DNA from: Pseudomonadota bacterium
Lineage (GTDB): Bacteria; Pseudomonadota; Alphaproteobacteria; GCA-2731375
Length of the DNA stretch: 64,000 bases
Assembly (NCBI GenBank): GCA_027623205.1
Contig: JAQBYC010000003.1
Location: 1 to 64,000 of the forward strand
Direction: 5' to 3'
Shown in pieces: positions 1 through 64,000 of this stretch. Every line of letters begins with the position of its first letter. Within the stretch, counting starts at the first letter, position 1. Both the position numbers and the translations under genes were made by a program. The notes beneath the pieces are model-generated. The model searched no databases, was not told where the DNA came from, and saw nothing but the letters and a program-made list of their open reading frames with translations.

Positions 1-198
1 GGGGGAGCGGGTGGTTAGGTCAAACTCGAAAATGGTCTAAATCCCCGGTCAGGGTGTTTGCGCGACAAAATATTGGTTGAATCAGGATCGTCATGAGCCT
101 TAACACGAACCTCACGCGACCGTGAACGGCTTAATACGTCTGAAATTCTTATGCTCTATGAATGGCGCTAACGTTCACAAGCATCAAAGGTTTGACCA

Positions 199-777
199 AT
201 GCGTATCTTGAAATTTGCCCTCGTTGCCGCGCTGCCCTTCATGCTGGCGACGAACGCCAGCGCGAACGAGTATGAACCAAAGCTCCGCGACCTGGCGAAA
301 AACAAAATCCATTCCTGGCTTGGCGACCCTTCTGTCGTCGAGGCCATCAAGGCCCAGAACAAGCGGCATGACGGCCTGACTGAAGTCAGGGTTGTCGAGT
401 TGGACAAGAAATGGCGGGCCGAGACCAAGGCTTCCAGCCGGCCCATGATCGACAACGTGTTGGGCAATCCTCTTTCCAAGTTCCTGAAGTATAAAAAGGA
501 TGAAAGCGGAGGTCTGTATACTGAAATTTTCGTCATGGACAACAAGGGTCTGAACGTGGGCCAAAGCGACATTATCTCCGACTATTGGCAGGGTGATGAG
601 GCGAAATGGCAGAAGACCTTTTCGGTGGGTGCGGCTGCCATGCATATTGGCAAGGTCATGGAAGACGAATCGACCCAGACTTTTCAAAGCCAGGTCAGCT
701 TGCCCGTCGTCGACCCCAAGGACGGCACCGTGATCGGCGCCATTACGGTTGGCGTCAACGTTGAGGTGCTTGGGTAA
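199..777 (+). CDS. Secreted/periplasmic single-Cache/PAS-like sensor protein
   Basis: N-terminal signal peptide (MRILKFALVAALPFMLATNASA); C-terminal SLPVVDPKDGTVIGAITVGVNVE typical of Cache-like folds; directly upstream of an MCP. Confidence 0.7.
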   Translation: MRILKFALVAALPFMLATNASANEYEPKLRDLAKNKIHSWLGDPSVVEAIKAQNKRHDGLTEVRVVELDKKWRAETKASSRPMIDNVLGNPLSKFLKYKKDESGGLYTEIFVMDNKGLNVGQSDIISDYWQGDEAKWQKTFSVGAAAMHIGKVMEDESTQTFQSQVSLPVVDPKDGTVIGAITVGVNVEVLG

Positions 778-883
778 TAGCATTCTTGGTTGTCTCGTTG
801 GACGCTCTAAAACGCACATGAGGTAATAACGCGGCCCGCTTGCGGATGTGCGGCGGGCTGCGGTTATTTCGGAGTAACAGTAG

Positions 884-2515
884 ATGTCTTCGTGGACAAT
901 TGGACGCAAGACCGTGGCGGTCGTGGCGATCGGTGTCGTTGTGAGTTTTGCCATTGTGATCGCGGCGCAAAGTTTGGGCGAACGGCAACGCTTGGAATCC
1001 CTGGCGCAAGACAGCCATCGATCTCTGACCAAATTGTTGGGCGCCCAGGTCGCCGGCGGCATCCGTTTTCGCAAAGCGGAAACAATCGAGCGGGCCTATG
1101 CCGTGCTGACCGCCGGGGAGAATTCCAATGTAGCGGCCGTTACCGCCTTCGCCGCCGATGGCACGACCGTGGCAAACTATCGCGCCGCGCAACTATCGTT
1201 TGCGGCCGACGAAGAGTTGTCGAAGGTCGCCAAGCAGGCGATCGATAAAGGCGAAACCCAAGCCATGTTTGTTAACGGTCAGCAAGTGATCGCGACGCCA
1301 GCCCTGTTCGGCAAAAAAGATGACGTCGTTGGTGCCATTGCCGTGGTATGGGATTTCGGCAGGGTTGATGTGCAACTCAATCGTAGTATCATGACCAGCA
1401 TGGCCTGGGCGACGGCGATCTCCATGATGTTGCTCGGGATGCTGCTGTATGCCCTCCCGTATCTGGTGGGCCGGCCTATCGCCAGAATGACCGCCGTCAT
1501 GCAGCGGTTGGCGGATGGTGACCTTGATGCCGAAATAGACGGTGTCGCGCGCGGCGACGAAATTGGCGCTATGGCCCAGACGGTTCAGGTTTTTAAACGG
1601 AACGCTCTGGACGTCGCCCGGTTGCAGTCCGAGCAGGCGGAAAACGTGCGCCGCGTAGCGGATGAAAAACGCCGCGCGGCCCTGGAATTGGCGGAGAATT
1701 TTGATAGCCAGATCGGCCGCGTGGTTGACGCGGTTTCCCAGGCGGCTGGCGAGATGGAGAATTCGGCCCAGATCCTGAGCGAAACCGCTGATCAGTCCAT
1801 TACTCAAAGCGCCTCGGTGGCGAAGGCCGCTGGTGAGGCCAGCAGCAATGTGCAGACCGTGGCCTCGGCCACCGAGGAATTGTCGGCCTCCCTGCGCGAG
1901 GTCAGCAATCAAGTCATGGAATGCGCCGCCATCACCCAGCGAGCCGCTGACGAGGCCAAGCGGACCAACAGCGAGATCACGGCGTTGTCTGACAGCGCGG
2001 AAAAAATCGGCGATGTGGTCGCGATGATCAATGACATCGCTTCGCAAACCAATCTGCTGGCCCTAAACGCCACGATTGAGGCGGCCCGCGCCGGCGAGGC
2101 CGGCAAGGGCTTCGCCGTGGTCGCTGCGGAAGTGAAAAACCTGGCCAATCAAACAGCCAGTGCCACGGAAGAAATTTCCAGTCAGATTGCCGGCGTGCAA
2201 GAGGCCACCGCCGGATTTGTGCAGTCGCTGAGCGGCATTACCCAAACCATCAATCAGGTGAATGAGATCACTTCGGCCATCGCCGCGGCGGTGGAAGAAC
2301 AGAATGCCGCCACGGGGGAAATTAGCCGTAGTATCCAGGAAGCGTCTATAGCCACCGAACAGGTGTCCGGCGGTATCGCCACCGTCACCGATGCGAACTC
2401 GCGCACCGGCGGCGCCGCTGGCGGCGTCGAGGCAGCGGCAGCGGAACTGTCGCAACAGTCCGATACCCTGAGGCGCGCGGTGGATGGTTTCCTTAGCAAA
2501 GTCCGGGCGGGCTGA
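884..2515 (+). CDS. Methyl-accepting chemotaxis protein
   Basis: Two TM segments, HAMP region ([23 protein letters not shown]), signalling hairpin [40 protein letters not shown]. Confidence 0.95.
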
Positions 2516-2852
2516 CCCAGAGGCGCCACGCACTGGGCATGGCATTCCCTACCTGACGGCAAGCCGACTACCTGTAAATGCCGCAATGGTCCTAATAGAG
2601 GTGAATATCTCTCCCCTGTAGCCGGGCGCGTTCATCTATGCGCCGCCAGCACGACCCCCCGTTGGCCAATTCGTTACATGTGGCTTTATCAGCGGTTGCC
2701 AACATCCATTGCGCTGTCCATGATAAAATCGGCTTTCGTGCTCCCATGTCGGGCAACGGAAGCGCAATAATTAGGGCATATGGCTACACAGGTCGCCGAT
2801 AATCCGGAACCGACGGTCGATACAAGTATGCAGGCTTGAAAGGGGACGCGAT

Positions 2853-3722
2853 ATGAAAGGTCGATTGGACGGCAAGGTCGCCGTGATCACGGGCGGGGCC
2901 AGCGGTATGGGCCAAGCCACGGCCTATCGCTTTCTGGCGGAGGGGGCCAAGGTGGTAATCGGTGATCTGAACAGCGAAAATGGCGCCGCAACCATGGCCG
3001 TGATCGCACAACAGGGCGCGGCAGACCGCGCGGCGTTTCTCCGAACGGACGTGGCGGAAGAGCCGGATATAGAAGCCCTGGTGGCCGCCGCCACTGATCG
3101 GTTCGGCCGTCTGGATTGCATCTTCAACAACGCCGGCATCGGTGGCGCCGTCGGCCCGATTACCGAGACCAGGGTCGAAGAGTGGGATTTCACTTTCGAT
3201 GTTCTGGCGCGCAGTGTCTTTCTGGGCATCAAGCACGCGGCAAAGGTCATGCAGCGCCAGGGTGACGGGGGCAGCATTATCTCGACATCCTCCATTGCCG
3301 GCCTGAACGGCGGCGGCGGACCGCACGCCTACTCCGCCGCCAAGGCGGCGGTGGCCAATTTGACCCGCGCCGTGTCCGGCGAACTGGCGCGCCACCATAT
3401 TCGCGTCAATGCCATTGCGCCGGGGGTTATCACCACGCCGTTGTTTCATTCCGGCCGCCCGGAAAAATCCGAGGCCATGGCGAAACGGTCCGTACCCTGG
3501 CCCCGGCTGGGCACGGGCGAGGATATCGCCGCCATGGCGGTGTTTCTGGCGTCGGATGAATCCGAATATGTGACCGGCCAGAACATGGTGGTCGATGGCG
3601 GCATATCCGCCTCAGGCCCGAATTTGTGGGGCAACGGCCCCGACAGCCCCATGCTGCGCAAGTCCGGCGTCACCCGTGGCAGCACCGGCCTTGGCAACGA
3701 CATTCGAGAGCTTGAAGGTTGA
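2853..3722 (+). CDS. SDR family NAD(P)-dependent oxidoreductase
   Basis: TGGASGMGQ cofactor motif, NNAGIGG, YSAAKAA catalytic motif. Confidence 0.93.
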   Translation: MKGRLDGKVAVITGGASGMGQATAYRFLAEGAKVVIGDLNSENGAATMAVIAQQGAADRAAFLRTDVAEEPDIEALVAAATDRFGRLDCIFNNAGIGGAVGPITETRVEEWDFTFDVLARSVFLGIKHAAKVMQRQGDGGSIISTSSIAGLNGGGGPHAYSAAKAAVANLTRAVSGELARHHIRVNAIAPGVITTPLFHSGRPEKSEAMAKRSVPWPRLGTGEDIAAMAVFLASDESEYVTGQNMVVDGGISASGPNLWGNGPDSPMLRKSGVTRGSTGLGNDIRELEG

Positions 3723-3849
3723 ATTTAGACTGCGCCGTCAACGGGTGTTCCGAACCGGCCGAATAAATACCTGAAGACCTGTGGTGCAAAAGCGTTGTGC
3801 ATGAGCGAACGGATTTACCGGGCCAGCAGGCTTTGGTCAGGCGCCCGCT

Positions 3850-3953
3850 CCAGAGAAATTTTTTATTAACTGGAGTCGCGAACGCGACTTGGTAATTGGT
3901 TCAATATCTCTATTTTGACGGTCAAGCGCACATTTGGATCAGATGTGCTCTAA
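3850..3953 (+). repeat. Copy A of ~105-bp triple-hairpin intergenic repeat
   Basis: AACTGGAGTCGCGAACGCGACTTGGTAATTGGTTCAATATCTCTATTTTGACGGTCAAGCGCACATTTGGATCAGATGTGCTCTAA aligns to the other five copies. Confidence 0.8.
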
Positions 3954-4558
3954 CGCTTCCGCAGCAGAAATATGCCCTGCTCGCCGAGCAGATTGGCGAT
4001 GCCGGGTGTAACCCCGATGGGTTTGGCGTTGCCCTTGCGGTCCAGGGTCAGGCCTTGTTCGATGTGCAGGTCCATGGCATCGCACAATTCCATAAAATCC
4101 AGGATCGTACACAGATGGATGTTGGCGGTATCGTACCAGGGCACGGGCAGGTCGGCGGTCACGGGCATCCGGCCCCGGGTCGCGAGGTCCCAGCGAACCC
4201 GCCAATAGCCGAAATTCGGAAACGACACGATGGCGTGCCGGCCTATGCGCAGCATCTGTTCCAGAACCAGGCGGGGATAGTGCAAAACCTGCAGGCTTTG
4301 GCTCAAAATTACGACATCGAAGGCGGCGTTGGGATAATCCACCAGATCCTTGTCTGCATCGCCCTGAACCACGGACAGGCCCCGGCTGACCGAGGCGTTG
4401 ACGCCATCCTGGCTCAGTTCCATGCCCCGGCCATCAATGTTTCGCGCCTGTTGCAGGAAATCCAACAGGTCGCCATCGCCACAGCCGATGTCCAGCACCC
4501 GTGCGCCGGACGCGACCATACCCGCCAGAACCGGAAAATCCGACCGTATGGCGCTCAC
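3950..4558 (-). CDS. metW: Methionine biosynthesis protein MetW
   Basis: SAM-methyltransferase-like [15 protein letters not shown]; 4-nt overlap with metX. Confidence 0.93.
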
Positions 4559-5763
4559 GGACCGGTAAGTCCCCGGCGTGCCGCCGCCGCCTGCAAAAAC
4601 CCACCCAATGTGGTGAACATCTCGGGCTCGTCCAGCAAAAATGCATCATGGCCCCTGTCGCTATTCACCTCGACAAAGGAGACCCGGGCCGCCGCTGCGT
4701 TCAAGGCGCGGACGATCGCCTTGTTCTCCGCCGTCGGGTACAGCCAGTCGGAGGTGAATGAGACGATGCAGAATTCGGTTTTGGTGCCGCGAAAGGCGTT
4801 GGCCAGGATGCCGTCAAATTCCGCTTCCATATCAAAATAATCCATGGCGCGGGTGATGTAGAGGTAGGAATTGGCATCAAAACGATCGACGAAAGACGAA
4901 CCTTGATGGCGCAGATAGCTCTCCACCTGGAAATCCGCATCAAAGCCGAATGATACCTTGGCCCGGTCCTGCAGATTGCGGTCGAATTTGTTCTGCAGGG
5001 CCGCTTCCGAGAGATAGGTGATGTGGGCTGCCATTCGCGCCACCGCCAGGCCGCGCTGGGGCAGCACCCCATGGCTGTAATAATCACCGTTGTGCCAGTT
5101 CGGATCGGCCATGATGGCCTGCCGTCCGACCTCGTGAAAGGCGATGTTCTGGGCCGAATGGCGGGCCGCGGTGGCGATGGGGGCGGCGACATAGACCTGT
5201 TCGGGATAATTGGCGGCCCATTGCAGCACCTGCATACCGCCCATGGAGCCCCCCGTGACACAGAACAATTGTTCGATGCCCAGATGATCGATCAGACGTT
5301 TTTGCAGGCGCACCATATCGGCGATCGTAATGACCGGAAAGTTCAGGCCATAGGGCCTGCCCGTCGCATGGTCGATATCCTTTGGCCCCGTGGTGCCCAT
5401 ACAACCGCCCAGGACATTGCTGCAAATGATGAAATAGCGGTCCGTGTCCAGGGTCTTGCCGGGCCCGACCATGGTTTCCCACCAGCCGGGGCGGTCGGTC
5501 CATAGGTTGCGCCCAGTCAGGAACTGATCGCCGGTCAGGGCATGGCAAACCAGAATGGCGTTGGACTTGTCCTGATTCAGTTCACCATGGGTCTGATAGG
5601 CCACCTTTACCGGCGCCAGGGTCGGTCCTGAATCCAGGCTCAGAGGCTGGTCTTCCGCGATCGTGAAAAAGTGGTGTGAGGAGGATGGCTCGGCCGTATC
5701 AGCGACATCGGCTTCTGCCGCCGCCGGGACAGGCCTATCTGCCGCATCACTTGCTGTCGTCAT
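4555..5763 (-). CDS. metX: Homoserine O-acetyltransferase
   Basis: Alpha/beta hydrolase with [13 protein letters not shown] nucleophile motif; metX-metW synteny. Confidence 0.95.
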
Positions 5764-6013
5764 AATCCTGGATACCTAAACTTGGCAATTCGTCGCCACG
5801 GCTGTTTTGACCGGCGGATAGTTGCTATATTTCAAGGGCCCACGCATTATCCTATCGCGACAGTGGCTACTATGCAGGCCCCCATGTGGTGTCAATGTAA
5901 TCTTTAGCGAAATATTTGCCATGTCTTTGGCTTGCCCATGATGGATGGGACGTGTATCACCGCCATCCGGACCTACCTTGCAGACTGCCCGCCTTTTGGC
6001 TAGGACGATAACA

Positions 6014-6901
6014 ATGCCGAACGACACGCTGAACCTCGATGATTTGCGCCGACAGATCGACCGGATCGACCGGGAATTACATGAGAAGATCATGCAGCGG
6101 ACCGCCCTGATCGATCAGGTTGCCAAGGCGAAACAATTGCGCGGCAACGGTGACTTCGCCATGCGTCCCAACCGTGAGGCAGAGGTGGTGCGCGGCCTGG
6201 CGAAACGGCACCAGGGGCCATTGCCGACCCCCACGGTCATTCGGATCTGGCGGGAACTGATCAATGGTGCGACTGCGCTGCAAGGCCCCATGAGCGTCGC
6301 GGTCTGCGCGCCTGCGCATTCGGTTGCCTATTGGGACATGGCGCGCAATCACTTTGGCTCTTCCGTGCCCATGACATTGCACACCTCGCCATCCGTGGTC
6401 ATGCGCATGGTTGATGACCAACCGGGCGCCATCGGTTTGTTGCCTTTCCCGCAAAGCGGCGAGGAAAGTCCATGGTGGCCGGCCCTGGCTTCCCAGGCGA
6501 ATGACCAGTCTGGGCCACGGGTAATTTGGCGTTTGCCATTTTTTTCATCTGTTACCGGCCGGTTTGAGCAATTGGAAGCCTTGGCCGTGGCGAAACTGGT
6601 GCCGGAAGCAAGCGGTGAGGACAGGACCCTGGCGATGGTCGAAACCTACTTGGATGTGTCACTTGCGAGGGTGATGGATCAATTGAACCAGTGTGGCTTT
6701 AATATTCAACCCCTGGCCGTGCATGAACAGGATCAACACGGCGTGCGCCTGCAACTGATCGAATTGGACGGGCTGGTCAAAGACGATGATCCGGGCATGG
6801 TTACCTTTCATGAAAAGATGGGGGAGGGATTATCACGGGTTTCTATTCTGGGGGCCTATCCGAAAGCGCTGGCCGCCGGTCAAACGGGGCAAGAGCCATG
6901 A
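6014..6901 (+). CDS. Chorismate mutase with C-terminal prephenate-dehydratase-like extension
   Basis: LDDLRRQIDRIDRELHEKIMQRTALIDQVAKAK is an AroQ-type CM helix; start trimmed to MPNDTLN. Confidence 0.85.
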   Translation: MPNDTLNLDDLRRQIDRIDRELHEKIMQRTALIDQVAKAKQLRGNGDFAMRPNREAEVVRGLAKRHQGPLPTPTVIRIWRELINGATALQGPMSVAVCAPAHSVAYWDMARNHFGSSVPMTLHTSPSVVMRMVDDQPGAIGLLPFPQSGEESPWWPALASQANDQSGPRVIWRLPFFSSVTGRFEQLEALAVAKLVPEASGEDRTLAMVETYLDVSLARVMDQLNQCGFNIQPLAVHEQDQHGVRLQLIELDGLVKDDDPGMVTFHEKMGEGLSRVSILGAYPKALAAGQTGQEP

Positions 6902-8001
6902 CCCGGCCAACGCCGTTGCAGGGTATTCTGGATATCACGCCTTATGTAGGCGGTGATGCCTCGGTCGAAGGCTTGGCGCGCGTCGTAAAACTGTCGTCCA
7001 ACGAGGCGGCGACCGGCGCTTCGCAGATGGCTATTGCCGCCTATCGGGCAGTGGCCGAGGAATTGCACCGCTACCCAGATGGCGGCAGCACCAATTTGCG
7101 CGCCGCCCTGGCCGAGATGCATGGCCTGGACATCACTGGTATCATTTGCGGCAACGGCTCTGATGAAATCATCAGCCATCTGATCCATTCCTATGCCGGG
7201 CCAGGTGACGAGGTGGTCTACACCGAACACGGTTTCCTAATGTATCCGTTGGGCGCCATGGCAAGCGGCGCCACACCGGTAAAGGCGGCCGAGGAAGAAT
7301 TCACCGCCTCCGTAGACGCCATTTTGGCGGTTGTTACCGAGCGGACAAAAATGGTTTTTTTGGCCAATCCCAACAATCCGACAGGTACCTATATACCCGT
7401 GTCGGAACTGGAGCGGTTGCGCGCTGACTTGCCAGAACATGTTTTGCTGGTGATCGACGATGCCTATGCCGAATTTGTCAGCCGGAACGACTATTCGCCA
7501 GGCATTGAATTGGTCCAGGCCCATGACAACGTGGTGATGACCCGGACTTTTTCCAAGATCTATGGTCTGGCTGCCCTGCGCCTCGGCTGGGCCTATTGCC
7601 CAGAGGAGATCGCCATGGTCTACCACCGGGTACGAGGTCCGTTCAACGTCAATGCTGCGGCCCTGGCGGCCGGCTTGGCGGCCTTGCATGATATTGGACA
7701 TGTGGATGCGGCCCGGGCCCATAACGACCGCTGGCTGGCCTGGTGGCAGGATGAATGCCGGCGGTTGCGTCTGCAATTCATTCCCAGCGTGGGCAATTTC
7801 CTGACCGTACATTTTGGCGCCCAAGGGCCACATTCGGCCCCTGCGACGGCAGATTTTTTGCGCAAAAGGGGTATTCTGCCCCGTGGCATCGCGGCTTATG
7901 GCCTGGCGGCTTATTTACGTTTCACCATCGGCCTGGAAGAAGAAAACCGGGCAGCACTTGCGGCCATGGAAGAATTTTTGAGTTCAACCGATGGCGCCTG
8001 A
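6898..8001 (+). CDS. hisC: Histidinol-phosphate aminotransferase
   Basis: PLP aminotransferase: SSNEAATGAS, NPNNPTGTYI, TFSKIYGLAALRLGW. Confidence 0.93.
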   Translation: MTRPTPLQGILDITPYVGGDASVEGLARVVKLSSNEAATGASQMAIAAYRAVAEELHRYPDGGSTNLRAALAEMHGLDITGIICGNGSDEIISHLIHSYAGPGDEVVYTEHGFLMYPLGAMASGATPVKAAEEEFTASVDAILAVVTERTKMVFLANPNNPTGTYIPVSELERLRADLPEHVLLVIDDAYAEFVSRNDYSPGIELVQAHDNVVMTRTFSKIYGLAALRLGWAYCPEEIAMVYHRVRGPFNVNAAALAAGLAALHDIGHVDAARAHNDRWLAWWQDECRRLRLQFIPSVGNFLTVHFGAQGPHSAPATADFLRKRGILPRGIAAYGLAAYLRFTIGLEEENRAALAAMEEFLSSTDGA

Positions 8002-8956
8002 CTCTGAAAACGCACTTTCCACCATGGCCCCGCACTTTGATCGTCTGGCCCTGGTCGGCGTCGGTCTGATTGGCTCGTCCATCGCCCGTGCCGCCCGACG
8101 CGCTGACCTGGCAACGGCTATCGTTGGCTGCGCCCGCACCAAAAAGACCCGGGACAAGGCCATGGAACTGGGCATCGTCGACGCCATGTACGAGGATCCG
8201 GCGGAAGCCGTGGCGGGCGCTGATCTGGTCATCGTCTGTTCTCATCTGGGCAGCTATGCATCGGTCGGCAAGGCCATGGCCTCCGGCCTGATGCCCGGCG
8301 CCATCGTCACCGATGTTGGCTCGGTCAAAGGCTGTGTATCCCGTGATCTGGGACCTCACATTCCCGATGGCGTACATCTGGTGCCGGGGCACCCGGTATC
8401 GGGCAGTGAAAAATCTGGTCCCGAAGCGGGGTTTGCGGAACTATTCGATGGCCGTTGGTGGATCCTGACGCCTGGGGACGGGGCGGACGCGCAAGCGGTG
8501 CAGCGGTTAACGGCATTCGTACAGGCCTTGGGCAGCCAGGTCGAGATCATGGCAGCCAGTCGTCACGATCTGGTGCTGGCAATTACCTCCCATCTGCCGC
8601 ATCTGATCGCCTATAACATTGTCAATACAGCGGATGATATGGAAACCGTGACCCAGGGCGAGGTGGTGAAATTTTCCGCCGGCGGTTTTCGCGATTTTAC
8701 CCGTATCGCGGCTTCCGACCCGGAGTTCTGGCGCGATGTCTTCCTCAACAACCGGGAAGCGGTGCTGGAAACCCTGGGCCGCTTCACCGAGGATTTGATT
8801 GCCTTGCAACGGGCGATCCGCTGGGGCCAGGGCGATCATTTGTTGCGCCTTTTCAGCCAATCCCGGGATATTCGTCAGCGTATTATCCAGGCCGGGCAAG
8901 ATACAGATGCCCCCGACTTCGGCCGCCGCGCGGAACGCCCGGAGGAACGGGATTAA
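7991..8956 (+). CDS. tyrA: Prephenate/arogenate dehydrogenase
   Basis: GVGLIGSSIARAARR Rossmann motif; VPGHPVSGSEKSGPEAG; follows hisC. Confidence 0.93.
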   Translation: MAPDSENALSTMAPHFDRLALVGVGLIGSSIARAARRADLATAIVGCARTKKTRDKAMELGIVDAMYEDPAEAVAGADLVIVCSHLGSYASVGKAMASGLMPGAIVTDVGSVKGCVSRDLGPHIPDGVHLVPGHPVSGSEKSGPEAGFAELFDGRWWILTPGDGADAQAVQRLTAFVQALGSQVEIMAASRHDLVLAITSHLPHLIAYNIVNTADDMETVTQGEVVKFSAGGFRDFTRIAASDPEFWRDVFLNNREAVLETLGRFTEDLIALQRAIRWGQGDHLLRLFSQSRDIRQRIIQAGQDTDAPDFGRRAERPEERD

Positions 8957-8984
8957 TACCAAACGGCTAAATCCGCCGGTATTA
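8954..8984. terminator. Candidate bidirectional terminator hairpin between convergent genes
   Basis: TAATACC...GGTATTA perfect 7-bp inverted repeat with inner CGG/CCG pairing, in the tyrA/DUF2125 convergent junction. Confidence 0.5.
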
Positions 8985-8987
8985 GCG

Positions 8988-9998
8988 TCAATTGTCCGGG
9001 ATCCGGGCCAGTTTGGCGATGGCAGCCGGGCCCAGGAAAAGCTGGCCATCCTGTAGCCGTACCGGCACGGAAAGAATGCCACCTCCCGCGGCGGCCAACA
9101 AACCCAATACCGCGCGGGCCGCGGCAAGGTTGCCTTTATCCATCATGCTGGTGGCTACGGCGATGTCGAGCAATTCGTCATGACCCTTGATCCGGGCGGT
9201 CAAGGCACCGATAGGACGCATATCGCCGTCCAGGGCCAGGCTGCCCGTGGCGGAGATCTCAATATCGCCCCACTGTAAACGGAAAGCCTGAACTTCCAAG
9301 GTGCCGCCATCGTCGCGCCATTGCGGCAAACCACCAGCCGTTATTCCGGCCTTTGACAGGCCGGTCACCGTGGCCTGCAGATCCACCGATCTGGCGCTAC
9401 GGGGCAGCTTGATAAGGCTCAGGGGCAACACGCCTTCGGCCACTTCCAGGGCCTCTCCGCTGAGGGCCATCTCCAGGTCATCCGATACCTCTGTCGCCGG
9501 TCGTAAATGGACCTGCAGGCGCGCCCCCAGCAAGGCCGGGGCGCCGTTGTAGCGCAGTTGAATGTTTCTGATATCAAGCGAGAAGCGCTCGAGACGCTCC
9601 TTTGCACCGGTTTCGACGCTGGCCATGGCTTCGCTGCTATCCAGCGTCAGTTCACGCGAATGTTCGCCTCGCGTCGTTTTAAGCAGGTGACGGCCGGTCA
9701 GGTCGAAAACAATATGGCGCGGCTGCCAGGGATGTCCCACGCCCTTGATCTGATCCGTCTCCCAAAAGAAATCTCGGGTTTGGCCGCGCAAGGCAATGCG
9801 CGGGCTGCTCAGATCCACCTGCATGCGGAAGGGAAAGCCCGATATCGCCAGATCACGATAAGTCAATTCCCGCGCCTGGGTGTTCTGGCTGGCGCGCCGC
9901 TGAATTTCCGTACGCAGCTGATCGGCTTTGTAAAACCAGCCGCCGCTCCACACCGCTATCACCGCGGCAATCGTTCCGATCGTTATGTAATAACGCAT
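8988..9998 (-). CDS. DUF2125 domain-containing protein
   Basis: N-terminal TM MRYYITIGTIAAVIAVWSGGWFY; RDLAISGFPFRMQVDLSSPRI typical of DUF2125. Confidence 0.8.
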   Translation of the reverse strand: MRYYITIGTIAAVIAVWSGGWFYKADQLRTEIQRRASQNTQARELTYRDLAISGFPFRMQVDLSSPRIALRGQTRDFFWETDQIKGVGHPWQPRHIVFDLTGRHLLKTTRGEHSRELTLDSSEAMASVETGAKERLERFSLDIRNIQLRYNGAPALLGARLQVHLRPATEVSDDLEMALSGEALEVAEGVLPLSLIKLPRSARSVDLQATVTGLSKAGITAGGLPQWRDDGGTLEVQAFRLQWGDIEISATGSLALDGDMRPIGALTARIKGHDELLDIAVATSMMDKGNLAAARAVLGLLAAAGGGILSVPVRLQDGQLFLGPAAIAKLARIPDN

Positions 9999-10092
9999 GA
10001 CACCTCGCTGCTCGCCCGCGTTATAACTGTCGCAGCCAAGGCAGTCGATAGAGATGCCATCAAATCGCCGTCTAGTATCAAAAAGTACTCTA

Positions 10093-10713
10093 ATGTCAGG
10101 TTTCAAATTGATTGAGGCAGTCGACGTGACGATCCGTCCCGGACACTACACGATACCCGCCCTTACATTGCCGCCCGGTGACCTTTGGGTATTTGGCTAT
10201 GGCTCCGTCATGTGGCGGCCGGGTTTCGCCCATGCGGAACAGCGGGTGGGGCGCGTGTACGGCTATCATAGGGCGCTGTGCGTCTGGTCCTGGGTGCACC
10301 GTGGCACCAGGGCCCGTCCGGGTCTGGTACTAGGCTTGGATGTAGGTGGCTCCTGCCAGGGCATTGCCTTTCGCATTCCCGCCGCCGACAAGCACGAGGT
10401 CGCAGATTACCTCTATCGGCGCGAGCTGGTCACGGATGGCTATCAGGCCACGCTGCATCGGGTGCATCTTGATGGCGCGTCTCCGGATGCCCGCGCGGTT
10501 ATGGCCCTGACCTTCCGCGCCAACCGCCGCCATCCGCAATACGCCGGCAAACTGGATCATCGGCATGCCGCCGATACGGTGCGCCGCGCCCGTGGCCTAT
10601 CGGGCGCCAATCCCGATTACGTCGCCAGTGCGGTACAACAGTTGCAGGCGATGGGGATTGCGGATCGTCATTTGCAAGAAATCAACCTTATCCTGCAGGA
10701 AAATGAGGATTAA
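10093..10713 (+). CDS. Gamma-glutamylcyclotransferase (ChaC-like)
   Basis: DLWVFGYGSVMWRPGF and YHRALCVWS motifs; exact start uncertain. Confidence 0.9.
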   Translation: MSGFKLIEAVDVTIRPGHYTIPALTLPPGDLWVFGYGSVMWRPGFAHAEQRVGRVYGYHRALCVWSWVHRGTRARPGLVLGLDVGGSCQGIAFRIPAADKHEVADYLYRRELVTDGYQATLHRVHLDGASPDARAVMALTFRANRRHPQYAGKLDHRHAADTVRRARGLSGANPDYVASAVQQLQAMGIADRHLQEINLILQENED

Positions 10714-11252
10714 TCGTCACCGAGTTCTTGTGCGTGCAGCCAGGCGCCCAGGTCCCCTGTGCTACCGTTTTTGTTCCAGGCGTCCAGCATTGCGGGGGCC
10801 GCGTCTGCGGCCTTTTTCCAATTCGCCGGATCGCCTGAATTTGTCGCCAGTTCCAGGCGATGGCCGTTGGGATCAAAGAAGTAGATCGATTTGAACAGCG
10901 TATGATCGATGGGCCCGATGACCTCGAGGCCGTTGGCTTCAACCCGCGCCTTGGCGGCCAGCAAGGTATCCATATCCGGTACCGCAAAGGCGATATGCTG
11001 GACCCATTCGGGGGTATTGGGGTCTTTTCCCATGGCCGGTGAATTCGGCAGTTCGAAAAATGCCAGATAGCTGCCGGGTCCAATCTCGAAAAAGATATGC
11101 ATATAGGGATCAGGCTCCTTGGTGGAGGGCACCCGGTCCTCGGAAATGGCCATGACATAATCCATGCCAACGACATTGGTATAGAAATCCACGGTCTCCT
11201 GCGCGTTGTTGCAACGGTAGGCCACGTGATGCAGGCCGGTGGTGACGGACAT
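10710..11252 (-). CDS. VOC family (glyoxalase/bleomycin-resistance-like) protein
   Basis: GLHHVAYRCNNAQETVDFYTNVVGM; FDPNGHRLELA. Confidence 0.88.
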   Translation of the reverse strand: MSVTTGLHHVAYRCNNAQETVDFYTNVVGMDYVMAISEDRVPSTKEPDPYMHIFFEIGPGSYLAFFELPNSPAMGKDPNTPEWVQHIAFAVPDMDTLLAAKARVEANGLEVIGPIDHTLFKSIYFFDPNGHRLELATNSGDPANWKKAADAAPAMLDAWNKNGSTGDLGAWLHAQELGDD

Positions 11253-11359
11253 GGCGGACTCCTGATAGTACTATTGGCGGGGCGGACCCTCGGAATGCCG
11301 CCAGCCTAGCAATAAAGGCGCCCGGGTGCGAGATTGAACGTAATAGTGCCTCTAAAAAG

Positions 11360-12226
11360 GTGGAGACCATGATCGTCGATTGTCACGTCAACCTTTGGAA
11401 TGATGAACATTTTTCGCCACTCTACGCCGAGCAGATGCGCCGCGTACGCGCCGACGGCGGCTATGGCCTGAAGGCGGATGCCGAAACCGTTTATGAGGCG
11501 ATGGCGGAAGTGGACAAGGCCATATTGTTCTCCCCCCGCTATCGCAAATCCGCCGGTGTAGAGGGGAATGACGGGGCGGTAGCGGACGCGGTTTCCCGCT
11601 ATCCGGACAAATTTATCGGCTTCGCTTTTGTGGACCCGATGGAGGCTGACTACCTGGAAAGGTTGGCCCACAGTATCGAGGGTTTGGGACTGAAAGGGGT
11701 GAAATCCGGCCCCATATACACGGGTGTTCCCTTGTCCGATCCCCGCATGACGCCGATTTATGAATATTGCCAGGCCAACGATCTGCCCTTGACCCTGCAT
11801 ATGGGCACTACCTTCGCCGAGGACGCGCCGGTGGATCTGGGCCGGGCCATCCATGTGGACCCGGTGGCCGCCCGCTTCCCGGATCTGAAAATCATCTGCG
11901 CCCACATGGGCCATCCCTGGTTCGAAGATTGCATTGCCGTGGTGCGCAAACGGCCCCATGTCTATTGTGAGATTGCAGCGATTTTCTATCGGCCCTGGCA
12001 GTTCTGGAATATAATTATTTCGGCCCAGGAATATGCCATCACGGACAAAATTTTCTTCGGTACCGACTTCCCGTTCTCTCGGGTTGGGGAAAGCCTTGCG
12101 GGACTGGCCAACATCAACAAGGTGATCGGTGACAGTGGTCTGCCACAGGTATCGGACGAAACGATCCAGCGTATCACACATGCCAATCCGTTCGAATCTT
12201 GGTGGCACGGCGCGGGACCTCTGTAG
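11360..12226 (+). CDS. Amidohydrolase family protein
   Basis: IVDCHVNLWND; ICAHMGHPWFEDCIAV; FGTDFPFSRV. Confidence 0.88.
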   Translation: METMIVDCHVNLWNDEHFSPLYAEQMRRVRADGGYGLKADAETVYEAMAEVDKAILFSPRYRKSAGVEGNDGAVADAVSRYPDKFIGFAFVDPMEADYLERLAHSIEGLGLKGVKSGPIYTGVPLSDPRMTPIYEYCQANDLPLTLHMGTTFAEDAPVDLGRAIHVDPVAARFPDLKIICAHMGHPWFEDCIAVVRKRPHVYCEIAAIFYRPWQFWNIIISAQEYAITDKIFFGTDFPFSRVGESLAGLANINKVIGDSGLPQVSDETIQRITHANPFESWWHGAGPL

Positions 12227-12244
12227 ACCCATTTCAAGATCGGT

Positions 12245-12946
12245 TTATATGGCCAGGGTATCGCCGTTCTTCTTCAGCCAGGCCTGCGGGCTACGGTAAT
12301 CGGGCATCAATTCCTCGACCAGGCGCCAGAAATCCGGTGAATGATTGTGCTGAATGAGGTGCGCGACTTCATGGGCGGCAACGTAGTCCAGGACTGAGCT
12401 GGGGGCGATAACCAGTCGCCAATTATAGGTAATTTCTCCCCCGGCGCTGCAACTGCCCCATCTGCGTTTGTATGACTTCACTTTGACGGTGGTCGGCGCA
12501 ACGCCGAGACGTTGGCCATAGCATTCGGTTCTTGCCTGAAATTCCTCCAGAGCGGATTGCCGGTACCATTCGTATAGCCGGTCCTTGATCCTGGCTTCCC
12601 GCGCGCCATCCGCCATGCGTGCCGGCAAGGTTACAACGAGGTCACTACCGACCCGTTCGGCTGGCCAGTGCGGCCCAGCGACAATTTTCAATCGGTAGAC
12701 TTCGCCAAGATGAGTATAGATCTCATCATTCACATAGGACTTGGGCATTGCCGCCGGTCGCGCCGCGTGTTCCTGGAGCTTCCTGCGGATCCACGGCGTA
12801 TGCTTGTTCAACAATGCCGTGATCTGACGCTCCGGCGTCCGCACAGGCACCATGACCTTAACTTGGCCGTCCCGGATTTGCAGACACAAGGTTTTGCGCC
12901 GTTGGGAGCGCTTGATCTCGAAATCGAACTCGTAGACTGCGGCCAT
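12245..12946 (-). CDS. YgjP-like metallopeptidase domain (DUF45) protein
   Basis: VAAHEVAHLIQHNHSPDFW zinc motif (HExxH); RWGSCSAGGEITYNWRLV. Confidence 0.9.
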   Translation of the reverse strand: MAAVYEFDFEIKRSQRRKTLCLQIRDGQVKVMVPVRTPERQITALLNKHTPWIRRKLQEHAARPAAMPKSYVNDEIYTHLGEVYRLKIVAGPHWPAERVGSDLVVTLPARMADGAREARIKDRLYEWYRQSALEEFQARTECYGQRLGVAPTTVKVKSYKRRWGSCSAGGEITYNWRLVIAPSSVLDYVAAHEVAHLIQHNHSPDFWRLVEELMPDYRSPQAWLKKNGDTLAI

Positions 12947-13055
12947 GGGAATCCATTTTGTGACGAATCAATGTTAAAGGTACAGCAATATAGCTATAAG
13001 CCAATCCGGTGCCCGGCCCCAACCGTCGTCGGGAGCTTGCAGAAGGACCGCAATC

Positions 13056-14237
13056 ATGAGCAAGGCTAAGATGCGAACAGGCATCGTGGGCGCCGGATTT
13101 TCCGCCAGCTTTCACTACGAAGCCGCCCGGCGTGTTTTTTGCGCCGATGTCGAGGTGGTCGGCGTTCACGCCAAGACCCAGGCCAGCACGCAACGCTTTG
13201 CCAGGAAGCACGGTATTCAGGCCTTCGATGACCTCGATGCGTTGCTGGACGGAATTGATGTGCTGCATATATGCATCCCGCCGGCGCTGCATGAAGCCGT
13301 GGCGGTGAAGGCCCTGGCACGCGGCGTATTTCCCATCGTCGAGAAACCGCTGACGGGGTATTTTGGTGACGGCGTGGCGGCGTTTGATGGCCGCAATGCT
13401 TCCATGACCGAGGCCCGGAACGGCGCCCTGGACAGCATCAGGCGCATGCTTGCGGCGGAGGCCCAATCGAAGGCCCGAATCCTCTATGCCGAGAACTGGG
13501 TTTATGCCCCCACCATCCAGAAAGAACGGGAAATACTCGAAAAGACAAAGGGACAAATCCTGTGGATGCATGGCGAGGAGGCCCATTCAGGTTCGCATGC
13601 GCCCAGCTATGGCCATTGGCGGCTGGCGGGTGGGGGCGCAATGATCGGCAAGGGCTGTCATCCGCTGACCGCCGCGCTGTATCTGAAAAAGGTGGAAGGC
13701 CGGGCCCGCTTCGGCAAACCAATTCGGCCAGCAACAGTGACCGCGCGCGTCCATGCCCTAACGCGACTGCCAGATTTCGTCGATACAGGGCACATTCGCG
13801 CCGATTATGTCGATATCGAGGATTTCGCCATGACCCACGTCACCTTTCAGGACGGTACCATCGCGACGGTGTTTGCATCGGACATCGTGCTGGGGGGCGT
13901 GCATAACTGGTTGGAGGTCTGTGCCGGTAACCACCGGACGATCTGCAATCTCAACCCCTCGAACCAGTTGCTGACCTATAATCCGGTGGAAAGCCAATTT
14001 GACGATATTTATGTGGTGGAGAAGATCGGCACCAAACAGGGCTGGGCCATGACGGCGCCGGATGAAGATTTCTCCCACGGCTTTCCCCAGGAAATCGAGG
14101 CATTCTACCGCGCGGCGGCCTGCGGCGGCGATGTGGAAAGTGATAGCGAACTGGCCGCCGATTGCATCGCCACCATCTACAGCGGCTATGTCTCTGCCGC
14201 GAATGGCGGTATTGAAGAGCCGGTAACCTTATTCTAG
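13056..14237 (+). CDS. Gfo/Idh/MocA family oxidoreductase
   Basis: GIVGAGFSASFHYEAARRV Rossmann motif; VEKPLTGYF. Confidence 0.92.
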   Translation: MSKAKMRTGIVGAGFSASFHYEAARRVFCADVEVVGVHAKTQASTQRFARKHGIQAFDDLDALLDGIDVLHICIPPALHEAVAVKALARGVFPIVEKPLTGYFGDGVAAFDGRNASMTEARNGALDSIRRMLAAEAQSKARILYAENWVYAPTIQKEREILEKTKGQILWMHGEEAHSGSHAPSYGHWRLAGGGAMIGKGCHPLTAALYLKKVEGRARFGKPIRPATVTARVHALTRLPDFVDTGHIRADYVDIEDFAMTHVTFQDGTIATVFASDIVLGGVHNWLEVCAGNHRTICNLNPSNQLLTYNPVESQFDDIYVVEKIGTKQGWAMTAPDEDFSHGFPQEIEAFYRAAACGGDVESDSELAADCIATIYSGYVSAANGGIEEPVTLF

Positions 14238-14258
14238 GCAAACAATGGATTTACCAAC

Positions 14259-15056
14259 ATGATCATGGCCAATACTCTACGGGAAAAGCTGAACGCGGGC
14301 GCCGCGACCCTGGGCACCCATTTCCTCTCCCCTGACCCGGATATGCCTGAAATTATTGGCGATACGGGGCTGTTCGACTATGGCGAATTTTGTGCCGAAT
14401 ATTCCGCTTTTGATATGCAGTTGCTCTATCACATGGCCCGTGCCGGCCAATGCGCCAAGCTACCCTTGATGTTGAAACCCGACCAGGAGAGCCAGGGCTT
14501 TTGGGCCCAGGCCGCCCTTGGCGCCGGCTTCAAGGCGGTGTTGTTCACCGATATCCGGGAAGCGGAAGATGTCGCAGCCTGTCACCGCACCATCGCCGCC
14601 GACACCCCCGAAGGGGGTGGTCAGATGGGGGTCAAACTGCGCCGACCGGCATTAAGCGGCTATCAGCCGGACGGCTATCTGGAGGACCTGAACGCCACCG
14701 TATTTCTGATCATGATCGAGAAGAATGCCGCCCTCGATAACATCGACGAGATTTTACAGATGGCCAAGGCCAAGGGCGTAGATATGACCCAATGGGGCCC
14801 GGCCGACTTCGGCTTTTCCCGTGGCGAGCCGAACCTCATGCACACGCCCGACATCAGGCCGTTTGAGGCGCGGGTGATCCAGAAATCCCTGGAATACGGC
14901 GTGGCGCCACGCATCGAGATCGCCGAGGTGGAACAGGCCAAGCGCTATATAGATCTGGGCGTCCGCCACTTTTGCATCGGCTGGGATCGCTTCATCTATC
15001 AAGCCGGCCTGGCCAAGATTGGCGAAGGCATGCGAAAATTGATCGAAACCTTGTAG
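14259..15056 (+). CDS. HpcH/HpaI aldolase family protein
   Basis: Aldolase/citrate-lyase-like TIM barrel: DTGLFDYGEFCAEYSAFD, GPADFGFSRG. Confidence 0.85.
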   Translation: MIMANTLREKLNAGAATLGTHFLSPDPDMPEIIGDTGLFDYGEFCAEYSAFDMQLLYHMARAGQCAKLPLMLKPDQESQGFWAQAALGAGFKAVLFTDIREAEDVAACHRTIAADTPEGGGQMGVKLRRPALSGYQPDGYLEDLNATVFLIMIEKNAALDNIDEILQMAKAKGVDMTQWGPADFGFSRGEPNLMHTPDIRPFEARVIQKSLEYGVAPRIEIAEVEQAKRYIDLGVRHFCIGWDRFIYQAGLAKIGEGMRKLIETL

Positions 15057-15111
15057 CGAGAAACGGGAAGACTTCAAAGGCCGGTGCTGCGCACGATTTC
15101 CGTCCATCGCA

Positions 15112-16950
15112 TCACGCGGCGGCGTCCTGACCGTCGTTCGTCCACGGCGCTATTTTTGGCAATTGCTCCCCCGTCAGGGTTTCCTGCTGCAACAGCAATT
15201 TGGCGCTGGCCTCCAGATCGCTCCGATACACAACCAGGATATCGGTGGCCCGTTGGAAGGCGTTGTGGACCAGTTTGCGCACGGCGCAATCAATCTCGCG
15301 CCCGGTTTCCTCGCTGTATTGCCGGCGTTCGGAAAAACCGGCACCGCCGATATCCAGATATGGCGCCGGATCAACCTCGTAGGTCATCTCGCCCAGGGTT
15401 TCGTCCATGCCGTAACGGGTGACGATGGCGCGGGCGATATTGGTGGCCTTGCTGAGATCGTCGGCGGCGCCGGTGGAACGGCGCTCGAACATCAGCATTT
15501 CCGCCGCCCGGCCGCCCAAAAGCACGGCCATCTTGTTCTCCAATTCCTGGCGCGTCATCAGGTAGCGGTCTTCGGTCGGGCGCTGAATGGTATAGCCAAG
15601 CGAGCCGATACCGCGCGGAATGATGGACACCTTCTCTACCCTGTCGGTGCCCGGCAGGGCCAGGGACACCAGGGCATGGCCCATTTCGTGATGCGCGACA
15701 ACCGCGCGTTCCTCGGGATTGAGCAGCCGGTTCTTCTTTTCCAAACCGGCAACGATGCGCTCTATAGCCTCCACGAAATCAGCCATTTTTACTTCGTCGC
15801 CGCCGCGCCGGGTTGCCAGCAGGGCCGCCTCGTTGACCAGATTGGCCAGGTCCGCGCCGGTAAATCCTGGCGTCAGGCCAGCCACGGCCGCGCTGTCGAC
15901 ATCGTTGGCCAAGCGGACCTTTTTCACATGTACGTCAAGGATCTGGGCCCGGCCTATCTTGTCGGGCCGGTCCACCAGAACTTGACGGTCGAAACGGCCG
16001 GCGCGCAACAATGCCGGATCGAGGATTTCCGGCCGGTTGGTGGCGGCCAGCAATACCATTCCCGCCTTGGAGGGATCGAAGCCGTCCAGCTCCATCAACA
16101 ACTGGTTGAGGGTATGCTCTTTTTCGTCATGACCGCCCATTCCGGGAAAGGCGCCGCGCGCCCGTCCCAGGGCATCCAATTCGTCGATAAAGATGATGCA
16201 GGGCGCCGCCTTGCGGGCCTGTTCGAATAAATCGCGCACGCGGGCGGCGCCAACGCCGACGAACATCTCGACGAATTCCGAGCCGCTGATCGAAAAGAAC
16301 GGCACGCCTGCCTCGCCGGCGACGGCGCGGGCCAGCAGTGTCTTGCCCGTGCCGGGCGGCCCGACGAGCAGCACTCCTTTGGGCAGGCGCGCGCCCAATC
16401 GGCCATAAACATCCGGAGTTTTTAGAAAAGTCACGATTTCCTGCAACTCCATCTTGGCCTCGTCGACGCCCGCGACATCGTCGAAGCCAATCTCGATATC
16501 GCTTTCCACAAATATCTTGGCTTTACTCTTGCCGATCGACATCATGCCGCCGCCAAGCCCCTGGCGGTCGGCGAAACGACGGATCACAAACATCCAAACG
16601 CCGAGGAAAAGCACCATGGGCAGCAGCCACGAGAAGATATCCTTCAGGAAGCCGCCATCACTGCCCCCCGTTACCTTGACGTCGTATTTGGCCAGGCTTT
16701 CGGCCAGGGCCGGTTCGATGCGGTTGGTGGTAAAGATTTTTTTGCCGGCCCCCGGCGTCTTGAAGGTGCCCTGGATATGCTTTTCGGTGACGACGATTTC
16801 CGCGACTTTCCCTTCCGCCAACAATAGCTGGAACTCGCTGTAAGGTATCACCTCTATCTTCTGGACTTGCTGAAACCAGGATTGCAGCATCACAATGGCG
16901 AAGACGGCGCCGACGGCGTAAACAATGTGGATTTGTGCTTTGCGTTCCAT
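15112..16950 (-). CDS. ATP-dependent zinc metalloprotease FtsH paralogue (second copy in window)
   Basis: [22 protein letters not shown] Walker [15 protein letters not shown] zinc motif, N-terminal TM. Confidence 0.95.
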
Positions 16951-16978
16951 TCCCGCTCCCCGGCGTGGCTTTATTCAA

Positions 16979-17305
16979 TCAATTTTGACTGGTTTTAAGC
17001 GCGCGGGCAATCTCTTCGCGAACCGCTGGCGGTTGCGCCGACACCGCCGCGGCCAGATGACGAAGCTGATGTCGCAACCCATAAACCTGATCAAGCAAGG
17101 ACAGAACCGTTGGCAGGGTATCGCGGTGTATGTCCAGTTCGTATTGCAGTTCCCAGATCAGCCGGACACGAGCCAAGTCGGTGTCGCTGAAACGGTAACC
17201 GGCGTCGATCGAATCGGGCCGGACCCAGCCGCGTTCTATCCAGACCGTCAAATCCTCCCCGGCGAGAGTATCGAACATTTCAACAATCTGCTCGAATGTC
17301 GTCAT
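16979..17305 (-). CDS. cbpM: Chaperone modulator CbpM-like
   Basis: MerR-like RGWVRPDSIDAGYRFSDTDLARVRLIWELQYELDI; overlaps cbpA-like gene by 4 nt. Confidence 0.8.
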   Translation of the reverse strand: MTTFEQIVEMFDTLAGEDLTVWIERGWVRPDSIDAGYRFSDTDLARVRLIWELQYELDIHRDTLPTVLSLLDQVYGLRHQLRHLAAAVSAQPPAVREEIARALKTSQN

Positions 17306-18225
17306 AGCGCCTCTCCCAGGTCACCGCGGGGATCGTAGGGTCTTTTCGGCGCCCATTCCGCCAGGAACGCCGCAAGCTCGTCATCGGGCACATCGGGCAG
17401 AGCCACTTGCAGGTGAACGTATTGATCGCCCCGTTGACCGCTTCTTTTATCGAGAATACCCTTGCCGCGGAGGCGCAGGGTTGCGCCGGAATTCGAAGCC
17501 TTTGGTATGCGCAGCTCTACCGGACCCGAAACCGTGGGAACCTTCACCTTTCCCCCGAGAACCGCTTCGCCCAGGGTAATGGGCAACGTCATGTGAACGT
17601 CGTCGCCGTGCCGGCTGAAAAACCGGTGCGGCAGTACCCGCACCTCGATATAAGCATCGCCCGGCGGCCCACCGCCGATACCTGGCATGCCTTGCTCTTT
17701 CAGGCGCAAAGTCTGGCCATCGCGCAGGCCCTCGGGGATGCTGACGTTTAGCATTTTGCCATCCGGCATGGCCGCCTGTTTTTTGGTGCCCCTGGCGGCC
17801 TCCATGAATCCTACCGGCATGTTGTAGGAGATATCACCGCCCCGCATTTTGAGGCCACCACCACCGCCACGTTCGCCGCGACGCAGAATCTCGGCGAAGG
17901 CATCGCCCATGGAATCGAAGTCGCCAAAACCTTCATAGCGATGATATTTGGCACCTTCGCCGCCATCCGCATGGCTGCGGTAGAAGGTATGCTCGGGGCG
18001 CTCCTGTCCCTCGGCATCGATCTCGCCGGCATCGAAGCGCCGGCGTTTTTCGGGATCGGAAAGCAGCGTATAGGCGGTATTCAGCTGCTTGAACCGCGCC
18101 TCCGATGCCTTGTCACCGGGGTGTAAATCGGGGTGCGATTCCTTGGCCAGCTTGCGATAGGCCAGCCGTATCTGCTCCGCGCTGGCGGTCCTGTCCACGC
18201 CAAGAATATCGTAGGGCTCCGGCAT
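17302..18225 (-). CDS. cbpA: DnaJ/CbpA-type co-chaperone
   Basis: J-domain PYDILGVDRTASAEQIRLAYRKLAKESHPDLHPGD; C-terminal DnaJ substrate-binding domains, no zinc finger. Confidence 0.92.
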   Translation of the reverse strand: MPEPYDILGVDRTASAEQIRLAYRKLAKESHPDLHPGDKASEARFKQLNTAYTLLSDPEKRRRFDAGEIDAEGQERPEHTFYRSHADGGEGAKYHRYEGFGDFDSMGDAFAEILRRGERGGGGGLKMRGGDISYNMPVGFMEAARGTKKQAAMPDGKMLNVSIPEGLRDGQTLRLKEQGMPGIGGGPPGDAYIEVRVLPHRFFSRHGDDVHMTLPITLGEAVLGGKVKVPTVSGPVELRIPKASNSGATLRLRGKGILDKRSGQRGDQYVHLQVALPDVPDDELAAFLAEWAPKRPYDPRGDLGEAL

Positions 18226-18420
18226 CTATGGTAATCTCCCGGCCAGCAAATTTTCCATGGCGTGCTTAGTCCGCCTCAACTTTTTGATCTTCTGCCTCAA
18301 AACCAGCCGCCGTCGTTGATGGATGTCAATTCATACACACTTCCGCCCTGGTATGCTGCTTCATTATCCGGCATCCTTTGCCTGCGCGGTCGAGATACGC
18401 GCGTGGTCTCGGGGGAATCC

Positions 18421-19419
18421 ATGGCGGAAAAGATGCGTGCAATGGTGCTCGACGTACCGCGCCAGCCCCTGCGGGCAGCGAAGATCGCGCGCCCGGTCCC
18501 TGGTCCCAATCAGGTTCTTGTCAGGATCGCGGCCTGCGCGGTTTGCCGCACCGATCTGCATGTCGTGGATGGCGATCTGAAACAGCCAAAACTGCCCCTG
18601 GTCCCAGGACACGAGATAATCGGTGTTGTTGCGCAAGTGGGATCGGCCGTCGCCAACCTGAAAGCGGGCTGCCGGGTAGGGGTGCCTTGGCTTGGCGGCA
18701 CCTGTGGCGAATGCTGCTATTGCCGCGAGGGCCAGGAAAACCTCTGTGACCGGGCGCAATTCACCGGCTATACGCTGGATGGTGGATTTGCCGAATATGT
18801 CACCGCAAATGCCGCCTATGCCTTTCCCATCCCCGATCACTATGGTGACCAGGAAGCGGCGCCGCTGATGTGTGCGGGCCTGATCGGCTTTCGCGCCTAT
18901 CGTATGGTGCGGGTGGCCCGGCGAATTGGCCTGTACGGTTTCGGCGCCGCTGCCCATATTATCGCCCAGGTCGCGCGCCACGAGGAAAAGGAGGTTATGG
19001 CCTTCACGCAAGCGGGAGACGAAAAAGGCCAAGCTTTCGCCCGCGGCCTGGGCGCTGTCTGGGCCGGCGGCAGCGACGAATTGCCACCCAAAGAATTGGA
19101 CGCGGCAATCATCTTTGCCCCGGCTGGACCATTGGTGCCCGGTGCGTTGCGTGCGGTCCGCAAGGGCGGCACGGTTATTTGCGCGGGTATCCACATGACC
19201 GACATTCCGTCCTTTCCCTACGATATTCTTTGGGGAGAGCGGACCGTCCGCTCGGTTGCCAATCTGACTCGCGAGGATGCTGTCGCATTTCTGGAGGTTG
19301 CGCCACGCGTTCCGGTCAGAACGACCACCCACCCTTATCCGTTGTCCCAAGCCAATCGGGCGCTTGACGATTTGCGGGCCGGAAGGTTCGATGGCGCGGC
19401 GGTTCTGGTCGTAGACTGA
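18421..19419 (+). CDS. Zinc-dependent alcohol dehydrogenase family protein
   Basis: GHEIIGVVAQVG, CGECCYCREGQENLCD structural zinc cysteines; start trimmed to MAEKMRAMVL. Confidence 0.93.
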   Translation: MAEKMRAMVLDVPRQPLRAAKIARPVPGPNQVLVRIAACAVCRTDLHVVDGDLKQPKLPLVPGHEIIGVVAQVGSAVANLKAGCRVGVPWLGGTCGECCYCREGQENLCDRAQFTGYTLDGGFAEYVTANAAYAFPIPDHYGDQEAAPLMCAGLIGFRAYRMVRVARRIGLYGFGAAAHIIAQVARHEEKEVMAFTQAGDEKGQAFARGLGAVWAGGSDELPPKELDAAIIFAPAGPLVPGALRAVRKGGTVICAGIHMTDIPSFPYDILWGERTVRSVANLTREDAVAFLEVAPRVPVRTTTHPYPLSQANRALDDLRAGRFDGAAVLVVD

Positions 19420-19433
19420 AATCAGTCGATGTA

Positions 19434-21293
19434 ATGACACAGACCAACCATGCACCAGGAAACCGCGGTATCCCGATCGTCGCCGCGCTGATCGTCGGCG
19501 TCGGGCTGTTGGTCGCTGCTGCGATGGCAATGGTCTATGTCGCAGGGTATGAGATCGCCTATCGAAATACCGTCGAGCTAACCCGGCAACGGGGCGGCCT
19601 CATTCTTGATCTGATCAGCGAACGAGTTCGCAACCACCTGCAACCGGCCAGCGCCCAGCTTGATTATCTCGCCAAGTTGAGCGCCGCCGGCAGGATCGAC
19701 CCGGAAAACATGGAGCAATTCGGTGAATTGCTCGTCGCTTCCCTCGCCGCTGCACCGCAGATTTCCGTCGTCGCCTTCGTCAACCCCGATTTGCGGGTGA
19801 TACGCGCTTTCCGTAACCGGCCCGGCGGTTCCGTCAGGGAAAGCGACTGGAGCGATGACCCGCAATTTCGGCGGATCTTCAAGGAAGCAGCCCAGCGCGA
19901 CGGCCCCTATTGGGGTGAATTGTTCGTTGCCGAAAGCGTCGGCCATACGTTCATCAATCTGCGTGTGCCGGTACGGCGGCAGGGCCGTCTTCTGGGCGTC
20001 CTGATCGCCGGGGTCTCGATATCGGAACTGTCGGCCTTTCTCGCCGAGCTTCGGAATGCCTTCAGCGAGACCACCTTCATTCTGTACGGACCGGATCACG
20101 TGCTCGCTCATCCCCTGTTGCTACATGGCTATCCGGGCCTGACCGACCAACGGCCCCTGCCAGAACTGCGGCGGTTCAGCGATCCTGTGCTACGCCACAT
20201 CTGGGCGCCGGAGCGGCGTAAATCGATTGAAAAGGCCTTCGCCGGACCGGCCCAAATAAGAGTTGTCGACAATGCCGCGCAAACCGATGTCTTCATGTAC
20301 CGCGCTATCGATAATTTCGGCGAACAGCCATGGCTGGTTGGGACCCATGCCCCGCTGGCCGAAATGGCGGGTGAATACAGTCGGCTGAAACTGATCCCTC
20401 TGGCCGGGCTCGGGGCTCTGGTTCTAGCCCTGCTGGTTACCTATGGACTGGCCCGTGCCTTGAGCCAGCCGGTGCGGCGCCTGGCGGATAGCGTCGTGCT
20501 TGTTCGCGATCTGGATATCAGCAATATCCCGTCGCTGCCCTATGGTCCTTTTCGTGAACTGAATCAGGCGGCAAGCGCCTTCAACGCCATGGTGGGAAGC
20601 CTGAAATGGTTTGAAACCTATGTGCCGCGCACGCTTGTCCGCCGCCTGATGGGCCAGCGGGATGGTGGCGAGATCGCTTCGGAGGAGCGCGAGATGAGCA
20701 TCCTATTCACGGATATCCAGGGTTTTACAGCACTGGCCGAACGGTTGCCGGCGCGGGAACTGGCGGATCTTCTAAACGAACATTTCACCCTGATCGACCG
20801 TGCGATCGAGGCGGAAGGCGGCACGATGGACAAGTACCTGGGTGATGGCGCCATGGCATTTTGGGGCGCGCCTGAACGGCAAGCCGATCACGCGGCGCGC
20901 GCCTGCCGCGCCGCGGTGGCCATTGCCCGGGCGATAGGGGCGGATAATGTTAAGCGGAGACGCGCTGGAAAACCGCCCATCCGCACCCGTATCGGCGTAC
21001 ATAGCGGCAACGTGGTGGTTGGCAATATCGGCGCCCCAAGCCGCGTCAACTATACCATCGTCGGAGATGCGGTGAACGTTGCCGAACGCATCTCGGAGAT
21101 CGCCCGCGAAATCCTCGATGGGACTGACGACGATACGGCGGTCTGCTTCAGCGGCCAGACGGTGGCGCTATGGGACGAAGGCGTCGTGCTCACCGCCCTC
21201 GGAGAACGCGAAATGCGGGGGCACCACGAACCGGTGAATGTCTTTCGTCTGGGGCCGGGATTCAGCGTTGGGAATAAGTCAGGGCGGATTTAG
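19434..21293 (+). CDS. Class III adenylate/guanylate cyclase with extracytoplasmic Cache sensor and HAMP
   Basis: Two TMs; ILFTDIQGFTALAERLPARELADLLNEHF; GVHSGNVVVGNIGAPSRVNYTIVGDAVNVAERI. Confidence 0.93.
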   Translation: MTQTNHAPGNRGIPIVAALIVGVGLLVAAAMAMVYVAGYEIAYRNTVELTRQRGGLILDLISERVRNHLQPASAQLDYLAKLSAAGRIDPENMEQFGELLVASLAAAPQISVVAFVNPDLRVIRAFRNRPGGSVRESDWSDDPQFRRIFKEAAQRDGPYWGELFVAESVGHTFINLRVPVRRQGRLLGVLIAGVSISELSAFLAELRNAFSETTFILYGPDHVLAHPLLLHGYPGLTDQRPLPELRRFSDPVLRHIWAPERRKSIEKAFAGPAQIRVVDNAAQTDVFMYRAIDNFGEQPWLVGTHAPLAEMAGEYSRLKLIPLAGLGALVLALLVTYGLARALSQPVRRLADSVVLVRDLDISNIPSLPYGPFRELNQAASAFNAMVGSLKWFETYVPRTLVRRLMGQRDGGEIASEEREMSILFTDIQGFTALAERLPARELADLLNEHFTLIDRAIEAEGGTMDKYLGDGAMAFWGAPERQADHAARACRAAVAIARAIGADNVKRRRAGKPPIRTRIGVHSGNVVVGNIGAPSRVNYTIVGDAVNVAERISEIAREILDGTDDDTAVCFSGQTVALWDEGVVLTALGEREMRGHHEPVNVFRLGPGFSVGNKSGRI

Positions 21294-21318
21294 TTCCAAT
21301 TTCTGGACTTGCCGGTAT

Positions 21319-21422
21319 CTGGCGTACATTTGATCCTGATATGCCCGGGGTATTCAGAATAAGGAAATTGAACCAATTGCCTACGTCGCGTTGGCGACTC
21401 CAATTAGTCGTAAATTGTACTG
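21319..21422 (-). repeat. Copy D of ~105-bp triple-hairpin intergenic repeat
   Basis: Reverse complement TAATTGGAGTCGCCAACGCGACGTAGGCAATTGGTTCAATTTCCTTATTCTGAAT... aligns to copies A and C. Confidence 0.75.
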
Positions 21423-21537
21423 GGCATCCGTACGGTGTTTGCAGGCCTGCGGTCCAAAGCCGCCGGCAAGCCGTCGGCCGTGGCGCCCTGGCGTGGCCGA
21501 AAAAACCAATCGTGGTTCGATGAACATCAAATGCGGT

Positions 21538-21732
21538 TTAGTGTTTGGCTGAACTATCGCCTTGCAAAAGGCATTGCACCATGCCGCGCACGGCCTGCCA
21601 AAAATTCAGGCCCGCCGCTTCGCCATGGTCGTGCAATTCCTTGACGCGAATATCAGCCTGGCGCAACGCGTCATCGCCGAAGCGGCGTAGCAGATTGCGG
21701 GCGGCCGCTTCAATTTGTATTTTCTCGTCCAT
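21538..21732 (-). CDS. Small hypothetical protein (DUF6961-like pattern)
   Basis: DALRQADIRVKELHDHGEAAGLNFWQAV resembles small alphaproteobacterial orphan proteins; weak evidence. Confidence 0.45.
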   Translation of the reverse strand: MDEKIQIEAAARNLLRRFGDDALRQADIRVKELHDHGEAAGLNFWQAVRGMVQCLLQGDSSAKH

Positions 21733-21928
21733 GCGGATTGCATCCGTCTCTGACCCTCCTGAATAATATCCATACCCAGCAGACCGCTGCCTTGATGATC
21801 GTCAAGCAGCGACATTTTGGCTCATTGCTTTATTTCCGCATTTGTATGAGGCTGCGAAGGGGCTGATAGGTTAGATTGCATGGGTGCTGGAGGATTTTGG
21901 GTTCTTGCGCGGCGTCAGGGAGGGGTTG

Positions 21929-22639
21929 ATGACTGGAAAAATGAACGCCACCTGTTTTGGTTGCCAGGTGCGGCACACGACCGAGTGGTGCGCGCTGAAC
22001 GACGAGGAATTGGCGTTGCTTGATGGCGTCAAGGTGCCGAAAACCTACGAGGCCGGGACCACGTTATTTCATCAAGGCGACGACTGTGCCGGTATTTATT
22101 GCATTAGTTCCGGCCTGGTGGGCGTCAGGCGCCTGGATGCCGCCGGAAACTCTACTTTGGTGCGCCTGTGCGGTCCCGGCGAAACAATTGGCTATCGATC
22201 GTTTCTGAGGAAATCCAGCCACCGCTCGACGGCTGAAGTCATGATGCCCAGCACGGTCTGTTTTATCAGGCGCGCGACAGTTCGCACGTTGCTGGAACAG
22301 AATCCGAATTTGGGACTGCGGTTCCTGGACCACACGCTTAAGGATGCGGATGATTTCGAGGATCGCCACTTCGAAAACGTTACTTTCACGGTTAGATCCC
22401 GGCTTTTGAGCCTGCTGATGGTGCTGTACGAGCGGTTCGGGCATTTGAATGAGAATGGCGAGCCGGTGATGGAGTTACCTATTTCACGCCAGGATATCGC
22501 CGCGTTGATTGGCGCCTCGCCGGAAACGATCTCGCGCAGCATTGGCGCGGTGCAGGACGAAGGCCTGGCGGTATTCAAGGGCCGGAAGGTGCAGTTTCAT
22601 AGTCTCGAGGCGCTGGTGCAACAATTGCCGGGCGCATAA
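21929..22639 (+). CDS. Crp/Fnr family transcriptional regulator, FNR-like
   Basis: N-terminal CFGCQVRHTTEWC, central STVCFI, cNMP-like domain, HTH ISRQDIAALIGASPETISRSI; start trimmed to MTGKMNATC. Confidence 0.92.
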   Translation: MTGKMNATCFGCQVRHTTEWCALNDEELALLDGVKVPKTYEAGTTLFHQGDDCAGIYCISSGLVGVRRLDAAGNSTLVRLCGPGETIGYRSFLRKSSHRSTAEVMMPSTVCFIRRATVRTLLEQNPNLGLRFLDHTLKDADDFEDRHFENVTFTVRSRLLSLLMVLYERFGHLNENGEPVMELPISRQDIAALIGASPETISRSIGAVQDEGLAVFKGRKVQFHSLEALVQQLPGA

Positions 22640-22734
22640 TTCCAAACCTCGAAAATGGTCTAAAGACCCATTGCGATCGAGTCCGGTCTTCCGGAAATGA
22701 CGCCGTCCCGGAAATCAATGCAGTCAGCGTGGGA

Positions 22735-23580
22735 TCAGGGACGGCGCCGGGTCTGACCCACCTGGCAGATGACCTTCGCCACCGTCAGCTCACGCCGCAA
22801 GGATGCGCCCAAGTTGGTGTAGCTGTGGCCGTCGACGGGCTGCGCCAGCGCCTGGGTGGCGCCGTTGTCGACGAGAACTTGAGTGCTGGGAATTTGCGCC
22901 AGTAGTTGATGGATGGATGACTGCGATGTGGTCATTACCCGACCCCGCCGCTTCGATGACGCGACCAGAACGCCGACCACCCGGCCGTTATCGCCTAGCA
23001 TGGGCCCGCCTGACAAGCCGCCCAGGGCGGGCAGGTTGTCTGGCTGGCGGGAGACTTCGGCCCAGGCCAGGATAGGCTCGTCAATACGATAGCGGCCGAC
23101 GGATCTCAGGCGCGCCTGGCCGATCACCCGGGCGTGCACCTCGCCCGGCTGGCCCTGGGGATAGCCCAAGGAAAAGCCATTTTCCCCGCGCAGCGGCGCC
23201 CCCTGTGCCAGGCTTGCCAGGCGCAGGGGGGGGCGTCCGGAGCGGGTACGTAACAGCGCCAGATCGGCGTTGGGATGCAGGTGTACCTCCGTGGTCCGCA
23301 GGCCCTTGCGCGGCGCGGTTTGGATCCATAGGGCGTCACAACCGTCTGCGACATGGCGGGCCGTCAGCCACCAGCCATCGCCGGTAATGGCAAAGGCGGT
23401 GCCGGTGCTGGAGCTCTTGCCTCCCACATCGACTTCAATAGTGGGGCCGCTGGGCGCCACCTGGCGCGGCGGCGGGGTCAAGGTCGGTGGCCGCCGGGGG
23501 CCATCGTCTACGGCCACCAGGGCGTTCACGACTCCAAATAAAACCGCCAACAGAGCCACCATATAGGTCAGCCGGTTCAT
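22735..23580 (-). CDS. Secreted trypsin-like serine protease
   Basis: Triad motifs TARHVADGC, NADLALL, GGLSGGPML; N-terminal TM/signal. Confidence 0.88.
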   Translation of the reverse strand: MNRLTYMVALLAVLFGVVNALVAVDDGPRRPPTLTPPPRQVAPSGPTIEVDVGGKSSSTGTAFAITGDGWWLTARHVADGCDALWIQTAPRKGLRTTEVHLHPNADLALLRTRSGRPPLRLASLAQGAPLRGENGFSLGYPQGQPGEVHARVIGQARLRSVGRYRIDEPILAWAEVSRQPDNLPALGGLSGGPMLGDNGRVVGVLVASSKRRGRVMTTSQSSIHQLLAQIPSTQVLVDNGATQALAQPVDGHSYTNLGASLRRELTVAKVICQVGQTRRRP

Positions 23581-23653
23581 GGTCGCGGGCTCATGACAGG
23601 ATCAGTAACGGTATCTGCAGCGTAGAAGTGAGGGGCAGGACATCAGAAGCTCC

Positions 23654-24067
23654 CTAACCTGAAATGGCCGCGGCATTAATGGCCGCCACGGACAGCTTGA
23701 TGCCCGCGAGCATTACCGCCGGGGCGATCTCGCCGCCTTCGATTCGGGCCGATAGGTCGCGCAGCAACAGATCAGTGAGGCGAAACACCAAAATCTGCAC
23801 CAGTACGGCCAGCAGACCCCAAATTACAATTTCCGCCACGCTGACCGATGACGCCATGCAAAAGGCAAGGGGTATGGCGAGGCCCAGAATAGCCCCGGAC
23901 AGGGAAATGGCGGCGGCCAGATTGCCATCCCGAACCAGGGCGAAATCTTTGTGCGGCGTGGTGATGGTGTACAGCACGACACCTCCCACCAACATGCCCA
24001 GAGTGACCAGAAGATGCAGCATCAAGACTGGAAACCCGGCCGCAAAACTTTGTAGCACCACGTCCAT
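23654..24067 (-). CDS. DUF350 membrane protein
   Basis: Four predicted hydrophobic helices; KDFALVRDGNLAAAISLSGAILGLAIPLA typical DUF350 repeat. Confidence 0.85.
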   Translation of the reverse strand: MDVVLQSFAAGFPVLMLHLLVTLGMLVGGVVLYTITTPHKDFALVRDGNLAAAISLSGAILGLAIPLAFCMASSVSVAEIVIWGLLAVLVQILVFRLTDLLLRDLSARIEGGEIAPAVMLAGIKLSVAAINAAAISG

Positions 24068-24104
24068 TGTCTAACCCCGCGCCCATATTATCATGCAGAT
24101 GCGC

Positions 24105-24518
24105 CTATGCCCGGGCATCGGCGCGCACTCCGGGTATGACGGCAACGGCGGAAATTTCAATCAGGAATTCCGGCTTCACCAGGGCGGCAACCTGCACCAG
24201 AGTCGAGGCCGGGTATGGTTCCGAGAAGAATTCCTTGCGCACCTCGTGCACCGCCATCAACGGTTCCATTTTCGTCACATAAACAATGACCGAGACGATA
24301 TCATCCATCTCGCCGTCAACGTGATGCAAAATGGCCTTCAGATTGGTAAGGATCTGCCGCGCCTGGGCCACCATGTCGCCGGGACCTACCAGCTTCCAAT
24401 CCTCATCGACCCCGACCTGTCCAGCCAAATGCAGGACCCGGCCGGGCGGTTGCCAGGCGGCATTGGAGAACGCACCAAACGGTATCGCCACACCGGGCGG
24501 GTTGAAGGCATCGGCCAT
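24105..24518 (-). CDS. RidA/YjgF family protein
   Basis: VLHLAGQVGVDEDWKLVGPGDMVAQARQILTNLKAIL; start trimmed to MADAFNPPG. Confidence 0.9.
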   Translation of the reverse strand: MADAFNPPGVAIPFGAFSNAAWQPPGRVLHLAGQVGVDEDWKLVGPGDMVAQARQILTNLKAILHHVDGEMDDIVSVIVYVTKMEPLMAVHEVRKEFFSEPYPASTLVQVAALVKPEFLIEISAVAVIPGVRADARA

Positions 24519-24608
24519 ATCGTCATCCTTCCGCGTAAAGTCATAAACTTGATAGTACATCATAACCTGTATCTGGACGTAGGCGCGGCTTGATGCCAAA
24601 TTAGGACC

Positions 24609-25163
24609 ATGAACAATGGACCTATAACAACCTATCCTTTTGCCCGCGATATTCCAGCTGGCGATAACCGGGAACGCCATGTCTGCGGCGATTGCGGTTG
24701 GATACATTATGTCAATCCCAACATCGTGGTCGGCGCGGTCTGTGTCTGGGAGGACAGGATATTGTTGTGCAAACGGGCCATCGAACCACGCCGGGGCTAT
24801 TGGACGGTACCCGCCGGCTTCATGGAAGAGGGTGAAAGCACCGCCGAAGGCGCGGCGCGGGAAACCTTAGAGGAAGCCTGCGCCAAGATCGAAATCGATG
24901 CCCTGATCGGGGTTTACAATATCCCCCGGATCAGCCAGGTGCATATGATGTACCGGGCGCGCATGACGGGCCCTGACATGGGCGCGGGCGAGGAAAGCCT
25001 GGAGGTAAATCTGTTTGCCTGGGAGGATATCCCCTGGGACGAAATCGCCTTTCCCAGCAGTGTCTGGGCCTTGAAGCATTATCACCAAACCAAGGATCTG
25101 ATGGCGTTCCAGCCCTTCGATAATCCGGAAATAGACCGGCACCGGCGCAAAACCAGTGGCTGA
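24609..25163 (+). CDS. NUDIX hydrolase
   Basis: Nudix box [24 protein letters not shown]-terminal [13 protein letters not shown]. Confidence 0.95.
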
Positions 25164-25647
25164 GCCCAAACTATACGATCTGAAGACCGACCTGCCGCTG
25201 CACGCCGCCGACAGGATCATCGATGCGGCGCTGGTTGCCGGGCGGGCGGAGGACATGTTGCCCCTTACCGTTGCCGTGTTGGATGCGGGCGGCCATCTGG
25301 TCGCCCTGAAACGTGAGGACGGCTCCGGCATCCTGCGTGCCGATATCGCTACCGGCAAGGCCTGGGGCGCTCTGGGGATGGGGATACCCAGCCGCACTAT
25401 CGGCGAACGGCTGGGCCAGCGGCCGGCCTTTCAAGGCGCTCTGGTCGGTGCTTCCAACGGCCGTTTCGTTCCCGTTCCAGGCGGTGTCCTGGTGCTGTCC
25501 GCTGACGGTCAGGTAATCGGGGCGGTGGGTATCAGTGGTGATACCTCGGACAGGGACGAATATTGCGCCATCCAGGGCATCCAGGCCGCCGGCTTGGCTT
25601 CGGCGCCCGCTGAACCGGCCAGGGGCTGGCAAAATTCCGGGTTGTAA
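25156..25647 (+). CDS. GlcG/HbpS family heme-binding protein
   Basis: [59 protein letters not shown]. Confidence 0.88.
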
Positions 25648-25761
25648 ATCGAAAAAATGACCTGGAGTCAGTGCGGTGGATTGGAAGTTCGTGGCATTGG
25701 AATTTTAAGTCCCCATGCGCAGATGAAAAAATCAAAAAAGGCGGGCTTAGAATTCGCTACG

Positions 25762-25868
25762 CTAGAGCAATTGAACCAATCATTTGGATTCGCTTTAGAT
25801 ATCTAAGTGGTTGGTTCAATTGCTCTTTTCTTAAGAGCCCGGGCATGTTTAGAAGAAACATGCTCTAG
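25762..25868 (+). repeat. Best-preserved copy (copy 1) of ~105-bp triple-hairpin repeat
   Basis: CTAGAGCA/TGCTCTAG terminal inverted repeat; 16-bp perfect inverted repeat AGAGCAATTGAACCAA/TTGGTTCAATTGCTCT; GCATGTTT-AGAAG-AAACATGC hairpin. Confidence 0.9.
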
Positions 25869-25874
25869 AGTTGT

Positions 25875-26765
25875 TTAGGATCGCATCCAGCCAGGACCCC
25901 ACAGGTTGAGCGAACGTTCCGTGTGGGGCCATTGCCGGATCGGGTCGGTGTCGGCCATGCTTTCCAACTCAGCCGAGATTTCCACTTTGTAGCCGTCCGG
26001 GTCCTCGACCATAAAGAACAGGTTGTTGCCGGGGCCATGACGGCCCGGCCCCCACCATAATTTGATCTCCAGCCCCGCCATGTGATCGGCCCAATCGCGG
26101 ATATCGTTCCAGCACGAAACTTCATAGGCGTGATGGTCCGGGCGGGCGGTGTCGGAAAGGAACATGGCAAAGGAGTGATGCTCTGGAGTGGAGCGGTAGA
26201 ACACCGCCGTCAGGGACTGACCGCCGCCCTCGTTGTCGCACAGCACATGGTCGGTGGGAACAAAGCCCAAGGTATTTTCGTAGAACGCCATCATCGCCGC
26301 AAGATCTGCTGTGGCGACGACCACATGTTGTAATCGGCCTGGTGGATGGCCCACCTGGCCGGCCGGCTCCGTGTCCTCGAACTCGTCGCGATCATGCGCC
26401 ACGCCAAAGACCATTTGCCGGCCATCGGGGTCGGCCACGGCGAAGGCGCCGGAGGCGAACAAGGGCGTTGGACAGGGCATCAAGTTAACGCCCCGGGCGG
26501 TCAAATGGGCCTTATAGGCCTCCAAGCGCGCGCCATCGGGAAAGCGAAAGGCGCTAAAAGGCTGGCCACCGGTCGCCTCGGTGCGCCCATCCCTACCGAT
26601 GATCAGCCGGCGATTTTCGCCGTGCAGCAGCGTGGTGCCATCATCCAGGGGATGTTCGGCCATGACGAAGGCATTGCGGTAAAATGCCGCCAATTGCGCC
26701 GGTGAAGTTGAATCCAGTCGGATATGGTCCAATTCCGCGCCCCACAGCGGGCTGTTCATGGTCAT
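25875..26765 (-). CDS. VOC family dioxygenase-like protein
   Basis: Two VOC modules: ELDHIRLDSTSPAQLAAFYRNAF and LQHVVVATADLAAMMAFYENTLGF; FFMVEDPDGYKVEISAE. Confidence 0.88.
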   Translation of the reverse strand: MTMNSPLWGAELDHIRLDSTSPAQLAAFYRNAFVMAEHPLDDGTTLLHGENRRLIIGRDGRTEATGGQPFSAFRFPDGARLEAYKAHLTARGVNLMPCPTPLFASGAFAVADPDGRQMVFGVAHDRDEFEDTEPAGQVGHPPGRLQHVVVATADLAAMMAFYENTLGFVPTDHVLCDNEGGGQSLTAVFYRSTPEHHSFAMFLSDTARPDHHAYEVSCWNDIRDWADHMAGLEIKLWWGPGRHGPGNNLFFMVEDPDGYKVEISAELESMADTDPIRQWPHTERSLNLWGPGWMRS

Positions 26766-26853
26766 GGCAATTACTCCCTGTTCTACCGGCTCAAACTGGG
26801 GCCTGTTGGCGATCGCCACACCACCACGGCGACATGGCAATGGCCAGCTAATC

Positions 26854-26956
26854 CTAGCGCACATTTGTTCTGAATGTGCTCAGAATTTTCAGAATAGAGC
26901 AATTGAGCCAGATGCTTAAGTCCCGTCCGCGACTCCGATTAATTGCAGAATACTCC
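26854..26956 (-). repeat. Copy C of ~105-bp triple-hairpin repeat
   Basis: Reverse complement ATTAATCGGAGTCGCGGACGGGACTTAAGCATCTGGCTCAATTGCTCTATTCTGAAAATTCTGAGCACATTCAGAACAAATGTGCGCTAG aligns to copy A. Confidence 0.82.
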
Positions 26957-26976
26957 AATATTACAGCGCGCTTCCG

Positions 26977-27861
26977 TTAACTGCCGCGATCGCGCTGCAG
27001 CAGGTCCAGGATGCCCGGCGCACCGGCTCGGGCGATGGCCTCGGCCAGATACCGCCAGTCTCCCGCCAACTGGGCCGCAGGCACCTTGTTAGCCTGGCTG
27101 ACCTGGCCAAATTCCTGGCCGTCGGGACGAATTAATTGCCAGACGATCTCGATCCACCGGCCAGCGTCCGTGCCAGCATCACTGCCGGGTACGATATGCA
27201 TGCTGCCCAGCAGAATAAATCCATCGCTCGAGGGTTCCTGCGACAAAGGTACGCCGGCCTCGGTCAGGGCTCTCTGCATGGCCTTGGCCAACTGGCCGCC
27301 GCCCTGACCCGGCACCCCGTCCATGGTTCCCATCGTGACCGAAGCCCAGGCGATGCGCCGGCCTTCCCCGCGCTCCTGGCTGCGCAAACGCAGGTCGATG
27401 GCATCGGCGGCCTTGCCGGCCAACCGCGCTAACAACGCCGCATCACCCCGTCGCCATGCGGCGGGCGTAACGGTGTCCTCCTGCGTCAGGGTCATGCTTT
27501 CCACATCTCCCGGCATACGCAGGCGCCAGGTCAGGAGCAATCGCCCGTCCGGCTCCAGGACGGCGGCGCCTTGTAGACGGTGACTGCCCTGATGGCCGTT
27601 ATTGGTGCTGGCGGTGACTTCGCGCTGGCGCAAGGCCCGCGCCGTGGCCGCCGCCAGCTTGCCACCCACATCTGTACCCACCGCACCGGTAACGGGCAGA
27701 ACCACCATGCCGGCTCTGGGCCCGATCTGGATGGCGCTGAAATCGCCTTTATGCGCGGCGGCAAAAGGCTTGGGCACCGGCTGGCATTGGCCAAGCTGGG
27801 CCAGCAATCCAATGGCGAAGACAAAACAGACAATACGGCGGTTTCTTGTAATTATGTTCAT
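26977..27861 (-). CDS. Hypothetical exported protein
   Basis: N-terminal signal MNIITRNRRIVCFVFAIGLLAQLGQCQ; long open frame; family not recognised. Confidence 0.7.
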   Translation of the reverse strand: MNIITRNRRIVCFVFAIGLLAQLGQCQPVPKPFAAAHKGDFSAIQIGPRAGMVVLPVTGAVGTDVGGKLAAATARALRQREVTASTNNGHQGSHRLQGAAVLEPDGRLLLTWRLRMPGDVESMTLTQEDTVTPAAWRRGDAALLARLAGKAADAIDLRLRSQERGEGRRIAWASVTMGTMDGVPGQGGGQLAKAMQRALTEAGVPLSQEPSSDGFILLGSMHIVPGSDAGTDAGRWIEIVWQLIRPDGQEFGQVSQANKVPAAQLAGDWRYLAEAIARAGAPGILDLLQRDRGS

Positions 27862-27903
27862 CGGCGCCAAGATGCCATGGATTGAGACTGGAGGCGACGG
27901 CAT

Positions 27904-28575
27904 ATGAACAAACAAAACTTTGACCGGATCGCAGCCATTCTTCGGCCGTTGGGCCTGATCCCACGGGGAGGATTTCACCCTTTGGCGGAAGACGGCGTAC
28001 CGGCCCGGCCGGACGGCAGGGTGGCCGCCACGGTGGTTCTCATTGGCAATGCCGGGCCGGACCTTTGGCAAAGTTTCAAAGACCATGATTCCGGCCCTCA
28101 TCCCCTGGACAAATGGTGCCGCGACGTTCTGACGCCCCTGGCGCGAAACCTAGGCGCGGACATCCTGTTTCCCTTCGATGGACCGCCCCATCCACCGTTT
28201 CTACGCTGGGCCCGGCGGGCCGAAGGGTTGTCAGCATCGCCCATCGGTCCTTCGATTCATCCAGAGTATGGCCTGTGGCACGCCTATCGCGGTGCCTTGC
28301 TGTTCAGCCAGATGATGGTGCTGCCGCCACCCTTGTTGGTTCGTCCTTGCGATAATTGTGCCGAGCGGCCCTGTCTGACCGCTTGCCCGGTGGCGGCCTT
28401 CGGCGTCGACTCCTATGATGTGCCGGCCTGTGTTGGCCATTTGCGGCAACCGGCGGGCCGCGATTGCATGGATCTGGCCTGCCGGGCACGCAGGGCCTGT
28501 CCCATAGGCCAGGACTACCGGTACAACAATGAGCAGGCGCATTTCCACATGGCGGCCTTCTTGCGCAATTTTTAG
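27904..28575 (+). CDS. 4Fe-4S-type ferredoxin domain protein
   Basis: CDNCAERPCLTACPVAAF cysteine motif. Confidence 0.8.
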   Translation: MNKQNFDRIAAILRPLGLIPRGGFHPLAEDGVPARPDGRVAATVVLIGNAGPDLWQSFKDHDSGPHPLDKWCRDVLTPLARNLGADILFPFDGPPHPPFLRWARRAEGLSASPIGPSIHPEYGLWHAYRGALLFSQMMVLPPPLLVRPCDNCAERPCLTACPVAAFGVDSYDVPACVGHLRQPAGRDCMDLACRARRACPIGQDYRYNNEQAHFHMAAFLRNF

Positions 28576-28592
28576 GACAGCCCGAAAATGCC

Positions 28593-29810
28593 CTAGTTTG
28601 ACCGGCTCAGACGGATTTGCACCGCAAGCGTAAGCAAGCCTGTCATGGCGATGACGCTAGCCATTGCCAGGGCGCTGCCATCATGAAGAATACTGACTGC
28701 GCTGGCGGAAAGTGCGCCGGCGAGAAACATCAGACCACCTGACAGGGCGGATACGCTGCCTGCCGCCTGGGGAAAACGGTCCAGGGCCAGGGCCAGACCA
28801 TTGGCGCTAATCAAACTGAGGGCCGCCAAATAGACGAACAACGGGATAACAATACCCATCAGACCGCCAAATCCGGATACGGCATCCAGCAACAGTACCA
28901 GGCCGGCTATGGCGGTCAAAATAGTGCCCGCCACGAACAAACGATGCGCGCCCAGGCGCACCACGAACTTGGCGTTCAACAATGACAGGGCCATCATGCC
29001 CACGATGTTGCAGGCGAACAGATAGCCATACTGATCTGGCGCCACGCCATGGACCTGGATATAGATGAAAGGTGATCCGGCAAAGAAGGCGAACATCCCG
29101 CTATAGGCGGTGGCATTGGCCAACAGGTAACCAAAGGCCCGGGGCTGACCCAGAATGCGGCCATAGACACCCAACATGCCAACCAGCCCGTGACGGCTGC
29201 GCCGTTCCATGGGGTGGCTTTCCTTCACCCCAACCAGGACCAGGAAGAAACATAGCAGGCCAAAGCCGGTTAAAACCCAGAAGATGGCCCGCCACTGAAA
29301 CCACAACAACATATAGCCGCCGATAAACGGCGCGATCAGGGGCGCGGCGCCCATTACCAGCATGATCAGCGACAACACCCGCGCGGCCTGGTCACCGGTA
29401 AAAAAATCCCGCACCATGGCCCGGGCAATCACCGAGGCGGCGCTGCCGCCCAAGGCCTGCAACAGGCGCAGGGTGATCAACATCTCGATACCACTGCTGA
29501 GGGCGCACAGGGCCGAAGTTATGACGTACAACACAATGCCGGCCAAAAGCACCGTGCGGCGGCCGAAGCGGTCGGAAAGTGGGCCGAACAGCATCTGACC
29601 CAGGCCCATGCCGATGAAAAAACTGCTCAAGGTCATTTGCACCCGGCCCGTCGGGGCGGCCAGATCGGCGGCCATGGCGGGTAGGCTTGGCAGGTACATG
29701 TCGATAGACATGGGCCCAAAGGCAGTCAGGGTACCGAGGACAATGATAAGCTTCCGCGCCTGCACTGGCGATAGAACGGTCCCCGTCCCCCGTCCCGGCT
29801 GATCGGTCAT
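28593..29810 (-). CDS. Bcr/CflA family multidrug efflux MFS transporter
   Basis: 12-TM pattern; MSIDMYLPSLPAMAADL, GPLSDRFGRRTVLL. Confidence 0.93.
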   Translation of the reverse strand: MTDQPGRGTGTVLSPVQARKLIIVLGTLTAFGPMSIDMYLPSLPAMAADLAAPTGRVQMTLSSFFIGMGLGQMLFGPLSDRFGRRTVLLAGIVLYVITSALCALSSGIEMLITLRLLQALGGSAASVIARAMVRDFFTGDQAARVLSLIMLVMGAAPLIAPFIGGYMLLWFQWRAIFWVLTGFGLLCFFLVLVGVKESHPMERRSRHGLVGMLGVYGRILGQPRAFGYLLANATAYSGMFAFFAGSPFIYIQVHGVAPDQYGYLFACNIVGMMALSLLNAKFVVRLGAHRLFVAGTILTAIAGLVLLLDAVSGFGGLMGIVIPLFVYLAALSLISANGLALALDRFPQAAGSVSALSGGLMFLAGALSASAVSILHDGSALAMASVIAMTGLLTLAVQIRLSRSN

Positions 29811-30346
29811 TCCGCCGGCAGGATCAAACAGGTGGTGGTGGCGTGGGCATACAACTTACCGTTCGTATCCTCCACCCTGGCCCGGGCCGTGGCAGTGCTG
29901 CGTCCAACATGCAAGGTCTCGGCAATGCAGCGCATCTCGCCACTATCGACGGCCACGGCGCGGACATAATTAACCTTCAATTCCAAAGTGGTATAGCGCG
30001 GCCCCGCCGGCAGGGCAGCGTGTACCGCGCTGCCAATCGCGGCATCGATCAGAGCGGCCAGCCAGCCGCCCTGGACCGAGCCGACGTCGTTAGCGAAATC
30101 TTCCCCAGGCTGTCCGGTGTAGACCACACGGCCTTTCGACACCTCGACAAGTGCCAGACGCATGGCGACCGTTACGGGTGGGGGCGGCACCTCGCCGCGG
30201 ATCACGGCAGAAAGATAATCCAGCCCCGACAATTCACCCAGGCGCGACCAGTGGCTTGCGGGATCGTGCCAGCTGTAGTGGCGCTGGCGGCCATCGTCCT
30301 CCATGAATTCAACCGGCCATGGTATGGCCGTGGTTGAGAGGGCCAT
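29807..30346 (-). CDS. PaaI family thioesterase
   Basis: Hotdog signature VGSVQGGWLAALIDAAIGSAVHAAL; start trimmed to MALSTTAIPW. Confidence 0.85.
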   Translation of the reverse strand: MALSTTAIPWPVEFMEDDGRQRHYSWHDPASHWSRLGELSGLDYLSAVIRGEVPPPPVTVAMRLALVEVSKGRVVYTGQPGEDFANDVGSVQGGWLAALIDAAIGSAVHAALPAGPRYTTLELKVNYVRAVAVDSGEMRCIAETLHVGRSTATARARVEDTNGKLYAHATTTCLILPAE

Positions 30347-31103
30347 GCCCTTTACCGAACCCAGGCGCGCTGCGGATCGCTTGCAGTACATAGCTCCGCG
30401 CCCGCGCCACGGCCGCTTCGACGTTCAGCCCCTGGGCCAGACCGCATGCCAAGGCCGAGGCCAGGGTGCACCCGGTGCCGTGGGTATGGCGGCTTTCGAT
30501 GCGGGTCGCGACAAAACGGCTGACCCCGGCTACGGTCAACAACAGGTCAACGACCTCATCACCGGGTAAATGGCCGCCTTTCATCAAGACGGCATAGGGC
30601 CCTAGTGCAAGCAGCTTGCGCCCTGCCGTGGCCATGGCCTCTTCGTCCGCGATGGTCATCTCGGCCAATATTTCCGCCTCCGGCACATTTGGCGTCAGTA
30701 CCGTGGCCCGCGGGATAAGGCCTTGGCGCAAAACCGCGCGGGCATCCTCGTTCAGTAGCGAGGCGCCGCCCTTCGCGACCATTACGGGATCAACCACCAG
30801 AGGCACCTTGGGCGCCACCCGTGACAGAGTGGCCACAACTGCTTCCAGAACGTCGGTGCTGTGCAGCATTCCGGTTTTAATGGCATCGGCGCCGATATCC
30901 TCCAGCACCACTTCAATCTGCTGGGCTACGAAGGCGGGAGGCACTTCCAGGACGCCATGAACGCCATTGGTATTCTGCGCGGTAAGGGCGGTGATTGCCG
31001 TAGCGGCATAGCCGCCCAGGGCGGTGACGGTCTTGATATCGGCCTGGATGCCGGCGCCGCCGCCCGAATCGGATCCGGCTATGATCAGCACTCTACCTTG
31101 CAT
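30309..31103 (-). CDS. thiD: Hydroxymethylpyrimidine/phosphomethylpyrimidine kinase
   Basis: IAGSDSGGGAGIQADIKT, SRHTHGTGCTLASALA. Confidence 0.95.
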   Translation of the reverse strand: MQGRVLIIAGSDSGGGAGIQADIKTVTALGGYAATAITALTAQNTNGVHGVLEVPPAFVAQQIEVVLEDIGADAIKTGMLHSTDVLEAVVATLSRVAPKVPLVVDPVMVAKGGASLLNEDARAVLRQGLIPRATVLTPNVPEAEILAEMTIADEEAMATAGRKLLALGPYAVLMKGGHLPGDEVVDLLLTVAGVSRFVATRIESRHTHGTGCTLASALACGLAQGLNVEAAVARARSYVLQAIRSAPGFGKGHGPLNHGHTMAG

Positions 31104-32455
31104 CAGGTTGCCGCCGCTGCCGTCTCGATCAGATCAATTAGTTCGTCAACCACCGAATGCATCAGGTCGCGATCATCGCCTTCGGCCATGATACGGATCA
31201 GCGGTTCGGTCCCCGAGGGCCGGATCAACAGTCGCCCCTCGTTGCCGAGGCGGCTGCGCTGGTGTTGGATCGCATCGTTGATCTGGGGCGTGTCCAAGGG
31301 GGAGACGCCATTGTAGCGGACGTTTTTCAGCAATTGCGGTACCGCCTCGAAGCGGCGGCAAACCTCGCTTACGGGCCGTTTCTCGGCAACCACCAGGGCC
31401 AGAATTTGCAAGGCTGCGATCAACCCGTCACCGGTGGTGCTAAAATCCGACATGACGATATGGCCGGATTGTTCGCCGCCCAGGTTGAAACCGTGCCGGC
31501 GCATATGCTCCACCACATAGCGGTCGCCGACCTGCGTCCGAACCATTGCCAGCCCCTTGGCGGAGAGATGGCGTTCCAAACCTAGATTGGACATCACCGT
31601 GGCGACGATACCACCGCCCCGCAGGTTGCCGGACTCTGCCCAGGCATCACTGATCGCCGCCATCAACTGATCGCCATCGACAATTCGGCCGTTTTCATCC
31701 GCTACGATCAACCGGTCCGCGTCGCCGTCCAGGGCGATGCCAATATCTGCGCCATGGGCGACGACCTGCTCGCACATATAGTCCGTATGAACCGAGCCAC
31801 AATCCTTGTTGATATTGAAGCCATCGGGGTTGACGGCGATGGGGATCACCTCCGCCTCCAATTCCCACAACACGGTAGGTGCAACTTTGTAGGCGGCGCC
31901 ATTGGCGCAATCGATAACAATTTTCAAGCCATTCAGCCGGTAACTTGTGGGGAAGGTTGCTTTCGCGGCCTCGATATAACGGCCAGGTGCATCTTCCAGG
32001 CGCATGGCGCGGCCAAGATCGGCTGGTTTGGCCAGCAAGGCTGAAATGTCCGACTGCATACGCGCCGCAATTTCGGTCTCTATACGGTCCGACAGTTTGT
32101 AGCCGTCCGGGCCAAACAATTTGATGCCATTGTCGGCAAAGTGATTGTGCGAGGCCGAAAGCACGACGCCTAAATCCGCACGCAGGCTGCGGGTCAACAT
32201 GGCGACCGCGGGTGTCGGCATGGGGCCGACGAGGATGACATCCATGCCTACAGAGGTGAAACCCGCTGTCAGGGCCGGTTCCAACATATAGCCCGACAGC
32301 CGGGTATCCTTGCCCACCACGACCCGGTGGCGATGGTCGCCGCGGATAAATTGCAAACCGGCCGCCATGCCGGCCCGCACCGCAATCTCGGCCGTCATGG
32401 GCCACGAATTGGCTGTGCCGCGAATGCCGTCCGTGCCGAAAAATTCGCGTTCCAT
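31103..32455 (-). CDS. glmM: Phosphoglucosamine mutase
   Basis: [29 protein letters not shown] phosphoserine loop, [10 protein letters not shown]. Confidence 0.96.
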
Positions 32456-32462
32456 GCGCCCC

Positions 32463-33440
32463 TCACCTAGCATTTGTTTGCTCAAGCTCTTTATAGCAAA
32501 GGGACCGGAATATCGCCAACATCTGGACGGTTTCAGTAACATCATGGACCCGTAGTACAGCCGCACCCTGTTGCGTTGCCCAAAATGCCGCCGCCAACGA
32601 GCCTGGCAAGCGGTCTTCAGGCGATGCGGCACCCGTCAAATTGCCAATGAATGATTTCCGCGACGCCCCAATCAGAACTGGACAGCCCAGGGCGTGGAAC
32701 GACGCCATCCGGCGCAAAAGCTCTGCGCTTTGCGCCGCCTCCTTGGCAAACCCCAGACCCGGATCGATAAGCAATCGGCCCCGGTCGATGCCCGCATCGG
32801 TACAGGCCGCCACCCGCGCGGCCAGAGCGTCGAAGACATCCATGACTAGATCGTCATAACGGGTCATGGATCGCATGGTCGCTGGCTCGCCTCGGCTATG
32901 CATCAACACCACGGGCACGCTCAACTCAGCCACACAGGCCAGGCTATCGGGATCATGGCGCAACGCGGTGACATCGTTGATCATGCGGGCGCCTGCCTTG
33001 ACCGCCGCCGCCATCACCGCCGCCCTGCGGGTATCCACGGATAGCACCAAGCCCTCCGCCGTCAAGGCTTCGATGACCGGAATGACGCGGGCCAACTCTT
33101 CCGCCACGGGCACGGCAGCAGCACCAGGACGAGTGGATTCGCCACCAATATCCAATATCGCCGCGCCAGCGGATGCCAGAGCCCGGCCATGGGCAATTGC
33201 CGCGTTCGGATCCAGACGCCGGCCACCATCATGAAAGCTATCCGGGGTGACATTTATGATGCCCATGATCAGCGGCCAGGGGTGATCGAGGCCGGCAATG
33301 TTCGGCCGCGGCGCCTGCAGATTTAGCAGTGATGCCGGTGCCCGCCGTTCCGCGTCCACGATACTCAAGGTTTCCACCGCGCCGCGCCGGCTAACCAATC
33401 GGCACTGATTGAAGTAAAGCGGGCCGCCGGCGAAGGGCAA
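32463..33440 (-). CDS. folP: Dihydropteroate synthase
   Basis: [31 protein letters not shown]. Confidence 0.95.
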
Positions 33441-33524
33441 GCCCGCACCGGTTTGGTTCAGAAGTGGCGCGAGACGCAGGCCGCCCGGAAATTCAACACG
33501 CTGGGACAGGATCGGCCACCGGGA

Positions 33525-35456
33525 TCATGAGCCGGGTTGTGGCTCGGGCTCCATTCCGCCTGGGCCTTTCGGCTTTTTCGGCGTGGCCGATGGCGGAACC
33601 GATGTCGCCGTGGCGGCATCCTCGGGTGAATCGAATTCGTCAGGTCGGTCAATGGTTTCGCCACGCAGCAATTGACGAACCTCGTCGCCGTTCAGCGTCT
33701 CATATTCCAACAAGGCCTTGGCGACCGCATGCAGTGTATCTAGATTTTCGGTCAGCACCTTGGTCGCCAGCGCTTCCGCCTCTTCTGCGAAACGACGGAT
33801 CTCCTCGTCGATAATCTTGGCCGTGGCGTCCGAAATATTTTTCGTCTGGGTAACCGAATGACCGAGGAAAACCTCCTGCTCGTTGCCGGAATAGGCCAGT
33901 GGACCCAGCTTTTCGCTCATGCCCCATTGGGTAACCATGCGCCGTGCCCATGAAGTTGCCTGTTGAATATCCTGACCGGCGCCCGTGGTGACATTCTCGG
34001 GGCCATAGATCAGGGTTTCCGCCACACGACCGCCAAAGGTCATCGCCAATCTGGCACAGATCTCGCTTTTTTTGTAACCGTACTTGTCGGTTTCGGGCAG
34101 GTTCATAGTAACGCCCAGGGCGCGGCCACGAGGGATAATTGTGACCTTATGCAGGGGATCGTTACCTTTCACCAGCAAGCCCACCAGGGCATGTCCACCC
34201 TCGTGATATGCGGTGAGTTCCTTTTCTTCATCCGACATCACCATGGAGCGCCGTTCCGCCCCCATCATTACCTTGTCCTTGGCCTCTTCGAATTCCTGCA
34301 TTGTGACCACGCGCCGGTTCTTGCGGGCCGCCAACAGAGCCGCCTCGTTTACCAGGTTGGCCAGATCGGCACCGGAAAATCCCGGCGTGCCGCGGGCGAT
34401 GGTGCGTGCGTCCACGTCCGGCGCCAAGGGTACCTTGCGCATATGCACTTTCAGAATTTTGTCCCGGCCAATGATATCAGGGTTCGGCACCACCACCTGG
34501 CGGTCAAAACGACCGGGACGCAACAACGCGGGGTCCAGCACGTCGGGTCGGTTGGTGGCGGCAATCAGGATGACGCCCTCGTTGGCCTCAAACCCGTCCA
34601 TTTCCACCAACAGCTGATTCAAGGTCTGTTCGCGTTCATCGTTACCGCCACCCAGACCGGCGCCGCGATGGCGGCCGACGGCATCAATTTCGTCAATAAA
34701 TATGATGCAGGGCGCATTCTTCTTTGCCTGTTCGAACATGTCACGCACGCGGGAGGCGCCGACGCCCACGAACATTTCAACAAAGTCGGAACCGGAAATT
34801 GTAAAAAAGGGCACGTTCGCCTCGCCGGCGATCGCGCGCGCCAACAAGGTCTTGCCGGTGCCAGGCGGGCCTATCAAAAGCGCACCCTTGGGAATACGGC
34901 CACCCAGACGCTGGAATTTCTGAGGATCTTTCAGAAACTCCACAATCTCCTCCAACTCTTCCTTGGCCTCGTCAATGCCAGCCACTTCGTCAAAAGTCAC
35001 ACGGCCCTGGCGTTCGGTCAGCAGCCGGGCCTTGGACTTGCCGAAGCCCATGGCCTTGCCGCCGCCGGACTGCATCTGGCGCATGAAAAAGATCCAGACG
35101 CCGATCAGCAGCAGCATGGGGAACCAGTTCAATAAAATCGCAAAAAGCGTTGGCGTACCTTCTTCGTTAGGCGCAGCCGAAATGGTCACCCCGTGTTGGC
35201 TCAATTTGCGAACGAGATCCGGATCATTGGGCGCATAGGAATTAAAGGGCGTGCCGCTGGTGTAATGGCCGCTGATCGTGTTGCCTTGAATTGTGACGTC
35301 ACGGACCTGACCGCCTTCAACCTCGGTGACGAACTGGGAATAGGCCAAATTGGTTGCGGTTCCGCGTGTATTGGGTCCCTTAAACAAATTGAACAACGCC
35401 AGAACCAACAGGGCGATGATCACCCATAGGGCGATATTTCGACTAAAATTGCTCAC
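33525..35456 (-). CDS. ftsH: ATP-dependent zinc metalloprotease FtsH (canonical)
   Basis: [36 protein letters not shown]; tilS-ftsH-folP-glmM synteny. Confidence 0.97.
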
Positions 35457-35570
35457 ATTGGATCCTTTTCAGCGGCTCTCGATGGGCCCTTACTCATATA
35501 CCCAGACCAACGGGGATAATCTCATTACACCATTATGGTCCGTTTCCATAAAGATAATGCTAAGGCGCCA

Positions 35571-36884
35571 TCATACAAGCATCATTGCATCGGGTTGCAG
35601 AGGACGTGAGGGCGAAAACCACGTTGTAAAACGAATTTTGTGCGGCCAGTTCGGCACCAGATCATTGGGAGCCAGATTCAGATGGGGCACCGCCAGCACC
35701 TGATCACCATACCGTAAGGCCGGTAAACCAGGTCGGACGGGAGCTGGTGGCATGTATCGCGCCCGACCGCGAATTTGCCGCCAACCGTCCTGGCCCAATG
35801 CGCCGACCGATAACTGCGCCTGCACTTTTCCTGACAAAATCCATTCAAAGCGGTCCCAACGGCCGCTTTTTACCGTGCCCACCTTCACCGCGCCCGGCAG
35901 ACGGCCGGCTTCGCGGCAAATCAGCAGGCCATCGGGACCGGGCAGAATGCGGCTTCCCGCCAGGGTCCGCCCGCCCGCGAGCTTGTTCTGCATCAGGTCC
36001 TGACACAGCCGCCCCACACGGTCGCGGCGGGGACGATGAATGCCGCCTCCGATACAACCTAAAATATCGGCCAGAAGCGGTGCCAACAGGGCTTGGTTCT
36101 GCCCCAGGCAGAGCGCCGGATCGAACAGGCAAAAGCCGGCGGGATACAGACGCACGGTTCGGGCCGCCAAATCGGCCAAGGCGCCGCGCAGTTGCCGGCG
36201 TACGGTGGCGGCCTCACCGGCAAGTTCGAGCAGCTGCGCCGTGTTGCTCGTACGGCTGCTGCCCTTGGCAAGAAAGCGCCGGACCCGAACCCTGGCAAAG
36301 CGCTCTTCCTGGTTCGAAGGATCTTCCAGCCATGGCTGCCCGCGGGCCTCCAGGATTGCCGTTAGAACGGTCCTGCTCTGTCCCAGCAAGGGGCGCAGCA
36401 GGCGCACGTGGGGCAAGGCACGGACAACCGGCATGCCCGCCAGCCCCTCAATGCCGCTGCCGTGCTGTAAACGCAGCAGCAGGGTTTCCGCCTGATCGTC
36501 TCGGTGATGAGCCGTCAATAGATGCAAGACGCCCTGTCGGCGGCACCATTGCCCCAGCAGGTCATAACGGGCTTTGCGGGCCGCAGCCTGAATGCCGCTG
36601 TCTGGCTTTGCCCCGCGCCAGCGCAACGTTCGATGGGCAATGCCGTGTTCCAACAACCAGGCACGTACCTGGCGGGCTTCGGTCACCGCCGCTTGCCGCA
36701 GGCCATGATCGACAGTCAGGGCGGTGATGGCGCCGCCCTGTTGCCTAGCCCAGGCATGGGCCAACAAGGCCAAAGCCATGCTGTCGGCACCGCCCGACAC
36801 GGCGACTGCAAGGTCCGGCGCCTTTTCGAACGGCCCTAGCGGCCGCATCATAGCTGCGAATTGATGATTGCTGATGGCCGACAT
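35571..36884 (-). CDS. tilS: tRNA(Ile)-lysidine synthase
   Basis: AVSGGADSMALALLAH PP-loop; HHRDDQAETLLLRL. Confidence 0.93.
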   Translation of the reverse strand: MSAISNHQFAAMMRPLGPFEKAPDLAVAVSGGADSMALALLAHAWARQQGGAITALTVDHGLRQAAVTEARQVRAWLLEHGIAHRTLRWRGAKPDSGIQAAARKARYDLLGQWCRRQGVLHLLTAHHRDDQAETLLLRLQHGSGIEGLAGMPVVRALPHVRLLRPLLGQSRTVLTAILEARGQPWLEDPSNQEERFARVRVRRFLAKGSSRTSNTAQLLELAGEAATVRRQLRGALADLAARTVRLYPAGFCLFDPALCLGQNQALLAPLLADILGCIGGGIHRPRRDRVGRLCQDLMQNKLAGGRTLAGSRILPGPDGLLICREAGRLPGAVKVGTVKSGRWDRFEWILSGKVQAQLSVGALGQDGWRQIRGRARYMPPAPVRPGLPALRYGDQVLAVPHLNLAPNDLVPNWPHKIRFTTWFSPSRPLQPDAMMLV

Positions 36885-36946
36885 GGTTGGCTGAACCCTC
36901 GGAGCAGGCGGGTGGTCTGGCCACTCGACGAAAAAGGAAAAATTTT

Positions 36947-37891
36947 CTAGCCGCAGCTCCCTGCCGTCATTTCCTGCTGTAACCGCCTGCGCACCTGGGG
37001 CCGCAAGTTGGTGAAGAGTTTCGACATTTCCAAAAATGTAGCGCAGGCTTCTTCCTTTTGCCCCATTTTACCCAAAGTGATGCCAAGCTTCAGCATGGTA
37101 TCCGGTGCCTTGTTGCTCTTTGGATAACGCTGCATGCCGGTCAGAAAAGTCTGTGCGGCTTCGGTCAGTTTATTTTGCGTGTAATAGGTTTCACCCAGCC
37201 AGTATTGTGCGTTGCTGGCCAGGGCATTATCGGGATGTTGGGCAAGAAACTCCTTAAAGGCCGACTCCGCCTCACCCAGGCGCACGTTCAACAGCTGGGC
37301 ATAGGCATAGTTATAGCGTTCGGCGATCGTGCCTTCGGGCAGGACCGTCGGTGGTGCCAGCGGCGGCGCCTGGGCCGGGGCACTGTTTTCTTTCGCCTTG
37401 CCCGTGGTGCCGCCCGATACCGTAGTCGGACCCGAGGGCGCCGTTGATTGCGGGCCATGGGTCTGCCGACGTTCGATCTCGGTCAAACGGAAATCCACAT
37501 CCTTAATCAGGCCATCCAGCCGCTGCGTCATGGTTTGGATGCCATGGCGTACTTCTTCCAGTTGTCCGGTCAGGCGGCGCATTTCCGTTTCCAGATTGCT
37601 CATGCGGATTTCCGCATTTGCCAATTGACCGGAAGTTGGTGTGGCCGCGGTGCCTGTCGTGGCGCCCTGTTCCGGATTTCCGCGTCGCTCACCGCGGTAA
37701 TAATCCTTCTCCAGCGTGCGGAGATCACGCTGCAACCGTTCAATCCGTTGGGTCAAGGTTTGTATATCGGCGCTTTGCGCCGGCGCCGGCTTCGGCATGG
37801 CCAGCAGAGCCGCAAGCAACAGAGCCAACCCGACAGGCGCCAGCCAGGCGAAGGACTGACTGCAAATGAGAGCCTGGCGAACGCGTTGCAT
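36947..37891 (-). CDS. cpoB: Tol-Pal system coordinator CpoB/YbgF
   Basis: Signal peptide, coiled coil, C-terminal TPR (YNYAYAQLLNVRLGEAESAFKEFLAQHPDN); adjacent to pal. Confidence 0.9.
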   Translation of the reverse strand: MQRVRQALICSQSFAWLAPVGLALLLAALLAMPKPAPAQSADIQTLTQRIERLQRDLRTLEKDYYRGERRGNPEQGATTGTAATPTSGQLANAEIRMSNLETEMRRLTGQLEEVRHGIQTMTQRLDGLIKDVDFRLTEIERRQTHGPQSTAPSGPTTVSGGTTGKAKENSAPAQAPPLAPPTVLPEGTIAERYNYAYAQLLNVRLGEAESAFKEFLAQHPDNALASNAQYWLGETYYTQNKLTEAAQTFLTGMQRYPKSNKAPDTMLKLGITLGKMGQKEEACATFLEMSKLFTNLRPQVRRRLQQEMTAGSCG

Positions 37892-38121
37892 TGATCCATA
37901 CTCCGGCCGTCCATGCCGACATACAGGATTGTATGCTCGGGGATGAGTACCATACCGGCTTTTAGCGTCGGAATGTGGCAAAATTATAACCATCGGTGGA
38001 ACCTATCGGTCCGCTTTGCCACGACAAAAAAATCCGGACCGTCCCGATCACCATGCTGGTTTGAATGGCGCGGTCCGGGAAGCCTTTTAACATCCCTGAA
38101 TGAGTAGGCGTACTGCGAGCG

Positions 38122-38658
38122 CTAATTGACCAGCAGCATATCGCGCCGGTTTTGTGCCCAGCAGGCTTCATTGCTGCTAACACAGAGCGGCCGTTCCTTG
38201 CCGTAGGAAATCGTTGCGATACGATCGGCATTGATGCCCAGGGCGATCAGGTATTTGCGCGCCGAATCCGCGCGCCGTTCGCCTAGGCCAAGGTTATACT
38301 CCCGCGTGCCCCGCTCATCGGCATGACCTTCGATGGTAACCGTCACTGCCGGATATTGCTGTAACCAGTCAGCCCAGCGTTCAACGATCCGCCGGTCTCC
38401 GGTGCGTAAATTGGATTTGTCGTAGTCAAATTGAATTTGACCGCCAACGTTGAGCACCAGATCCTCCTGTGAACCGGGGATCACCTTGCTCTCCATCGCG
38501 GCTTTGGGTTCGGCCTTGGTCATCGCTGTTGTTGATTGTTTGGCGCTTCCCGTGCCCGATGCATCGGCTTTTTCCTCAACCGGTGTTTCACATGCCGCGA
38601 CCAACAGCATGGTCGCCGCTAGACACGCCGCCTTTAACGCAAATTTCTTAAAGACCAT
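38122..38658 (-). CDS. pal: Peptidoglycan-associated lipoprotein
   Basis: Lipobox LLVAAC; OmpA-like VTIEGHADERGTREYNLGLGERRADSARKYL. Confidence 0.95.
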   Translation of the reverse strand: MVFKKFALKAACLAATMLLVAACETPVEEKADASGTGSAKQSTTAMTKAEPKAAMESKVIPGSQEDLVLNVGGQIQFDYDKSNLRTGDRRIVERWADWLQQYPAVTVTIEGHADERGTREYNLGLGERRADSARKYLIALGINADRIATISYGKERPLCVSSNEACWAQNRRDMLLVN

Positions 38659-39004
38659 TAGAGACCACTCCTCATTCCCTTATTTCGGCGTTCAGATATT
38701 CCGGTGTTCACGGCAAGTTTCGCCAATTATTACCGCCAACATTGTCTTGTTTTTCTAATATAATAACGCTTCGAAAGCAGTACAGGTATTTGCATACAAC
38801 CTGCAACCGTCAAAATTTCAATCAACGACGCTGGAGCCAGACATACATGGGCAGCATTAGTTTAACAACAGGCTAACAGCAAAGAATTCCACATCATAAT
38901 CCAACCTATCATATTGTCCGGCGAGGCCAAAAAACTAAACGTATTGTGTATTCCAACGATGTAGTCCCCAGATAAACTCCAGAGTTGACATTAACCATGA
39001 TCCA

Positions 39005-40363
39005 TTAACGATTCAAGGGGCTTAGAGGCGACCAAGCTGGGTCCGATGCATCGATCGGGGTGATCATTTCGCGTTCATTGTACCCTGTTAGGTCAACCGA
39101 CCACAGGCGAGTGCGTCCAGAGTCCTTGCCATTGCGCGCCGGTTTTTGGCGGAAAAACATCAAAACTCGGCCATTCGGGGCCCAGGTCGGGCCTTCGTCC
39201 AGGAAACTTTCAGAAAGCAGTCTCTCGCCGCTGCCGTCGGATCGCATCACTCCGATGAAAAATTTTCCCTGGTGCATTTTAGTGAACGCGATCAAATCAC
39301 CGCGCGGGGACCAGACTGGCGTAGCATAACGTCCGTCGCCGAAAGAGATGCGTTTTACCTCTGCGCTGTCCGCCTTCATCAGGTAAAGTTGCTGGCTACC
39401 ACCACGGTCCGAATTGAAAACCACGTATTTACCGTCCGGCGAGTAGCAGGGCGAAGTATCGATCGCGGGGCCATGGGTCAATTGACTGATCACCCGCGTG
39501 CGTAGATCCATGGCAAAGATATTGGATTTGCCGCTCTGCGCCATGCTCATAATCACCCGGTTGCCGTCGGGCGAGAAGCGCGGCGCATAGGTCATTCCCG
39601 GAAACTCGCCCAAGATCTCCTGCCGCCCAGTGTCAATGTTGTAGAGATAGACCCGCGGCATGTCGCGGTAATAGGACAGGTAAGTAATTTCCTGGCGCGA
39701 GGGAGAAAACCGGGGGGTCAGCACGAGGTAGCTGCCATCGGTCAAAAACCGGTGGCCATCGCCGTCTTGATCCATTATGGCAAGGCGTTTGATGCGTCGA
39801 TCCCGGGATCCGGTTTCCGCCACATAAACCACCCGCGTATCGAAATAACCCTCTTCGCCGGTTAGACGTTTATAAATAGCATCGGAAATGACATGGGCGA
39901 TGCGCCGCCAGTTGCCCGGCGTACTGAAATACACCAGACCGGTCATCTGACTGCCTGACAGCACGTCCCAAAGGCGAAACTCCACCCGCAACCGGCCATC
40001 GTTTTCCACCGCCACCTTGCCCGAAACCAGGGCTTGGGCGTTTAAAACCCGCCAATCGGCGAACCGGGGTCGGGCCTGCAACGATTCCGGGTTTTGAATG
40101 AAGGATTTCGGGTCCAGGGGCCGAAACAGGCCCGATCTGTCCAAATTGGCGGTGATGACCTGCGCCATGCGTTTGCCCTGGTCCGCGACAGCCGCGCCGG
40201 CGCCGTAGAAGTCAGGGATCGCCACCGGCATGGGGTCCACATTTCCTTGGGTAATATCGATTTCCAATGCTGCACGGGCCGACCGCGGCGCCAGTGCCCA
40301 GCATGGCAGGATCAAAAGCAGACCAATGGTGAAAATCTGTCTGGTTGTAGGGATGCTCCACAT
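39005..40363 (-). CDS. tolB: Tol-Pal system translocation protein TolB
   Basis: Beta-propeller repeats [39 protein letters not shown]. Confidence 0.95.
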
Positions 40364-40393
40364 GGCTATTTGCTTCCTAGTTGCTTTACCACC

Positions 40394-41323
40394 TCAACCG
40401 CCCAGCATTTCGCGGGGATTGAAGGTCAAGGTTATCTCGCGCCAGTTCGAATATTTTTCTGCTGGCAGGTTTCTCAGCGGCTGGCATTTCAATACGGCGC
40501 GCCGGGCGCTCTCCGCCGCCGTTCGATAGAAGGGATCGCCGGACTGATTGCTGCCCACGATTTCGGGTGCCTTGGACAATGAGCCGTCCGTATTCAAGAA
40601 GATCTTGATGCGGACGACCAGATTCTCTGCGTCCCGGGCACCGGCTGGAATAGACCAGCATTTCTCGATCTGATGGCGGATGGCGTCGACCTCGCTCATG
40701 GTCATGGGCTGCGCCCGAGCTACCGGTTCGGGAGCACGCGCCTTGCTTGGCGGCGGTTTGGCCGCCTTGGATTTGGCGGCCTGATCCCGCGGCTCGGCCG
40801 GTTGCTCCTTTTGGTCTTTGTCCAGCAATGCGGCAATGCGGTCGGCGCTGAATTGCCGGCGCGCGCGTTTCGGCCTGGCGCGCGGGCGAGGCAAAGTACG
40901 GAACGCCTCCGGCGGCTCCGCCGAGGCCAGCTTGAGGGGTATAGTGGGTTTTTCGACAGGCCTTTTTGTAAATTTTGGCTCGGGTAGCGGTACCGTCGTT
41001 TCTTTGGGTTTCACGGGTTCCGGCAGCGGCGGCGGCGGCGGTGCTTCCACCTTCTTGGCGGGTTCCGGCGGCAGCGCCTTTTCCACGGGGGGCTCCGGTT
41101 TCGGCTGTTCGGCGGCTTTTAATTCCGGTGCCGCCGGCGGCGGTTTCTCGGCTTTTGGCTCGGGCGGCTTTTGGGTGACCGTTCGTTCCGCCACGGTTAC
41201 CAGTTCGACAATAATTGGCTGTTCCATCACCTGGGGCGGGGTCAATAGATCGGGCAGACCAAAGAAGGCCGCCGCAACCACCGCCGCATGCAGTAAGGTC
41301 GATATGGCTATCCCATTGCGCAA
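40394..41323 (-). CDS. tolA: TolA-like energy transducer with proline-rich linker
   Basis: N-terminal TM, long Pro/Lys/Glu linker, C-terminal CWSIPAGARDAENLVVRIKIFLNTDGSL; between tolR and tolB. Confidence 0.88.
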   Translation of the reverse strand: MRNGIAISTLLHAAVVAAAFFGLPDLLTPPQVMEQPIIVELVTVAERTVTQKPPEPKAEKPPPAAPELKAAEQPKPEPPVEKALPPEPAKKVEAPPPPPLPEPVKPKETTVPLPEPKFTKRPVEKPTIPLKLASAEPPEAFRTLPRPRARPKRARRQFSADRIAALLDKDQKEQPAEPRDQAAKSKAAKPPPSKARAPEPVARAQPMTMSEVDAIRHQIEKCWSIPAGARDAENLVVRIKIFLNTDGSLSKAPEIVGSNQSGDPFYRTAAESARRAVLKCQPLRNLPAEKYSNWREITLTFNPREMLGG

Positions 41324-41339
41324 TGCCTGGCACCAATAC

Positions 41340-41810
41340 CTATTTCGCCCCAGGGGCGTACTTGCGGGCTATTGTGCCCTGCGGGACTTCGGTGACCAAC
41401 GCCACCTTGTTGAACCCTGCCGAATTGAGGCTGCCCATAACCGCCATCACCGCGCCGTAATCGACCAAGCGGTCACCCCGCACGAAGATCCGGCGCGCGG
41501 TCTGATTTTCCGCAATTGCCAGCAGCCGGGCCACCAATTCCGCCAGCTTCACTGGCGTCTCCTGCAAGAAAATCTCGCCCTTGGCGTTGATCGAGACAGT
41601 CAACGGTTCCTCATTACCCTCCAGGTTGGCCGCCGAGGTCTTGGGCAGGTCGATGGGCACGCCCACGGTCAGTAGTGGAGCGGTGACCATGAAGACGATC
41701 AACAACACCAACATCACGTCTACGAATGGTGTTACATTAATTTCCGACATGGCGCCGTAGCGACCGGGCCGGCGGCCCGATCGCGATGAACTTTGGACGG
41801 ATCCGGCCAT
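41340..41810 (-). CDS. tolR: Tol-Pal system protein TolR
   Basis: INVTPFVDVMLVLLIVFMVTAPLL. Confidence 0.95.
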   Translation of the reverse strand: MAGSVQSSSRSGRRPGRYGAMSEINVTPFVDVMLVLLIVFMVTAPLLTVGVPIDLPKTSAANLEGNEEPLTVSINAKGEIFLQETPVKLAELVARLLAIAENQTARRIFVRGDRLVDYGAVMAVMGSLNSAGFNKVALVTEVPQGTIARKYAPGAK

Positions 41811-41815
41811 TGGCG

Positions 41816-42550
<735 letters not shown>

Positions 42551-42561
42551 TCATCTGCTTT

Positions 42562-42975
42562 CTAATCTCGGCGAACAATATCTGATAACGCGGCACGCAC
42601 CGCCGCCGGCAGGCGTCGGGGCCGGCCTGTGGGGCCGATACAGGCAAGCCGCACCTTGGCGCGCACCAGAGCCTCTTCGCCGCGGTGGATGTCCTGATCC
42701 ATATCCATGCTGGCCCCGCCTAAGTTTTTAATTTGGGTCCGCACCTGGATCTTGTCATCCAGGCGGGCGGGTTGCAGATAGTCGATCTCGCAGCGCCGTA
42801 CAGGAAAGACGATGCCCTCGCTGTACAGTAGCGCCGCCTGGTCGATCCCGGCCGCGCGCACCAGATCGCTGCGCGCGCGCTCCAGGAAACGCAGGTAATT
42901 GGCGTAATAGACGATCCCGGCCGCATCGGTGTCTTCCCAATAGACCTGGACCGGAAATCGGTGTGGTTCAGGCAT
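42562..42975 (-). CDS. ybgC: Acyl-CoA thioesterase YbgC
   Basis: VYWEDTDAAGIVYYANYLRFLERARSDLVR. Confidence 0.94.
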   Translation of the reverse strand: MPEPHRFPVQVYWEDTDAAGIVYYANYLRFLERARSDLVRAAGIDQAALLYSEGIVFPVRRCEIDYLQPARLDDKIQVRTQIKNLGGASMDMDQDIHRGEEALVRAKVRLACIGPTGRPRRLPAAVRAALSDIVRRD

Positions 42976-42997
42976 CGTCCGCCCCGCTTCGGTGTCG

Positions 42998-44098
42998 TTA
43001 CCCATAATCTTCGCCATTATTTCCGGCAGAAGCCAAAGGCAACAATTCGATCTGCGTCTGGTTCGGTTCGGGCATCGTCAGGCCCAAGTGTTCGTAGCCG
43101 AACCGAGTTAGGACCCGGCCCCGCGGGGTGCGTTGCAATAAAGCCTGTTGAATCAGGTAAGGTTCGATAATGTCTTCGATCGCATCGCGTTGCTCGGACA
43201 GCGACGCGGCCATGGTTTCCACGCCGACCGGGCCGCCTTCAAAATCCCGGGCGATACAGTTGAGATAGCGACGATCCATGGCGTCCAGGCCGCGCTGATC
43301 GACTTCCAGGCGGTTCAGCGCAGCATCCGCTTTCACGGCATCGATCCGGTCAGCGCCGGCCACGGTGGCAAAATCCCGTACCCGGCGCAACAGCCGCACG
43401 GCGACGCGCGGCGTGCCGCGCGAACGCTTGGCGATCTCCAAAGCGCCATCTTTCGTCAGGTTCAAGTCCAACAAACCGGCGGCACGGGTGACGATCTGTT
43501 CCAGTTCCGCCACCTCGTAAAATTGCAGGCGGATGGGAATGCCAAAGCGTTCTCGCAGGGGATTGGTGATCAAGCCAGAGCGGGTTGTCGCACCGATCAG
43601 GGTAAAGGGCGGTAAATCTATCCGCACGGTGCGGGCCGCCGGCCCTTCGCCGATCACCAGATCCAATTGAAAATCCTCCATTGCCGGGTAGAGCACTTCC
43701 TCGACCACCGGGCTCAAACGATGGATCTCGTCAATAAACAGCACATCATGGGCTTCCAGATGGGTCAGGATGGCGGCCAGATCGCCCGCCTTGGCAATGA
43801 CCGGGCCAGAGGTCGCGCGGAAAGACACACCCAGTTCTCGGGCAACAATCTGGGCCAGGGTGGTCTTGCCCAATCCGGGCGGACCATGAAACAGCACATG
43901 GTCCAGGGCCTCGCCGCGCTGCCGGGCCGCCTCTATGTATATGCGCAGGTTTTCTTTTTCCGCGCGCTGGCCGACAAATTCGTCCAGACCCTGCGGGCGC
44001 AGCCCCACATCGGGACCGTCTTCGCGTGTTGATTGGCCCGCAACAAGGCGTTCGGCTGTATCTGCATCGCTCATGGTCTCGCCCATCGTATCGCTCAT
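42998..44098 (-). CDS. ruvB: Holliday junction helicase RuvB
   Basis: [28 protein letters not shown]. Confidence 0.97.
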
Positions 44099-44706
44099 GG
44101 CGCCAAATGCCTCAGACTATCGCGGATCAGCGTTTGCAACTCCGCCCCCTCGCCCAGTCCCGCCGCAGCCGTTTGCACCGCGCGATGGGCCTCGGCCGGG
44201 CGATAGCCCAGATTGACAAGTGCCGATATGGCATCGACCGCAGGTCCCTGGCTGGCGGCTCCAGGCGCCGCAAAAGATAACGCTGCGCCAGGACCCAGGG
44301 CCAGATTGCCCACTTTGTCTTTCAGTTCCGTTACGATACGGCCGCCTAATTTCGCCCCGACACCGGGCCCGCGGGTCAGCATCGCCTTGTCCTGGGCCAA
44401 AACGGCCTGGGTCAATTCACTTGGCGCCAGGGCGGACAAAATGCCCAACGCGACCTTCGCGCCCACGCCCTGAACCCCCAACAGCAGCTTGAACCAATCC
44501 CGCTCGTCGCTCCCCGCGAAGCCATAAAGATGGATATGGTCCTCGCGCACGTGGGTTTCGATCAACAACGACACCACCGCGCCCGGCGGGCCAAGATTGG
44601 CAAGGGTGCGACCGGAACAAAAAACCAAATAACCAACTCCGCCCACGTCAATGACGCAGCTATTGTCGCTGCTTTCATCAAGGCGGCCGGACAATTTGGC
44701 GATCAT
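44095..44706 (-). CDS. ruvA: Holliday junction protein RuvA
   Basis: [30 protein letters not shown]; 4-nt overlap with ruvB. Confidence 0.96.
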
Positions 44707-45257
44707 GGTCCCATGCTCCGCCTCAGCCTGGTGTTGTTCCCAGCCGTTTTCATTTCCGCGCTGACGTCCGCCGCCGCGATGATTTGCCGGTTGCGCCGCA
44801 AATGAGCATGACAGATGGCCACAGCCAAAGCATCGGCTGCATCACCACTTACCGGGCCGGCGTTGGGCAACAGCGTGGTCACCATCATGGCTACTTGGGC
44901 CTTTTGCGCGTGACCCGTGCCGACCACGGATTTTTTGATCAGGTTGGGGGAATATTCCGCCACCGGAATACCGGCCATGGCCGGGGCCAATAGCAAAACC
45001 CCACGGGCCTGACCTAGCTTCAGGGTCGAGGAAGGGTTCTTATTGACGAAGGTTTCCTCCACCGCCGCTTCCACCGGCTGCCATTGCACAAGCAAATCGC
45101 CCAGGGCCAGATACAATTGACGCAAGCGCTCGGCCAAGGGCAGGTTCGGGTCCGAGACAATGACCCCATGGCCCAGATGGCTCAACCGGCTGCCTGCCAT
45201 CGCCAGCACACCCCATCCGGTGCGTTGCAGGCCGGGGTCTATACCAATCAGGCGCAT
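44703..45257 (-). CDS. ruvC: Crossover junction endodeoxyribonuclease RuvC
   Basis: IGIDPGLQRTGWGV; VEETFVNKNPSSTLKLGQARG. Confidence 0.96.
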   Translation of the reverse strand: MRLIGIDPGLQRTGWGVLAMAGSRLSHLGHGVIVSDPNLPLAERLRQLYLALGDLLVQWQPVEAAVEETFVNKNPSSTLKLGQARGVLLLAPAMAGIPVAEYSPNLIKKSVVGTGHAQKAQVAMMVTTLLPNAGPVSGDAADALAVAICHAHLRRNRQIIAAADVSAEMKTAGNNTRLRRSMGP

Positions 45258-45268
45258 GCGGGGGTCAC

Positions 45269-46018
45269 CTAGCTATCAAGCTTTTGCAGTATTGCGTCGG
45301 ATACTTCGAAATTTGCCGAGACCTGCTGCACATCGTCGCTATCGTCAAGGGCCTCCAACAACTTGAACAGGGCCAATGCACCTTTCTCATCCAGGGGTAT
45401 GGTGATTTGCGGGCGCCAATTCAGGCGGGCTGCCTTGGGGTCGCCAAATCGATCTTCCAGGGTCTTGGCGACCTCGTGCAGATCTTCCAGGGCGCATATG
45501 ATGTCGTGGCCGTCTTCATGACTTTCCACATCGTTGGCCCCGGCCTCAACCGCCGCCTCGAACATGGCATCGTTATCGGCCACCTCCGCCCCGTATTCGA
45601 TCATTCCGACCCGGTCGAACTGGTAGGCAACGCTGCCTGTTTCACCCAGATTACCGCCGAATTTACTGAAGGCGGCGCGCACTTCCGAGGCGGTGCGGTT
45701 GCGGTTGTCGGTCAATGCCTCGACAATCAGACAAACTCCGCCCGGACCGAAGCCTTCGTAACGGATCTCTTCATAATTGTCGCCTTCACCTGACTGGCTG
45801 GCCCGCTTAACCGCGCGGTCAACATTATCCTTGGGCATGTTCGCGGCCCGCGCCGCCTGGATCGCGGAACGCAGGCGCGGGTTCATCTCCGGATCCGGCA
45901 GGCCGGTGCGGGCGGCCACGGTAATCTCGCGGATCAGCCGGGTAAAAATTTTTGACCGTTTGGCGTCCTGGGCACCTTTGCGGTGCATAATATTTTTGAA
46001 TTGTGAATGGCCTGCCAT
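45269..46018 (-). CDS. yebC: YebC/PmpR family regulator
   Basis: [28 protein letters not shown]. Confidence 0.96.
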
Positions 46019-46245
46019 GCTCTTCCGATCACCCTATCTATGCGTGCCACTCGCCTTGGACGCCCCCAGCGCATCTCAAGGCGCAACAACCATTCCAATA
46101 TTTACCAGATATTGTGGTCACGCGCAGCACATACCCATAAAAGCCCAATATGGCAACAATGGGGCGACACGCCGACAACGACTAAATAGGCTGCAATACG
46201 TAAGATATTTTTAAGAGTGTGCGGGCAGAATGGTGAGACGCAATT

Positions 46246-46497
46246 TTGCGTTCGAGCGAATGGAATTTCATTTTGTCCACACCTGAAGCAATAGACCGCC
46301 TTGCACTGCCAACCAGCGGTGATCGGAAGGAGATGGCTGCCGCCACGGCAAAAGCCGGCATCTTCGCGCTTGATGTCGCCTTGTCAATCATCGAGGCACC
46401 CACCAATGATATCACCGCGGCACGGCGGTTGCACTATGTCGCCGCGCGTTGCAACGATTTGACCGAACAGCTGACCCAGCAGGCCAGAGAGGCCTAA
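46246..46497 (+). CDS. Small hypothetical protein
   Basis: Open frame in the gap between convergent neighbours; ATAKAGIFALDVALSIIEAPTNDITAARRLHYVAARCNDLTEQLTQQ looks helical; weak evidence. Confidence 0.4.
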   Translation: MRSSEWNFILSTPEAIDRLALPTSGDRKEMAAATAKAGIFALDVALSIIEAPTNDITAARRLHYVAARCNDLTEQLTQQAREA

Positions 46498-46517
46498 GCG
46501 CGAAATTCTAACGCGTC

Positions 46518-47363
46518 CTACCCTATTTTGGGCCAGGCCGGGGTTAGACGGCCGCCTTGGCGCAAGGGTGCGAGATAGGTGGCCAAACCCGTTTTGTCAT
46601 CGGTTTCCAGATAGATTCCACATGCCGTCGCCTCGCCGCTTGCCGGGGCAAACCGTGCGCCCGGCATTTTTCGGGTGAAACGGCGGACAGGTTCCGCTTT
46701 TTCCATGCCGATTACCGAATCGTAGTCGCCACACATCCCCACATCGCTCATATATGCAGTGCCGCCAGGCAATATCTGGCCGTCCGCCGTGGGCACATGG
46801 GTGTGTGTGCCGAATACGCAGCTGACCCGGCCATCAAGGTAATGCCCAATGGCCATCTTTTCCGAGGTGGCCTCGGCATGCATGTCGACGAAAATCGCAT
46901 TCACGCTGCCGCCCAGGGTATGGGCTTTCAGCGCCTCGGTGGCGGCGGCAAAAGGGTCGTCCAGGGGGTCCATAAAAATTCGCCCCATTACCTGTGCGAT
47001 CAGAATACGGCGGCCGCCCGGCACCTCAAAAACACCCGCCCCTCGCCCGGGCGTGCCGGGCGGCAGGTTAAGGGGCCGCAGCAGCCGCTTTTCGCCATCA
47101 ATATGGGGAATGATCTCGCGGGCGTCCCAGGCATGGTTGCCGAGTACGATGACATCCGCGCCCGCTTCATAGAGTTGATCGCAGATTTTCGGCGTGATGC
47201 CAAAGCCATTGGCCGCATTTTCACCATTGACGACAACGAAATCCAGGTCCAGGTCCAGGCGCCATTGCGCCAGATTCTTGACGACCGCATTCCGCCCAGC
47301 GCGGCCAACCACATCCCCAAGATAAAGCAGTTTCACTCTGTTACCCCTTACTGTACCCGTCAA
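46518..47363 (-). CDS. YmdB family metallophosphoesterase (TIGR00282-like)
   Basis: LYLGDVVGRAGRNAV, VVNGENAANGFGIT, VLGNHAWD, GTHTHVPTAD. Confidence 0.93.
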   Translation of the reverse strand: MTGTVRGNRVKLLYLGDVVGRAGRNAVVKNLAQWRLDLDLDFVVVNGENAANGFGITPKICDQLYEAGADVIVLGNHAWDAREIIPHIDGEKRLLRPLNLPPGTPGRGAGVFEVPGGRRILIAQVMGRIFMDPLDDPFAAATEALKAHTLGGSVNAIFVDMHAEATSEKMAIGHYLDGRVSCVFGTHTHVPTADGQILPGGTAYMSDVGMCGDYDSVIGMEKAEPVRRFTRKMPGARFAPASGEATACGIYLETDDKTGLATYLAPLRQGGRLTPAWPKIG

Positions 47364-47389
47364 TGCCTTCGTTAACGCTGTCGCGCTGA

Positions 47390-48022
47390 TTAATACTGCC
47401 CTGAACGTTGGTGCGGGAACCGTTGTGCGCCACGCTCAGTGACCAGCCAATCCAACGCTTCGTCGTGATCATCATAAGGCAGCGCGGCCATGGTCTGGGC
47501 TGCAAATCCCAACCCAACCGCCAATAACCCGGGCACCGATTGGCGCAAAGCTCGCAACGTGCGGTCATAGTAGCCGCCACCATAGCCCAGACGAAAGCCT
47601 TGCGCATTGTAGGCCAGGAACGGCGTGGTCACGACATTCGGGGTCACCTCCGCCGCGCCCTCCAGTGGTTCCAGGACGCCGAAGGAACTCTTTGTCATTG
47701 AATCCCCCGGCTGCCAGATGCGAAAACCAAGAGCCTGTCCGGCGCCGGTCACGACAGGTAAGGCGACCCGATGTCCGGTCTGGAACAAGGCGTGCAGCAG
47801 AGGCCGGCTGTCGAATTCATCCCCCAGAGGCCAATAGGCAGCGACGATGGATCCAGGTGAAAGTGCAATTGTATTCAAAAAATACTCCGCCGCCTTGGCA
47901 CCTGCCCTGTCCCGTACCGTCACAGGAACCGCCGCGCGCCGAGCCCGGGCCCGGCGCCGTGCGGCTGCCTTCAGTGCGTAACCAGGCCGTGCGCCCGCAT
48001 TGTTTCCATCGCCGGTGATCAT
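47390..48022 (-). CDS. 5-formyltetrahydrofolate cyclo-ligase
   Basis: RLGYGGGYYDRTLRAL motif; start approximate. Confidence 0.92.
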   Translation of the reverse strand: MITGDGNNAGARPGYALKAAARRRARARRAAVPVTVRDRAGAKAAEYFLNTIALSPGSIVAAYWPLGDEFDSRPLLHALFQTGHRVALPVVTGAGQALGFRIWQPGDSMTKSSFGVLEPLEGAAEVTPNVVTTPFLAYNAQGFRLGYGGGYYDRTLRALRQSVPGLLAVGLGFAAQTMAALPYDDHDEALDWLVTERGAQRFPHQRSGQY

Positions 48023-48059
48023 CGGCTTCTTCACAAATAAAGTCTAACATGTAGGGCTT

Positions 48060-48220
48060 GAATATAGCGTCGAACGGGACCGCCAGAGCCGTCGAAATAC
48101 CTTGCTCCGCTGTGGCCTGCTTACGCAGGTGGGCGCCGCTATGACAAGACCACGATCTCACCAGAGGCAGCTCCCTTACTAACGGTATTGGCCCAGGGAA
48201 CCGTTTTTCGTCGCACCCGG
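48060..48220 (-). ncRNA. ssrS: 6S RNA (SsrS) candidate
   Basis: Non-coding gap between zapA and 5-FCL, same strand; rod-like self-complementarity (GCGxCGAA...GCC...AATACC pairing across about 150 nt); GGUUCCCUGGGCCAAUA resembles E. coli 6S bubble strand. Confidence 0.75.
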
Positions 48221-48243
48221 CAGAACCCGCCCGACAACCCTAT

Positions 48244-48558
48244 TTAAGCACTCTCCAGCCGCGCGGCAATGTCTTCGATGCGTTCGGTCAATTTTTCCAG
48301 GTCCACTGGCGTTACAACGGTGTCAGCCGCGCCGCCTTTCAGTTCGTCCAGTTCCCGGCTGGCTTCCGCGAGTTCGTCGGCTACCAACAGCGAGGCCATC
48401 AGTAACAAGCGCGCCTCTCCTACCTGGCCGACGCTTTGCACCAGCCCCTCCACTTGGCGATTGACGTAGTCAGCCAGAAAAATCAGATGCTTTTCCTCGC
48501 CATCCTCGCAGGCGATCAGATAGTCACGACCGTTGATCTGAATATTGATTTGGGCCAT
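48244..48558 (-). CDS. zapA: Cell division protein ZapA
   Basis: MAQINIQINGRDYLIACEDGEEKHLIFLADYVNRQV. Confidence 0.92.
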   Translation of the reverse strand: MAQINIQINGRDYLIACEDGEEKHLIFLADYVNRQVEGLVQSVGQVGEARLLLMASLLVADELAEASRELDELKGGAADTVVTPVDLEKLTERIEDIAARLESA

Positions 48559-48559
48559 C

Positions 48560-48868
48560 TCACTCGTCCAACAGCGCGTGTACGCTGGCAATCGCTTGAT
48601 CCAGGCGCGTTGATACCGCATCCATCGTGCTTTGCAATGCGGCGCCCTCGGCCCTGACGTCCGCCAGTTCTTGGGCCAGACGGTCGCGCTCCGCGCGCAA
48701 GGCGGTCAGTTCCGAATTGAGTCTGTCCAAATCCTGCCGCAGCCGCTCAACATCCGCTGTCGCCGCTCTTGAGTCCGCCGCGCCGGATTCGATCACCTGG
48801 CCCAGGGCTGTTTCCAGCCGGTGAACGGCCGTTTCCAATCGCTCTTTCGCGCCACTATCATCGGCCAT
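48560..48868 (-). CDS. DUF4164-like coiled-coil protein
   Basis: Long heptad coiled coil immediately upstream of zapA. Confidence 0.7.
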   Translation of the reverse strand: MADDSGAKERLETAVHRLETALGQVIESGAADSRAATADVERLRQDLDRLNSELTALRAERDRLAQELADVRAEGAALQSTMDAVSTRLDQAIASVHALLDE

Positions 48869-49237
48869 TGTGATCTCCGCACCGCTTCCATAATGACTTG
48901 CAAATCTGGTTCAGGGATTTGATGTCCGCATGGAACATATGCACCCAGCCCGCCACGCATACGCTAGACTTACAAATCGGCCACATTAGGTTATTTGGGC
49001 GCAGGGTAAGGCGGGGTTTGCCTCTCCGTCAACCGGATCGCATAACAGCGGCTAAAATGGCACTCAAAAGTTGGTTATTCGCAGTTGACCTTGCAAGGCG
49101 AACGACTATGTTGACCAGCATTGCGGGGCTCAACCAATTTGTCCCGGCGTGCCCGTCCACCAGGGTTGTTCATCCGGTTATCAGATGCAAAATCTCGCTG
49201 TTGTTGACCGTCTGCAACCGCAATTCCGAGACTCCAT

Positions 49238-51259
49238 ATGACACCCAAGGATATCAAGGTAGCGCCTGCCGCAGCCGCGCACGGCGAGATGGCGAATGCC
49301 ATTCGTTTCCTGGCTGCAGATGCGGTCCAGGCGGCCAATTCCGGGCACCCGGGCATGCCCATGGGCGCCGCCGACATGGCCACGGTTCTATTTTCGGGCT
49401 TTTTGAAGTTCGATCCGGACAAGCCCCATTGGCCGGATCGGGACCGCTTTGTCCTATCGGCCGGACATGGATCAATGCTGTTATATAGCCTGTTATATTT
49501 GACCGGTTACCGCGATATGGATCTGGACCAGATTCGCAATTTCCGGCAACTAGGCAGCCGCACCGCCGGTCATCCGGAGTTTGGTGCCGCAGCCGGCATC
49601 GAAACCACCACCGGTCCCCTGGGTCAGGGTCTGGCGACCGCCGTCGGCATGGCCTTGGCCGAGCGCATGCTGGCCAGCCGTTTTGGCGGCGGCCTGGTGG
49701 ATCATTTCACCTATGTCCTGGCAGGCGATGGCTGCCTGATGGAAGGGATCAGCCACGAGGCTGCGTCGTTCGCTGGGCATCTGCGTTTGCGCAAGCTGAT
49801 CGTGCTGTTCGATGACAATGAAATCACTATCGATGGGGCTGCTGGCCTAAGCGTCGGCGATGATCAATGCGCCCGCTTCGCGGCGTACGGCTGGGATGTG
49901 ACCCGTGTCGACGGCCATGACCCGGAAGCCTTGGAAAAGACAATTGCGGCGGCGAGGCAAAGCGACCGGCCGTCGTTGATCGCGGCGCGCACCCAAATTG
50001 GCCGTGGTGCGCCAAGCAAGGCGGGCACCTCCGGCGCCCATGGTTCGCCACTGGGGGAGGAAGAGATCGCCGGCACCCGGAAGCAGATGAACTGGCCGCA
50101 CCCCCCCTTCGAGGTCCCGGACAATGTCGTGTCTGCATGGCGCGCGGTTGGTGCACGCGGGGCGACGGTTTCGGCGGATTGGGCGAATCGCTTGGATGCC
50201 TTGGCGCAAGATGACCGGGCCGCGTTTGAGCGGGCTTTGGCGGGAGATTTACCGGCTGGCATTATTGCGGCAATGGCCGATTACCGCCGGCAACTGGCGG
50301 ACGACAAACCTGTGCTGGCGACCAGGGCCGCGTCTGGCAACGCCCTGGAAGTGATCAACAAGGTGGTGGCGGAAACGGTGGGCGGCTCCGCCGATCTGAC
50401 CGGTTCCAACAACACTTTGACGGCGGATTTGGGCTTTGTCACGGCCGATGATTTCTCCGGTCGCTATATCCATTACGGCGTACGCGAACATGCCATGGCG
50501 GCAGCCATGAACGGTCTGGCCCTGCACGGCGGCTTTATTCCCTATGGCGGCACGTTCCTGGTGTTCTCCGATTATTGCCGGGGCGCCATGCGTATATCGG
50601 CCCTGGCGGGCTGCCGGGTCGTCTATGTCCTGACCCATGATTCCATCGGCCTTGGCGAGGATGGGCCGACCCATCAACCGGTGGAACATCTGGCGGCCTT
50701 GCGGGCCATGCCCAATCTGTATGTCTTCCGCCCGGCCGACGCCATGGAAACGGCGGAATGCTGGGAACTGGCGCTGGCGGCCAAGGGAACCCCCTCGGCC
50801 ATGGTGCTGAGCCGGCAAGGCTTGCCGGCCGTGCGGCTGGACTACAGCGACGAAAACGCCTGCGCTCGTGGCGCCTATGAACTGATAGCCGCCGACGGCG
50901 AGGCGGCCGTCACTTTGATGGCGACGGGCTCGGAAGTCTCCATCGCGGTTGCCGCGCGGAACAATTTGCAAAGCGCCGGCGTTCCGACCCGGGTCGTTTC
51001 CATGCCGTGCTGGGAATTGTTCGAGGCACAGGACGATGACTATCGCCGGCAAATCCTGGGGCCGGGCACCGTGCGCATTGGGGTCGAGGCGGCGGTATCA
51101 ATGGGCTGGGACCGCTATCATGGCCCGCAGGGCGGCTTTGTCGGCATGACCGGGTATGGTGCCTCGGCGCCGGCGAAAGAATTGTACAGACATTTCGGCA
51201 TCACGGCGGAGGCAGTGGTGGAACTGGCCAAGGCAAAATTGGCGGCTCAGCCTGGCTGA
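49238..51259 (+). CDS. tkt: Transketolase
   Basis: [23 protein letters not shown] motif [20 protein letters not shown]. Confidence 0.97.
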
Positions 51260-51313
51260 AACAAGTTGATGGAACGCATACGGGGCAACCCATTCTTTTG
51301 AGAGGAGATCAAT

Positions 51314-52318
51314 ATGGTAGTTCGGGTAGGTATCAATGGCTTTGGGCGCATCGGGCGGCTGGTGTTGCGTGCCATCGCGGAATCTGGACGCAAGGATATT
51401 CAGGTGGTTGGGGTCAATGATTTGGGCCCCATTGAAACCAACGCTCATCTGTTGCGCTACGATTCAGTGCATGGCGCCTTCCCCGGGAAGGTGAAAACCA
51501 CCAAGAGCGGCATGAACCTCGGAAAAAACGCCATCAAGGTCACGGCAGAGCGCGACCCGGCAAATTTGCCGTGGGGCAAGTTGGGCGTGGATGTGGCTAT
51601 GGAATGCACCGGGATCTTCACCTCAAAGGAGGCCGCCTCGGCTCATCTGACCGCGGGCGCCAAGCGGGTGCTGATTTCGGCGCCCGCTACCGGTGCCGAT
51701 CTGACCGTGGTCTATGGTGTCAACCACGACAAGCTGCGTAAGTCTCACACGGTGGTCTCGAACGCATCCTGCACCACCAATTGTCTGGCCCCGGTGGCCT
51801 TTGTGCTGAACCAGGCGGTGGGCATTGAGCACGGCTTTATGACGACCATCCACGCCTTTACCGGCGATCAGCCTGTGCTGGATACCCTGCATGGCGATCT
51901 GCGCCGCGCCCGTTCCGCTGTCATGTCCATGATCCCCACCTCGACCGGTGCGGCCAAGGCCGTTGGCCTGGTGCTGCCCGAATTGGCCGGCAAGCTGGAC
52001 GGCACCTCGATCCGGGTACCGACGCCGAATGTCTCGGTAGTGGATTTCAAATTCCGCAGCAAGAAGAAGACGACCGTGGAGGCTGTCAATGCGGCCATCG
52101 TCAAGGCCGCCAATGGCAAATTGAAGGGTATTCTGGCAACCTCGGACGGTCCGACCGTGTCCATTGATTACAACCACAACCCTGCCTCTTCCACGTTCGA
52201 TCTGACCCAGACCCAGGTGATCGAGGGCCGCTTCGTGCGCATCCTGTCCTGGTATGACAACGAATGGGGCTTTTCCAACCGGATGAGCGACACCGCCGTC
52301 GCTCTGGCCAAGCTCTAA
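51314..52318 (+). CDS. gap: Glyceraldehyde-3-phosphate dehydrogenase
   Basis: [32 protein letters not shown]. Confidence 0.97.
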
Positions 52319-52343
52319 GCGGCGCTGACGCCAACAATTCGTC

Positions 52344-53519
52344 ATGCGGGTCCTTGATGATCTGTCCCCGGGCGGGGCAAGGGTGCTGGTGCGGGTCGAT
52401 CTGAATGTACCCATGCGGGATGGCCAGGTCGGTGATGCGACCCGGATCGAGCGGGCCGTCCCCACCCTTTCCGAGCTGGCCGGCAAGGGCGCCAGAGTTA
52501 TCGTGCTGTCCCATTTCGGCCGGCCCAAGGGTCGCGTGGTGCCGGCCTTGTCGCTGGCGCCACTGGCCGGACCTCTGGGCGCGGCCCTGGGCCGCCGGGT
52601 CGCCTTCGCAAGCCTGGCCACGGCGCCAGAAGCGGTGGCAAATATGACCGACGGCGATGTCTTGTTGCTTGAAAACCTCCGCTTTGATCCGGGCGAGGAA
52701 GCCAACGGATTGGACTTTGCCCAGGCATTGGCGGCGCTGGGCGATTTCTATGTCAACGACGCTTTTTCCTGCGCCCATCGGGCGCATGCCTCGACCACAG
52801 GCTTGGCCTATCTGTTGCCGGCGGCTGCGGGCCGGGCCCTGCAGGCCGAACTGGCGGCCCTGCAGGCGGCCCTTGCCAGCCCACGGCGGCCCGTGGCGGC
52901 ATTGGTTGGCGGGGCCAAGGTTTCCTCCAAACTGGCGGTCCTGGGTCATTTGCTGGACAAGGCCGATCAATTGATCATCGGCGGCGGCATGGCAAATACC
53001 TTTTTGTTCGCCAAGGGTCTCGCCATCGGTGCCTCTCTGTGCGAAACCGATCTGGCCCAAACCGCCCGGGAAATCGTGGCCAAGGCCGACAAGGTCGGCT
53101 GCGATATTGCCCTGCCGGTGGATGTGGTGCTGGCAAGGGACCTGCGCGCCGGGACCGACAGTATCACGGTGTCCGTGGACCAGGTGCCTGACGGTATGAT
53201 GATCCTGGATATCGGTCCGGCCAGCGTGAGCGATCTGACCCGGCGTCTGGCTGGATGCCGGACACTGCTATGGAACGGTCCTCTGGGCGCCTTTGAATTC
53301 CCACCCTTTGATCGTGGTACAGTCCAGGTGGCCCAAGCCGCCGCGGCGCAAACCCGGACCGGCGATTTGACGTCTGTCGCCGGCGGTGGTGACACCGTAG
53401 CGGCCCTGCGCCACGCCGGCGCGGCGGACGATTTCACCTATGTCTCCACCGCCGGTGGCGCCTTCCTGGAATGGCTTGAGGGCAAGGTCCTGCCAGGCAT
53501 CAAGGCGCTGGAGATCTAG
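52344..53519 (+). CDS. pgk: Phosphoglycerate kinase
   Basis: RVLVRVDLNVPMRDG, VLSHFGRPKG, GGGDTVAAL. Confidence 0.97.
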   Translation: MRVLDDLSPGGARVLVRVDLNVPMRDGQVGDATRIERAVPTLSELAGKGARVIVLSHFGRPKGRVVPALSLAPLAGPLGAALGRRVAFASLATAPEAVANMTDGDVLLLENLRFDPGEEANGLDFAQALAALGDFYVNDAFSCAHRAHASTTGLAYLLPAAAGRALQAELAALQAALASPRRPVAALVGGAKVSSKLAVLGHLLDKADQLIIGGGMANTFLFAKGLAIGASLCETDLAQTAREIVAKADKVGCDIALPVDVVLARDLRAGTDSITVSVDQVPDGMMILDIGPASVSDLTRRLAGCRTLLWNGPLGAFEFPPFDRGTVQVAQAAAAQTRTGDLTSVAGGGDTVAALRHAGAADDFTYVSTAGGAFLEWLEGKVLPGIKALEI

Positions 53520-53620
53520 AGCGATTTTCAATCAATTGGATTCGCTTTAGCGATCCAAATAATTGGTTTAATTGCTCTTTTCTTAAGAGTCCCAGCATGT
53601 TTAGAAGAAACATGCTCCAG
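53516..53620 (+). repeat. Copy 2 of ~105-bp triple-hairpin repeat, overlapping pgk stop codon
   Basis: CTAGAGCGATTTTCAATCAATTGGATTCGCTTTAGCGATCC...AATTGCTCTTTTCTTAAGAGTCCCAGCATGTTTAGAAGAAACATGCTCCAG aligns closely to copy 1. Confidence 0.88.
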
Positions 53621-53722
53621 CGTGATTTTCAATTGATTGCAGTCGCGAACGCAACTTTGGTTGGCTGGTTCATTTGCGCCGTTCTGAAGTTTCCGAGCCT
53701 ATTTGGATCATATGTATTCTGG
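53615..53722 (+). repeat. Diverged tandem copy (copy B) of the same repeat
   Basis: CTCCAGCGTGATTTTCAATTGATTGCAGTCGCGAACGCAACTTTGG...GAGCCTATTTGGATCATATGTATTCTGG aligns to copy A. Confidence 0.72.
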
Positions 53723-53766
53723 GGCATAAGCTTCCAAGCGTCTTTGCCTTGGGCTATGACTATGCC

Positions 53767-54171
53767 ATGCGGGCGATCATCTTTCATCATTTGCGTCAGG
53801 CCGAATGCGCGCTGGCGGTCTCGGTTGCGTTGCGCCGGCCCGTTAGCCTGCTGACCGCACCGGGGGCGGCGGCCTATGGCGGGCCGGGATTCTATCTGGC
53901 AATGGTGGAACTGGCACGGCAGCGCCATCCGGACGCGGAAGTGCGGGCAATCCTGGATTGCGGCGATGATGGCGCCATGGCGCAAATGGCCTTGCACCAG
54001 GGCTGGCGCCATCTTGTGTTGGGAGGCAGGGGGACGGTCCGCGAGAAGGTCCGCCAGATCGCCGTCACTTATGGTGCCGATGTCCTGCCACGGGCGCCCA
54101 AGGCCCTGGATCCAGGCGCCGATGCCATGGATATCACCAGCCAATGCCGGTCATTCCTCGATCCCCACTAA
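53767..54171 (+). CDS. Hypothetical protein between pgk and fba
   Basis: MRAIIFHHLRQAECALAVSVALRRPVSLLTAPGAAAYGGPGFYLAMVELARQRHPD; upstream ORF portion is repeat, so start placed at 53767. Confidence 0.75.
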   Translation: MRAIIFHHLRQAECALAVSVALRRPVSLLTAPGAAAYGGPGFYLAMVELARQRHPDAEVRAILDCGDDGAMAQMALHQGWRHLVLGGRGTVREKVRQIAVTYGADVLPRAPKALDPGADAMDITSQCRSFLDPH

Positions 54172-54247
54172 GTACCGTTGCATGCGCTTCTGGGCTTTGT
54201 TATTCAGGTGGCAAGGGTTGTCGGGTAGCAGGACAGGGAAGATCAAA

Positions 54248-55282
54248 ATGACGAAATTGGATATTGTCGCCAATGCGGCGCGCATGGTTGCACCGGGCAA
54301 GGGAATACTGGCCGCCGATGAGAGTACGGGAACCATTCAGAAGCGCCTGGATAGTATCGATGTTCCCTGCACCGAGGATAATCGCCGCACCTACCGACAA
54401 TTGCTGTTCACCACACCAGGTGCGGGCGATTATATTTCCGGCGTTATCCTGTTTGACGAGACCTTGCGGCAATCGGGCACGGATGGCGTGCCATTTACCA
54501 AGCTGCTGTGGGACAACGGCGTACTCCCGGGCATCAAGGTCGATGCCGGCGCCAAGGACCTGGCTGGCTCACCTGGCGAAAAGGTGACAGAGGGCCTGGA
54601 CGGCCTGCGGGAACGCCTGGCTGAATATGTGGAACTGGGCGCCGCATTCACCAAATGGCGGGCGGTGATCGATATAGGCAGCGGCATTCCCAGCCGCGCC
54701 TGTCTCGAGGCCAACGCCCACGCCCTGGCCCGCTATGCCGCCCTGTCGCAGGAAGCCGGTCTGGTGCCGATCGTGGAGCCGGAAGTACTGATGGATGGCG
54801 ATCATGATATCGAACGCTGCCGGGAGGTGACGGAAACCGCGCTGCAATTGACGTTCAGGGAATTGTTCAATCAGAATGTGCTGTTGGAAGGCATGGTGTT
54901 GAAACCGAACATGGTGCTGGCGGGCAAGCAATGCAGCCGGCAAAATTCGGTCCAGGAAGTGGCCGAAATGACCGTCAAGGTTCTGCGCCGGCAAGTGCCG
55001 GGCGCGGTGCCTGGTATAGCCTTTCTCTCCGGCGGGCAATCGGAAGAAGAGGCCACGGCCCATCTCAATGCCATGAACAAGCCCACGGCAATCGGGGGTC
55101 CGCTGCCTTGGGAGTTGAGCTTCTCCTACGGCCGTGCCTTGCAGGCCTCGGCCCTGCGGGCCTGGCGCGGTCAGGCCGACAACATTCCCGCCGCCCAGGC
55201 TGCTTTTGCGCATCGCGCCAAGATGAACAGTCTGGCCCGCAGCGGCGGCTATGAAACGACGATGGAACAGGACGCCACCTGA
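54248..55282 (+). CDS. Class I fructose-bisphosphate aldolase
   Basis: [47 protein letters not shown]; start trimmed. Confidence 0.96.
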
Positions 55283-55971
55283 TGGCTTCAGGCGCGGATG
55301 GTGACGCAGACCGCTGCCGCCTGTATCTGATCACGCCGCCGGCGTTCGAACCGGCGGCTTTTGTGGACGACTTGCGGGCGGCCTTGGATGGCGGTGATGT
55401 GGCCTGCCTGCAATTGCGCCTGAAAGGCGTGGAGGACGATGCGGTGCGGCGCGCGGCCGAGGTGCTGATGCCCGTAACCCAGGAATACGGCGCGGCTTTC
55501 CTGATCAATGACCGTCCCGATCTGGCGCTGGAATTGCGCGCCGACGGCTGTCATGTCGGTCAGGAAGACACGCCCTACGCGCTGGCGCGCGAGATCCTGG
55601 GGGCCGATCATATCGTCGGCGTCACCTGCCATGCCTCCCGCCATTTGGCCATGGAGGCGGCGGAAGCGGGCGCCGATTATGTGGCCTTTGGCGCTTTCTT
55701 CGCCACCGGAACCAAGCAGGCCAAGGCTGCCGCGGATGTGGACGTTCTGCGGTGGTGGTCGGGAATTTTCGAGGTGCCCTGCGTCGCCATCGGCGGCATC
55801 ACGGTGGAAAATTGCCCGCCGCTGGTCGCCGCGGGGGCGGATTTTCTCTCGGTTGTCGCCGGCGTGTGGAATTATCCGGACGGCCCCGGCGCCGCCGTGC
55901 GTGCGTTCAACAAAGCCATCGCCGAGGCGGGCCGACAGGCGCCCGTTGACGCATCCGCCGAGGTGCGATGA
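55282..55971 (+). CDS. thiE: Thiamine phosphate synthase (ThiE-like)
   Basis: [64 protein letters not shown]. Confidence 0.88.
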
Positions 55972-56402
55972 ACGTTCCGATGCAAAGTCAAAAACTGGCT
56001 CTTGGCTTGATCGAGGGCGGTTTGACCCTATCGGGTGTCACTGCGGCGGTCACCCCCCTGGCCCTGTGGGTGGCCTGGTCGGAGATGGTGTTCTATTTGG
56101 TTCTATCGGTTGGTTGCGGGGCCTTCTTGATCTTTATCGGACTGGCTCGGTTGCGCGGCCTACTGGCGCCCGACCATGCGCCGGGCGCGAAGGTTATAGA
56201 TTTTGAAAGTCTGCGCCGACGGCGGGTCGATTGGGAACAGTTGCAGGACGAAGACCGCGGGGTCCGGCGCCGCCAGCGCTCCATCAAAGGCGATGCCCAG
56301 CGCGAGTTCGGCTATATGGTGCGCATCACCACCTCGCTGATCCTGATCGCCGTGCTGCTGTTCCTGGCCGTCTGGGCGATGATGGAAATCCGCTACGGCT
56401 AA
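55968..56402 (+). CDS. Hypothetical membrane protein
   Basis: Two N-terminal and one C-terminal hydrophobic segments; ATGA overlap with thiE-like gene. Confidence 0.7.
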
Positions 56403-56542
56403 CCATTTTTGAGATGGCGGCTCCTGCCGGGCCCCTTTACCCTGCCGGTCCTTGGACATTGCGGTTGGGCTTTTCATCCATGTTGATGGCAGTATGACCG
56501 CTTGGCATTAACCGCACCTCATTGAAACAGGCGGAGAGCAAC

Positions 56543-58267
56543 ATGACGCGCAAGAAACCGGATGAATTACGCAGCCACCGTTGGTTCGGCGTGGATGATA
56601 TGCGTGCCTTCGGTCACCGCTCCCGCGCCAAACAGATGGGTTACAGTACCGCCGATTTCGCTGGCAAGCCGGTCATCGCTCTCATCAACACTTGGTCCGA
56701 TCTGAATGCCTGCCATATGCATCTGCGCCAGCGGGCGGAGGAGATCAAGCGCGGGGTGTGGCAGGCCGGTGGCTTTCCCGTCGAACTGCCGGCGATGTCT
56801 CTCGCCGAGCCAATCGTCAAGCCGACCACCATGCTGTACCGCAATTTTCTGGCCATGGAGGTGGAGGAATTGTTGCGCAGCCATCCCATTGACGGTGTGG
56901 TCCTGATGGGTGGTTGTGACAAGACCACGCCGGCCCTATTGATGGCGGCCACCAGCATGGACCTGCCGGCGATTTTTTTCCCCGCCGGCCCGGCCCTGCG
57001 CGGCAACTGGGCCGGCCAAACCCTGGGCACGGGCAGCGATGCCTTTAAGTTCTGGGCCGAACGCCGGGCCGGCCGTCTGGATGCCAAGGATTGGGACGCC
57101 ATCGAAAGCGGCATTTCCCGCTCGCCGGGCACCTGCATGACCATGGGTACGGCTTCGACCATGACCGCTATTGCCGAGGCCCTGGGCCTGATCCTGCCTG
57201 GCGGCAGCTCGATCCCCGCGGCCGACAGCGCGCATGCCCGCCTGGCCTCGGAAAGCGGCCGGCGCATTGTCGAGATGGTCTGGGATGATATCAAGATCAC
57301 CTCGTTCCTGGACGACCGCGCCTTCCGCAACGCCATGCGCCTGACCATGGCCTATGGCGGATCAACCAATGCCGCCGTGCATATTCTGGCCTTGGCCGGT
57401 CGTGCCGGAGTCGATGTGAAACTGGACGATCTGGATGCCATCGCCCGCGAGGTGCCCCTGCTGGCCAACATCCGGCCTTCGGGCAAATATCTGATGGAGG
57501 ATTTCTATTATGCCGGCGGCATCCGGGCCCTGATGGCGCGCCTTTCGCACCTGTTGGAAGGCGATGCGCCGACGGTCAGCGGCCATACGCTGGCCGAAAA
57601 TATTGCCGGCGCTGAAGTCTATGATGATGACGTAATCCGGACACTGGCCAATCCGGTGTCGACGCAACAGACCCTGGCGGTACTGCGGGGCAATCTTGCC
57701 CCGACCGGCGCCGTGCTGAAGCCCATCGCCGCCGACCCGAAACTGTTGAGCCACACTGGCCCGGCCGTGGTATTCGATGACTACAACGATATGGCGGCCC
57801 GGATCGATCAAGATGATCTGGAGGTAACGGCGGACAGCGTCTTGATCCTGCGCAACTCCGGCCCCCAGGGCGGGCCGGGCATGCCGGAGTGGGGCATGCT
57901 GCCGATCCCGAAGAAGCTGTTGCGGCAGGGCGTCGATGACATGGTGCGCCTGTCGGATGCGCGTATGAGCGGTACGTCCTATGGCACCTGCGTGTTGCAT
58001 ATTTCGCCGGAGTCTTTTGTTGGCGGCCCCCTGGCACTGGTGCGGACGGGGGATCTGATCAAGCTCGATGTGCCGGCCCGGCGCCTGGATCTGTTGCTCG
58101 ATGATGCGGAACTGGCGCGGCGGCAGGCGGCCTGGACACCGCCGCCGCCGCGCTATGGCCGTGGTTTCGGCGCCATCTATGCCCAGCATGTCACCCAAGC
58201 CGACCAGGGCTGTGATTTCGCCATTCTGCGCGATGGCGAAGCGGTGCCCGAGCCCGAGATTCACTGA
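56543..58267 (+). CDS. IlvD/Edd family dehydratase (L-arabonate dehydratase-like)
   Basis: LINTWSDLNACHMHLRQRAEEIKRGV, VVLMGGCDKTTPALLMAA, SRSPGTCMTMGTASTM. Confidence 0.92.
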   Translation: MTRKKPDELRSHRWFGVDDMRAFGHRSRAKQMGYSTADFAGKPVIALINTWSDLNACHMHLRQRAEEIKRGVWQAGGFPVELPAMSLAEPIVKPTTMLYRNFLAMEVEELLRSHPIDGVVLMGGCDKTTPALLMAATSMDLPAIFFPAGPALRGNWAGQTLGTGSDAFKFWAERRAGRLDAKDWDAIESGISRSPGTCMTMGTASTMTAIAEALGLILPGGSSIPAADSAHARLASESGRRIVEMVWDDIKITSFLDDRAFRNAMRLTMAYGGSTNAAVHILALAGRAGVDVKLDDLDAIAREVPLLANIRPSGKYLMEDFYYAGGIRALMARLSHLLEGDAPTVSGHTLAENIAGAEVYDDDVIRTLANPVSTQQTLAVLRGNLAPTGAVLKPIAADPKLLSHTGPAVVFDDYNDMAARIDQDDLEVTADSVLILRNSGPQGGPGMPEWGMLPIPKKLLRQGVDDMVRLSDARMSGTSYGTCVLHISPESFVGGPLALVRTGDLIKLDVPARRLDLLLDDAELARRQAAWTPPPPRYGRGFGAIYAQHVTQADQGCDFAILRDGEAVPEPEIH

Positions 58268-58308
58268 CATTTCATTGACAGCGCGCCTGATCTAAGCCGC
58301 AATGGCGC

Positions 58309-59490
58309 ATGGATCATTTTAGACAATCGGCGCCTCTCGAACGGGCGCGTAAATTGGCTGATGCGGTTACAGCGGCCGCGGCTGAGATCGAGCGGACCCG
58401 GCGCATACCCGAACCGCTGTTGACGCAGGTGCACGACGCGCGGTTGTTCCGCATGTTATTGCCCGACGATCTGGGTGGTGACGAAATTCATCCGTGCGAT
58501 TATCTGCTGACCATGGAGGAACTGGCCCGCCATGACGCTTCGGTCGCCTGGAATATATTCGTAGGCAACTCCGCCGCGCTGATAGCACCTTTCCTGGAAC
58601 TGGAAACGGCGCAGCAGATTTTTTCCGATCCCCGCACCGTGGTCTCCTGGGGCCCGCCTCATGGCGGCACGGCGGACGCGGTCGAGGGGGGCTATCGGGT
58701 CAGTGGCACCTGGGAGTTCGCCTCCGGCTGCCGGCAGGCCAACTGGATGGGTGTTCATTGCCGGGTGCGCGAGGCGGACGGCAGCTTGCGCCTGAACCAT
58801 GCCGGTCGGCCCACACTGCGTACGCTGTTGTTTGCGATCGACCAGGCCGAACTGCACGATACCTGGGATACCATCGGGCTGCGCGGCACCGCCTCGGACA
58901 GCTATAGCGTCAATGATCTGTTTGTCGCCGAGGAATATTCGGGAACCAGGGATGATCAGGCCCTGCGCCGCAAAAGTGGACCGCTGTACGCCTTCCCCCA
59001 GCAGGGCCTTTATGCCGTCGGGGTCGCCGGTGTCGCCCTCGGGCTGGCGCGGGCCATGCTGACGGCCTTCGCCGACCTGGCCGCCGAAAAGACCCCGCGC
59101 GGCCGGCCCCGGCTGGCGGATACGACGACGGTGCAATCGGACTTCGCCAAGGCCGAAGCCACCCTGGGCGCCGCGCGGGCTTATCTGCTGGAGGCCCTGG
59201 CGGAAGTTTATGCCAGCGCCAGCAAGATGGGGATTGAGGCGACAGAGCCCATCGACATACCCGCCCGGGCCCGCGTACGCCTGGCGGCAACCCATCTTAT
59301 TCACGGCGCGATCGAGGTTGCCGATTGGGTTTATAAAGAAGCCGGCGTCAGCGCCATCTTTCCCGGCACGCCGTTCGAGCGGCGCTTCCGCGACATGCAT
59401 ACCCTCTCGCAGCAAATTCAATCCCGTGGCGCCCATTACGAAGCAGCCGGACAGGTTTTATTGGGTAATCCGCCCGAAGTCTATTTTTGA
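58309..59490 (+). CDS. Acyl-CoA dehydrogenase family protein (flavin monooxygenase/hydroxylase-like)
   Basis: RLFRMLLPDDLGG, HDASVAWNIFVGNSAA, DTWDTIGLRGTASDSYSVNDLFV. Confidence 0.85.
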   Translation: MDHFRQSAPLERARKLADAVTAAAAEIERTRRIPEPLLTQVHDARLFRMLLPDDLGGDEIHPCDYLLTMEELARHDASVAWNIFVGNSAALIAPFLELETAQQIFSDPRTVVSWGPPHGGTADAVEGGYRVSGTWEFASGCRQANWMGVHCRVREADGSLRLNHAGRPTLRTLLFAIDQAELHDTWDTIGLRGTASDSYSVNDLFVAEEYSGTRDDQALRRKSGPLYAFPQQGLYAVGVAGVALGLARAMLTAFADLAAEKTPRGRPRLADTTTVQSDFAKAEATLGAARAYLLEALAEVYASASKMGIEATEPIDIPARARVRLAATHLIHGAIEVADWVYKEAGVSAIFPGTPFERRFRDMHTLSQQIQSRGAHYEAAGQVLLGNPPEVYF

Positions 59491-59505
59491 GATGAGCGCT
59501 GTTGG

Positions 59506-60417
59506 ATGAGTTTGGCCGCGATTGTCTCGCCGACCTGGCGCAATAATTTTATCGGTTTGCTGTTGGTCCTATTGGGTGGTCTTTTCATCACCTCACTGAC
59601 CTGGATCGTCCGTAGCGTGGCCGATGACATCCATCCCCTGCAGGCCGGCTTCATGCGCTATGGCTTCGGCACGCTGTTGCTGCTGCCCCTGATCATGAAG
59701 TTTGAAAAGTCGGACTTCGATGTGAAATTGATGGGCTGGCATTTTCTGCGCGGTGTCGTTCATGCGGTCAGCGTGTTGTTGTGGTTTTACGCGGTAACGC
59801 AAATAACCCTGGCTGATCTGACCGCGTTAAGCTTTACCGCGCCGGTCTTCGTCACCATCGGGGCGTTCCTGTTCCTGGGCGAAACTTTCAGCCACCGCCG
59901 CCTGGGCGGGATTATTTTGGCATTCATCGGCGCGATTGTCATTTTGCGGCCTGGCGTTGAAACCATCTCGATCGGCGCCATCGCCATCCTGGCCGCCTCG
60001 CCGTTTCAGGCGGCCTCGACCCTGATCGGCAAGCGTCTGGTCGTGCGCACCTCGATCTTTGCCATGGTTTTCTATTTGTCCCTGTTCGTGACCATGGTCA
60101 GCCTGATCCCCGCCCTGCTGGTCTGGGTGATGCCATCCCTGCACACCTGCGCCCTGACCTTCGCCGCCGGCGTGATGGCGACGCTGGCGCATTTCTGCTG
60201 GAGCAAGAGTTTCCAGATCGCGGATTTATCGTTCACCCAGCCCGGCTTTTATTTCACCCTGATCTGGGCCGCCGCCATCGGTTATTTTTTCTTCGGCGAA
60301 CGCCCCGACCTATGGTCAGGGCTGGGCGCCGCGATTATCATCGCCGCTACGGCCTATATAGCGGCCCGCGAGCGGCAGGTCCGCCGCCGGGCAAAAGCGG
60401 TGGGAGAGAAAACATGA
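59506..60417 (+). CDS. DMT superfamily (EamA) transporter
   Basis: 10-TM pattern; ADLTALSFTAPVFVTIGAFLFLGE. Confidence 0.92.
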   Translation: MSLAAIVSPTWRNNFIGLLLVLLGGLFITSLTWIVRSVADDIHPLQAGFMRYGFGTLLLLPLIMKFEKSDFDVKLMGWHFLRGVVHAVSVLLWFYAVTQITLADLTALSFTAPVFVTIGAFLFLGETFSHRRLGGIILAFIGAIVILRPGVETISIGAIAILAASPFQAASTLIGKRLVVRTSIFAMVFYLSLFVTMVSLIPALLVWVMPSLHTCALTFAAGVMATLAHFCWSKSFQIADLSFTQPGFYFTLIWAAAIGYFFFGERPDLWSGLGAAIIIAATAYIAARERQVRRRAKAVGEKT

Positions 60418-60983
60418 GCCTGCCCCTGGTAGTAGCGATCACGGGCGCCAGCGGTATCATCTATGGCATCGATATTCTGCGCGCCCTGCGTAAACTGACG
60501 GTGCCGACCCACCTTGTCGTCAGTGAAGCGGCGGTGCAGACCCTCAAATATGAGACCGACATGACCTTGGCCGAGGTGCGGGCCCTGGCGGACGTGGTCC
60601 ATTCCAACAAGGATATCGCGGCCGCCATCTCATCGGGCTCGTTCCTCACCCGGGGCATGATCGTCGCGCCCTGTTCCATCAAGACCCTGTCGGCCGTCGC
60701 CAATTCCTATGATGCCGACCTGGTGGCGCGCGCGGCGGATGTGACCCTGAAGGAACGCCGCCCCCTGGTTCTGATGGTGCGCGAAACGCCGCTGCATAAA
60801 GGCCATCTGGACCTGATGGCCCGCGCGGCGGACTATGGCGCGATCATCCTGCCGCCCATGCCGGCCTTCTACCACAGGCCCAAAACCATCCAGGACATCG
60901 TCGACCAGGGCGTCGGCCGCGCCCTGGACCAGCTGGGCGTCACGCACGCGTTATTCCCACGCTGGAACGACGAGAAAGCTTAA
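60414..60983 (+). CDS. ubiX: UbiX family flavin prenyltransferase
   Basis: VVAITGASGIIYGIDILRAL, APCSIKTLSAVANSYDADLVARAADV; start trimmed. Confidence 0.94.
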   Translation: MSLPLVVAITGASGIIYGIDILRALRKLTVPTHLVVSEAAVQTLKYETDMTLAEVRALADVVHSNKDIAAAISSGSFLTRGMIVAPCSIKTLSAVANSYDADLVARAADVTLKERRPLVLMVRETPLHKGHLDLMARAADYGAIILPPMPAFYHRPKTIQDIVDQGVGRALDQLGVTHALFPRWNDEKA

Positions 60984-61639
60984 GCCTCGGGCGTATCCCT
61001 GGGTTCGGTTGCCTGCATGGCGGGGCGCTGGGAAAAGTCGTTGTACCAGCTGACTAGATTTGGCCGCCCGGGCCTGAAATCCCATAGCCAATCGCGCCAG
61101 TTCTGGTAGCCGCAGGCGATGGCGACGGTAATCTGCGCCAAATTGGGCAGGCTTCCGCCCGCAATCTCCAATTCCGCGGCCCGTTGCTCGCAACGATCGA
61201 AGCAGCGGGTTATGCGGTCCCGTTGTTTCTGCAGAAACCCATCGGAGCGTAACGCCACGGGCCGCAACATTTCAGCCCGCATGGCGACCTGCGCTTCCAG
61301 CAGACCGTCGGCGATGGCGTACAACGACCACATGGGCCACTGGCTATCATCCGCCGGTATGATCCTGGCGCCCGCCGATTGTTGCTTGGCCCGGTCGTTC
61401 AAATATTGGCAAATCAGGGTTGAATCCCCCAATGCCACGCCGTCGTCGGTTAGCAATGTGGGTATGCGCGCAACGGGATTGGCTTCAGCCAGCCCGGCGG
61501 TGAAAGGCACCGTGGCGTACCCCCATTCCAGCGGCCAGGTTGTCGGCCTGACCGCAATCTGGTCCCACAGGCCAAGCTCCTTGGCCGCGACGACAACCTT
61601 GCGCGTGAAGGGTGAGGCGGGTGTCCAAAATAACTGCAA
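60980..61639 (-). CDS. Glutathione S-transferase family protein
   Basis: MQLFWTPASPFTRKVVVAAKELGL; ARIPTLLTDDGVALGDSTLICQYL. Confidence 0.93.
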   Translation of the reverse strand: MQLFWTPASPFTRKVVVAAKELGLWDQIAVRPTTWPLEWGYATVPFTAGLAEANPVARIPTLLTDDGVALGDSTLICQYLNDRAKQQSAGARIIPADDSQWPMWSLYAIADGLLEAQVAMRAEMLRPVALRSDGFLQKQRDRITRCFDRCEQRAAELEIAGGSLPNLAQITVAIACGYQNWRDWLWDFRPGRPNLVSWYNDFSQRPAMQATEPRDTPEA

Positions 61640-61765
61640 GATAACCTACCTCTATTCTTTGCGGATTATTGTATGGCCAGCGTTAGACAAAAGCGAATGG
61701 GTGTGCACAAAATCAGATGAGATTTGGATCATTCGTGAACGGCCCGGGGAAAGGGAGCAAAAACA

Positions 61766-62161
61766 ATGGCAGTGACGTTGGAAGAAGCCAATCGCATAGC
61801 ACAGGGCGCGCTGGCGAAGGCCGCCGGACTTGGGATCAAAATCAATGTGGCGGTCTGCGATGGCGGCGGCCGCTTGCTGGTTTTTCAGCGCATGGACAAT
61901 GCCATGTGGGCCGGCGTCTATGGCAGCCAGGGCAAGGCGATCGCCTCCGCCTCGTTCGGCCGGCCCAGCGGTGAACTTACCGAACGGGCCGCGCATCCGA
62001 CTTTTCGTGGGATCGTTGCCGCGGAAGGCGGTCACATGATCATGGGCCAGGGGGCCGTGCCGATCATTCGGAACGGGGTGGTGGAAGGCGCCTGCGGCGT
62101 TGGCGGCGGCACCGCGCAGGAAGACGAGGACTGCGCCCGCGCCGGCGTTGATGGGCTTTAG
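61766..62161 (+). CDS. GlcG/HbpS family heme-binding protein
   Basis: NVAVCDGGGRLLVFQRMDNAMWAGVYGSQGKAIASASFG; C-terminal GVGGGTAQEDEDCARAGVDGL. Confidence 0.9.
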   Translation: MAVTLEEANRIAQGALAKAAGLGIKINVAVCDGGGRLLVFQRMDNAMWAGVYGSQGKAIASASFGRPSGELTERAAHPTFRGIVAAEGGHMIMGQGAVPIIRNGVVEGACGVGGGTAQEDEDCARAGVDGL

Positions 62162-62307
62162 CGGCCCGCCCGGCGCCCATCCTGAATGGTCGTCGATCAT
62201 TTGGCCGAAGTCCCGCAGCCAATTTCCCGCGGCGCGGTGGACTCTGGAACTCCTGGGGGCCTATCATGCTTGTGATCATGAACACATTTCGCTGAAGGTG
62301 AATAACA

Positions 62308-63222
62308 ATGGTTACCGAACCGACCAGGAACCAGTGGGACGTCAGGCGCCTTGCCGGGGCGCTCGGCGCTGAAGTTCGCGGGCTCAGGCTCGCCGAAGCC
62401 GACGAGGTCGACATCGCCGCGATCAAGCGGCTGTTGAACGAGCACATGGTGCTGTTCTTCCCCCAGCAATTTATGAGCATGGACGAGCATGTCGCGTTCG
62501 GCCGCCCGTTTGGGCCGCTTGAGGGGCACCCAAACCTCACGGACCGGAATTCCGTCCAGCACCCCGAGATTTTCAAGTTGACCGCAAGCCAGGGCGGCAT
62601 CGCGGACGAGTGGCATACGGACCTTACATTCCAGCGGGAGCCCGCCTTGATGTCGATCCTCAACATGGTGAAATGCCCCGATACCGGGGGCGATACCATG
62701 TGGAGCAACCTGTGCGCGGCGTTTGATGCCTTGTCGCCCCCATTGCAGGAAATGTGCACCGGACTAACTGCGTTGCACGATGCCCACCCCCATGACCGGG
62801 CGGACAAGATGGCGATCCACCCAGTGGTGCGCGTACACCCGGAAACCGGACGCCAGGCGCTCTACGTCAGCGAGCACTTTACCCGGCGCATTGTGGAGAT
62901 GAGCGCGCCCGAGAGTGATGTGCTGCTGGGTTTCCTGACGAGTTGGGTGCAGAGCCCCCGGTTCACCGTCCGCTATCACTGGGAAGAAGGCACCATCGGG
63001 ATGTGGGACAACCGCTGCACCCAGCATTCGGTCCTGAATGATTTCACGGAAGAACGGATCATCCAGCGGGTCACCGTCATGGGGGACCGGCCCGAAGGAG
63101 CGGGCGCCCGTTGGCAGCCCTGGACAAAGCAGGCGCGCCGCTCCGCCATGAGCCGCCACGACCGCCAGCTGATCGGTTTCCTCAAGGGCCAGGCCGCAGA
63201 CGCCGCTGACGCCGCGGAATAG
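62308..63222 (+). CDS. TauD/TfdA family dioxygenase
   Basis: GIADEWHTDLTFQREPALMSIL (HxD) and WDNRCTQHSVLND distal His. Confidence 0.94.
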   Translation: MVTEPTRNQWDVRRLAGALGAEVRGLRLAEADEVDIAAIKRLLNEHMVLFFPQQFMSMDEHVAFGRPFGPLEGHPNLTDRNSVQHPEIFKLTASQGGIADEWHTDLTFQREPALMSILNMVKCPDTGGDTMWSNLCAAFDALSPPLQEMCTGLTALHDAHPHDRADKMAIHPVVRVHPETGRQALYVSEHFTRRIVEMSAPESDVLLGFLTSWVQSPRFTVRYHWEEGTIGMWDNRCTQHSVLNDFTEERIIQRVTVMGDRPEGAGARWQPWTKQARRSAMSRHDRQLIGFLKGQAADAADAAE

Positions 63223-63267
63223 CCGGTCGCTCCATAGTGCCGCGGCTCCGTCTTGCCGGGCGCCACG

Positions 63268-63657
63268 ATGAGCACCGTAATCATCCTGCAAATTCTGTAT
63301 GCCCTGGTTGGGGCGGCGTACAACGCCGTCAGTATCGCGCGGGTGAGGCGCGGCCGCGCACCCTTGTCGGCGACCAATCCCGTGAAAGGACTGGTCATCA
63401 TGGCGGTCGTTGCCGGGGTAACCCTGACGCAGCCCTATGTCCAGGGCGCCATCTATATCATCGGCTGGTTGGTGTTGATCTGGTATCTCGGCCGCGGCGC
63501 GGTTGCCGCCCATTTCAAGGCGATCAGCAGCCGTCAAAACCTGCACCTGTACGCTTCCCTGCCGGCGGCGTATCTGGCCTTTTTGATCAATGGCTTTGGC
63601 GTCGTTGTCGGTGGTATCGGCGTTCTGTCCATGCTTGGGACGCTACTGCATCATTGA
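63268..63657 (+). CDS. Small hypothetical membrane protein
   Basis: Four hydrophobic segments; family not recognised. Confidence 0.65.
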   Translation: MSTVIILQILYALVGAAYNAVSIARVRRGRAPLSATNPVKGLVIMAVVAGVTLTQPYVQGAIYIIGWLVLIWYLGRGAVAAHFKAISSRQNLHLYASLPAAYLAFLINGFGVVVGGIGVLSMLGTLLHH

Positions 63658-63703
63658 AGCTTTAGTTGAGTTTTGGCCGCCCCCCGAAGAAATTTTGAAA
63701 TGT

Positions 63704-64000
63704 TTAGGCCGTGGGAAAGAAGCGGTTTTCAGGCCGGGGCAGGCCAAGGTTCTCCCGCAATGTCCTGCCTTCGTATTCGCGGCGGAACAGGCCGCGCCGC
63801 TGCAACTCGGGCACCACGTGATTGACGAAATCTTCCAATCCGCCGGGCAAATAGGGGAACATGACGTTGAAGCCATCGCAGCCCGCCTCTAGCAGCCATT
63901 CCTCCATCTGGTCGGCGATCATGTCCGGCGTGCCGACCATGGCCAGACCGGAATAACCGCCCAGACGTCCCGCCAATTGCCGGACGGTCAGGTTCTCCCG
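63704..64000 (-). CDS. LLM class flavin-dependent oxidoreductase (NtaA/DszA-like), C-terminal part; truncated by window edge
   Basis: Frame open to window end; VGTPDMIADQMEEWLLEAGCDGFNVMFPYLPGGLEDFVNHVVPELQRRGLFR. Confidence 0.88.
   Translation of the reverse strand, partial: RENLTVRQLAGRLGGYSGLAMVGTPDMIADQMEEWLLEAGCDGFNVMFPYLPGGLEDFVNHVVPELQRRGLFRREYEGRTLRENLGLPRPENRFFPTA

Follow-up and report, generated by a model that had tools for sequence, protein, structure and literature searches.

A mobile 99-bp two-palindrome repeat, often at gene ends, from one genus of uncultured marine Alphaproteobacteria

Six intergenic segments of similar sequence recur within 64,000 nt of one alphaproteobacterial contig (JAQBYC010000003.1, positions 1–64,000, hereafter the window; assembly GCA_027623205.1, hereafter the parent genome or G000). 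What kind of element are they, and why do several sit directly at the ends of genes? An initial annotation of the window had proposed either a non-autonomous mobile element or a structured RNA element at the 3' ends of genes. No Rfam family matched the window at the gathering score.

Six copies and one architecture

All six segments and their common layout were present as first annotated, with coordinates accurate to 1–2 nt, and they form a 105-position alignment with a mean column identity of 76%. A covariance model built from the six copies scored five of them, which are its own training sequences, at E = 5 × 10−26 to 4 × 10−22 in the window, and the sixth (53617–53722) scored 89 bits in a search of its own genome. 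The consensus of 59 copies spans 105 positions (CTAGAGCAATTTTCAATTAATTGGAGTCGC-loop-GCGACTTAAGTAATTGGTTCAATTGCTCTATTCTTAAGAGTCCGAGCATGTTTGGAAGAAACATGCTCTAG) and consists of a first palindrome with a nested apex stem (PAL1, positions 4–62), a linker of ~15 nt containing TTCTTAAGAGTC, and a second palindrome (PAL2, positions 78–102). The element had first been described as a triple hairpin; instead, it has two palindromes joined by a linker, and the supposed first hairpin is the apex of PAL1, the supposed central TTGGTTCAATTGCTC block its 3' arm. Both inverted repeats reported at the outset, the terminal one of 8 bp and the internal one of 16 bp, are perfect and lie in the copy at 25762. When pairing partners were shifted by 1–3 columns as a control, paired cells fell from 73–87% to at most 57%. 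One further model, R2, was dropped because PAL1 was missing from its predicted structure, and a strict de novo scan for double palindromes recovered few of the known copies. The copies in the window are as follows.

Copy 1: 3850–3953, plus strand; core 3853–3950; GAGTC at 3873–3877; the right end forms the TAG stop (reverse of 3950–3952) of minus-strand metW (3950–4558)
Copy 2: 21319–21423, minus strand; GAGTC at 21396–21400; both ends decayed (CCAG/CCAG)
Copy 3: 25762–25868, plus strand; 107 bp (2-bp insertion) with near-perfect palindromes; CTAG at left and CTAG at right; GATTC at 25787–25791
Copy 4: 26854–26958, minus strand; GAGTC at 26931–26935
Copy 5: 53516–53620, plus strand; PAL1 53519–53577, linker 53578–53592, PAL2 53593–53617; two GANTC sites (53539–53543 and 53587–53591); the left end forms the TAG stop (53517–53519) of pgk (52383–53519)
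Copy 6: 53617–53722, plus strand; decayed, GANTC lost
Copies 5 and 6 stand in tandem with a common 4-bp junction, CCAG (53617–53620), at the YTAR position described below

Searching the parent genome (5.02 Mb) with the covariance model, as the initial annotation had proposed, provided an independent test of the six-copy family and returned at least 150 matches from 1097 candidates. We counted 92 distinct copies in 836,597 bp sampled from this genome, which extrapolates to about 500 copies in the 5.02-Mb genome; this is an estimate, as the sample was weighted to large contigs. Many of the copies are located no more than 300 bases from a contig end (e.g., G000 C162:9–113, C13:75–280, C44:96–201), which suggests that the repeat breaks short-read assembly and that copy counts are underestimates. 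The family is present in each of the 11 genomes of the genus, with 5 to at least 150 matches each, and almost no copies were found outside it: none of 30 relatives outside the genus matched at E ≤ 1 × 10−3, and across 289 genomes of the class, one that lies outside the genus gave a single match at E ≤ 1 × 10−4. A genome of the same taxonomic family gave a single match (7 × 10−6). Among the genomes searched, the repeat is nearly confined to one genus of uncultured marine Alphaproteobacteria, the named members of which are Black Sea and SI-labelled MAGs (we read SI as Saanich Inlet) listed as Rhodospirillaceae or Alphaproteobacteria. BLAST of the consensus against plasmids gave no match, and viral contigs yielded 52 exact 16-mer matches and no full copies. 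Two longer sequences may be set beside the family: genome G013, of the same taxonomic family and outside the genus, holds one two-palindrome sequence of ~137 bp with CTAG ends and GGAGTC (L251:1501–1637), and genome G005 holds a relative that is longer and divergent, its enlarged PAL1 apex having GAATC on one side and GATTC on the other (L095:17830–17951).

Mobility, target site and the search for a mobiliser

Occupied and empty orthologous sites were compared over ~0.96 Mb with a sister species (G010, ~85% identical). Most of the 37 flank-matched comparisons, made in two directions (~30 distinct sites, some poorly aligned), were occupied in only one of the two species, so the comparable sites are mostly polymorphic in both directions; a handful, including the site of copy 4 (L101:815–920 in G010), were occupied in both species. 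G010 also carries 29 copies of a private subfamily that is absent from the G000 sample, and the low divergence of these copies (7%) indicates a recent expansion. Together, the polymorphic sites and this species-specific burst bear out the suggestion of a mobile element: the family is mobile and displays the presence/absence pattern of MITEs. Most sites carry traces that either insertion or precise excision would leave, a third genome (G009), also seemingly empty, being available at one site only.

At base level, clean empty sites are a single YTAR (CTAG, TTAG, CTAA or TTAA), and occupied sites have TA on both sides of the element (positions 2–3 and 103–104); the Y and R bases of the empty site sometimes differ from those at the occupied junction. 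Among 66 full copies, position 4 is G in 65 and position 102 is C in 61, while C or T predominates at position 1 and G or A at position 105, and bases further out are unconserved. Because positions 4 and 102 are nearly fixed and positions 1 and 105 vary, the moving unit is 99 bp long (GAGC...GCTC) and flanked by TA. This pattern agrees with a duplication of TA, and a 4-bp duplication of YTAR was ruled out on the same grounds. Of five pairs of adjacent copies, three (copies 5 and 6 among them) overlap by exactly 4 bp, which is what insertion of a new copy into the terminal YTAR of an older one would produce. We propose that the 99-bp unit would insert at the TA within YTAR and end up with TA on each side, and that this TA is probably a true duplication made by a transposase acting in trans, although TA duplication and an element-borne TA read alike in sequence.

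The absence of a transposase from the window, noted in the initial annotation, holds for the window's contig, which had no match to the three transposase families searched. Elsewhere in the genome there are IS630 (PF13358), IS4/IS5-type (PF01609) and RAYT (PF01797) loci, and the search for terminal ends matching those of the repeat found none with GAGC-type ends among them. IS630 was the best TA-inserting suspect, as IS630-type transposases insert at TA and duplicate it (PMC2170065), but the copy with readable ends has TATACCAA-type ends rather than GAGC, and G010 yielded no IS630 transposase. A single-strand transposase (HUH, IS200/IS605 or RAYT-like) might instead recognise the hairpins, with TA carried by the element and no target duplication; such a mechanism would leave insertion traces identical to those of TA duplication, the ends are palindromic, and the genome holds two Y1_Tnp (RAYT-like) genes. 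We consider it unlikely, however: the same GAGC/GCTC stands at both ends of the 99-bp element, whereas the known IS200/IS605 ends are asymmetric, and one of the RAYT-like genes (L152:141–1154) is flanked by several inverted copies of a repeat of its own, AGGTCTTTyATTTTGC, which is unrelated to the 99-bp family. Separately, insertion sequences were found at or inside copies of the repeat, often at the CTAG end (L159, L160) or within the linker (L155, L163), which suggests that IS elements use the repeats as landing sites; REP sequences likewise attract IS insertions (PMC1525189).

GANTC sites and gene ends

The elements are rich in GANTC, with densities of 11.3 and 16.3 sites per kb compared with 0.8–0.9 within genes and 1.7 in the remaining intergenic DNA; the copies make up ~1% of the DNA yet hold 36–38% of intergenic GANTC. 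The site lies at the PAL1 apex (positions 24–28) in 88 of 122 copies, and a CcrM gene is present (E = 6.5 × 10−154 to Caulobacter CcrM). It is conceivable that copies are kept mainly as stations for CcrM methylation, with a cell-cycle or regulatory role, and the site density would fit this, as would the retention of GANTC with a different N in the main subfamilies (GAGTC, GAATC, GATTC) and its occurrence in the G048 and S. meliloti elements discussed below. Individual copies nevertheless lose the site at about the general rate (the PAL1 GANTC is kept in 45 of 77 non-redundant copies), and the copies avoid promoter gaps, so we regard this role as quite unlikely to be what maintains them. The idea of GANTC as a specially conserved block was likewise unsupported, its columns being no more conserved than the rest in non-redundant copies. 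For a mobile element, GANTC may matter more for movement than for each host locus, and CcrM methylation may help to time that movement.

Gene context was assessed with gene calls from a home-made gene finder, on which the null expectation for stop codons rests. Full copies coincide exactly with a neighbouring gene's stop codon in 26/56 cases in G000 and 24/49 in G010, compared with 27% and 22% for the same placement at non-coding YTAR sites (p = 0.002 and 4 × 10−5); pooled, this is 50 of 105 copies against 24% expected (p = 3 × 10−7). None of the 106 copies assessed lay inside a gene (overlap > 60 bp with a predicted gene), though genes hold over half of the YTAR sites, and divergent (promoter) gaps contain only 8 of 105 copies compared with ~29% of intergenic base pairs; copies are probably purged from coding and promoter regions. 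Of the 15 polymorphic sites inspected, 12 have the element at the end of a gene; there the end of the protein is nearly always unaltered, with a slight shortening in two. Five stop codons are TAA in the species with the empty site and TAG in the occupied one, and the reverse was never seen. TA followed by the element's initial G, read on each strand, gives TAG at both junctions, so an insertion in a TAA or TAG stop recreates a stop, usually the same codon, and would usually leave the gene unharmed.

This target rule also bears on the second suggestion of the initial annotation, that of a 3'-end RNA structure used by the host as a terminator or mRNA stabiliser, duplicated and retained for that role. 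Copies are concentrated at the 3' ends of genes and in gaps between convergent genes (19/56 and 21/49), one orientation is in mild excess in tandem gene pairs (37:20, p = 0.03), and compensatory pair changes in PAL2 exceed those in column shuffles (86 compared with a mean of 30; 0/500). Even so, the RNA reading is very unlikely and is not needed: the target site and the TAG-regenerating ends already predict the 3' placement, orthologous loci mostly do not retain copies, and terminator-like sites are not in excess (among the window's copies there is one, only at the junction of copies 5 and 6). The covariation is largely at the level of subfamilies, with little in PAL1, and folding of single copies relative to shuffles is uneven (z = −9.1 at 25762, −4.8 at 53516, −0.4 at 26854 and +0.6 at 53615), such that two of the six copies in the window fold no better than shuffles. 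We therefore favour, with a probability of about 0.8, a non-autonomous, MITE-like mobile DNA element of the two-palindrome CIR/RIME kind that inserts at YTAR and regenerates stop codons.

Relation to CIR, RIME and other palindromic repeats

The repeat had initially been matched to no named family, and this stands for its sequence; its architecture, in contrast, is that of the alphaproteobacterial CIR and resembles that of the rhizobial RIME, both of which have names. CIR denotes the Caulobacter CcrM-associated intergenic repeats, reportedly described by Chen and Shapiro in 2003 and treated in two reviews (PMC2229807 and PMC10969869). As described in PMC2229807, CIRs are ~110 bp long and intergenic, with TA termini, two arms joined by a linker, and GANTC located at a terminal loop or partly within it. 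The 99-bp family shares this size, the two inverted repeats and linker, the GANTC by the terminal loop, the strictly intergenic location, the TA termini and the alphaproteobacterial host, a likeness drawn from the published description and not from the sequences of CIR1–4 (Caulobacter, Brucella). It differs in its ~500 copies per genome and in having empty sites that point to TA; for CIR, PMC2229807 leaves mobility undetermined and lists target duplication as unknown. Stop-codon regeneration is not stated for CIR in the available parts of PMC2229807 or PMC10969869, nor are target and stop-codon rules stated for the CIR/RIME kind in the literature available.

Similar layouts occur in two further alphaproteobacterial lineages. 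Genome G048, from another family, carries a two-palindrome repeat of ~130 bp with three GANTC sites in dozens of places (L315:10057–10186; L335–L364). Like the 99-bp family it has TAGAGC...GCTCTAG ends, a PAL1-linker-PAL2 order and GANTC, with AAGACTCAGAGCAT in the linker compared with AAGAGTCTGAGCAT in the 99-bp family; unlike it, the repeat is ~130 bp long with other palindromes. Stop-codon placement in G048 was 6/14 for ends in frame compared with 9/28 off frame. Few TAGAGC..GCTCTA pairs were found in other Alphaproteobacteria. The second lineage is S. meliloti, where a repeat found de novo on pSymB, which is probably RIME1, reads CTA-GAGC-PAL1, a linker with GAATC, and PAL2-GATC-TA; its copies at L369:25531–25668, L367:2115–2235 and L370:41598–41710 have CTAGAGC and GATCTAG ends, and GAATC lies in the linker of all three. 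RIME1, the Rhizobium-specific intergenic mosaic element, reportedly described by Osteras in 1995, is said to be ~108 bp long with two large palindromes. The profile of the 99-bp family gave no significant match to 250 kb of pSymB (best E 2–3); the two repeats have a blueprint in common and are unlike in sequence.

Among other palindromic and TA-flanked elements, RUP and Correia/NEMIS (TA-duplicating MITEs) and IS630/Tc1 have TA termini in common with the 99-bp family, and the MITEs are also small and non-autonomous. REP/BIME are likewise dispersed extragenic palindromes, but the 99-bp family is longer, has a linker and is flanked by TA, and the RAYT genes are unlinked to it. Because the CIR features are present, by description, and the blueprint recurs in G048 and on pSymB, we classify the repeat as a new family, specific to this genus, of the CIR/RIME kind. 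It is possible, though doubtful, that CIR, RIME, the 99-bp family and the G048 family form one alphaproteobacterial superfamily, in which GAGC/GCTC ends and YTAR would make insertion at stop codons coding-neutral and which a transposase, possibly timed by CcrM methylation of the GANTC sites within the element, might mobilise.

In the 99-bp family, insertions are polymorphic, empty sites are available, the boundaries are exact and the target follows a rule. Because the ends restore a stop codon, landing at a gene end costs little, and this is a simple reason why a genome can hold hundreds of copies. Since the blueprint also occurs in two other lineages of Alphaproteobacteria, whether there is a common mobiliser becomes directly testable.
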